DNA from: a virus
Reading direction: 5' to 3' (one strand)
DNA length: 20,697 bases
IMG/VR virus record: IMGVR_UViG_3300005617_000530
Location: 1-20,697 of that record
Shown: positions 1 through 20,697 of the stretch, piece after piece
Numbering within the stretch: position 1 is the stretch's first letter
Layout: every line of letters starts with the position of its first letter
Notes under the pieces: generated by a model
What the model was told of the DNA's origin: nothing
Database searches by the model: none
Seen by the model: the letters and a program-made list of their open reading frames with translations, nothing else
Made by a program: the position numbers and the translations under genes

Positions 1-231
1 GAGCTGCCGAACGATGTCCGTTTGCATGCGAGCGATGTCGCTCGGCGTGTACGAGTCCGAGAGCATCCCGGTGAGGTCGTATCCGTAGGCCGGGTCATAA
101 AAGAGATCGCCTTGCGGAGTCGAAAGACGACGCACGCAAGCCTCTTTGAGTACGTCGAGCCCGGTAACCTCCGGGAACTCAGGACTGACATCGTCCTGCA
201 GGGAAAGATCTGTGCCGAAGTCAACGGTCAT
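1..231 (-). CDS. Baseplate protein, gpW/gp25-like (partial, 3' end cut by window)
   Basis: The minus-strand reading frame opens with ATG at 231 and runs without a stop for 77 codons to the edge of the window, so the C-terminus is missing. The N-terminus begins MTVDFGTDLSLQDDVSPEFP and is followed by a leucine-rich helix, the segment RRLSTPQGDLFYDPAYGYDL, and an S-D-I-A-R helix. The order 'FGTD-L ... VSG-like turn ... RRL-TP-G-L-DP-YG-DL' is the hallmark of the gpW/gp25-like baseplate wedge family (T4 gp25, P2 gpW), which links the wedge to the sheath and triggers contraction. The full family length is usually 110-150 residues. It follows the hub/spike gene in the minus-strand tail operon but is separated from it by about 1.2 kb of plus-strand cargo. 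It may therefore depend on readthrough from the late message or on its own promoter. Confidence 0.8.
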   Translation of the reverse strand, partial: MTVDFGTDLSLQDDVSPEFPEVTGLDVLKEACVRRLSTPQGDLFYDPAYGYDLTGMLSDSYTPSDIARMQTDIVRQL

Positions 232-238
232 TGGTCAC

Positions 239-267
239 TTGACAAGGTGTACCGAAAAAGGTACACA
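239..267 (+). promoter_or_regulatory. Promoter with palindromic operator for the toxin-antitoxin pair
   Basis: A perfect -35 box TTGACA lies at 239-244. Seventeen bases later comes a weak -10-like TACACA at 262-267. A perfect 7-bp inverted repeat (GTGTACC at 247-253, GGTACAC at 260-266, 6-nt A-rich spacer) covers the spacer and the -10. An operator placed there would let the antitoxin or toxin-antitoxin complex block RNA polymerase, the usual autoregulation of HigBA-type loci. The predicted transcription start falls at or next to the GTG at 274, so the toxin mRNA could be leaderless or nearly so. The only ribosome-binding-site-like stretch (AAAGG, 257-261) would then lie upstream of the transcript start. 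The palindrome is seen directly; its role as operator is inferred. Confidence 0.6.
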
Positions 268-273
268 TAGAAT

Positions 274-624
274 GTGCCCACAGCGCGCAAGTTCACGTGT
301 GCTTGGTACCGAAGCGAGACCGGCAACGAACCCGCCCGGGAGTGGGTTCGTGGGCTTCCGAGAGAAGCGCGGCACGAAATCGGAGCAGACATGCTGTACG
401 TGCAGGCGTTCTGGCCGACGGGTATGCCGCGCGTCCGATCGCTAGGAGGGGGCCTGCACGAGCTTCGAACCACGGCTGCGTGCGGTGAGTACCGACTGTT
501 TTTCTGCGTCGAAGGCACCACGATTGTGGCGCTGCACGGCTTTCAAAAGAAGACCCAAGCGACGCCGGCCGGTGAGCTCAAGACGGCCAAGGAACGGCTC
601 AAGAAGGTGAAGGGGAAGCGATGA
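274..624 (+). CDS. higB: HigB-type toxin (phage Gp49-like, RelE/ParE superfamily)
   Basis: This 116-residue protein matches the Gp49-like HigB family. These are ribosome-dependent mRNA interferases or gyrase-type toxins of the RelE/ParE fold. Visible family features are the N-terminal strand followed by P-A-R-E-W-V-R-G-L-P (20-29), the central G-G-G-L-H-E-L-R-T strand (58-66), Y-R-L-F-F (73-77), and the C-terminal H-G-F-Q-K-K-T-Q (88-95) that precedes a Lys-rich helix. The length is normal for the family. The start is GTG at 274; an ATG two bases upstream is in the wrong frame. The stop overlaps the start of the antitoxin gene by 4 nt (ATGA), so the two are translationally coupled, toxin first, as in HigBA loci. 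It is plus-strand, against the surrounding minus-strand tail operon, so it is cargo rather than a virion gene. Which RNA or target it cuts cannot be told. Confidence 0.88.
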   Translation: MPTARKFTCAWYRSETGNEPAREWVRGLPREARHEIGADMLYVQAFWPTGMPRVRSLGGGLHELRTTAACGEYRLFFCVEGTTIVALHGFQKKTQATPAGELKTAKERLKKVKGKR

Positions 625-959
625 AAAACAAGCACATTGGCTCAAGCCTTGAATCGCTCTTTGAAGAGCTCGGCGAGCTCGGCGAAGTGCAAACGCTGGC
701 TAGCAAGAAGATCCTTGCCGAGCAGTTCCGCAGGTCCATGGAACTCAAGCACGTCTCTCAGAAGGCTCTTGCGGATCGTATGGCCACGAGCCGAACCGTG
801 ATCAACCGACTCTTGGATCCGAATGACACCGGGGTAACCCTTGCGACCATGGTGAAGGCCTCGGATGCCCTTGGTATGCGACTAGAAGTGCATGTGCGGG
901 ACAAGGGCACTCGTAGCAAGCAAGTCCCCAAGAGGGCTGCGGCCAAGCGGTCACGGTAG
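621..959 (+). CDS. higA: HigA-type antitoxin (XRE-family HTH)
   Basis: This 112-residue protein has an XRE-type helix-turn-helix at about residues 46-66 (S-Q-K-A-L-A-D-R-M then S-R-T-V-I-N-R-L-L), followed by T-G-V-T-L-A-T-M-V-K-A and D-A-L-G-M-R-L-E-V, which are typical of HigA antitoxins. The N-terminal 40 residues (acidic helix E-L-G-E-L-G-E) probably form the toxin-binding part. The C-terminus is strongly basic (K-R-A-A-A-K-R-S-R). The start ATG overlaps the toxin stop as ATGA, and an AGGGG ribosome-binding site lies 5 nt upstream (611-615). It should neutralise the HigB-like toxin and, through the palindrome at 247-266, repress the operon. Family assignment is firm. The operator pairing is inferred. 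Confidence 0.88.
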   Translation: MKNKHIGSSLESLFEELGELGEVQTLASKKILAEQFRRSMELKHVSQKALADRMATSRTVINRLLDPNDTGVTLATMVKASDALGMRLEVHVRDKGTRSKQVPKRAAAKRSR

Positions 960-961
960 CC

Positions 962-978
962 GGCTCAAGTTCTGAGCC
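962..978 (+). terminator. Hairpin just after the antitoxin stop (possible weak terminator)
   Basis: A perfect 6-bp stem GGCTCA (962-967) and TGAGCC (973-978) with a 5-nt loop begins 3 nt after the antitoxin stop codon. No U-run follows, so it is not a canonical intrinsic terminator; it could instead stabilise the 3' end of the mRNA. The remaining 979-1081 stretch up to the next plus-strand gene holds a second weak imperfect hairpin (1020-1024 with 1036-1040) and nothing else recognised. Confidence 0.3.
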
Positions 979-1081
979 ATTCGCGCCGATTGCCTAGGCC
1001 GGGAAGGGAATAGCCAATGAAGCCTTCCGTATGACGGCTTTAGGCGATCCGATGCGCTGCGGTCGCGGCATGGGTGAGTAA

Positions 1082-1456
1082 GTGAAAGTGATAATACCAG
1101 TCTGTATGGTGCTGCTATTCTCTGTAAACGTGATGGCCGACGGCGTGACCAATATTCTCTATGAAGACATACGGCCGCTGACCGTACGGCAGATCATGCG
1201 ACAGCTGCTTACTTATGAGCGAGAGAACCTAAAGGATCCGCGAGGCGTAAGAGTCATCTCGTGCACCGAGCCAAGGCGCGGCGACAATTTCGGTGCACCG
1301 TGGCAAACATGGATGTGGTGGGAGTCTTCATGTCGGGTGCGTGCTCGCAATGGATCAGGGCGATTTGTGGAGTTTGACGCAAACCTACAGCTCGACGAAA
1401 ACCACATTGATACAGTCATGCAGGATGATGTCGGATCTCGGTGGTCTACAAACTAG
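1082..1456 (+). CDS. Small Sec-exported protein of unknown function (phage cargo)
   Basis: This protein has 124 residues. The N-terminus is a clear signal peptide: a Lys after Met, a hydrophobic core of about 13 residues (I-I-P-V-C-M-V-L-L-F-S-V), and an A-D junction at about residues 19/20 as a likely signal peptidase I site. The Cys at position 8 sits inside the core and there is no lipobox. The mature part has two cysteines (61 and 84) that could form a disulphide, an aromatic cluster W-Q-T-W-M-W-W (74-80), and an acidic C-terminus. Nothing identifies a family. The start is GTG at 1082 with GGTGAG just upstream; an upstream ATG at 1070 stops after three codons. The 3' end overlaps the 3' end of the hub/spike gene on the other strand by 11 bp. 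The early codons (ATA, GTA) look less GC-rich than the phage genes, which fits acquired cargo. A surface-exclusion or host-fitness role is possible but unproven. Confidence 0.6.
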   Translation: MKVIIPVCMVLLFSVNVMADGVTNILYEDIRPLTVRQIMRQLLTYERENLKDPRGVRVISCTEPRRGDNFGAPWQTWMWWESSCRVRARNGSGRFVEFDANLQLDENHIDTVMQDDVGSRWSTN

Positions 1457-2558
1457 TGATCTTCCCGCTCAGCTCGACCAATGGTCCCGAATGGGTTGCG
1501 CCATCCGGATCCACGTAGGTAAACGTCACAGGGCCTCCGCTGGACGGCGCCGTGCCCGAGAGAACACCGCAGCGCTTGACCGGCACCCCGATCGTGCTCC
1601 CACTTTCCCAGGCGGGTAGCGCGATAGGCTTGCTTGGATCCCCGTCAGAGAAGGCCACCAACACCTTTGAACCAGGCGTGACAGTCGCTTCAATCCCCGG
1701 AGCAAACCCAAACAACGGCACGCCCGAAAGCGTCGGCAGACGACCCGAATCGGGCGATACATCGACCTTGTTGCCCGACTGCGAGAGCACCCGCGCCAAG
1801 AAAAGCTTGTGATAGTCGGTGCCCCGCGTCTCGTGCCGGATCAGCGCAGACAGCGCAGACCGGACGCGATCCGTGGTGGCGTTGTCCCGCTCGTACCAGA
1901 CGTCGAGTTCCGCGCCTGCCGGTACGTTCTCACCAAGGTGATACTCGACGTACGCAACGCGGTGCCCTTCGAACGTCATGCCCGGTCGAACGGGCGGAAT
2001 CGGTGTGCCGGTGAGGATTGTGTGATCCTCGGACGGATTGGTATGGAGCGTGTCGACTTCGACGGGATCAACCACCACATCCGGGTAAGTATCCGTTCCC
2101 ACCCAGATCGTACCGTCATCGAGCACGCGCCAGTCGGCTCCGGCTACGTCCATCAGGCTGGCCAGTAGGGCACCGCCCAGGCTTCGTGTTCGTACCCAAG
2201 CGGGCACGAAGCGGCTTAGGATCGCAGAGTCAGACCGTGGGGATAAACGTTCGCCAGTTGCGGCCAGAAGGGCGGTTAGAGGAACTCGGAGCGGACTGCT
2301 ACTGTAGTAGACGGGCGTGACTTCTTGATCGAGGCCGCCGGCGCCGCCCACGACCCGTACCGAGGCATAGGCAGCATACACACCGCCATGCTGCACGGTC
2401 CCCGTGAGATCCAGTGCGCCATCCCCGCTGACAATGCGAGCAGTGCCTGTGATCTCCTCTTCGGTGTCGACCATCAGATCCGCGGTCCAGCGGCCAATCC
2501 GCGGGAATGAGATCCGGGCGGAAAGACACGCGATGTCGTTGATCTCGAGGTCGCTCAC
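1446..2558 (-). CDS. Baseplate hub/spike protein with gpV/gp45-like OB-fold domain
   Basis: This 370-residue protein appears to have two parts. Residues 1-235 are a strand-rich domain resembling a hub subunit, with W-R-V-L-D-D-G-T-I-W-V-G-T (143-155). Residues about 250-325 have the signature of the OB domain of tail spike/baseplate assembly proteins (P2 gpV, Mu gp45): L-F-L-A-R-V, a G-K-V-D-V-like strand, then G-S-K-V-L-V-A-F-S-D-G-D-P-S-K-P-I-A-L (296-314). The D-G-D-P-x-x-P segment is very common in this family. The C-terminus (G-A-T-H-S-G-P-L-V-E-L-S-G-K) resembles the tip strands of spikes. It would form the central hub and membrane-piercing end of the contractile tail. The start is GTG at 2558, 6 nt after the stop of the upstream gene, with no strong ribosome-binding site, so coupling is likely. 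Hub-spike fusion is inferred; the OB domain is well supported. Confidence 0.7.
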   Translation of the reverse strand: MSDLEINDIACLSARISFPRIGRWTADLMVDTEEEITGTARIVSGDGALDLTGTVQHGGVYAAYASVRVVGGAGGLDQEVTPVYYSSSPLRVPLTALLAATGERLSPRSDSAILSRFVPAWVRTRSLGGALLASLMDVAGADWRVLDDGTIWVGTDTYPDVVVDPVEVDTLHTNPSEDHTILTGTPIPPVRPGMTFEGHRVAYVEYHLGENVPAGAELDVWYERDNATTDRVRSALSALIRHETRGTDYHKLFLARVLSQSGNKVDVSPDSGRLPTLSGVPLFGFAPGIEATVTPGSKVLVAFSDGDPSKPIALPAWESGSTIGVPVKRCGVLSGTAPSSGGPVTFTYVDPDGATHSGPLVELSGKITSL

Positions 2559-2564
2559 GAAACG

Positions 2565-3272
2565 TTACAGCCCGCTTGCGATCGGTTGAGGAATCCCTGA
2601 AGCGGGAACACCTTCGGTGTCTCGTGGGGTCGCGGGCGCAACCGATCGGTTTGCTTCGACGGGAGCCCGGTTCGTCTGCCCCAGTCGATCGATTCTCGAT
2701 GCCGGAAGCTGAATGACCGTCTGTGTATGTCCCGCAGCATTCCGTTTTGGTGGCGGAATAAACTCGACGCAGTTCATCGTAGCCTTGAACATCCCGAAGG
2801 TATTTTCGATCTCCGGCATTTCGATCGACTTGACGACAACCTCATTGATCTTGGCCCGAACCGTCTCCGGGTGTTTTATCTTGATGGCGTGCTGCGTCGC
2901 CTCGATTGACTTCAGCGCTGCGTACTTTTCGCAGGTAATCGTAAAGGCCGCGAAGTGGTCACGGCGCCATAGATACACCTCGATCTTGACCTCGCTGGGT
3001 TTTTTGCCGCGATCGGTCAAGCGCGCGCCGTGTTTCCCTGCAGCTTTTGGAGCACGGATGTCCCGCACGAGCTTGACCGTGACCTTGACGCGTCCCACAG
3101 GCCAAATCGCTTCGGCATTGTCGAACCAGCCCCAATACAGCTGGTCCCAACGCTGGTAATCGGGCTGGAACTCCCCAAACGCGTGCTCGAAAGGGGTAAG
3201 CGGCGCCGAGGCAGCGGGCTCATCCCCGCTGAGGGCGAGCATCGTATCGATGACGTTGCGTTCAGCAGGCAT
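2565..3272 (-). CDS. Tail protein of unknown function between tape measure and hub
   Basis: This 235-residue protein is not recognised as a named family. It starts with ATG at 3272, overlapping the tape-measure stop by 1 nt (TAATG). Its middle (residues 55-175) alternates charged strands, with K-V-T-V-K-L-V-R-D and I-E-V-Y-L-W-R-R-D-H-F, and ends in C-V-E-F-I-P-P-P. The last 50 residues are low-complexity (Pro, Ala, Arg). The slot between tape measure and hub holds the Mu gp43 DNA-circularisation-like protein or LysM-type hub proteins in other contractile phages, so a baseplate-hub adaptor role is likely by position. No LysM repeat or catalytic motif can be seen. Confidence 0.6.
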   Translation of the reverse strand: MPAERNVIDTMLALSGDEPAASAPLTPFEHAFGEFQPDYQRWDQLYWGWFDNAEAIWPVGRVKVTVKLVRDIRAPKAAGKHGARLTDRGKKPSEVKIEVYLWRRDHFAAFTITCEKYAALKSIEATQHAIKIKHPETVRAKINEVVVKSIEMPEIENTFGMFKATMNCVEFIPPPKRNAAGHTQTVIQLPASRIDRLGQTNRAPVEANRSVAPATPRDTEGVPASGIPQPIASGL

Positions 3273-5056
3273 TAGGTGGCCACGCCCTGGCTGCTAGAGA
3301 TCTCGGTGATCAGGCTTGCAAGGTGTCGTTTGACCTGTCGGCCGATCTCGTCAGCGTCCGGATTGTTTCCATCCACGCTTACGTTGATATCGCCGATGCT
3401 TACCGATCGGCCGCCCACGGTCTTTACGGTGGCGCCGCCAATCTCGCGGTCCATGGTACTCATGATCGCTTGGGCGGAGTTTTCAACCTCGTCCAGACGC
3501 AGGTTCATGCCGCGCGCCAAGCCCTCGATCATGTTCATGCCGAGGCGCGTGAACACCTTGGACGGGCTATGAATCTGCGCGCGATCGCGGAAGCCTTGTT
3601 CAATGCGTCCGGCCATGTCCCGACCGGTCGCGTCGGATTCGCGCAGCAAGCGCTCGTTGTCCATCCGCATCGATTGAAGCGGATGGTCAAACCAGTTGAA
3701 CATGCTTTGGACCCAGCCGCCTTGCTCAACAGGGGCTTGCTGCATTCCAGCGCCGGCGCCGCGCTGCTCCTCGGTCATGGACTCGCCAAGATTGCCGACA
3801 GCCCGACCATGCAGGATATCGTTGGCCTGTGTCAGTCTTTCTACAATTGTGATCACAAGCCCCATGGCGTCAGTGGCGCCGCGAATAAACCCAGGCAGTG
3901 CCTGCGCCGCGCGTGTGATCATTCCCGCGATATCGACCTGGTCCAGTTGATCTAGCAGCGGCTTCAGGGCCGTACGAAATGCACTTCCTTCGACTGTGGC
4001 GCTAGCCAGTGCATCGGTGATTCGATTGACGAACCGCATGACTGGTTGAAACGCGCCGTCGTCGCCCACGTGAGAAAGGAACACGTGCCATTGGGCATCG
4101 AGCCGGTTGATGCTTCCGCCTAGCGTTGTTGCGGCTTGATTCACCGCACGAGTTCCAAGGCGCTCATTGGGGCCGCCGCTGAACCGCTGCTGAATGACCC
4201 GGAGGGCTGCGGAGATGGTTTCCTCGCCCGTGATCTCACGGTTCTTGACCATCTCCATGATGTCGTGGCCCGTGAGCGTGCCGCGGTGACCCGTCTGCGC
4301 CTCGGTCGCTTGATTGCGGGCCATGGCGATCTCAGACGTGACATCGCCGATGCCAACGCCTGCAAAGGACAGAGCCCGAAGGTGACGGGTGTCGACCGTT
4401 CCTTCTTGCTTTAGGATCGCCAGGTCTCGCGAGAGTTGCTCCCAGACCTCGGGTCCCATCACGGTCGACACGTCCGCACCGCCCTGCATAATGGCCATGG
4501 CTTCATTGGTATTGAAGCCCTGGGCGACCATGCGATGGTAGCTGGTCGATGCCTCCTCCAGGCTCACGCCGTACATCGTTGAAAATTGCTCGAGCCGACG
4601 CATCTGGTCTGCGGCTTCGTGCGCGCCCATCTGCGTCGTTAGAAAGTTCATCGTGATCGTGCGAAGGTCGGACATGTGCCCGGCCGCGTGCAAAAATGAC
4701 AAACCGAGCGCAGCTACGCCTGCCGTAGCGCCCGCTGCCCACGTCGCAACGTTGCCCAAGACCGACCGGGCCGTCTCGCCAAAACGCCGGCTTTCATGTA
4801 CCTGGTCTTGCGCCGCCCGGAGCTGCAATCGGTCTACGGAAAGACGCTGGGATGCCATTCGTAGCGCCGCCCGCTGCTGAGTACTAAGACCCGGCATCGC
4901 AAGCGAGGACCTAAGCTTAAGCGCCTGCTTGTCGACCAGTTTCATCGCGCGGTCGACCTGCTTCAGTTCGTCTTCAAGCGACCGCATGGCCCGGGTTGCC
5001 ACGTTGGCAGGGCCGGACATGCGGTCGATGATATCGAGGGCGAACTGAACGCTCAC
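3272..5056 (-). CDS. Tail tape measure protein
   Basis: This 594-residue protein is positioned directly after the frameshifting chaperone gene, the classic tape-measure slot. Residues 24-92 are a Lys/Arg/Leu-rich coiled coil. Residues about 100-125 are a hydrophobic Ala/Gly-rich stretch (V-A-T-W-A-A-G-A-T-A-G-V-A-A-L-G) that could act in membrane passage. The C-terminal region has I-H-S-P-S-K-V-F (495-502), followed by a G-x-x-x-x-x-G-L-A-x-G pattern and a helix ending E-I-G-G, a very common tape-measure signature. At about 0.15 nm per residue, a general rule for this class, the length would set a tail of roughly 85-90 nm. No lysozyme or peptidase domain is apparent. The start is GTG at 5056, 1 nt from the end of the frameshift extension. 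It is short for a tape measure, in line with a short contractile tail. Confidence 0.9.
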   Translation of the reverse strand: MSVQFALDIIDRMSGPANVATRAMRSLEDELKQVDRAMKLVDKQALKLRSSLAMPGLSTQQRAALRMASQRLSVDRLQLRAAQDQVHESRRFGETARSVLGNVATWAAGATAGVAALGLSFLHAAGHMSDLRTITMNFLTTQMGAHEAADQMRRLEQFSTMYGVSLEEASTSYHRMVAQGFNTNEAMAIMQGGADVSTVMGPEVWEQLSRDLAILKQEGTVDTRHLRALSFAGVGIGDVTSEIAMARNQATEAQTGHRGTLTGHDIMEMVKNREITGEETISAALRVIQQRFSGGPNERLGTRAVNQAATTLGGSINRLDAQWHVFLSHVGDDGAFQPVMRFVNRITDALASATVEGSAFRTALKPLLDQLDQVDIAGMITRAAQALPGFIRGATDAMGLVITIVERLTQANDILHGRAVGNLGESMTEEQRGAGAGMQQAPVEQGGWVQSMFNWFDHPLQSMRMDNERLLRESDATGRDMAGRIEQGFRDRAQIHSPSKVFTRLGMNMIEGLARGMNLRLDEVENSAQAIMSTMDREIGGATVKTVGGRSVSIGDINVSVDGNNPDADEIGRQVKRHLASLITEISSSQGVAT

Positions 5057-5057
5057 G

Positions 5058-5213
5058 CTAACCTTTGAGAAAGTGCGATACGCGAAGCATAAAGGTTGCG
5101 ATCAGGTGATAGCCCACTTCGGCTTCCGGGCTGTCTTGCTGCTGGCAGACTGCTTCGACACATTTGGCTGCAACGCTCGTGCTCTTTTCAGCCGAGCGAA
5201 GCAGCGCTAGAGT
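5058..5213 (-). CDS. Frameshift-expressed C-terminal extension of the tail assembly chaperone (T part)
   Basis: This frame has no convincing start of its own. It continues the chaperone reading frame after a -1 slip on A7 at 5219-5213. The first new codon is ACT at 5213-5211, followed by about 50 residues beginning T-L-A-L-L-R-S-A-E-K and ending R-V-S-H-F-L-K-G, with TAG at 5060-5058. The joined product would be 152 residues (101 from the upstream frame plus 51). This mirrors lambda gpG/gpGT and the corresponding pairs in Mu- and P2-like phages, where the extension recruits tail tube subunits to the tape measure. It stops 1 nt before the tape-measure start. An ATG at 5258 in this frame lies inside the chaperone gene and is probably incidental. 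Confidence 0.82.
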   Translation of the reverse strand, partial: TLALLRSAEKSTSVAAKCVEAVCQQQDSPEAEVGYHLIATFMLRVSHFLKG

Positions 5214-5219
5214 TTTTTT
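5174..5219 (-). promoter_or_regulatory. Programmed -1 ribosomal frameshift signal (slippery A7 plus hairpin)
   Basis: On the minus strand the chaperone codons GTA-AAA-AAA-CTC-TAG contain the heptamer A_AAA_AAA (5219-5213), a textbook -1 slippery site, 3 nt before the zero-frame stop. After a 14-nt spacer a hairpin starts at 5198. Its lower stem CGCTCG (5198-5193) pairs with CGAGCG (5179-5174), its upper stem GCT (5192-5190) pairs with AGC (5183-5181), the loop is GAAAAG, and one A (5180) is bulged. Slippery site, frame, spacing and stop codons are all seen directly. The efficiency is unknown. Confidence 0.85.
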
Positions 5220-5515
5220 ACTTCGACCTGCTTGGTGTTCCCGGCAAGCCGAGCGCACTCACTCCCGAAAGTCTCTGCGAGCCCGGGAAGCCGATCGATG
5301 ATGGCGAAGAAGGATTCTTTGTCTGGATCCACCACGCAATCGGTGAGCAGTGTTTCCATCGCGGTGTGCCGGCGTTCGTCATCAAACAGGTAGGTACGGT
5401 ATTTGTTGTATGCGGCCTTGGACGGCTTGCGGACAATCACGGTCTCACCGCATGCGGTCAGTTCGTAGATGTCGCCGTACTTGGCTTTGAGCGCGTCAAT
5501 CGTTGCTTGATCCAT
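5207..5515 (-). CDS. Tail assembly chaperone (G part)
   Basis: This 102-residue protein begins MDQATIDALKAKYGDIYELT and contains a K-P-S-K-A-A-Y-N-K-Y-R strand-helix, matching the small tail assembly chaperones encoded between tail tube and tape measure. The C-terminus E-V-K-K-L sits on the slippery A7 run, so a fraction of ribosomes should make the longer 152-residue form. It is expected to bind the hydrophobic tape-measure protein during tail assembly and is not part of the finished virion. The start is ATG at 5515 with GGAG about 8 nt upstream. No sequence identity with lambda gpG is claimed; the call rests on position, size and the frameshift signal. Confidence 0.85.
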   Translation of the reverse strand: MDQATIDALKAKYGDIYELTACGETVIVRKPSKAAYNKYRTYLFDDERRHTAMETLLTDCVVDPDKESFFAIIDRLPGLAETFGSECARLAGNTKQVEVKKL

Positions 5516-5531
5516 GCAGGGGTCTCCAGAC

Positions 5532-5999
5532 CTACAGCCTCATGTTGTCCAGGGGCTCTAAGCCATCAGGTAAGTAGTAGAGAATGTAGAGATCGATCTT
5601 TTCGACCAGGGGATCCGCGCCACTCTTGTGGCCGTTCTCACCGTTCTTGATCTTGCAGCCGACGAGGTTGTCCTCGATTGGACCGAGACCGTCGTTCATG
5701 TCGTACTGAACGTCCATATTGAACAGCTGGCTTAAAAAGCCGCCGCGACGAGCCAGCACCTCTCGCAGCTCTCCGGCCCACCGCTTGTGCAGCGTGATCG
5801 ACCCTTCGGCTCGGTACTGACCGGGGGTCAACCCAAGCACTTGCTGCTGAGTACCCTCGGCTTCGCCAGGCTCGTTCTTAAACGAGTAATTGATTTCTGT
5901 GCATCCGACACCCAGCAAACGAAAGCCAGGGATCGAGATGTTGATCACAGAAAAGTCTGGGTACAGCCCATTGATCAATGGATTGTTGGGAAGAGCCAT
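5532..5999 (-). CDS. Tail tube protein
   Basis: This 155-residue protein lies immediately after the sheath gene and before the chaperone, the standard tube slot of contractile phages. Visible features are the N-terminal P-N-N-P-L-I-N-G, the strand G-F-R-L-L-G-V-G-C-T-E-I-N-Y, the segment G-L-T-P-G-Q-Y-R-A-E-G-S-I-T-L (a common Thr/Gly hairpin in tube proteins), a helix R-W-A-G-E-L-R-E-V-L, and a C-terminal strand pair around V-G-C-K-I-K-N-G and K-I-D-L-Y-I-L-Y-Y-L. Length fits the 140-180 residue range of tube subunits. It should form hexameric rings inside the sheath. Confidence 0.8.
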   Translation of the reverse strand: MALPNNPLINGLYPDFSVINISIPGFRLLGVGCTEINYSFKNEPGEAEGTQQQVLGLTPGQYRAEGSITLHKRWAGELREVLARRGGFLSQLFNMDVQYDMNDGLGPIEDNLVGCKIKNGENGHKSGADPLVEKIDLYILYYLPDGLEPLDNMRL

Positions 6000-6034
6000 C
6001 GACGCATCCTCGCGAGAGCTAGGTTGTTGGGTGA

Positions 6035-7513
6035 TTAGGCGGCTGTGGCGAGACGAGCCGGGTTAACGAACGAGACTGTAGAAACCAGCGCCTTTGCATA
6101 TCCGAGCGGAACCACCGAGACCGAAGAGGTCAGCGTCTCGGATGTGAGAACGGCGTCCGTTCGAGAGAGCGCGAACTTCACGTCACTAACGTGCCCAGGT
6201 CGGAGCAATGCATCATTAAGCAGCTCCTGAATCTCGGACTCGATCATCCGAGCGTCCTGCTCCAAGATCCGGTTGTACTTCAGTCCGGTGGTAGGATCGG
6301 TAACCGGCACCGGATCGACGCGGAAGTTTTCCGATGCCTGATTGACCAGACCGAAGTAGGTGACGTCACACGCGACATCGATCACGCGGCCGTGCTGAAT
6401 GTACCGAAGATCGCTCCCTGCGGCGCTGAAGAGCTTGACGTTCGTGATGTACAGACCCGAGCGTTTGAGCCACGTGCGCATCGTGGAAAAGCGCGCGTCA
6501 TCAAGCCCTGGCGTGATGTTCTCGTCTCGAACAAGCGCAATGTTGTTGCTCGAAACCGCGCCGCTCTTGACGCGCGCGGGATCCTCGTGAATCGGAATGG
6601 CCGCTACGCGTGCGGTTTGCACCCAGGCCACCGAGCGCCGGAACTTGTTCCCCGTGTCCGGCACGGTGAGGTCCTCGACGTCGGCGCTGACTACCATGCG
6701 AGAGTTCTGCTTGATCGCCATGGCGGCAATCAGCGTAGCATCAGAAACACCGGTAGGACCTTCGATGAAGCACCGAACGTGTCGGCGTTGGACCGCGGCG
6801 TTGTTGACGTTCGTCGACATCGCATCCCACCGCGAGGCCAGATCCGTCTGATCGGCTGCAACGCCCACCACATGAGCAAATCCCCAGGTGCGGGGATCGG
6901 CCAACAGGGAGGTCCATGCGCTGTTCAGGTTCGTGGTGGTGCACTTCGGCTCCACCGTGGCCCATGCGAACAAGTCACCGGCTTCGAAGATGATCGGACC
7001 CGCGCCCGCGGTAAAGACGGCCGTAATGCCCGTATTCGGAATCGCATACGTTCCGCCGCTGGGGATCACGATCTCGGGCGAGAAGTGAGCGCCACCATCC
7101 AGCGAATACTTGAACGTCCCGGCGCCGAGCGCACCGGTCTGCACAACAACCAGCTGAACGGAGTAGGAGTCGTAGGGCGTGCTGCCGGTGGTTGCGACCG
7201 TGCCCGTGCTTGTGCTCGTGCGGGTCGGTGTCACCGAGCCTGACGTGGCCGCGGTGCTTGCCGTGGCACGCATGGCCAGCACGGGGGCAGGGGCTACGCC
7301 TTGGGTGAGTTCGCCTAGGGCGAAGACTACTGCGTCAGCAAGTGGCCCGTAGCCAATCGTCGAGCGCACCTGATCGTAGGTGTTGAACTCATAGAGAGTG
7401 CCAACGGTGCCCTGTGACGACGCACCCATCTTGACGTGGCGACCGGCCGTGGACGGGGGTTGAAGGTTCAGGCCGTTTTCCCGGACCGTCAACGTTGCAT
7501 TCGGTGCTGCCAT
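6035..7513 (-). CDS. Tail sheath protein
   Basis: This 492-residue protein makes the phage a contractile-tailed one. The N-terminal region (T-L-Y-E-F-N-T-Y-D-Q-V-R-S-T-I-G-Y-G-P-L-A-D-A) matches the early helix of sheath proteins, where a stretch of nucleotide-like 'fraction' text is followed by a polymerisation arm. Residues about 85-115 are a Thr/Ser-rich linker. A strand-rich insert with Y-S-L-D-G-G-A-H-F-S-P-E and a repeat-like G-D-L-F-A-W follows at about 135-185. The C-terminal half carries R-I-L-E-Q-D-A-R-M-I-E-S-E-I-Q-E and a final strand set ending P-A-R-L-A-T-A-A, typical of the conserved sheath core that joins subunits by strand exchange. The DUF2586-like family of Mu-type phages is a close alternative name. 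It starts at ATG 7513, directly after the terminator-like gene. Confidence 0.87.
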   Translation of the reverse strand: MAAPNATLTVRENGLNLQPPSTAGRHVKMGASSQGTVGTLYEFNTYDQVRSTIGYGPLADAVVFALGELTQGVAPAPVLAMRATASTAATSGSVTPTRTSTSTGTVATTGSTPYDSYSVQLVVVQTGALGAGTFKYSLDGGAHFSPEIVIPSGGTYAIPNTGITAVFTAGAGPIIFEAGDLFAWATVEPKCTTTNLNSAWTSLLADPRTWGFAHVVGVAADQTDLASRWDAMSTNVNNAAVQRRHVRCFIEGPTGVSDATLIAAMAIKQNSRMVVSADVEDLTVPDTGNKFRRSVAWVQTARVAAIPIHEDPARVKSGAVSSNNIALVRDENITPGLDDARFSTMRTWLKRSGLYITNVKLFSAAGSDLRYIQHGRVIDVACDVTYFGLVNQASENFRVDPVPVTDPTTGLKYNRILEQDARMIESEIQELLNDALLRPGHVSDVKFALSRTDAVLTSETLTSSVSVVPLGYAKALVSTVSFVNPARLATAA

Positions 7514-8080
7514 TTACTCTTCTCCACACTGCAGAACACCGTCACCGGGCGTTCCGAGTTGCTCAGTCGCAAAGTTTTTCACTGTGAACGTTTCAAGAGC
7601 CGGCTTTAGGACCGGGATCGCCAAGGCAAAGGACAGAACGTAGATCTCACCGAGGCGACTCCAGCCTGCGACGCGTTCTTCCTGCGTGAGCCAGTGCCCG
7701 TGAAAGCCGTTTACGCCGTGCTGGATGCTGCCCAATGCAACGGCGATAATGGTTCCGACGGTGAGAAGTCGGAGCTGTTCAGCTGCCAAACGATCTTTGC
7801 CCCAGATATGGGCCCGCACCCCAGCGAAACACGTTGCAACAGCAGCAGGATTACCAGTCTGTGCGCCGCGAGGTCCGAATTGGTCATCACTGGGGATCCA
7901 AACAATTCTCGGGGGTGAGTTGTTTTCGTAGAGAGCCTTGACGTCGATGTCGACTTTCAAGCCCTGCTGAAAAAGCCCGAGGCGATCGAACTCTTTCTCG
8001 ACCAGACCCAAGGCAAGGCCGATCCCCTGCGAGATGCCATCGTCTGCAGACGGCGGAATGGGAAGCGTGGGCTGTGACAC
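7514..8080 (-). CDS. Tail terminator-like protein (Mu gp37/DUF-type, function inferred)
   Basis: This 188-residue protein sits between the gpG-like morphogenesis protein and the sheath, where contractile phages encode the tail terminator that caps the tube. Visible features are P-P-R-I-V-W-I-P-S-D-D-Q-F-G-P (57-71), a strand-loop pattern often found in this class, then V-R-A-H-I-W-G-K-D and an acidic C-terminus. The start is GTG at 8080, which abuts the stop of the upstream gene (TAA at 8083-8081), so the two are likely translationally coupled. No catalytic motif is visible. The role rests on position and general shape. Confidence 0.55.
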   Translation of the reverse strand: MSQPTLPIPPSADDGISQGIGLALGLVEKEFDRLGLFQQGLKVDIDVKALYENNSPPRIVWIPSDDQFGPRGAQTGNPAAVATCFAGVRAHIWGKDRLAAEQLRLLTVGTIIAVALGSIQHGVNGFHGHWLTQEERVAGWSRLGEIYVLSFALAIPVLKPALETFTVKNFATEQLGTPGDGVLQCGEE

Positions 8081-8533
8081 TTATGCGGCCTTCACGCGCT
8101 CACCGAGCCAGCGACTCAGGACGCGTTCGGACGCAGCCTTCCAGGCTCGTTCCCATCGCGCGGGCATGGGCTTTGCCGGGTCAGGTAGATACTGGCGAGC
8201 GGGTAGATTCCGTGGTGGATAGCCGTAGTTTTGGGCCTTCGCGTAGGGCAGGTTGATCACCACTGCAAGGCCACGGACGCTGTACCGTACGCCGTCGAGC
8301 AGTGCTCCGAAGAGCCGGCCGCTCTTGCGCAGCATCGGCCAGGGATAGGGCTTCTTTCGCTCGGGCCACCCGCTGCCATAGGGTGTGCGTTCGGCCCGGA
8401 AGTCCGTCTTGATCAGCTGGACGGTTTCCTTGGCGACCTCTTGGCGGATCTCTCGTGCTACGCGACCGTTAGCAAGGCCCGCGAGTTGCGCCTGTAGCTT
8501 GGCGAACTCGCGGAATGCGTCGGCGTTGCTCAT
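8081..8533 (-). CDS. Tail completion / virion morphogenesis protein (Mu gpG or P2 gpS-like)
   Basis: This 150-residue protein has an N-terminal helix with E-F-A-K-L-Q-A-Q-L-A-G-L and then T-D-F-R-A-E-R-T-P-Y-G-S-G-W-P. The P-x-G-x-x-W-x-x-R/L motif, followed by L-R-K-S-G-R-L (110s), Y-A-K-A-Q-N-Y-G (hydrophobic to basic) and P-A-R-Q-Y-L-P, is the signature of the phage virion morphogenesis (tail completion) family. It is required to join tails to heads. It is the first tail gene after the two connectors in the minus-strand order. ATG at 8533 lies 14 nt from the plus-strand ATG at 8548, so the two genes are divergent and share almost no intergenic space. Confidence 0.8.
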   Translation of the reverse strand: MSNADAFREFAKLQAQLAGLANGRVAREIRQEVAKETVQLIKTDFRAERTPYGSGWPERKKPYPWPMLRKSGRLFGALLDGVRYSVRGLAVVINLPYAKAQNYGYPPRNLPARQYLPDPAKPMPARWERAWKAASERVLSRWLGERVKAA

Positions 8534-8547
8534 GCTAATGAGGCGGA

Positions 8548-8778
8548 ATGCAGACCGTTACGATTACGTACCAATGCGCCGTGTGCTCCAAGGAAAGCCG
8601 CTCGGAAGCTCACGACGTGGTTGCCATACAACCGAGACTGCCGCCCGGGTGGGTGGAGCTAACCGACCACATGGCAGCCCTATTCGAAGGTGACCGCTAT
8701 ATCTCGTACGGCCTATGCGTGACTCACTTCTGCTCGCGAAAGTGTCTTATGGACCGTCTACAAGATGCGGCGCGTTGA
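8548..8778 (+). CDS. Small zinc-ribbon-like protein (plus-strand cargo gene)
   Basis: This 76-residue protein has Cys-rich ends: C-A-V-C at residues 10-13, and C-V-T-H-F-C-S-R-K-C at 57-66. The C-x2-C plus C-x3-C (and a nearby His) spacing fits binding of one zinc. Between them is P-P-G-W-V-E-L (32-38). A good ribosome-binding site GAGGCGG (8540-8546) precedes ATG at 8548. It is read against the surrounding tail/head operon, starting 14 nt from the start of the morphogenesis gene and overlapping the 3' end of the downstream connector by 32 bp. Small zinc-ribbon proteins often act as transcription or replication accessory factors or host-takeover proteins, but nothing here assigns a role. No promoter was identified upstream. 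Confidence 0.7.
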   Translation: MQTVTITYQCAVCSKESRSEAHDVVAIQPRLPPGWVELTDHMAALFEGDRYISYGLCVTHFCSRKCLMDRLQDAAR

Positions 8779-9088
8779 GCACGGCCATGTACTGGATATC
8801 TCGGATGGCCTGGTCGTGCGCTTCCTTGATGATCCGATCAGAGCCTTCGGGATTGTATCCACGAAGCGAGCTGAGCACCGTGAATGCCGTCATCTGACAA
8901 ACGGATCGGGTTAGGTCCTCACCCCAGCTCGATAGCGGCGTGGTGTATCCTCCTAGCGAATCAAGCCACACGTCGGCCTGGTCACTATTGGATTGCAGGT
9001 GCTGCCGAATCTGCTCATCGGGGATCTCGGTAAACGCGCCGCTGGGCAGACCGTACACGGCGAACTTCTCGAGGGTGGCATATGCCAT
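8747..9088 (-). CDS. Head-tail connector protein, Mu gp36 / DUF1320-like
   Basis: This 113-residue protein starts MAYATLEKFAVYGLPSGAFT and contains the alternating helices I-P-D-E-Q-I-R-Q-H-L-Q-S and D-L-T-R-S-V-C-Q-M-T-A-F-T-V-L-S-S-L-R-G-Y-N-P. This all-helical layout with early M-A-Y-A-T and a late R-G-Y-N-P-E-G-S-D motif fits DUF1320 (Mu gp36-like) connector proteins that build the head-tail joint. It overlaps the upstream connector by 1 nt (TAATG at 9088) and the plus-strand zinc-ribbon gene by 32 bp at its 3' end. Confidence 0.72.
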   Translation of the reverse strand: MAYATLEKFAVYGLPSGAFTEIPDEQIRQHLQSNSDQADVWLDSLGGYTTPLSSWGEDLTRSVCQMTAFTVLSSLRGYNPEGSDRIIKEAHDQAIRDIQYMAVLNAPHLVDGP

Positions 9089-9459
9089 TAGTAGACCTCA
9101 AGGTTGGATCCGATACCGGTCGCAGGCTGCGCGCGAGGAACCCGAAGGGCCTTGCTCAGCTCGTTGAGCAGATACTCCTTGAGAGAGATAAGCTTCGAGA
9201 GTTCATTGTCTCGAAGCTTTAAGTCTCCCAGCGTATCGAGTTTGAATCGGCTGCGGCTCTTGAAGATATCCGTGTCGACCTTCGTGATTCTCGGCAAAAG
9301 CGTGTTACGGATGTACCCCTCACCGAACGTATTGATGTTCTCCTGCACGACCACTTCGAACACCTGGGCGATGTCAAAGTAGGGGCGTGCAAGCGCGGTA
9401 AGGTCGGAATACCCCAACCAGTGCTTAATCTCCTGAATCTCGAGATCGGTGAAGGCCAT
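9088..9459 (-). CDS. Putative head-tail connector / neck protein
   Basis: This 123-residue, largely helical protein starts MAFTDLEIQEIKHWLGYSDL. The later segments V-V-V-Q-E-N-I-N-T-F-G-E and R-N-T-L-L-P-R-I-T-K-V-D, and a long amphipathic helix (E-L-S-K-L-I-S-L-K-E-Y-L-L-N-E-L-S), fit a neck or adaptor subunit. It is placed after the small capsid-associated genes and just before the gp36-like connector, overlapping it by 1 nt. I do not recognise a specific family; the role is inferred from its position and helical character. Confidence 0.55.
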   Translation of the reverse strand: MAFTDLEIQEIKHWLGYSDLTALARPYFDIAQVFEVVVQENINTFGEGYIRNTLLPRITKVDTDIFKSRSRFKLDTLGDLKLRDNELSKLISLKEYLLNELSKALRVPRAQPATGIGSNLEVY

Positions 9460-9461
9460 GT

Positions 9462-9839
9462 TTAGGCTACAACGGTGGTGTCATCACCCACGCGACGCCA
9501 TGCCGTGCCGTCGTTGTAGACCAAGGTGCCCGTGCCAGAGCCGGATCCCTCTCCGACCTTGCGGCCATCGGAGGCATACGCGACCTGACGGACTGCGTTG
9601 GCAGGCAATGTTGCGACGGTGTAGGTTGCGATTTTGAATGCAGACGAGAACGTCTTGATGCCGGCAACCGTCTCGTTGCCGGTGTTGTGAACCACGTCGC
9701 CGTTACGCGCAGAGTCATTGGCAGATGACGCAGCACCAAGGTTGGTGATCTTGTTGCCAGCCGCGTCGAGATTGGCGGCTAGCGGGCCACCAACGGGCGT
9801 TGCGGCGGGCTGAGGTACTCCGTCCACGAGGACAATCAT
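9462..9839 (-). CDS. Small virion protein resembling a tail-fibre/decoration fragment
   Basis: This 125-residue protein contains N-L-D-A-A-G-N-K-I-T-N-L-G (24-36), then N-G-D-V-V-H and E-T-V-A-G-I-K-T-F-S-S. The phrase 'aGNkItnLg' with a following 'vaGiKTFsS' is the repeat pattern of phage tail-fibre collars, where fibres carry A-A-x-x-A-T-K-x-Y-V-D and I-A-G-x-K-T-F. The C-terminal half has strands around R-K-V-G-E-G-S-G and G-T-A-W-R-R-V-G-D-D, also common in fibre tips. Its place in the head module, and its small size, suggest a head fibre or capsid decoration protein rather than an adhesin. It overlaps the upstream gene by 4 nt (ATGA). Confidence 0.65.
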   Translation of the reverse strand: MIVLVDGVPQPAATPVGGPLAANLDAAGNKITNLGAASSANDSARNGDVVHNTGNETVAGIKTFSSAFKIATYTVATLPANAVRQVAYASDGRKVGEGSGSGTGTLVYNDGTAWRRVGDDTTVVA

Positions 9840-10183
9840 GCTTTTTCACCCCCGCGCGCTTCGATAGCGACCGTGGTGCCCGAGGCGCTCGTTGCAGTCA
9901 GTCGCGCCCTAGCACCCGTAAACGCCTGCATCTCGATCAAGCGTGTGGACCCTGCTGGTAGTGGACCAAAGTTCTGGCCGAGCGCCAGAAACGTCGTGCC
10001 AACGGGTGATTCATAGATCGTCAGCGTCTCGATATCGTGTGAGCCGGTGTTGCTTAGGGCCACGCAAAGGCTGTCAATCTTGCGAGTATCAAGGCCCGTC
10101 GCATCCGACAGTAAGTCGGTTTCTGTGGCGGCCGGGACCGTCACGCTGCCTACCTTCGAGAAGGTCTGCCGTTCAGTCGACAT
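9836..10183 (-). CDS. Small virion-associated protein of unknown function (decoration candidate)
   Basis: This 115-residue protein is strand-rich and Thr/Ser/Ala-rich, with a pattern of short strands (V-G-S-V-T-V-P-A, I-E-T-L-T-I-Y-E-S-P, T-R-L-I-E-M-Q-A) that fits an Ig-like or jelly-roll-like capsid-surface subunit. It is not recognised as a specific family. It lies in a run of four small genes between capsid and connector. It overlaps the 50-residue upstream gene by 11 nt and the downstream fibre-like gene by 4 nt, so all are probably co-translated. The initiation codon is ATG at 10183. Confidence 0.55.
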   Translation of the reverse strand: MSTERQTFSKVGSVTVPAATETDLLSDATGLDTRKIDSLCVALSNTGSHDIETLTIYESPVGTTFLALGQNFGPLPAGSTRLIEMQAFTGARARLTATSASGTTVAIEARGGEKA

Positions 10184-10325
10184 GTTCAGACCGATGCTCT
10201 GAGACGTGCGACGCGCCTTCGGTAGGCGTGTGCTGTGCCTCCGAGAGGGGCGCCGGCGCCGATTGCTCGGGCACAGACGCGGGCACCGAGGGCTTCGGTG
10301 CCTTCTTCTCAGCGTCCTTGGCCAT
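10173..10325 (-). CDS. Very small Pro/Ala/Glu-rich protein (50 aa)
   Basis: A short frame of 50 residues begins MAKDAEKKAPKPSVPASVPE and ends S-E-H-R-S-E-H-V-D. Its ATG (10325-10323) overlaps the TGA of the upstream gene by 1 nt (TGATG), and its stop overlaps the next gene by 11 nt, so it is tightly embedded in the operon. Composition is low-complexity: Pro, Ala, Ser and charged residues, with three His near the C-terminus. It could be an extended linker or virion accessory peptide. The stop-start overlap on both sides is the main reason to treat it as coding. Confidence 0.6.
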   Translation of the reverse strand: MAKDAEKKAPKPSVPASVPEQSAPAPLSEAQHTPTEGASHVSEHRSEHVD

Positions 10326-10708
10326 CAGTTCGAAAACTGGCCTTTCTGGTAGGCAATGTCGATCGTGACGGCGCTGTTCGTGATCGTGCCGGTGGATGAG
10401 ACCGCAAGGCGAAAGAGCTTGGCGCCTGTGCAATCCACCACGAAGCACTTCTTGCCGGTGGCCGTAAGGGTCAGAGCCCCCGGCGAGGTTACGTCGTGCC
10501 AGTTGGTGCCATCCACGCTTAGCTGAGGCGTGAAGATCGCGTTGGTCAGCGAGCCGACCGTGAAGTTGATGAAGACCTGAACCTTCTGCGTCACTGACGC
10601 ATTGACGTTCACGGCCGTGGTGTTCGCGGCGGCATTCGCGATGCCAGCCGCAGCGAGCACTTGGTAGTACGGAGAGGGCGATTGCAGCCCTGACTGAGAA
10701 AGAGGCAT
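10325..10708 (-). CDS. Small virion protein downstream of the capsid gene
   Basis: This 127-residue protein has an Ala-rich start (P-Y-Y-Q-V-L-A-A-A-G-I-A-N-A-A-A-N) and then a strand-rich body with V-Q-V-F-I-N-F-T-V-G-S-L-T, P-Q-L-S-V-D-G-T-N-W-H-D-V and A-K-L-F-R-L-A-V. The S-x-D-G-x-x-W element is common in phage structural proteins with Ig-like folds. It is the first gene after the major capsid protein in operon order, 39 nt from its stop. A decoration or head-stabilising subunit is likely by position. The family is not recognised. Confidence 0.6.
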   Translation of the reverse strand: MPLSQSGLQSPSPYYQVLAAAGIANAAANTTAVNVNASVTQKVQVFINFTVGSLTNAIFTPQLSVDGTNWHDVTSPGALTLTATGKKCFVVDCTGAKLFRLAVSSTGTITNSAVTIDIAYQKGQFSN

Positions 10709-10747
10709 GGTTGATGTCCTTTTCTGACGACAGTGCGGGGCTGTGAA

Positions 10748-11914
10748 TTAGTCCGTGATGAAGAGCTGGGCGTAGGTGTCCTGAAGTACCTGGAAGCCCT
10801 CGTGAGCGAGCCACGCGAACCGGTCGAACCGACCGCCGTCGTCGTTGCGATCACGGCGTGCGTTCGCAGCCATGCCCGAGGCCCAGCCGAAGATCCCCGG
10901 GGCGATTGCGAGACCCTGGTAGGCCGTGGTGGCTCCGCCAATGCTCGCGGTCAGACGTGGCATGCGGTTCGATTCGCAGATGATGAAGTGCGAGGTGTCG
11001 CGGCGATACCCTGGGAACAGGGGGTTGTACTCCGGGTGGAACGACGAAAGGCGCTGGAACATCGGATCGAGTTCCAGGTCTGCATACTGGTGCTGATCAA
11101 GCACCAAGACCCAACGCGTGCCCAGTGCAATGCCAGGAACCTTGCGGGTCTTGAGCGCCTCGGCACCGCGTACCAGCAGATCGAACGAGAAGGGCTCGTT
11201 GCCGCTGCCGGTGAAGCTCGCGTTGGCGGTCACGCCGCCGCCACGGGTCACGTTGCCCGTTCCGTCGGTTACATCATGGGCGTTCGCGGAAGCAATCAGG
11301 CGCGTAATGGTAATGTCATCGAGCAGCTTGTGCCGATCTCTACGTAGGTGGTTCGAGCACATCCGAAGCAAGTCGTGCTCCGAGCGAGCGCGGGTGAACT
11401 CGGCAAGCGAGATCGGAACCACGTTGCCGCTCGCGTCGCCTGGGCCACCGTATTCCTTAAGCACTACGGCAACCTGATCCACGGTGAAGCCCTGGGAGTT
11501 CGTCCCAAAGAGCTTGTTCACGGGCGTTAGGATTCGGGACGATTCCGTGGTGGCGCCATCGATGAACCGAGGTCGGTTGATCTTAATGGTGTCGCCCGAG
11601 AGCTTGGCCTCTTGGACCATCACGAACATGTCCGGATAGGCCATGCCCATCGAGATGAGCAGCGGGCCGCCCATGCCCATGGACATCGCCTCGTCGATGT
11701 TGGCAGCGTTGCCTCGATCGCCGATACGGCCATCCCGCAACTGTGCGGCGGCAAGGTCAAAGCCATCTGCCTGGCTAAATCCCTGCTGCACGGCAGCGGA
11801 GTATGCCCAGCGCGCGAAGACGAAATCGACGTCCGGCGCAAGCAGGAGTCTTTCAGAGAGTTTGTCGGTGAACTCCGCAGAAACCAACGACGTATTAACT
11901 ACTTGCTCGGCCAT
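10748..11914 (-). CDS. Major capsid protein
   Basis: This 388-residue protein lies next after the scaffold gene in operon order. Visible features are an N-terminal A-E-F-T-D-K-L-S-E-R (14-23), a Met-rich loop S-M-G-M-G-G-P-L-L-I-S-M-G-M, the strand F-V-M-V-Q-E-A-K-L, and a long helical/strand core ending in G-F-Q-V-L-Q-D-T-Y-A-Q-L-F. The segment I-K-I-N-R-P-R-F-I-D-G-A (110s) looks like an E-loop strand of an HK97-fold capsid. No N-terminal delta domain is seen, which fits a separate scaffold. The start is ATG at 11914 with AGGA about 8 nt upstream. The call rests on gene order, size and composition. Confidence 0.8.
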   Translation of the reverse strand: MAEQVVNTSLVSAEFTDKLSERLLLAPDVDFVFARWAYSAAVQQGFSQADGFDLAAAQLRDGRIGDRGNAANIDEAMSMGMGGPLLISMGMAYPDMFVMVQEAKLSGDTIKINRPRFIDGATTESSRILTPVNKLFGTNSQGFTVDQVAVVLKEYGGPGDASGNVVPISLAEFTRARSEHDLLRMCSNHLRRDRHKLLDDITITRLIASANAHDVTDGTGNVTRGGGVTANASFTGSGNEPFSFDLLVRGAEALKTRKVPGIALGTRWVLVLDQHQYADLELDPMFQRLSSFHPEYNPLFPGYRRDTSHFIICESNRMPRLTASIGGATTAYQGLAIAPGIFGWASGMAANARRDRNDDGGRFDRFAWLAHEGFQVLQDTYAQLFITD

Positions 11915-11948
11915 GTTCGTGTCCTATGCGCTGCTGGAGCGCGGTGAA

Positions 11949-12623
11949 TTACGCACTCTTGGCGCGCTGCTCTTCTTCGATGGCCTTCTCGTGGCGCAAT
12001 CTGAAGTGGGCAGCGGCGAGTGTGTTGGTCTTCTTGAGGTCTAAGTACTGCTGAAGCAGAGAAGGCGTTCCTGCCGGCTTCGGGTTGCTAGGACCCGCTG
12101 GCGCCATCGTCGTGGCAGGCTTGGCTTCTCGAGGCGCGGGAGCCTGCGTTTCGGTCTTGGGTGCGGGCGGAGGCGGCTCGGCAAACAGCCCTTTTGTCTT
12201 TGCCTTCGCGAGCCATTCAAGGCGCGCTTCGGGTTGCTCTGGCGCGAGATCAAGCAGTGAGCGCTTGCCTTCGGGAATGGCAGCCTCTTCGGCCTCAAGG
12301 TATTTCTTGATTGAGGCTTCGTAGGCCTGTGCGCGTTTGGCTTCCCCCGCAAGTTCCTGCGCGGTCTTCTTGGCCTTCTCGAGTTCGCTTAGTTGCGCGT
12401 TCTCGAGTTCGGAGGCTTTTGCAAGACGGGCCTTGACGTCTTCGATCTTGTCGGCGCCGAGGTCTTTGAGCCATTCGCGCCGCGCGGCCTCACGTTCAGC
12501 CTTTAGGCGCCCGTTGAATTGATCCAGTGACATCCTTTGGAAGTCATGGACAACGGGCGTCTCGGTCGGGGCAGGGGAAGGCGTTGCGGCCGCCGGAGCG
12601 GCCGGTGTGGTTGCATCAGACAT
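11949..12623 (-). CDS. Capsid scaffolding protein
   Basis: This 224-residue protein sits immediately upstream (in operon order) of the capsid gene. Residues 1-25 are Pro/Ala/Thr-rich. Residues about 35-125 are strongly helical and charged, with repeated E-K-A-K and L-E-x-A-x-x-x-E heptads, giving a coiled coil. Residues 145-195 are another Pro/Ala/Lys-rich linker, and the C-terminus (F-R-L-R-H-E-K-A-I-E-E-E-Q-R-A-K) is a basic-to-acidic helix that could dock to capsid subunits. Coiled-coil core plus terminal helix is the usual scaffold design. No protease motif is visible. Confidence 0.75.
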   Translation of the reverse strand: MSDATTPAAPAAATPSPAPTETPVVHDFQRMSLDQFNGRLKAEREAARREWLKDLGADKIEDVKARLAKASELENAQLSELEKAKKTAQELAGEAKRAQAYEASIKKYLEAEEAAIPEGKRSLLDLAPEQPEARLEWLAKAKTKGLFAEPPPPAPKTETQAPAPREAKPATTMAPAGPSNPKPAGTPSLLQQYLDLKKTNTLAAAHFRLRHEKAIEEEQRAKSA

Positions 12624-12672
12624 GGTGTTCTCCAGTTACGCTCTGTGACGCCGAGCGAGGCGGTGGAGGGAT

Positions 12673-12939
12673 ATGCTATCCATTCGTATGGACACTCGGT
12701 CGCCGCTGGACAGAGCGGTCGCAGAAACCTCGCCGCAATTCATTCGCGCAACGAACGACGCGATCAAACAATGCATTCTTGATGGCTATCGCGGGTGGCT
12801 CGATGCGCGTTTACTCATCGAAGGTCTTACGGTTTGCATGCAGTTCGTGAGACGAAAGGAAGGCCCGCCGACCTGGGCAACTTGCTACTCGTACGATCTC
12901 AGAGAGGTCCCGTTGACCCTCACAATAGCATCGACTTAG
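12673..12939 (+). CDS. Small orphan protein on the opposite strand (88 aa)
   Basis: This 88-residue frame lies in the 313-bp gap between the scaffold and the structural protein gene at 12936-13370, and no minus-strand gene occupies the gap. The sequence has an early charged helix (D-R-A-V-A-E-T-S-P-Q-F-I-R-A-T-N-D), then G-W-L-D-A-R-L-L-I-E-G-L-T-V-C-M-Q-F-V-R-R-K and a strand-rich end. It looks like folded protein rather than antisense noise but is not recognised. A GGAGGG sits only 2-3 nt before ATG 12673, so the start is uncertain; the Met at codon 6 (12688) is an alternative. It ends by overlapping the stop of the minus-strand gene by 4 bp. Like the other plus-strand units, it is probably a cargo gene. 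Confidence 0.45.
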   Translation: MLSIRMDTRSPLDRAVAETSPQFIRATNDAIKQCILDGYRGWLDARLLIEGLTVCMQFVRRKEGPPTWATCYSYDLREVPLTLTIAST

Positions 12940-13370
12940 TAAGCGCCGGGCGAGCTTCCGAAGATGAGTTCTGCCACAACGATGAACTCAAATTGCCCTG
13001 CTAGCGTGAGCGCTGTGGCATCGGAAACTTCCGTTCCCGTGTCCCCGTTTGTGGCGCCGCTTTCGACGGTCCAGGTGATCTTGTCGTTCGTCGAGCCGCT
13101 GTTCACGGTTGCGAGCGCAATCACGGCATTCGACGCGGTGTAGATGTTGGTGCCGTCGTTGTAGTCGCGAAACGCGGTTGCGCTCTTGACCTTCACGGCC
13201 GTCACGCCCATGTGGCTATTCTGGATTGCAGAGAGGAAGTTGAAGTTCGGCTTGGTCCCGGTCAGGTAACCGCCTGAAACGCCGACGGTAGCGCGGAACA
13301 CGCGAAGGGTTCCGTTGGTCTGGCTGCCCTTCAATTCATCTACGCCATAAACGGTCTGTGTCGTTGCCAT
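12936..13370 (-). CDS. Small structural protein of unknown function between portal and scaffold
   Basis: This 144-residue protein has a Thr/Ala/Gly/Val-rich, strand-rich composition with few charges (A-V-I-A-L-A-T-V, K-I-T-W-T-V-E-S-G, F-E-F-I-V-V-A-E-L-I-F). It lies 7 nt after the portal gene and before the scaffold, a place where head-fibre, decoration or head-completion genes occur. Nothing points to a catalytic role. Family not recognised. Confidence 0.55.
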   Translation of the reverse strand: MATTQTVYGVDELKGSQTNGTLRVFRATVGVSGGYLTGTKPNFNFLSAIQNSHMGVTAVKVKSATAFRDYNDGTNIYTASNAVIALATVNSGSTNDKITWTVESGATNGDTGTEVSDATALTLAGQFEFIVVAELIFGSSPGAY

Positions 13371-13377
13371 AATGAAC

Positions 13378-15072
13378 CTACTCGCGCGGTTTCACGCGCT
13401 GCTTGCTTGGTGATTTGCCAGCGGGCGCGCCCGCGAAGTCCTTATCCGTATCGCCCTTGGGCATGGTGTCATCGTCCCCGTCGCCGTCCGGGTCTTTCAG
13501 ACTTGCCTGCGCGGCCATGTCATCCATGGCCCGTTGGCGCGCCTCGTCGGCTTCTTGCTCGGCGAGTTCGTGTTCCGCTTCAGGATCTTCCACGTGGAAC
13601 ACGTCAGCCAGCTCTCGGGTCGCGGTGTGCTTGGAGATAAATCCCGCGTCAACCGCGGTCTGTGCCGTGGTGACCCGCGCCTGTTGCTCGGCGGGCGTCT
13701 CGCTGAAGTACTTGCTGTATGCCAGCGTTACGGGCGGATCGAGCCAAGGGCCAGCGAGTTGAGCCCGGGTAAGCAGATCGCCTGCAGCATACGCGCCTGG
13801 GATCCAAACGTCCTCGCCGCGCTCAACAACCGTAGCCACCAGCCGAAGGCCAAGCTTGATTAGTTCGGCATAGCCATCGCGCCCAAGGTCGCTCCGAAGA
13901 TCGCCCGCAAGGGCAATCATCGGTGCGTGAATCATCTCGAGGAAGCGTCCGGAGACGTCGCCGCGCAGATGCTCTGGGCTAAACGCAACCACGCGGGTCG
14001 CTGCATGAAAGCGTGCCGTTAGATCATTGAGATGCTCGGTGGCCCGAATCGCCCCCTCGCCGCTAATCTCCGCCCACTCGAAGCCGCCGTTTTCGGGTAG
14101 GTCCCATACCTTGCCGGGGTTCTTCCGGAGTTCCTCGCGCTGGCCAAGATCTACGCCTTTGCGAATGCCCTGCGGCTCACACCCGTAGGCCACGGCACGA
14201 TCACGTTGGCTGATCGTAAGATTGACCGCGTCGAGCATCGGGTAAAGCTGGGGATCGATGACGGGCCTGCCGTCGAGCGGATCGCTTGAATCCGGGAGCG
14301 TACGAAGCCAGACGACGGGACAGAACCCCAAGCCGTGCTCCACGGTCTTGTCTGGATCGACCTTCCACTCGGGCAGTCGGCCCGCCACCACCATCTCCTC
14401 CAGGTAGACGGTGTCCTTCTCGGTGTCGATCGTGCGTCGGTACCAGAACCACCGAAGCCGAACGCCACCCACACCATTCGGGACTTCCTTCTGGTGCTGG
14501 TAGATGATGTCGAGTTTGGTTAGGCGCTTGGGGCAGACTGGATCGAACGTCGGCGTGCAATGCTTGCCGGGCTCGCTCTGCGCGATCACGTAGCCGCCTT
14601 GGCAGCCCAGGATCAATGCGCAGGAGGTGGTGATCAAGGCCTTGCGTGTAGCCTCTCGCATCGCTCGGTCAAGGTCCGAAGCCTCGACCATCGCCGCCAC
14701 GAATCGGGTGAGCTTCTGCGCGTCATCGCTCTGTAGGGCAGGGCCGATCTCGCCGGGCTCACCTTGGCTCTCATCGTCGCGTGTGGCGCCGACAATCGCC
14801 TTGGGGAACGTGCCTTGCCCCCAGACGAAAGACCCAAGCGCGTTGATCGCCTCCGCGTACAGAGGCACTTTGATCTTGGCGGACTTCTCCGAGAGCTTGG
14901 CAGTCGGGTCATCCCAAGGCTTTTTGCCGTGGTACTCGTCCTGCAGACCTAAGTTGTACGCCTCCGCCTCGGTGGCCTCCCTGTATCGTCGCGTGCTGCC
15001 GTACGTCGCGTTGCGACCGTAGAAGTCCGACAGCGACCGCTCGCCGGGCGTTGCGATGCCATAGACTGCCAT
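13378..15072 (-). CDS. Portal protein
   Basis: This 564-residue protein follows terminase directly, with a 1-nt overlap of stop and start (TGATG at 15074-15070). Its N-terminal half carries R-R-Y-R-E-A-T-E-A-E-A-Y and an early hydrophobic Y-A-E-A-I-N-A-L-G, and the middle has V-V-W-L-R-T-L-P-D and Q-L-Y-P-M-L-D-A-V-N-L-T-I-S-Q-R-D, a long portal-wing helix pattern. The C-terminal 60 residues are acidic, ending in a low-complexity Asp/Pro/Lys tail (D-P-D-G-D-G-D-D-D, then K-S-P-S-K). Length is in the usual 450-600 range. It should form the dodecameric vertex through which the terminase packages DNA. Confidence 0.85.
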   Translation of the reverse strand: MAVYGIATPGERSLSDFYGRNATYGSTRRYREATEAEAYNLGLQDEYHGKKPWDDPTAKLSEKSAKIKVPLYAEAINALGSFVWGQGTFPKAIVGATRDDESQGEPGEIGPALQSDDAQKLTRFVAAMVEASDLDRAMREATRKALITTSCALILGCQGGYVIAQSEPGKHCTPTFDPVCPKRLTKLDIIYQHQKEVPNGVGGVRLRWFWYRRTIDTEKDTVYLEEMVVAGRLPEWKVDPDKTVEHGLGFCPVVWLRTLPDSSDPLDGRPVIDPQLYPMLDAVNLTISQRDRAVAYGCEPQGIRKGVDLGQREELRKNPGKVWDLPENGGFEWAEISGEGAIRATEHLNDLTARFHAATRVVAFSPEHLRGDVSGRFLEMIHAPMIALAGDLRSDLGRDGYAELIKLGLRLVATVVERGEDVWIPGAYAAGDLLTRAQLAGPWLDPPVTLAYSKYFSETPAEQQARVTTAQTAVDAGFISKHTATRELADVFHVEDPEAEHELAEQEADEARQRAMDDMAAQASLKDPDGDGDDDTMPKGDTDKDFAGAPAGKSPSKQRVKPRE

Positions 15073-16298
15073 CAGTAGTCATTCAACGGAGAGTCATCGG
15101 TCGCGCTCGCCGGGGGAACCGACTGAGCAATCCATGCGTAAGCCGCGGCGTCACAAAAGTCGTCATAGGTGCCGACCGGAAACGAGAGTAACTCACGCGT
15201 GAAGTCGGGATTAAGATCCGGAGCGTGGTGAATCAGCCCCTGCTCATAGCGCGCTTCAAGGGGCTGGAAACGGGTTAGCTTATCCCGATCGGGCCGAACG
15301 CCTTCCACTGGCAGGTACGTCGTCCTAAGAAGCTCTTGAATCACCGCGGCCTGATACTGAACCTGCTCGATGGCGATCTTTCGTGGATTCCAATCGGCCG
15401 CAGCCCGCTTGATGAATTCGAGCACCTGATAAAACGGCGCCCGAACTCTGCGCGCGTCTAGAATCCACAGTTCACCTTTCGGCGCACGCCCCAGTACCAC
15501 CACCGCCGTGTAGTCCGCGGAGGTCTTTTCGCTAATCGCGAGGTCCACGCCCATCGTGATGGATAGGCCCTCGGGCGGCTCGGTCGTCTGCAGCCACGCT
15601 CGGCTGATGCGAGCGCCACCCGCGGAAACAAACTCCGCGCCAAACTCTCGCCGAGCGACAATGTCTGGCACCGCTGCCCGTGCCACAGCGATCTCACTAG
15701 GATCGATAAAAGGATTCGTTTCGCTCGGGAAAGACCAGCTTTTCCAGCCAGATTCACCGCGCTCACCCCTTTTATAAAGCTCATGAAACCAGCCGTCTTC
15801 GACATTGGGCGTCGAGACGAACAAGGCTCCGCCTTTGCGATCGGCAAGCGCTGGGCGAATCACATTCTCCCAGACCTCGCCGGGTTGGAAATCGGCTTCA
15901 TCGACGACGACAAAGTCAATGCCCTCACCGCGAAGGTTGTCGGCGTTATCGCTCGACTTGAACCAGAACTCACCGCCACCGGGGAATCGAATGCACCTCT
16001 CGGCGACTCGGATCTCAACGTCTGGCACCTGACCTGCCAGCGGGACAACGAGACGCCATGCGATACCAGCCTGCGCATACGTCGGAGCGAGCCACCAGAC
16101 CCTTTGGCCAGCGATGGCTCTAACCACGCCCATTGCCACGCCAAGGCGCGTCTTGCCCCAGCGACGGCCGCAGACCAGAACCTTCCAGCGCGCAGGATGA
16201 TCAGCTACCTCAATCTGTTTCGGGTGAAGGCTCGGTTTGTTCCGAATCCTCACCCGTCTTTTCATCTGCCCATCGGAGATCGATTGCGATAGCCCCAC
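15072..16298 (-). CDS. terL: Terminase large subunit
   Basis: This 408-residue protein has a Walker A motif C-G-R-R-W-G-K-T at residues 43-50, Walker B V-V-V-D-E-A-D (130-136), a motif III-like F-V-S-T-P-N (160-165), and a C-terminal RNase H-like nuclease start T-M-G-V-D-L-A (248-254) with later acidic residues (E311, D379, D380, D383). This is the ATPase-nuclease that cuts concatemers and drives packaging. The assigned start is GTG at 16298; an ATG at 16265 (codon 12) is the main alternative and would shorten the overlap with the small subunit. The family is certain; the start is not. Confidence 0.93.
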   Translation of the reverse strand: MGLSQSISDGQMKRRVRIRNKPSLHPKQIEVADHPARWKVLVCGRRWGKTRLGVAMGVVRAIAGQRVWWLAPTYAQAGIAWRLVVPLAGQVPDVEIRVAERCIRFPGGGEFWFKSSDNADNLRGEGIDFVVVDEADFQPGEVWENVIRPALADRKGGALFVSTPNVEDGWFHELYKRGERGESGWKSWSFPSETNPFIDPSEIAVARAAVPDIVARREFGAEFVSAGGARISRAWLQTTEPPEGLSITMGVDLAISEKTSADYTAVVVLGRAPKGELWILDARRVRAPFYQVLEFIKRAAADWNPRKIAIEQVQYQAAVIQELLRTTYLPVEGVRPDRDKLTRFQPLEARYEQGLIHHAPDLNPDFTRELLSFPVGTYDDFCDAAAYAWIAQSVPPASATDDSPLNDY

Positions 16299-16665
16299 CG
16301 TCTTTACCTGTATGCTCGTGCCGCTCTTTGCGGCCCCACTTCTCCGGGTAGCGACGCTCTAAGCGCCACGCGGCGGCTGTCCACTGCTCCGTTGCAGCCT
16401 TGGCGATCAGCGCAACGTCGCGGATCTCGGACGCTGCGATCGCTTCGTGCACCGCGTCATGGAAGTCTCGGTACGGAGCTTCCTCGTCACTCGTGTCATT
16501 CGCTTGAATGGCCCGCGCGCCACGCCGTAGCCAGTCGTAATACCGATCCTTGGCAATGCCTGCGTAGGCCGCTGCGGTATCGACGTAGTTGCCGGCTCGA
16601 AGGACGCTACAGATCTTCTCAGAGAGTTCCGGGGTTAGTTTGGTCGGTTTGGTGACCCGAGCCAT
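16210..16665 (-). CDS. terS: Terminase small subunit
   Basis: This 151-residue protein (from ATG at 16665) contains an N-terminal helix-turn-helix: L-S-E-K-I-C-S-V-L-R-A-G-N-Y, then T-A-A-A-Y-A-G-I and D-R-Y-Y-D-W-L-R-R-G-A. The A-A-A-x-A-G-I and Y-x-W-L-x-x-G pattern is typical of small terminase subunits that bind the packaging site. The central helix E-I-R-D-V-A-L-I-A-K-A would be the oligomerisation helix. The region after E-K-W-G-R-K-E-R is acidic. The TTG at 16686 is a less likely start. The 3' end overlaps the large subunit by 89 nt from GTG 16298, or 56 nt from ATG 16265. Confidence 0.85.
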   Translation of the reverse strand: MARVTKPTKLTPELSEKICSVLRAGNYVDTAAAYAGIAKDRYYDWLRRGARAIQANDTSDEEAPYRDFHDAVHEAIAASEIRDVALIAKAATEQWTAAAWRLERRYPEKWGRKERHEHTGKDGGAIAIDLRWADEKTGEDSEQTEPSPETD

Positions 16666-17401
16666 GGGATCCGTCTTTGATTGCAACCCAGGCGGCGAAG
16701 TTCATCCAACGCCAGACGCATTCAACGTGCGTAAAGCCTGCGCCTTGGAGAATCTGGTGGTTCCATGCTGCGCGCATCGGAACCAAGACCCCTTCAAGAG
16801 AGGCGCGTTTGCGCTCGATCGCTTCTGGGGAATAGCCCTGGGACTGCTTGTATGCGTGGTATTCCGCGATCAGGGTGTCATCGATCCGAACGGTGGAGCC
16901 GATGACCTTCTCTGTAAACAGAAAGGCGCCGCCCGGCACCGTAGAACGAAAGACATCAGAGACGATACGAGCTCGGTATTCAACCGGCACGAACTGCAAA
17001 GTAAGAATCGCAAGCGTGACACTTGCACGAACGTCCGGGTAGGTATCACGCAAGTCATGCTGCCGGATGCTGACATCTGGCCGATCGGCAAACTGCTCGC
17101 GGGCATAGGCGAGCATCGGTTCAGAGACTTCCGTCCCGACGAACGTGCATCGGCCTTTGAGCGCGTCGGCAATCGGGGCAAGCCCACTACCACGGCTACA
17201 ACCAAGATCCACGATCTCAGTGCCGTCTTGTGCGTACCGAAGGGTTAACCGCGTGACGACGTCTCGGAGCGCTTCGTATTGCGGGATCGAGCGTGCAAGC
17301 ATGTCATCGAAACAGCTTGCAACGGCATGGTCAAACGACCACCGACCGCTAGGCTGATGCTCGAGACTGTCGTCCGAAGGTTCGTCGGTACTCGGCTGCA
17401 T
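16619..17401 (-). CDS. cmoA: CmoA-like carboxy-SAM (Cx-SAM) synthase
   Basis: From ATG at 17401 this protein has 260 residues and aligns along its whole length with E. coli CmoA, which makes carboxy-S-adenosyl-L-methionine from SAM and prephenate. Shared segments, by my recall of E. coli CmoA, are W-S-F-D-H-A-V-A near 21-28, R-S-I-P-Q-Y (37-42), the SAM motif D-L-G-C-S (65-69), T-L-Q-F (134-137), V-P-G-G-A (155-159) followed by E-K, G-Y-S-x-x-x-I-x-x-K-R (189-199) and N-F-A-A-W-V-A-I-K. Arg199 matches CmoA Arg199, which binds the Cx-SAM carboxylate. Differences are CmoA D89/N90 to E91/V92 and N132 to I132. The end overlaps the small terminase and the start lies inside the asparagine-synthetase-like gene. 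No CmoB partner is present. The upstream TTG at 17470 is a less likely start. Family assignment is strong; product not proven. Confidence 0.85.
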   Translation of the reverse strand: MQPSTDEPSDDSLEHQPSGRWSFDHAVASCFDDMLARSIPQYEALRDVVTRLTLRYAQDGTEIVDLGCSRGSGLAPIADALKGRCTFVGTEVSEPMLAYAREQFADRPDVSIRQHDLRDTYPDVRASVTLAILTLQFVPVEYRARIVSDVFRSTVPGGAFLFTEKVIGSTVRIDDTLIAEYHAYKQSQGYSPEAIERKRASLEGVLVPMRAAWNHQILQGAGFTHVECVWRWMNFAAWVAIKDGSHGSGHQTDQTNPGTL

Positions 17402-18758
17402 AGAAACTCTGGGGGCTTGCAAGCCTGGACTCAATGACCGCTTTGAGGCCCATGCCGTCCTGGAAGGCAACCTTAGGGCGCCGCGTCACGATAGCGGGAA
17501 GTAGTCCCGCCATCGCATCCTGAATGACCGCCTTGGGGCGCGCCTTGCCATCCTGAACAACCCGCTGGGGGAGCGAAAGCGCGAACTCAACCAAGGGCGG
17601 GTGAAGAAACGGCAGGCGGCACTCTACGGAGTGGGCCATAAAGACTTTGTTGCACCGGGGGAAGTTCTTGCGGGCTTGGGTCAGAAACAGGTTCTTGCGG
17701 TAGGTGTGCCAGTCCTGCGTTTTGAGCGCGTGGTAGGCAAAGCCGTAGCTGCCCCAGAGTTCATCCGAACCTTCCCCGCTAAACGTCACCTTGAAGCCGT
17801 CGCTATGCATGGCCTGGGCAAGCCGTAGACAAGCCCAGCCGATCTCGACCTGTGCCTTGTAGGGCTGCTCGATGACCCGCACGACCTTGGCCAGGTCATC
17901 GGCTGATGGCGGCGGGACGCGAATTTCGCGTAACTCGATCCGAAGCGCAGCAGCAACCTCTCGAGCCGCCCGGAGGTCTTTGGACTTGCGATCCAGAACG
18001 GCCGTGTAGGCTACAAGCCCGGGACGCTCTTGGGCTAGGAAGTAGGCCACCGCGGCCGAATCAATCCCGCCGGATAGTAGGGTACAGACCGGGACGTCGC
18101 TAATCGCTCGCTCTCTAGACCCTCGTTCAATCAAGCCACGTAGGGAGGCCCGCGCGGCTTCGGGTGTCATCGGAACGGGACGGGCAGGGGGATCGTACCA
18201 ACGAGCCTTCCGAATGCCCTTGGCAGAGACTTCTAGGCGCTCACCCGGTCCTACATCCGTGATCGCTGCGGGCTGGACTCGTAGGGCAAGCAGTGCCTTG
18301 AGTTCGGACGCAAACACAAACGGCTTGGTGGGCGCATAGTGCAGCGGGACTTCACCAAAACGATCGCGTGCTAGGTGCAGCGTCTTGCCGTCATTCGTCC
18401 AGGCAAGGGCAAACATCCCATTGAGCCTGGCCAACGCAGCAGGGCCCCACGTCTGGAGCGCGGCGGCTACGACTTCGGTGTCACCGGTCGTAGTGAAGGT
18501 TTTGCCAAGCGTCTGGAGTTGGGCTCGGACGGCTTTGTAATTCCAGATCTCTCCGTTGAATGCGAGAGCAACCTTGCCGTAGTGAAACGGCTGATTGCTG
18601 CGAGGATCGAGGTCTAGGATGGCCAGGCGCGTATGGCCTAGTACGACGTCACCGGCCTGGAAGATGGATTGTTGATCCGGGCCACGGTGAATCAGTGCGG
18701 CGATTCCACGTTCGATGGTAGTCGGCTGGATCCATAGACCCCCGACTAGGCCGCACAT
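17349..18758 (-). CDS. Asparagine-synthetase-like glutamine-dependent amidotransferase
   Basis: This 469-residue protein has the N-terminal nucleophile Cys2 (M-C-G-L-V-G-G), then H-R-G-P-D (24-28), H-T-R-L-A-I-L-D (42-49), F-N-G-E-I-W-N-Y (67-74) and G-D-T-E-V (92-96), the glutaminase pocket of class II amidotransferases. The synthetase half has the PP-loop S-G-G-I-D-S (229-234), S-G-E-G-S-D-E (327-333) and the Lys of R-R-P-K-V-A-F-Q-D-G (426-435), which aligns with catalytic K449 of E. coli AsnB. The E. coli AsnB aspartate segment T-x-R-A-S-T-P (by recall) is not there; its place reads A-Q-V-E-I-G-W-A (302-309). So ATP-activated carboxylate amidation is expected, but on another substrate. 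It overlaps the C5-methyltransferase stop by 13 nt and the CmoA-like start by 53 nt. Proposed substrate: the carboxymethyl group on DNA cytosine. Confidence 0.85.
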   Translation of the reverse strand: MCGLVGGLWIQPTTIERGIAALIHRGPDQQSIFQAGDVVLGHTRLAILDLDPRSNQPFHYGKVALAFNGEIWNYKAVRAQLQTLGKTFTTTGDTEVVAAALQTWGPAALARLNGMFALAWTNDGKTLHLARDRFGEVPLHYAPTKPFVFASELKALLALRVQPAAITDVGPGERLEVSAKGIRKARWYDPPARPVPMTPEAARASLRGLIERGSRERAISDVPVCTLLSGGIDSAAVAYFLAQERPGLVAYTAVLDRKSKDLRAAREVAAALRIELREIRVPPPSADDLAKVVRVIEQPYKAQVEIGWACLRLAQAMHSDGFKVTFSGEGSDELWGSYGFAYHALKTQDWHTYRKNLFLTQARKNFPRCNKVFMAHSVECRLPFLHPPLVEFALSLPQRVVQDGKARPKAVIQDAMAGLLPAIVTRRPKVAFQDGMGLKAVIESRLASPQSFYAAEYRRTFGRQSRASA

Positions 18759-20053
18759 GAGAGCTTGCGAAGAATCTGGTCACGAACCGTGGAAGCGATT
18801 GCCGCCATCATGACCGGGGGAACGGAACGACCACAGCGCTCCCATTGCTGAGCGTAGGTGCCTTTGAGCACAAAGTCATCCGGGAATGAACAGATCCGCT
18901 TGAGTTCCGCGATTGAGAACTTACGCCGCTCCGTCGGGTGCGTGACTGATGCAACGGACGCATCCCCGCCACGCTGAGTGATTGTCGGGCACGGCGCGTT
19001 CGGATCCGGGCGCACGAGCTGAAAGTATTTCTCGCTCTGCTCGCCTTGCTTGAGCTTGTCCCATTCGGCACCGACCGCATAGCGCGAGATATCTGCCTCA
19101 GGCTCGATCACGAGAGAGATCTCAGAATTCGTGTGACGCCGGCCGTGCGTAAGCACGGTGGGAGCAGGCTCGTCGAGTGATCGCGTTTTCTTGTGCGTTG
19201 CGACGCTCACGGCCCGGCTCTGAGCCTGCACATGAAAACGCATATTTGAGCCACCACCCGCGGAACGGATCGTACACATGGGCTCGTTCGCAACATCGAA
19301 AACACGGGTACCCTCGAAACCCCTAGCGTCGTGTGTCACGGCAGTAATCCACGGCAACGCATCGCGTACGCTGTATCGATAGGGCAGCGGGCTTGGGTGT
19401 GCGGGCGCTAGACCGAGATCATTGCGCACGCCGACAAAGATCAATCGCTGTCGTGCCTGCGGAACACCGAGCCACTGGGCATCAAGAAGCTGGGCGGCTA
19501 CGCGATACCCGCATGCCTTGAGCGCTGCCAGAATCTCCTTGAAGTAGCCCTTGGCCGTGCCCTTCACGAGACCCGAGACGTTCTCGGCTACGAAGGTTTT
19601 CGGCTGAAGACCTTTGAGTAGGCGCGCGTACTCGAAGAACAGATCATCAACGCGTTGGGCCGTATCCGAGTAGGCCTTGACCTTGCCCCAGGCTTCTTCA
19701 CGCTTACCGGCCGTCGAGAAGGACGCACACGGCGGGGAGCCATCGAGCAAGTCAATCTCACCGACCTTGAGCTTGGTAGCCTTGAGAATGTCCTCGGGCT
19801 GGATCTTTCGGATATCCCGCGGATCAAGAATCGTGCTTTCGAAGTTCGCTTGGTAGGTCTCACGCGCTGCGGGGATAAACTCATTCGCCCAGACCACCTT
19901 GAAGCCGGCCATGCGGTAGCCAAGGCAAGACCCGCCGCCACCAGAGAACGTGCTTACGACCTTGAAACCGTTCCACGGCAGGGCCCGGATCTCGGCCATG
20001 CTCGGCACGCGGTAAGGCGGCTTCGCTGGTGCCTGCTTACGCTTTACGACCAT
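18746..20053 (-). CDS. DNA cytosine-C5 methyltransferase with Arg in motif X (predicted carboxymethyltransferase)
   Basis: This 435-residue protein has the motifs of C5-cytosine methyltransferases in order: motif I S-T-F-S-G-G-G-G (34-41), a motif II acidic residue in A-N-E-F (56-59), motif IV S-P-P-C-A-S-F-S (106-113, Cys109 the nucleophile), motif VI E-N-V (157-159), motif VIII Q-A-R-Q-R-L-I-F (199-206), then a target-recognition stretch and F-P-D-D-F near the end. Motif X reads C-G-R-S-V-P-P (407-413): Arg409 (codon CGT at 18829-18827) replaces the near-invariant Asn of G-N-S/A-V-P-P. Asn-to-Lys at this position in M.MpeI (N374K, by recall) lets the enzyme take Cx-SAM. With a CmoA-like gene two places downstream, carboxymethylation of cytosine is likely. 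Recognition sequence unknown. ATG at 20053 overlaps the ParB-like stop by 10 nt. Confidence 0.93.
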   Translation of the reverse strand: MVVKRKQAPAKPPYRVPSMAEIRALPWNGFKVVSTFSGGGGSCLGYRMAGFKVVWANEFIPAARETYQANFESTILDPRDIRKIQPEDILKATKLKVGEIDLLDGSPPCASFSTAGKREEAWGKVKAYSDTAQRVDDLFFEYARLLKGLQPKTFVAENVSGLVKGTAKGYFKEILAALKACGYRVAAQLLDAQWLGVPQARQRLIFVGVRNDLGLAPAHPSPLPYRYSVRDALPWITAVTHDARGFEGTRVFDVANEPMCTIRSAGGGSNMRFHVQAQSRAVSVATHKKTRSLDEPAPTVLTHGRRHTNSEISLVIEPEADISRYAVGAEWDKLKQGEQSEKYFQLVRPDPNAPCPTITQRGGDASVASVTHPTERRKFSIAELKRICSFPDDFVLKGTYAQQWERCGRSVPPVMMAAIASTVRDQILRKLSCAA

Positions 20054-20604
20054 TCATACCCGCACTTGGGGCACTTGTGCTCGGTCTCGATCGACTCATC
20101 GAAGGACTTGAACCCTTCCGGCGCGATCGCTTCTGCTGTCGTGTTGAGCAACGCATCAATCTCGGTATCGTGCCAACCGGCTACGAGCGCGACGTCCGTG
20201 CCCTGCTGTCGTAGGTCACCGAGTAGCGCAATGAGCTGCTCGTTGTCCCAAGAGCCAAGCTCGTTCAAGCGATTGTCCGCAAGCGCGAGCAGGTGCGCAT
20301 CGGCTGGATCCAGGTCCAGGAACCGTACCGGCACGCGAGTCATCCCGAGCATCTCGGCAGCCTTGAGCCGCGTGTGCCCCGCGATCACTTCGCCGTCTTC
20401 ACGACGAGCAAGGATCGGCGCAGCAAACCCGAAGCGCTTGATGCTCTCGACTACCCGCTGAATATGCGTGTCATCGTTGCGCCGCGGGTTGCGATCCCAC
20501 GGCTTGAGCGCGGTAATCTCCACCCATTCCGCCGCAAGCTCTTTTTTAGAGGGTACGGAATCTCTGGATTCCTTCGAAGCCTTGTCGATTTTGCTAGATT
20601 TCAC
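20044..20604 (-). CDS. ParB/Srx-fold nuclease-domain protein with C-terminal zinc-ribbon-like tail
   Basis: This 186-residue protein has the ParB N-terminal domain. After a basic N-terminus (residues 1-25), K-P-W-D-R-N-P-R-R-N-D (34-44) opens the fold, then I-x-R-V-V-E-S-I-K-R-F-G-F (48-60), the conserved G-E-V-I-A-G-H-T-R-L (71-80) and A-L-A-D-N-R-L-N-E-L (107-116). The end is H-K-C-P-K-C-G-Y-E-W-S (176-186): one Cys pair and a His, so at most half a zinc site. Phage ParB/Srx-fold proteins are often encoded beside or fused to DNA methylases. Here it leads the hypermodification operon, and its stop overlaps the methyltransferase start by 10 nt. Whether it is an NTPase switch, nuclease or DNA-binding partner is not visible. 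The start is GTG at 20604 with no clear ribosome-binding site. Beyond it, 20605-20697 holds a weak imperfect hairpin and no gene I can recognise. Confidence 0.82.
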   Translation of the reverse strand: MKSSKIDKASKESRDSVPSKKELAAEWVEITALKPWDRNPRRNDDTHIQRVVESIKRFGFAAPILARREDGEVIAGHTRLKAAEMLGMTRVPVRFLDLDPADAHLLALADNRLNELGSWDNEQLIALLGDLRQQGTDVALVAGWHDTEIDALLNTTAEAIAPEGFKSFDESIETEHKCPKCGYEWS

Positions 20605-20697
20605 TTGACAAGATCTGTTTGAGACTGCCTGCCAGTTTGGCTAGCTCAACCAGCCCCAAAAGCTAAACTTTGCTTATAACGTGGGCCCGCGCTGCTG

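Follow-up and report, generated by a model that had tools for sequence, protein, structure and literature searches.

A four-gene operon next to the terminase genes

The window analysed here is a virus contig of 20,697 bases, probably a fragment, from a contractile-tailed phage. Just upstream of the terminase genes, it carries an operon of four minus-strand genes:

20044..20604, minus strand: ParB/Srx-like protein, 186 aa (ParB_N, 2.5e-8, Pfam/NCBIfam search)
18746..20053, minus strand: CmoX, predicted DNA cytosine C5-carboxymethyltransferase, 435 aa (DNA_methylase, 1.4e-57; 8YF3, 1.4e-71)
17349..18758, minus strand: GATase-type CmoY, predicted amidotransferase with an AsnB fold, using glutamine, 469 aa (GATase_6, 1.9e-37; Asn_synthase, 8.9e-45)
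16619..17401, minus strand: CmoA-like predicted carboxy-SAM (Cx-SAM) synthase, 260 aa from ATG (TIGR00740, 2.2e-45; 4GEK, 7.1e-31)

These genes had been named in a sequence-only reading as encoding a ParB-like protein, a C5-cytosine methyltransferase, an AsnB-like amidotransferase and a CmoA-like protein; the ORFs together with Pfam and NCBIfam searches confirm all four, and the overlaps of 10, 13 and 53 nt reported there match the ORF coordinates exactly. An alternative TTG start at 17470 is possible for the CmoA-like gene and would extend the product to 283 aa. The operon continues into the terminase small subunit gene (16210-16665), its ATG lying inside the CmoA gene such that the two share 47 nt. 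The same reading had noted the lack of CmoB, and no CmoB-like gene was seen among the annotated window ORFs. TerL has weak matches, with 27-40% identity among the matches listed, and the capsid protein of the window has no match in phage records.

The ParB-like protein ends in a CPKCGYEWS knuckle. CmoX is preceded by a ParB-like gene with this knuckle, C-P-x-C-(G/E)-Y-x-(W/F), at the C terminus in the phages TurkishDelight and Mcat8 and in the contigs L010, L057, L063 and L073, and a ParBc domain adjoining CmoX has been remarked upon previously (PMC12783734). This protein is a conserved accessory, perhaps an aid to CmoX on DNA.

A predicted carboxymethyltransferase and a CmoA homologue

In Synechococcus phage S-B43, CmoA makes Cx-SAM, CmoX uses it to form 5-carboxymethylcytosine (5cxmC), and CmoY converts the latter to a glycine amide (PMC12783734, Nat Commun, Dec 2025). 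The best PDB match of the window CmoX is SpCmoX (8YF3, 1.4e-71). The SPPC catalytic motif is present (S106-P107-P108-C109), and two residues match key positions of SpCmoX:

19727..19729, minus strand: codon of the catalytic Cys109 (SpCmoX Cys98), Cys in 73/73 aligned CmoX homologues from contigs chosen by the AsnB-like gene
18827..18829, minus strand: codon of Arg409 (SpCmoX Arg350, the Cx-SAM carboxylate contact), Arg in 72/72 homologues from the same contigs

The Asn-to-Arg change in motif X that had been proposed from the sequence is borne out by this alignment, in which Arg409 shares a column with SpCmoX R350 and HhaI N304, ordinary C5-methyltransferases having Asn at this position. In SpCmoX itself, the R350N substitution leads to loss of Cx-SAM use. 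The CmoA gene (16619-17401) lies two genes downstream. The window CmoX is predicted to use Cx-SAM to make 5cxmC. The AlphaFold model of CmoX has a mean pLDDT of 65, with the target-recognition region (238-369) below 50, and was therefore not submitted to a structural comparison; for this enzyme, the 8YF3 match in sequence is sufficient.

The CmoA-like protein matches TIGR00740 over positions 13-239 of 239, that is, along the whole length of the model (2.2e-45). The score, 155.2 bits, falls below the curated equivalog cut-off of 193.3, as do the scores of two other phage CmoAs tested, and we therefore describe the window protein as a CmoA homologue rather than as an equivalog of the tRNA-pathway enzyme. 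Its best PDB match is EcCmoA (4GEK, 7.1e-31), in which Arg199 contacts the carboxylate of Cx-SAM (PMC4482062); this residue is retained as Arg199 of the 260-aa protein. Arg199 was considered as a decisive Cx-SAM marker and dropped, since Glu occupies this column in the proven SpCmoA. By analogy with its homologues, we infer that the window protein makes Cx-SAM.

The amidotransferase combines a glutaminase with an altered AsnB-like domain

The third enzyme consists of an N-terminal class II glutaminase domain with a Cys nucleophile and an AsnB-like synthetase domain. Its AlphaFold model (pLDDT 92) has E. coli AsnB (1CT9) as the best fold match, with a TM score of 0.86, and the closest amidotransferase relatives found are 54-59% identical to it. 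The key sites are:

18753..18755, minus strand: codon of Cys2, the class II glutaminase nucleophile, conserved in 65/65
17844..17858, minus strand: K301-A-Q303-V-E305 signature replacing the AsnB T-T-x-R, with K in 75/75 and E in 75/75 of the phage family

Cys2, Arg44, Asn68, Gly69 and Asp93 of the glutaminase, as well as the SGGxDS motif, are invariant across the phage family. The T-T-x-R motif, which binds aspartate in asparagine synthetase B, is absent from the window protein, as the sequence-only reading had held: A302-Q303-V304-E305, preceded by K301, takes its place, so that Glu305 stands at the position of an Arg in E. coli AsnB. The window protein is also shorter, with 469 residues as against 553. 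The same Lys and Glu are found in SpCmoY (K98, E102), in the PaBG CmoY and in 16 of the 17 readable CmoY relatives. They occur together in 0 of 80 cellular controls, which came from a scan of genome contigs with the amidotransferase alignment and are generic AsnB-like proteins, 26-37% identical among the matches listed. Lys429 of the synthetase domain corresponds to His in CmoY, and therefore the second step would not be mechanistically identical to the proven CmoY reaction.

A second cluster of ligases, those with a glutamine-amidase domain (type member A0A7T0Q3R0), has been predicted to use ammonia derived from glutamine (PMC12783734); this branch is only predicted in that work because no soluble enzyme was obtained. 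Judging from sequence, the window amidotransferase belongs to it.

The gene set is conserved, and the ligase is exchanged at the same locus

We searched phage contigs for co-occurrence of these genes, as the sequence-only reading had suggested. With the AsnB-like protein as the only query, 76 IMG/VR contigs were retrieved: in 59 of them CmoX and CmoA both adjoin it, and in 75 at least one of the two does. Of the 17 incomplete loci, 16 break off at a contig end, on the flank where the absent gene would lie; the true exception, L008, has the amidotransferase and no CmoX or C5-methyltransferase in its 115 kb. The gene set recurs in dozens of phage contigs, which puts it far beyond chance. A viral scan by CmoA alone, with patterns that were too specific, returned one locus only.

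Three cyanophage-like contigs (L012, L020 and L031) show the S-B43 order, CmoA-ligase-CmoX, and their CmoA and CmoX share 86-88% and 91-94% identity, respectively, with the proven S-B43 enzymes; their ligase is a GATase-type protein, ~49% identical to the window amidotransferase.

Among loci selected by CmoX (77 related phage methyltransferases), Arg occurs with CmoA in 60 and without it, within the stretch read, in nine, whereas Asn occurs with CmoA in none and without it in eight, some of the Asn-type contigs being short or cut such that CmoA could lie outside. A neighbouring CmoA thus accompanies 60/69 Arg-type and 0/8 Asn-type enzymes (Fisher, 1.2e-6). In the methyltransferase tree, Asn rows are scattered among Arg rows, with six changes, at least two of which are forced by starred branches. 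Given the nine Arg-bearing loci without CmoA and the L008 exception, the coupling, although strong, falls short of being absolute.

A predicted pathway to 5-carbamoylmethylcytosine

We consider it highly probable that the operon encodes a DNA-hypermodification system of the CmoA-CmoX-CmoY type, in its glutamine-amidotransferase branch, with 5-carbamoylmethylcytosine as the product. CmoA would convert SAM and host prephenate to Cx-SAM. CmoX would flip the target cytosine out of the phage DNA, attack C6 with Cys109 and move the carboxymethyl group to C5, with the Cx-SAM carboxylate held by Arg409. The amidotransferase would then hydrolyse glutamine at Cys2, use ATP in the synthetase domain to activate the carboxyl group of 5cxmC in DNA, and pass the ammonia through to yield the neutral primary amide. 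The benefit would most likely be resistance to host restriction enzymes; in the homologous system, amide formation with glycine is ATP-dependent and HhaI cutting is lost (PMC12783734). This route, which had been proposed from the sequence, is supported by our sequence tests and agrees with the S-B43 biochemistry up to the last nitrogen donor, which we infer to be glutamine-derived ammonia.

The nitrogen donor is where the most plausible alternative departs. With the first two steps unchanged, the AsnB-like enzyme might couple 5cxmC to a different amine, either an amino acid or a small amine, the glutaminase being vestigial or a source of side-reaction ammonia. The proven SpCmoY ligates glycine and has the Lys/Glu pair in common with the window enzyme, which lends this reading some weight; however, decay is what one would expect of a vestigial domain, whereas the entire N-terminal domain is retained at high model confidence with all glutaminase active-site residues invariant across the family, and the GATase-type family takes the place of CmoY at its locus instead of occurring alongside it. 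We regard it as unlikely. Still less probable is that the amide is only an intermediate, converted with a second ATP to a nitrile (5-cyanomethylcytosine) or to a hydroxamate-like derivative. AsnB-like enzymes are chemically versatile, as indicated by fold matches to the hydroxyamidotransferase TsnB9 and to beta-lactam synthetase, and asparagine synthetase B is mentioned, in the part available, in a 2026 preprint dealing with peptides that contain nitriles; but no sequence feature singles out a nitrile, and the simple amide needs no extra step.

It could also be supposed that the methyltransferase, with its ordinary C5-methyltransferase fold, makes plain 5-methylcytosine with SAM, and that CmoA, a tRNA-pathway enzyme in bacteria, and the amidotransferase serve, for example, host tRNA wobble modification. 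Against this stand Arg409, which replaces the usual Asn, the coupling of this Arg to CmoA in the phages compared, among which Asn never occurs with CmoA, the CmoX-ligase-CmoA adjacency in 59 contigs, and the strict use of Cx-SAM by wild-type SpCmoX (PMC12783734). Both the 5-methylcytosine and the tRNA-modification readings were rejected on the Arg/CmoA coupling, and we give them very little credence.

There is, then, a good chance that the phage DNA carries 5-carbamoylmethylcytosine, made by a natural, post-replicative route in which a carboxymethyl group is transferred to the DNA and then amidated with the help of glutamine; no demonstration of this base was found in the literature searched. 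This kind of system has been known since December 2025, bioinformatic prediction of the glutamine-amidase branch included (PMC12783734), and the final amide step in its glutamine-using form is a proposal, drawn here from sequence comparison. The window adds a further, fairly diverged member of this branch to try, and the Lys/Glu signature, together with the natural exchange of the ligase where the flanking CmoA and CmoX are nearly identical, makes the prediction directly testable. If it holds, phages neutralise the charged base 5cxmC by converting it to an amide, the carboxylate-handle chemistry on DNA is extended, and an enzyme that amidates DNA is gained.

Comparison with known systems

The window resembles S-B43 in having a CmoA homologue, a predicted C5-carboxymethyltransferase with SPPC and the motif-X Arg, and an adjacent AMP-forming ligase of the asparagine-synthetase family, with no CmoB seen. 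Unlike the 469-aa two-domain amidotransferase of the window, the S-B43 CmoY has 271 aa, lacks a glutaminase domain and uses glycine; the gene order differs as well (CmoA-ligase-CmoX versus ParB-CmoX-ligase-CmoA), and the CmoX target-recognition regions do not align. The isolated Streptomyces phage TurkishDelight carries all four genes, ordered as in the window (genes 122-125), with 58% identity in CmoX and 54% in the amidotransferase; its CmoA, in contrast, is of another class, 28% identical to that of the window. E. coli asparagine synthetase B (1CT9) shares with the window amidotransferase the two-domain fold, the glutaminase residues, the SGGxDS pyrophosphate loop, GEGSDE and Lys429; in the window protein, by contrast, A-Q-V-E and an added Lys replace T-T-x-R, and ~80 C-terminal residues are missing. 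In the Mom system of phage Mu, a phage base likewise receives a carbamoylmethyl group, giving N6-carbamoylmethyladenine, but the base is adenine, and both the enzyme and the chemistry differ. Finally, in the engineered M.MpeI N374K, a basic residue substituted for the motif-X Asn enables Cx-SAM use and produces 5cxmC as an unnatural base (PMC12783734), whereas the window enzyme is natural, carries Arg, and comes with its own predicted Cx-SAM synthase and a follow-on amidotransferase.

Operon organization and predicted pathway

The four minus-strand genes claimed in the sequence-only reading are present, with the overlaps described there (10, 13 and 53 nt):

20044-20604, minus strand, ParB-like gene
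18746-20053, minus strand, C5-methyltransferase (CmoX) gene
17349-18758, minus strand, AsnB-like amidotransferase gene
16619-17401, minus strand, CmoA-like gene

The operon starts 93 bases from the right end of the 20,697-base virus contig, which is probably a fragment. The CmoA-like gene is followed by the gene for the terminase small subunit (ATG at 16665, 47-nt overlap) and, beyond it, by the TerL, portal, capsid, sheath and tape-measure genes. The ParB-like protein (20044-20604) and those adjoining other CmoX genes share a C-terminal acidic stretch and a C-P-x-C-(G/E)-Y-x-W motif, through which they may contact CmoX or DNA. At the left end of the window, on the opposite (plus) strand, the genes at 274-624 and 621-959 (HigB-like, Gp49 family, 1.8e-20; weak HTH_37) are probably a toxin-antitoxin pair.

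The same kind of system was reported in Synechococcus phage S-B43 (PMC12783734; Nat Commun, 7 Dec 2025), where SpCmoA synthesizes carboxy-SAM (Cx-SAM), SpCmoX, with Cx-SAM as its sole accepted donor, forms 5-carboxymethylcytosine (5cxmC) at GC motifs, and SpCmoY attaches glycine at the expense of ATP, the glycine amide being present in the phage DNA. By analogy with these homologues, the window CmoA would convert SAM and prephenate to Cx-SAM, and CmoX would, very probably, convert cytosine to 5cxmC. The amidotransferase would then convert 5cxmC to 5-carbamoylmethylcytosine using ATP and glutamine, a step predicted from domain content, a Lys/Glu signature and a ligase swap. The amide form is predicted to protect from restriction; 5cxmC protects DNA from HhaI in vitro (PMC12783734). 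This pathway, proposed earlier from the sequence, is supported by the S-B43 precedent and by residue, synteny and ligase-swap comparisons.

CmoA, CmoX and their coupling

The CmoA-like protein aligns with E. coli CmoA over its whole length and keeps Arg199, which touches the Cx-SAM carboxylate in the E. coli enzyme (PMC4482062). This retention backs but does not prove activity because the proven SpCmoA lacks Arg in the same column. Phage CmoAs form several classes, with the window protein in the host-like KR..LEGVLVP class and that of S-B43 in the KE..LRDMLKP class.

The top PDB match of the methyltransferase is the SpCmoX structure, 8YF3 (1.4e-71), in which Arg350 touches the Cx-SAM carboxylate (PMC12783734); in the alignment, SpCmoX Cys98 and Arg350 correspond to window Cys109 and Arg409. 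This motif-X position is also Arg in phages PaBG, TurkishDelight (Streptomyces) and Mcat8 (Moraxella), and Asn in four control phage C5-methyltransferases (L091-L094), which bears out the suspected Asn-to-Arg change. The target-recognition region (about 232-345) does not align with its SpCmoX counterpart, so a GC motif cannot be assumed.

Loci were also fetched by CmoX alignment, not by ligase, and the motif-X residue and neighbours were read in 77 readable loci. Arg occurs with CmoA in 60 and without it in 9; Asn occurs with CmoA in none and without it in 8 (Fisher 1.2e-6, an optimistic value because the rows are related). In a tree built without the motif-X column, Asn rows fall among Arg rows, and CmoA is missing from all of the Asn rows. 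The best tree has six changes, of which supported branches force at least two; with just two independent pairs on such branches, a sign test cannot reach significance. Among the Asn-type contigs, some are short, and in L208, L231, L235 and L239 the sequence extends for close to 5 kb downstream. No recognised CmoA lies near the Arg-type CmoX of L204, L205, L211, L242, L249, L251, L252, L254 and L255, and L205 nevertheless carries a CmoY-type ligase. Such phages may borrow the host CmoA, which was shown to be possible in E. coli (PMC12783734).

Synteny and ligase swap

The co-occurrence search suggested by the sequence-only reading revealed conserved clustering. Among 76 loci on IMG/VR contigs chosen by the amidotransferase alone, CmoX and CmoA adjoin it on the same strand in 59; in 16, one of the two is present and the contig end cuts off where the other is expected, and a single locus, L008, lacks both. 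These sequences, TurkishDelight included, are redundant and form 15 clusters at 90% identity, 11 with the complete set. Two gene orders predominate, ParB-CmoX-AsnB-CmoA (the window, TurkishDelight and others) and the cyanophage-like CmoA-AsnB-CmoX. In L012, L020 and L031, which have the latter order, CmoA and CmoX are 86-88% and 91-94% identical to the S-B43 enzymes, and a window-type amidotransferase occupies the place of CmoY. Of all the evidence, this natural ligase swap argues most strongly for 5cxmC as the substrate of the amidotransferase.

The CmoX-selected loci include 9 with a ligase of the window (glutaminase-containing) type and 18 with the CmoY type, the rest having no ligase; none of them has a ligase beside an Asn-type methyltransferase. 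Mcat8 (L090:15286-17486) carries an unannotated ParB-CmoX-CmoA set with no adjacent ligase. Like the window operon, this set lies immediately upstream of the terminase genes.

Putative substrate signature of the amidotransferase

The phage family shows no variation at the glutaminase residues Cys2, Arg44, Asn68, Gly69 and Asp93 or in the SGGxDS loop, and the top fold match of the AlphaFold model (pLDDT 92) is E. coli AsnB (TM 0.86). The proposed loss of the AsnB aspartate segment is confirmed: Thr-Thr-x-Arg, which in asparagine synthetases belongs to the residues linked to binding of aspartate and ATP (PMC5775275), is replaced by Ala-Gln-Val-Glu, preceded by Lys301. All 75 phage relatives have Lys301 and Glu305. 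The pair recurs in SpCmoY (K98, E102), an enzyme proven to act on 5cxmC (PMC12783734); PaBG CmoY and 16 of the 17 CmoY relatives that could be read also have it, against 0 of 80 cellular AsnB-like proteins among the matches listed. The Lys/Glu pair seems to mark 5cxmC as the common substrate, with the glutaminase domain marking a difference in nitrogen donor.

Outlying loci

L008:7989-11245 (115-kb contig with a PCNA-like clamp) encodes a glutaminase-containing amidotransferase, 56% identical, with K/Q/E kept, next to a radical SAM protein, and no CmoX, CmoA or C5-methyltransferase on the contig; either the contig is incomplete or the carboxyl group comes from another route. The CmoA in L006:2521-8741 (IMGVR_UViG_3300033067_001205) is 49% identical to that of the window, with no CmoX within the 36.5-kb contig; of three tandem ParB-like genes upstream, the third encodes a 517-aa protein that includes a weak methyltransferase-like domain. 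Alcaligenes phage Afa-NA1 (L004/L096, PV550095) has a CmoA homologue (62470-63222, 41% identical); its 78-kb record contains no C5-cytosine methyltransferase and two D12-class N6-adenine methyltransferases, a possible lead to a Cx-SAM user other than CmoX. In Achromobacter phage Motura (L095:7395-13164), a distant AsnB-like gene, whose product lacks the Lys/Glu pair, lies within a 7-deazaguanine DNA-modification cluster (queC, Tgt-like, queE, GTP cyclohydrolase), apparently another DNA-modification pathway that employs an AsnB-type amidotransferase.

Relation to the published system

The S-B43 study lists 5,615 CmoX candidates, many linked to CmoA, ligases and ParBc proteins, and found no adenine candidates (PMC12783734). 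For its second-largest ligase cluster (A0A7T0Q3R0), ammonia was suggested as the substrate from the glutamine-hydrolysing domain, and no soluble enzyme was obtained (PMC12783734). A text search covering few subscription journals returned no second paper on CmoX, CmoY, 5cxmC or carbamoylmethylcytosine. The window is a further member of this glutamine branch of an already published kind of system (PMC12783734): whereas in S-B43 the CmoY slot is filled by a glycine ligase, the window-type ligase carries a glutaminase domain.

Follow-up and report, generated by a model that had tools for sequence, protein, structure and literature searches.

The window, that is, the whole stretch of DNA analysed here, is a 20697-base virus fragment from IMG/VR, whose phage genes include, as judged by domain and PHROG profile matches, those for the small and large terminase subunits and the tail sheath. 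The matches of the large subunit, TerL, are scattered, all with less than 60% identity. On the strand opposite to the phage genes, at 274-959 (plus strand), there is a small gene pair, phrog_3445 (annotated as a toxin, E 2.5e-6) followed by an HTH protein, that looks like a toxin-antitoxin pair. A string of four genes in the order ParB, CmoX, CmoY, CmoA, with overlapping ends and all on the minus strand, runs into the small terminase gene, terS. The features are as follows.

20044..20604, minus strand: ParB-N domain protein, 186 aa, the first gene of the cassette (PF02195, E 2.5e-8)
18746..20053, minus strand: cmoX, predicted DNA cytosine C5-carboxymethyltransferase, 435 aa, overlapping the ParB gene by 10 bases (8YF3 match)
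18827..18829, minus strand: codon of CmoX Arg409, aligned with SpCmoX Arg350 and M.HhaI Asn304 and predicted to bind the Cx-SAM carboxylate (role from PMC12783734)
17349..18758, minus strand: cmoY of the glutamine-amidotransferase (GAT) type, predicted amidating ligase acting on 5-carboxymethylcytosine (5cxmC), 469 aa, overlapping cmoX by 13 bases (GATase_6/7 and Asn_synthase domains)
17844..17858, minus strand: codons of CmoY K301-A-Q-V-E305, aligned where asparagine synthetase B has its T-T-x-R motif
16619..17401, minus strand: cmoA, predicted Cx-SAM synthase, 260 aa, overlapping cmoY by 53 bases (TIGR00740 and 4GEK matches)
16805..16807, minus strand: codon of CmoA Arg199 (by alignment)
16210..16665, minus strand: terS, terminase small subunit, outside the pathway (phrog_4102, E 1.1e-37)

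The cmoA frame (17401..16619) starts with ATG and is terminated by a stop codon. Since no clear ribosome-binding site is seen at the start codon, the first residues are uncertain. The first-pass annotation had described this gene as a CmoA homologue and, from its overlap with the small terminase gene, as phage-borne, and both statements hold. The protein matches the TIGR00740 CmoA family over residues 19-242 with E 1.6e-45 and E. coli CmoA (4GEK) with E 7.1e-31, hence the assignment is not a chance one; it also matches PHROG 4752 with E 6.3e-67, and no closer match to an ordinary methyltransferase family emerged from the HMM comparison. The overlap with terS is real and comprises 47 bases (16619-16665), provided that terS begins at its ATG, and the record around it is that of a virus, with genes for terminase and tail. 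What gives cmoA its meaning is the upstream genes at 17349-20604, which the first-pass annotation did not cover.

The pathway to which these genes point was described in December 2025 (PMC12783734, Nat Commun). With phage S-B43 it was shown that Cx-SAM is the product of CmoA, that CmoX forms 5-carboxymethylcytosine in GC sites, and that glycine is ligated to this base by CmoY. Many phages carry the CmoA/CmoX/CmoY genes, with frequent ParB neighbours. In addition, a second ligase cluster with a glutamine-hydrolysing domain was predicted to use ammonia, although soluble protein was not obtained (PMC12783734). Judged by its sequence, the window cassette is of this kind, with the second, glutaminase-bearing, type of ligase. 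As the same study searched IMG/VR v4, with 5,615 CmoX sequences, the window contig may already be among them.

Our survey covered 196 loci forming 151 groups, including three E. coli control loci (L013 is an E. coli control) and the window; the loci were chosen by conserved patterns, and the proportions given below are not population frequencies. The best 80 of 395 confirmed relatives were kept for CmoA, the best 80 of at least 582 for CmoX, and all 21 for CmoY. A scan of viral contigs with the window CmoA as a single sequence yielded one relative only, and profile queries were needed. Scanning bacterial genome contigs with the CmoY alignment brought up a single true cassette (L196); the other 79 loci, of the AsnB family, served as controls.

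The genes of the cassette are tightly linked. CmoX accompanies CmoA in 48 of the 63 non-redundant CmoA-query groups; nine have a ParB-methyltransferase fusion instead, and six have neither in the DNA covered. Conversely, the CmoX-query groups contain CmoA in 62 and ParB in 60 of 65 cases. Both CmoA and CmoX are present in 28 of the 29 phage groups with GAT-type CmoY, the exception, L103, beginning inside cmoY at a contig end. CmoX is followed by CmoA, close by and on the same strand, in 26 of these 28 groups, while in one the order is reversed and in one the genes are further apart. The order ParB-CmoX-CmoY(GAT)-CmoA is also seen in Streptomyces phage TurkishDelight and in the chromosome of Streptomyces sp. 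CCM_MD2014 (L196, NZ_CP009754.1 4635520-4652938). The latter cassette is likely a prophage, and its CmoA is the only CmoA-family match in that genome. In Moraxella phage Mcat8 (L011, 4490-6699) ParB-CmoX-CmoA, lacking CmoY, are situated a little upstream of the gene for the terminase.

The best PDB match of the window CmoX is 8YF3 (E 1.4e-71), the structure of SpCmoX with Cx-SAM, for which the residues Phe25, Glu47, Phe48, Asp69, S95-P96-P97-C98 and Arg350 were named (PMC12783734). All nine are kept in the window protein, as F36, E58, F59, D80, S106-P107-P108-C109 and R409. Arg350, which corresponds to Asn304 of M.HhaI, binds the Cx-SAM carboxylate, and wild-type SpCmoX accepted only Cx-SAM (PMC12783734). 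The window CmoX has both the SPPC motif and Arg at the R350 site, the two marks by which that paper recognises a CmoX, and its residues are the published signature of a cytosine carboxymethyltransferase. The residue at the Asn304 site is Arg in 124 of 124 readable CmoX groups (two further groups are unreadable), this count partly reflecting the search, as the profile derives from members that have this Arg. In a Staphylococcus SPbeta-like phage (L008, 4983-6682) cmoA lies beside an HhaI-like C5-methyltransferase with Gly, not Arg, at the Asn304 site (a GGVI stretch).

The window CmoA scores 155.6 bits on TIGR00740, below the curated cut-off of 193.3, and thus falls outside this equivalog. Since SpCmoA, assayed as active (PMC12783734), scores even lower, 115.6 bits, the cut-off marks the bacterial clade and not activity. 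In the manner of phage CmoAs, the window protein is a family sequence with a predicted Cx-SAM pocket, encoded at the same locus as CmoX. The cofactor-pocket residues were compared with those listed for E. coli CmoA in PMC3663124; of these, Tyr39, Asp62, Gly64, Ser66, Asp117, Phe137 and Arg199 are kept, and three are changed (D89E, N90V, N132I). As had been noted in the first-pass annotation along with these changes, Lys198-Arg199 retain the same residue numbers and the K-R context of E. coli CmoA.

Two shortcuts are corrected by the survey. The idea that the pocket changes tune activity is not borne out, as they are ordinary in phages: none of 146 phage CmoAs has Asn at position 132, 99 of them have Glu at position 89, and SpCmoA, roughly tenfold faster than its E. 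coli counterpart (PMC12783734), has E89, L90 and L132. Nor is Arg199 needed to call a phage CmoA, although it had been treated as diagnostic. It is present in all 24 bacterial tips of the tree but only in 70 of the 146 phage CmoAs; Arg203 occurs instead in 19, both in none and neither in 57. The window protein is R199/E203, whereas SpCmoA is E199/R203. Given that many phage CmoAs, the assayed one included, do not have R199, this residue supports activity but does not define it. Arg203 may take over the salt bridge of Arg199, as suggested by the spacing of one helical turn. Some of the 57 proteins with neither arginine form a group marked by the stretches HVREQLPWY and, near residue 207, QRP.

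The CmoA tree was constructed by FastTree from 171 sequences. The bacterial set of 24 tips consists of 22 genomes and E. coli twice; L303 comes from a bacterial genome but has A199/R203, and was excluded from this set as a likely prophage copy. The 24 tips are split exactly from the phage sequences, with support 0.974. The window CmoA is placed among the phage proteins, its close neighbours L026, L022 and L038 being weakly supported.

The CmoY protein consists of GATase_6/7 and Asn_synthase domains. The glutaminase residues Arg44, Asn68, Gly69, Glu70 and Asp93 are present in all 29 non-redundant GAT-type CmoYs, and Cys2 in 28, the remaining one starting beyond the contig end; the catalytic Lys and Glu and the residues of the PP-loop are the same in every one of the 29. 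The window CmoY, an AsnB-like ligase adjoining CmoX and with an Ntn glutaminase intact by sequence, falls into the GAT cluster. Its AlphaFold (AF2) model has mean pLDDT 95.8 and aligns with E. coli AsnB (1CT9) with Z 46.0 and rmsd 2.2 over 451 residues, and with beta-lactam synthetase (1mc1) with Z 37.3 and rmsd 3.1 over 437.

The T-T-x-R motif has a role in the synthetase site of asparagine synthetase B. The window CmoY lacks it: at this site there is A-Q-x-E (A302, Q303, E305), within the pattern KAQ[VI]EI, as in all 29 GAT-type CmoYs. Of the 80 AsnB-family loci from chromosomes that served as controls, L196 alone has KAQxE, and it is the one that contains CmoA and CmoX. SpCmoY, which has no glutaminase domain, carries KKTHFEC at this site and shares the K-x-x-x-E stretch with the window CmoY. 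A KT..EC-like pattern is seen in 17 of the 23 sequences listed as non-GAT CmoY and is absent from six; L122, counted among the 23, is in fact a disrupted gene of the GAT type. The simplest reading would be that GAT-type CmoY shares the acceptor, 5cxmC, with SpCmoY and uses a different amine, ammonia. On the other hand, E329 and D332 of CmoY are kept and correspond to Glu364 and Asp367 of human ASNS, which contact the aspartyl part according to PMC6748925; these residues are thus compatible with asparagine synthesis by CmoY. The same paper calls Thr336 of human ASNS highly conserved and places it at the active-site surface. In L111 (6819-9401) CmoX and CmoY are in one open frame. A genuine fusion was considered and rejected, as the normal end of CmoX is lost right after GRAVPP, just before CmoY, which looks like a frameshift or an assembly error.

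Homology, residues, the CmoY fold, gene order and recurrence form the basis provided by this analysis. We consider it quite likely that cmoA provides the Cx-SAM synthase for a cassette, CmoA/CmoX/CmoY, that hypermodifies phage DNA and leads to amidated 5cxmC. By comparison with assayed relatives (PMC12783734), CmoA would convert SAM and prephenate to Cx-SAM, and CmoX, with its Asn-to-Arg carboxylate binder, would use Cx-SAM to carboxymethylate cytosines of the phage DNA at C5, yielding 5cxmC. CmoY would then adenylate the carboxylate of 5cxmC and amidate it with glutamine-derived ammonia. The ammonia step and its product, 5-carbamoylmethylcytosine, are moderately probable by analogy. On balance we favour a cassette that puts a primary carboxamide on cytosine, giving 5-carbamoylmethyl-2'-deoxycytidine, by means of a glutamine-dependent amidotransferase acting on DNA; we found no report of this base, and none of the papers listed in a literature search (20 of 62 matches) uses the name carbamoylmethylcytosine. 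The benefit of the modified cytosine would likely be protection from host restriction; analogy suggests both this role and the DNA sequence that is modified. The earlier proposal that the phage CmoA supplies Cx-SAM for a new use stands in part: a use outside tRNA is likely, with a CmoX-type neighbour and no CmoB match in the loci surveyed other than the E. coli control, but the use itself has already been published (PMC12783734).

With the same CmoA/CmoX pathway, CmoY could instead attach another amine, e.g. glycine, the glutaminase domain being vestigial or releasing ammonia just as a side activity. Beta-lactam synthetase, the fold neighbour mentioned above, has a glutaminase domain whose function has been lost. 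Further, SpCmoY does ligate glycine (PMC12783734), and the synthetase domains of the two CmoY types are homologous and share K-x-x-x-E. However, loss of function would let the catalytic glutaminase residues drift, whereas they are kept throughout the 29 proteins, with the single truncated exception for Cys2, and we regard the attachment of another amine as unlikely.

The two departures from the DNA-modification pathway as a whole fare worse. If these were auxiliary host-metabolism genes, CmoA would boost tRNA cmo5U and the AsnB-like protein would make asparagine for the phage. Indeed, E. coli CmoA is an enzyme of the tRNA pathway, and CmoY retains the whole AsnB fold as well as the Glu/Asp pair. 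But among the 196 loci a match to E. coli CmoB turned up only in the E. coli control, the window being a 20.7 kb fragment, and phage CmoAs lie outside the exact bacterial clade; on these two grounds the tRNA reading of phage CmoA was rejected. Together with the absence of T-T-x-R from every GAT-type CmoY and the tight linkage to an Arg-bearing C5-methyltransferase, this makes the host-metabolism explanation very improbable. Alternatively, the C5-methyltransferase might use ordinary SAM and make 5mC, with CmoA serving something else, as its fold and the SPPC-type motif are common to SAM enzymes. Arg at the Asn304 site speaks against this, given the strict preference of SpCmoX for Cx-SAM, as does its occurrence in all readable CmoX groups, even if that is partly a search effect, and we find production of 5mC extremely improbable.

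Some CmoA phages have no CmoX. A ParB-methyltransferase fusion is situated upstream of CmoA in 11 of the 151 groups. Nine are full-length, with open frames of 525-584 aa (L001:3725-5263, L007:1032-2621, L022, L024, L049, L057, L083, L092, L100), and two are cut by contig ends (L093, L099). It is also present in the annotated Pseudomonas phage SM1 (gp052, L276:5638-7194) and Gordonia phage Evaa (gp2, L277:702-2237). CmoX was found in none of the 11 groups, and PF00145 is absent from 12 of 12 whole records checked, including the complete Aeromonas phage HJ05, as well as from SM1 and Evaa. The fusion belongs to phrog_5475 (no annotated function). Its model has mean pLDDT 78.7; the ParB part aligns with 7BNR (Z 11.0, rmsd 1.8, 92 aligned), and among class I methyltransferases METTL6 (8OWX) comes first (Z 12.9, rmsd 3.3, 185 aligned), many others being almost level with it. 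Fourteen records of annotated phages (Evaa, HJ05 and 12 Pseudomonas phages) match the fusion over at least 80%, and a CmoA-family gene is located near it in all three loci examined (SM1, HJ05, Evaa). As the CmoAs of SM1 and HJ05 have no Arg at 199 and 203, their activity is less sure than that of the eight full-length IMG/VR members with R199. The ParB-Rossmann methyltransferase fusion is a candidate for a second Cx-SAM-dependent transferase, and its conservation in phages without CmoX makes them candidates for a second Cx-SAM-dependent modification.

Two further CmoA genes with R199, in Alcaligenes phage Afa-NA1 (L005, 78 kb) and in L030 (4918-6639), are in records with no C5-methyltransferase over their whole length. 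Near CmoA there is a D12-type adenine methyltransferase in the former (9217-10533) and an N6/N4 methyltransferase in the latter. No N6 or N4 carboxymethyltransferase candidates were reported in PMC12783734.

The window provides a clean example of the GAT branch of a phage DNA modification that was described only recently, and sequence evidence that its acceptor would be the same 5cxmC as that of the assayed glycine ligase. Like Synechococcus phage S-B43, it has CmoA, an Arg-bearing SPPC CmoX and an AsnB-like CmoY in one locus. Unlike SpCmoY (271 aa), the window CmoY has an N-terminal glutamine amidotransferase domain; the gene order differs as well, CmoX is 42% identical to SpCmoX, and CmoA has R199/E203 in place of E199/R203.

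Closer in organisation is the cassette gp122-gp125 of Streptomyces phage TurkishDelight (L003), with the same gene order and overlap, a GAT-type CmoY with 54-55% identity and a CmoX (gp123) with 58-62%. Its protein is presumably of the kind called the A0A7T0Q3R0 cluster in the 2025 paper. However, its CmoA, of the A199/R203 type, aligns with no more than 28% identity, which, set against the close CmoX and CmoY, suggests an exchange of CmoA between cassettes.

Among the bacterial enzymes, E. coli CmoA (4GEK) has the same fold family, Arg199 and most of the cofactor contacts, but it belongs to the separate clade, no CmoB partner of the window CmoA was found in the 20.7 kb, and the two differ by D89E, N90V and N132I. 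Similarly, E. coli asparagine synthetase B (1CT9) shares with CmoY the fold and the glutaminase and PP-loop residues, whereas the window CmoY has A-Q-x-E for T-T-x-R and is 85 residues shorter.

Follow-up and report, generated by a model that had tools for sequence, protein, structure and literature searches.

A probable glutamine-hydrolysing CmoY in a phage operon encoding homologues of the DNA carboxymethylation enzymes CmoX and CmoA

The closest described system is the CmoX-CmoY-CmoA pathway, in which 5cxmC (carboxymethylcytosine) is formed on DNA and then amidated (Yang et al., December 2025; PMC12783734). According to that paper, CmoA of Synechococcus phage S-B43 makes Cx-SAM (carboxy-SAM), CmoX produces 5cxmC in DNA, and CmoY couples glycine to the modified base. 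A second large ligase cluster, bearing a glutamine-hydrolysing domain, is predicted in the same text to use ammonia as the amine, and the attempt reported there to obtain an enzyme of this cluster yielded insoluble protein. The representative of that cluster, A0A7T0Q3R0, is likely to be gp124 of Streptomyces phage TurkishDelight, which is 54% identical to the ligase described here. Judged by sequence comparison and predicted structure, it is very probable that this ligase is a glutamine-hydrolysing CmoY, which would amidate 5cxmC in DNA to 5-carbamoylmethylcytosine.

The ligase gene lies in a 20,697-nucleotide stretch of viral DNA (the window), an IMG/VR virus record that includes no host genome, the minus strand of which encodes, in order, a ParB-like protein, a C5-methyltransferase homologue (CmoX), the AsnB-like ligase (CmoY) and a CmoA-like protein, followed by terminase and tailed-phage structural genes. 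The first four genes overlap at their junctions, although the start of CmoA is uncertain, and the same order is found in TurkishDelight. The ParB-like protein heading the operon (20044..20604; PF02195, phrog_620) has a counterpart in the equivalent place in both TurkishDelight and Pseudomonas phage PaBG. CmoX (18746..20053, 435 aa; PF00145) overlaps the ligase gene by 13 nt, and is a homologue of the DNA cytosine C5-carboxymethyltransferase, with the S-B43 enzyme SpCmoX (8YF3) as its best match in the PDB (E 1.4e-71), far ahead of other solved structures. Alignment locates both the SPPC catalytic motif (19727..19738) and R409 within GRSVPP (18827..18829), which corresponds to SpCmoX R350, the contact for the Cx-SAM carboxylate, and to N304 of HhaI; the ordinary C5-methyltransferase of Aphanizomenon phage CL131 instead has GNCVPP, with Asn at the position of this Arg. 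CL131 and Erwinia phage SNUABM_5 were considered as sources of further ligase types, and set aside because no CmoA or ligase is annotated near their C5-methyltransferases. The longest reading frame of the CmoA homologue, a predicted Cx-SAM synthase, runs from a TTG at 17470 (16619..17470), with the ATG at 17401 the likelier start. It scores 155.2 bits against TIGR00740, under the curated cut-off of 193.3, but the proven SpCmoA scores just 115.6 bits, and therefore the cut-off excludes phage CmoA proteins. The ligase gene is thus flanked by both a CmoX, with its SPPC and Arg350 equivalent, and a CmoA, the neighbourhood expected of a glutamine-type CmoY.

Elsewhere in the window, a Gp49-like (DUF891) gene followed by a helix-turn-helix (HTH) gene, on the plus strand opposite to the phage operon (274-959), may encode a toxin-antitoxin pair of the HigBA type. 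A DUF2586 protein, encoded on the minus strand (6035-7513), occupies the tail-sheath place, and a tape-measure-like protein is encoded at 3272-5056, suggesting a contractile-tailed phage. A search for RNA families and tRNAs across the window found none.

The ligase itself is read from an ATG at 18758 on the minus strand, and its 469 aa fill the interval 17349..18758 that the earlier note had correctly assigned to it. Pfam recognises GATase_6/7 and Asn_synthase domains, indicative of a class-II glutaminase joined to an AMP-forming synthetase. Against the NCBIfam equivalog TIGR01536 it scores 293.5 bits, above the cut-off of 267.1, whereas against the E. coli-type model PRK09431 it reaches 240.6 against 499. 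The structure prediction suggested in the earlier note was made with AlphaFold2 (pLDDT 93.1, pTM 0.91), and its closest fold is E. coli AsnB (1ct9; Z 45.1 over 449 residues, 2.3 A), followed by TsnB9 and then human ASNS; beta-lactam and carbapenam synthetases have this fold in common with it. The catalytic apparatus that the same note had described as intact is all found by alignment with E. coli AsnB (in Cys1 numbering). Cys2, the glutaminase nucleophile (18753..18755), aligns with C1 of AsnB; the PP-loop SGGIDS at residues 229-234 (18057..18074) aligns with SGGLDS, its S, G, G, D and S being invariant in phage representatives; SGEGSDE at residues 327-333 (17760..17780) aligns with AsnB 346-352; and K429 (17472..17474) aligns with the catalytic Lys, K449. 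Hence the protein has the two parts expected of a glutamine-type CmoY: an N-terminal glutaminase domain with its Cys nucleophile, and an AMP-forming synthetase with its PP-loop and catalytic Lys.

It is in the aspartate site that the ligase departs from AsnB. In E. coli AsnB, a Thr-Thr pair, an Arg and Cys523 are reported to have roles in binding aspartate and ATP (PMC5775275, citing Boehlein). A gapless alignment sets V320-T-T-I-R324-A-S-T-P of AsnB against K301-A-Q-V-E305-I-G-W-A of the window ligase, within the segment K301-A-Q-V-E305-I-G-W-A-C310 (17829..17858). The earlier note was right that AQVEIGWA stands where E. coli AsnB has the TxRASTP-bearing segment (TTIRASTP), but the ligase has not lost this stretch, which is of equal length and differs in its residues. 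In place of the Thr-Thr-x-Arg and C-terminal Cys523 of aspartate-specific AsnB proteins are A302, Q303 and E305, and a protein that ends near AsnB residue 513, such that the Cys523 region is absent. Furthermore, the position of AsnB D384 is taken by an invariant Asn, N365 (17664..17666). This position corresponds by alignment to human ASNS Asp-400, the human number being paired by hand, which has been modelled in the pocket for the amino group of an inhibitor (PMC6748925). The same study modelled human Glu-364, Asp-367 and Glu-368 as binding the amino group of aspartyl-AMP, and the equivalent acidic cluster is retained in the window ligase as E329, D332 and E333.

Yet TxRASTP is also absent from the 39 cellular relatives examined that are not of the E. 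coli AsnB type, which is most of the cellular family members examined, and its loss was therefore rejected as sole proof of a substrate other than aspartate. The loss of TxRASTP is accordingly weaker evidence against aspartate than the earlier note presented. Instead, it is the residues found in its place that are informative. Across 16 phage representatives, each less than 85% identical to the others, K301, Q303, E305, I306, C310, N365 and F366 are invariant, and an equivalent of K301 is present in none of 45 cellular homologues, arguing that this segment did not arise by chance. The archaeal AsnB-like proteins of two Thaumarchaeota (L103, L111) have HLQVDV at the aspartate segment, and look intermediate between AsnB and the phage motif.

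Part of this segment also appears in the glycine-type ligases. Alignment of profiles of the two types with hhalign (E 2.1e-14) pairs K301 and E305 with K98 and E102 of SpCmoY, and the ligase of phage PaBG shows the equivalent pattern SKTDFEC. Hence both ligase types have a K-x-[QHD]-x-E motif at the aspartate-binding place of AsnB, which is likely, by this comparison of sequences, to hold 5cxmC, and would be a mark of ligases recognising this base. The motif may already be in the supplementary figures of PMC12783734.

In a tree built with the motif columns left out, the 16 phage proteins form one clade (support 100/99), which is the sister of E. coli-type AsnB (95/87) rather than lying inside it, although the root is arbitrary. 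The nesting within true AsnB that would have counted against the proposal of the earlier note is hence not seen for the E. coli type. The net charge of the synthetase domain (+13 in the window ligase, a mean of +3.2 in phages, -12 in the E. coli type and -2.8 in other cellular proteins) was considered as a sign of DNA binding; it is suggestive, but the ranges overlap and no weight was placed on it. A scan of genome contigs for a close cellular or prophage copy of the window ligase gave only relatives of 25-35% identity.

The genomic context of the family is nearly uniform. CmoX, CmoA or both are present in the examined stretch of 75 of 76 IMG/VR relatives, the remaining gaps lying at contig ends, and the Arg that binds the Cx-SAM carboxylate is kept in all 68 neighbouring CmoX proteins with a readable C-terminus. 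Marine relatives such as L007, L053 and L071 have a CmoA and a CmoX sharing approximately 93-95% identity with their proven S-B43 counterparts, while the gene between them is of the window ligase family rather than the glycine ligase family. In L053, the DNA matches that of S-B43 at 89.5% over nucleotides 1-1274, through cmoA, and at 85.7% over 2087-3747, from cmoX onward (the proteins being 93% identical for CmoA and 94% for CmoX), and between these blocks only the ligase gene differs, an 812 bp gene in S-B43 being replaced by one of approximately 1,397 bp. Across loci with homologues of both SpCmoX and SpCmoA at 75% identity or more, 36 encode a glutamine-type ligase and 22 a glycine-type ligase, and none of them both. 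Because the swapped genes lie between a CmoA and a CmoX nearly identical to the proven enzymes, these sequences are most simply read as indicating that the two kinds of ligase have one DNA base as their common substrate. The exchange was observed in marine relatives, the ligases of which are approximately 49% identical to that of the window, and not in the window phage itself.

Two AsnB-like proteins have other neighbours. On a 115-kb contig (L002, IMGVR_UViG_3300005323_000039), a ligase 57% identical to that of the window, with the full motif, is encoded at 5989-7413 beside a radical-SAM-like gene; protein and family searches of the contig found no C5-methyltransferase or CmoA, and the approximately 51 kb of it that were read offered no explanation. 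This contig may be from an archaeal virus, given its PCNA-like clamp gene, with either the CmoX and CmoA partners on a missing part or the carboxylate coming from another source. In Achromobacter phage Motura (L211), a distant AsnB-like protein (4038-5318) without the K-x-Q-x-E motif neighbours QueC, QueE, GTP cyclohydrolase and tRNA-guanine transglycosylase genes, suggesting that it was recruited independently into a pathway for 7-deazaguanine in DNA.

It is unlikely, but the best surviving alternative, that the ligase joins 5cxmC in DNA to an amino acid, polyamine or other amine, with a glutaminase domain that, as in beta-lactam synthetase, is a relic or has a regulatory role. The proven homologue SpCmoY does take glycine (PMC12783734), and both beta-lactam and carbapenam synthetases have the same fold. 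However, the glutamine site is retained across the phage family: besides Cys2, the window ligase has R44, N68, G69, E70 and D93 where AsnB has R49, N74, G75, E76 and D98, and every phage representative with coverage there has the equivalents of C1, R49, N74, G75 and D98, as well as the interface Glu (E398). The glycine-type ligases, by contrast, are devoid of this entire domain. It is because of this retention that ammonia is the predicted amine. Additionally, the glutamine type does not conserve the Arg of the CRxKT motif, which is invariant in glycine-type ligases and which might, speculatively, bind the carboxylate of glycine. L006, L018, L020, L027 and marine relatives have NGT rather than NGE in the glutaminase motif, AsnB E76 being replaced by Thr. 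This is the clade that fills the glycine-ligase slot, for which the Thr casts some doubt on glutamine handling, while the window ligase has Glu.

An alternative that is somewhat less probable still is that a cofactor or nucleotide is amidated rather than DNA, the substrate being either a 5-carboxymethyl nucleotide in free form or Cx-SAM, which would yield a carbamoylmethyl-SAM for CmoX to use. The operon would be explained in this way too, and no DNA-bound structure is known for the family. Against this, CmoX retains the Arg binding the carboxylate of Cx-SAM, the CmoX proteins encoded beside glutamine-type ligases reach 95% identity with SpCmoX, an enzyme whose product is acid-bearing DNA, and DNA is also the substrate of the ligase that is replaced in the swap (PMC12783734). 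Least probable of all is a true asparagine synthetase acting as a phage auxiliary metabolic gene, as despite the TIGR01536 score, the fold similarity to E. coli AsnB and the retained acidic cluster, T321, T322, R324, D384 and the segment with C523 are altered or absent, the linkage to CmoX and CmoA is near-invariant, and the gene swaps with an amide-type DNA ligase.

The glutamine-hydrolysing CmoY reading is therefore supported computationally: by the exchange of ligases seen in relatives, by the order of the genes, and by the motifs, fold and phylogeny of the protein. The points counting against it are the TIGR01536 score, the kept acidic cluster, the L002 locus without partners, the marine change at E76, the distance between the window and the swap-bearing relatives, and the insolubility of the published cluster enzyme. 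According to this reading, the phage CmoA would convert SAM and prephenate to carboxy-SAM, and CmoX would move the carboxymethyl group onto C5 of cytosine in phage DNA. The synthetase domain of the ligase would then use ATP to adenylate the 5cxmC carboxylate, with K301, Q303, E305 and N365, at the aspartate-site positions of AsnB, proposed to hold the base. Glutamine would be cleaved at Cys2 in the N-terminal domain, and the ammonia channelled across to attack the adenylate, releasing 5-carbamoylmethylcytosine DNA. Phage DNA bearing this neutral amide would probably escape restriction; we infer this benefit, as we do all the catalytic steps, the ammonia product and the roles in the pocket.

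The proposal in the earlier note that a carboxymethyl group on DNA, made by the neighbouring gene, is amidated consequently gains comparative support from the CmoX and CmoA neighbours and the ligase swap. It coincides with the prediction in PMC12783734, and is hence not new. Rather, this work ties a protein annotated as an asparagine synthase to DNA hypermodification, supporting a predicted branch of a recently published pathway, with the swap between near-identical cmoA and cmoX pairs representing a controlled natural experiment in which one handle would receive a different amine. If correct, 5-carbamoylmethylcytosine would join the known DNA bases, and these proteins would constitute a family of DNA carboxylate ligases with exchangeable amines.

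Compared with known systems, the window ligase has the two-domain build, glutaminase, PP-loop, SGEGSDE and catalytic Lys of E. coli AsnB and human ASNS, but differs in its aspartate site and C-terminal tail. It resembles SpCmoY of S-B43 in its operon slot, AMP-forming synthetase fold and K-x-[QHD]-x-E motif, but SpCmoY is a protein of 271 aa without a glutaminase domain that uses glycine as the amine, and its CRxKT and SGxGADG motifs differ. The peptidoglycan-amidating AsnB of Listeria (PMC8554201) and the hydroxyamidotransferase TsnB9 (7ylz) are likewise members of the AsnB family that do not use aspartate as their substrate, and hence offer, by analogy, a precedent for misleading annotation, although they act on the cell wall or a small molecule rather than DNA. 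The nearest likeness is to the glutamine-hydrolysing CmoY cluster itself (PMC12783734), which combines an AMP-forming ligase with a glutaminase domain beside CmoX and CmoA; the window ligase appears to be a further member of this kind already predicted in print, with stronger comparative support.

Follow-up and report, generated by a model that had tools for sequence, protein, structure and literature searches.

A DNA cytosine C5-methyltransferase gene carried by a virus has arginine where motif X usually has asparagine, and the question raised by this locus is what an enzyme with such a residue would put on cytosine. The stretch of DNA analysed here (the window) spans an entire IMG/VR virus record, 20697 bases long, which is fragment-size and is probably a fragment. 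Gene content and gene order, the identity of residues, the match in structure and the co-occurrence of genes come directly from the computed results.

The initial annotation of this DNA had reported the substitution and suggested that a basic residue at this position could pair with the carboxylate of carboxy-SAM (Cx-SAM). Its codons and positions are exact, with Gly408 encoded by GGT at 18832-18830 and Arg409 by CGT at 18829-18827, and the translated motif X reads Q-W-E-R-C-G-R-S-V-P-P-V-M-M, with Arg409 in place of the usual Asn. At least two base changes are needed, as had been stated (AAT to CGT takes two, AAC to CGT three), and the other catalytic motifs were rightly described as intact: Cys109 in G-S-P-P-C, E-N-V at residues 157-159 and Q-A-R-Q-R at 199-203, all within an uninterrupted open frame of 435 codons (20053..18746, minus strand). 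The suggested pairing gains support from alignment, in which Arg409 corresponds to Arg350 of SpCmoX, a residue in contact with the carboxymethyl group of Cx-SAM. The initial annotation did not include the strongest local evidence, a gene for a Cx-SAM synthase within the same operon-like cluster.

Table 1. Features of the cassette and adjoining genes in the window.
Feature	Position	Strand	Evidence or remark
ParB N-terminal-domain protein, 186 aa	20044..20604	-	Pfam ParB_N, E 2.5e-8; first gene of the cluster
CmoX-type DNA cytosine C5-carboxymethyltransferase (predicted), 435 aa	18746..20053	-	Pfam DNA_methylase, E 1.4e-57; matches 8yf3
Motif X codons GGT CGT, Gly408-Arg409	18827..18832	-	Predicted Cx-SAM carboxylate-binding Arg; aligned to SpCmoX Arg350
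CmoY, glutamine-amidotransferase type, 469 aa	17349..18758	-	Pfam GATase_6, GATase_7, Asn_synthase
CmoA-like Cx-SAM synthase (predicted)	16619..17470	-	NCBIfam TIGR00740 CmoA, E 2.2e-45
Terminase small subunit, next gene	16210..16686	-	phrog_4102, E 5.3e-38
Terminase large subunit	15072..16298	-	Pfam Terminase_6N and 6C

The genes of the cassette and those that follow it are all on the minus strand and tightly packed head to tail with overlapping ends, in the order ParB-domain gene, CmoX, asparagine-synthetase-like gene, CmoA-like gene, terminase small subunit, terminase large subunit and portal. The C-terminus of the ParB-domain protein is CPKCGYEW, possibly half of a zinc ribbon. In the terminase search all matches were remote and pointed to no host. 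Elsewhere in the window (274-959, plus strand), a Gp49-like protein, which we take to be of RelE/HigB type, and an HTH protein lie in tandem and are likely a toxin-antitoxin pair.

Yang et al. (Nat Commun, 7 Dec 2025; PMC12783734) describe a CmoA-CmoX-CmoY system in Synechococcus phage S-B43, and the window's cassette is therefore a member of an already published kind. According to that paper, Cx-SAM is the product of phage CmoA and 5-carboxymethylcytosine that of CmoX, and in S-B43 the ligase CmoY adds glycine. In the crystal structure 8YF3, Arg350 of SpCmoX touches the carboxymethyl group of Cx-SAM, and its counterpart in M.HhaI is Asn304; the wild-type enzyme accepts only Cx-SAM and the R350N mutant accepts neither cofactor (PMC12783734). 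The engineered M.MpeI N374K, with a basic residue at the equivalent place in motif X, also accepts Cx-SAM (as related in PMC12783734); it has a single engineered change, and the natural enzymes differ also at the residue after the catalytic Cys. The same source counts 5,615 CmoX candidates, 4,257 CmoA neighbours and 1,660 ParBc neighbours, which points to a wide family. It further reports that the ligases of the second largest cluster include a glutaminase domain, suggests ammonia as their substrate, and states that the authors did not succeed in obtaining soluble protein of this cluster (PMC12783734). Among the matches listed for DNA carboxymethylation, this paper alone was on topic by title and start of abstract, and we found no report of carbamoylmethylcytosine or its kin in the open-licence PMC literature.

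Both S-B43 and the window place a Cx-SAM synthase gene beside genes for an AMP-forming ligase and for a C5-methyltransferase in which Arg takes the place of the motif X Asn. The gene order differs, being CmoA-CmoY-CmoX in S-B43 and ParB-CmoX-CmoY-CmoA in the window, and so does the ligase: SpCmoY has 271 aa, lacks a glutaminase domain and adds glycine, whereas the window's CmoY has 469 aa and includes that domain. The identical four-gene order is found in Streptomyces phage TurkishDelight (gp122-gp125, NC_073473), the nearest named phage that came up, where gp122 is the ParB-type gene ahead of CmoX; CmoX is 58% and CmoY 54% identical to the window's proteins, and the four genes are annotated merely as ParB-like, methyltransferases and glutamine amidotransferase.

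SpCmoX is the best PDB sequence match of the window's CmoX (8yf3, E 1.4e-71; runner-up 5.6e-25). An AlphaFold2 model for which 35 sequences were used (mean pLDDT 81.8, with poor prediction at residues 238-312) points to the same entry as its top structural match (Z 39.0, rmsd 2.2, 314 aligned), followed by M.HaeIII (1dct, Z 32.5), M.HhaI (2i9k, 31.7) and, lower, M.MpeI (4dkj, 27.0). All six mapped residues are identical, SpCmoX F25, E47, F48, D69, C98 and R350 being F36, E58, F59, D80, C109 and R409 in the window, and in the alignment Arg409 falls on the motif X Asn of M.HaeIII. Ordinary 5mC C5-methyltransferases usually have PCQ at the catalytic Cys; the window's enzyme has PCA there, and Arg409 rather than Asn. 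Both elements of the CmoX filter of Yang et al. are present, SPPC at residues 106-109 and, as R409, the Arg equivalent to SpCmoX R350. Taken on sequence and model, the Arg409 enzyme very probably transfers a carboxymethyl group.

The CmoA-like ORF opens at TTG 17470, with ATG 17401 the likelier start. Its best NCBIfam family is carboxy-S-adenosyl-L-methionine synthase, at 155.2 bits against a curated cut-off of 193.3; the verified SpCmoA itself scores just 115.6. The closest solved relative is E. coli CmoA (4gek, phmmer E 8.2e-31). Equivalents of Tyr39, Asp62, Gly64, Ser66, Asp117, Glu164 and Arg199 are retained, and the protein deviates at Asp89 (Glu) and Asn132 (Ile). In E. coli CmoA, Arg199 is described as forming a salt bridge with the carboxylate of the cofactor (PMC3663124). 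Verified SpCmoA carries Glu at this position, and we therefore dropped the residue as a strict criterion.

We then asked how motif X and these neighbours are distributed in other genomes. The window's CmoX fetched 78 viral loci, of which 3 are cut before motif X. Sixty of the 75 readable loci have Arg in motif X, and Arg409 is therefore no isolated oddity. A CmoA-like ORF is present in 60/60 Arg loci versus 0/15 Asn loci, and a ligase ORF in 23/60 versus 0/15. Fourteen of the Asn loci hold at least 2.9 kb downstream; the other, L079, has 0.5 kb downstream and 7.7 kb upstream. The window's CmoA is matched only remotely, at 25-50 bits, by many of the CmoA-like ORFs. For nine CmoA proteins (seven from these or similar loci, with those of a Staphylococcus phage and S-B43), CmoA was the top NCBIfam family every time, always under the curated cut-off.

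A second set of 76 loci was fetched with the window's ligase. It comprises 57 loci with Arg and CmoA, 11 with Arg and no CmoA, 2 with CmoA and an unreadable motif X, 5 with CmoA and no CmoX, and 1 with neither; a CmoX ORF is thus present in 70/76. The 11 Arg loci without CmoA start within the ligase gene or at most 121 bases ahead of it, and any CmoA gene upstream would fall off the contig. The locus with neither gene (L081) encodes a GATase-type CmoY with a KVQVEIG motif, in a 115 kb virus record in which no CmoX or CmoA match was found.

The third set, 80 loci of bacterial genomes, includes 34 with Arg and CmoA, 5 scored as Arg without CmoA, 29 with Asn and 10 with Met, all without CmoA, and 2 unreadable. 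One of the five, L224, had been scored as Arg with PCQ and was not counted, because its contig end, near 1464, runs into adapter-like sequence (presumably an Illumina-type adapter) that mimics the motif X Arg. Two others, L199 and L213, end less than 100 bases from CmoX, and L203 and L212 have a ligase and no CmoA. Among genuine Arg loci of bacterial genomes, CmoA therefore accompanies 34/38, against 0/29 with Asn and 0/10 with Met. Scans of viral contigs with CmoA queries widened the set little (2 loci with the window's CmoA, 3 with the Staphylococcus phage CmoA). In the fetched loci, one residue nearly always predicts whether the phage also carries a Cx-SAM synthase.

Several other arrangements came to light. 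In the Staphylococcus phage SPbeta-like locus L165 (4983-6682) and three viral contigs (L167-L169), CmoA adjoins an M.HhaI-like C5-methyltransferase with VGGVINQ in motif X and PCQ in motif IV; these enzymes are possibly another solution to Cx-SAM use, one that a filter for SPPC plus Arg misses. Ten Bacillota C5-methyltransferases (L226, L230, L238, L241-L244 and L247-L249) have Met in motif X (GMSVPP), PCS at motif IV and no CmoA, with prophage-like surroundings in the examples viewed. The Verrucomicrobiota MAG USDE_maxbin.037 holds six CmoX-CmoA loci (L171-L173, L176, L177, L182), some on short contigs; L126 (1120-3374) has a tandem pair of CmoX ORFs with Arg in both; and Alcaligenes phage Afa-NA1 has a CmoA gene (L163, 5992-6744) with no C5-methyltransferase found within 6 kb.

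What becomes of a carboxymethylated cytosine depends on the ligase. CmoY combines an N-terminal class II glutaminase with an AMP-forming amide ligase domain, and its position beside CmoX is that of the published glutaminase-domain CmoY cluster. Its AlphaFold2 model (pLDDT 91.9) has E. coli AsnB (1ct9) as best match, alike in fold and in the glutaminase and PP-loop sites. The glutaminase residues Cys2, Arg44, Asn68-Gly69-Glu70 and Asp93 are kept, as are a PP-loop SGGIDS and Lys429. Since the glutaminase site is intact, the likely product is 5-carbamoylmethylcytosine. We lean, on sequence grounds, towards a glutamine-dependent amidation by CmoY as the better of the available readings.

In a rather unlikely alternative, 5-carboxymethylcytosine is made by CmoX as above, but the ligase would couple it to a different amine or use free ammonia only, or the carboxylate would stay unchanged. 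The characterised ligase SpCmoY does use glycine, and the low share of Arg loci with a recognised ligase in the first set would fit a carboxylate left as it is. In addition, GATase-type ligases such as that of L085 and those of similar viral contigs have Thr in place of Glu in the glutamine-site NGE (35 of 68 readable rows), so that glutamine use may differ; the window's CmoY has Glu. Against this, a glycine ligase would have no need of the complete glutaminase domain of CmoY, in which Cys2 and every pocket residue compared are present, and the window's ligase keeps SGEGSDE, which the aligned glycine-type ligases have lost.

The substrate of CmoY is less certain than that of CmoX, because the protein passes the asparagine-synthase cut-off of TIGR01536 (293.5 versus 267.1 bits) and keeps the aspartate contacts of human ASNS. 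In models of the human enzyme, the aspartyl part of the intermediate is contacted by Gly365, Asp367, Glu368 and Arg403 (PMC11615228) and likewise by Glu364 (PMC6748925), and CmoY has equivalents of these residues. Together with the AsnB fold, these features would suit a true asparagine synthetase with no part in DNA modification, an explanation that we regard as improbable. Against it, the synthetase-site stretch DxTTxRAS of E. coli AsnB and human ASNS is YKAQVEIG in CmoY, whose C-terminus is shorter than that of AsnB. K301, Q303 and E305 occur in 72/72 GATase-type rows (at least 350 aa each; the window contributes two of these rows, one beginning at its ATG and one taken as an open frame). 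All 12 of 12 glycine-type ligases have K-x-x-[FI]-E, so that both ligase types share K-x-x-[hydrophobic]-E. Neither E. coli AsnB nor human ASNS has the motif, nor do six host AsnB-family proteins from four bacterial genomes, while the two cassette ligases in the same host-paralogue search both carry it. The presence of CmoX at nearly all ligase loci of the second set also argues against a role in asparagine synthesis. We propose that K-x-x-[hydrophobic]-E marks the use of 5cxmC as substrate. An AsnB-like gene without the KxxxE motif lies within a 7-deazaguanine gene cluster of Achromobacter phage Motura (L164, 5001-6281), where amidation may have been reused.

As for CmoX itself, a rival to its assignment is that the enzyme is a standard 5-methylcytosine methyltransferase able to tolerate a motif X Arg. 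The remaining motifs are all of C5-methyltransferase type, and plain Asn relatives reach 75% identity to an Arg member. This is nevertheless highly improbable, given that Arg accompanies CmoA-like genes and Asn never does in the fetched loci, and that wild-type SpCmoX is reported to accept Cx-SAM only (PMC12783734). Decay of a dead gene, or a sequencing error within one, can be dismissed almost entirely as the origin of Arg409: nothing in its favour was found, two or three base changes would be required, the frame is intact, and the same Arg in dozens of separate records rules out an isolated event.

The residue after the catalytic Cys also switches between the Asn clade and its Arg relatives. 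Among distinct rows, leaving out 13 with unreadable Cys or motif X positions, it is Ala in 84, Ser in 50, Val in 2 and Gln in 1 (the L224 artefact) of those with Arg; Gln in 41, Thr in 2 and Val in 1 of those with Asn; and Ser in the 9 with Met. Gln thus follows Cys in 41/44 distinct Asn rows and, with L224 left out, in 0/136 distinct Arg rows. PaBG, outside the counted sets, combines Arg with Lys at this position. The stretch 129-137, probably part of the catalytic loop, likewise differs in the Asn clade.

A tree of 129 rows, built without columns 110 and 409, has 6 changes between Arg and not-Arg, at least 2 of them on strongly supported branches; a tree of 79 rows has 5, of which 2 are on supported branches. 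A supported clade of 15 Asn rows is nested in a supported clade of 94 rows, 76 of which have Arg. The simplest reading, suggested by these trees whose root was not inferred, is that Arg reverted to Asn and CmoA was lost. On supported branches, each of the two trees offers just 2 independent Arg/Asn switches that pair with CmoA, too few for the sign test to reach significance (p 0.5); the residue after Cys changes in the same direction as Arg/Asn in 0.8 of 2 pairs on average.

The protein activities, the amide product and the biological role that we infer would fit together as follows. The CmoA-like protein would convert SAM and prephenate to carboxy-SAM. CmoX would flip out cytosine, Cys109 would attack C6 and the carboxymethyl group would be moved to C5, producing 5-carboxymethylcytosine. 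Arg409 would hold the cofactor carboxylate, and Ala110 after the catalytic Cys, in place of the usual Gln, may go with the carboxylate pocket. CmoY would then adenylate the carboxylate with ATP, and ammonia released from glutamine by its own N-terminal domain would yield 5-carbamoylmethylcytosine. The modified cytosine presumably protects phage DNA from restriction. That the cassette hypermodifies phage cytosine along this scheme is, in our judgement, likely, the amidation step being the weaker one. We hold slightly in favour of the joint proposal that 5-carbamoylmethylcytosine arises on DNA by glutamine-dependent amidation and that the family as a whole is a toggle between carboxymethyltransferases with Arg and a small residue and methyltransferases with Asn and Gln, the former reverting to the latter upon loss of the Cx-SAM synthase.

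New here are the co-occurrence of Arg with CmoA, the residue after Cys, the nested Asn clade and the common ligase motif. The cassette co-occurrence provides an independent test of a very recent discovery, and the window adds one more glutaminase-type ligase to that branch of the system. The linked residue after Cys and the ligase motif are candidate specificity determinants. The published R350N enzyme accepted neither cofactor, and natural Asn relatives reveal further positions that change along with Arg/Asn. If the amidation is true, 5-carbamoylmethylcytosine would be a primary-amide DNA base.
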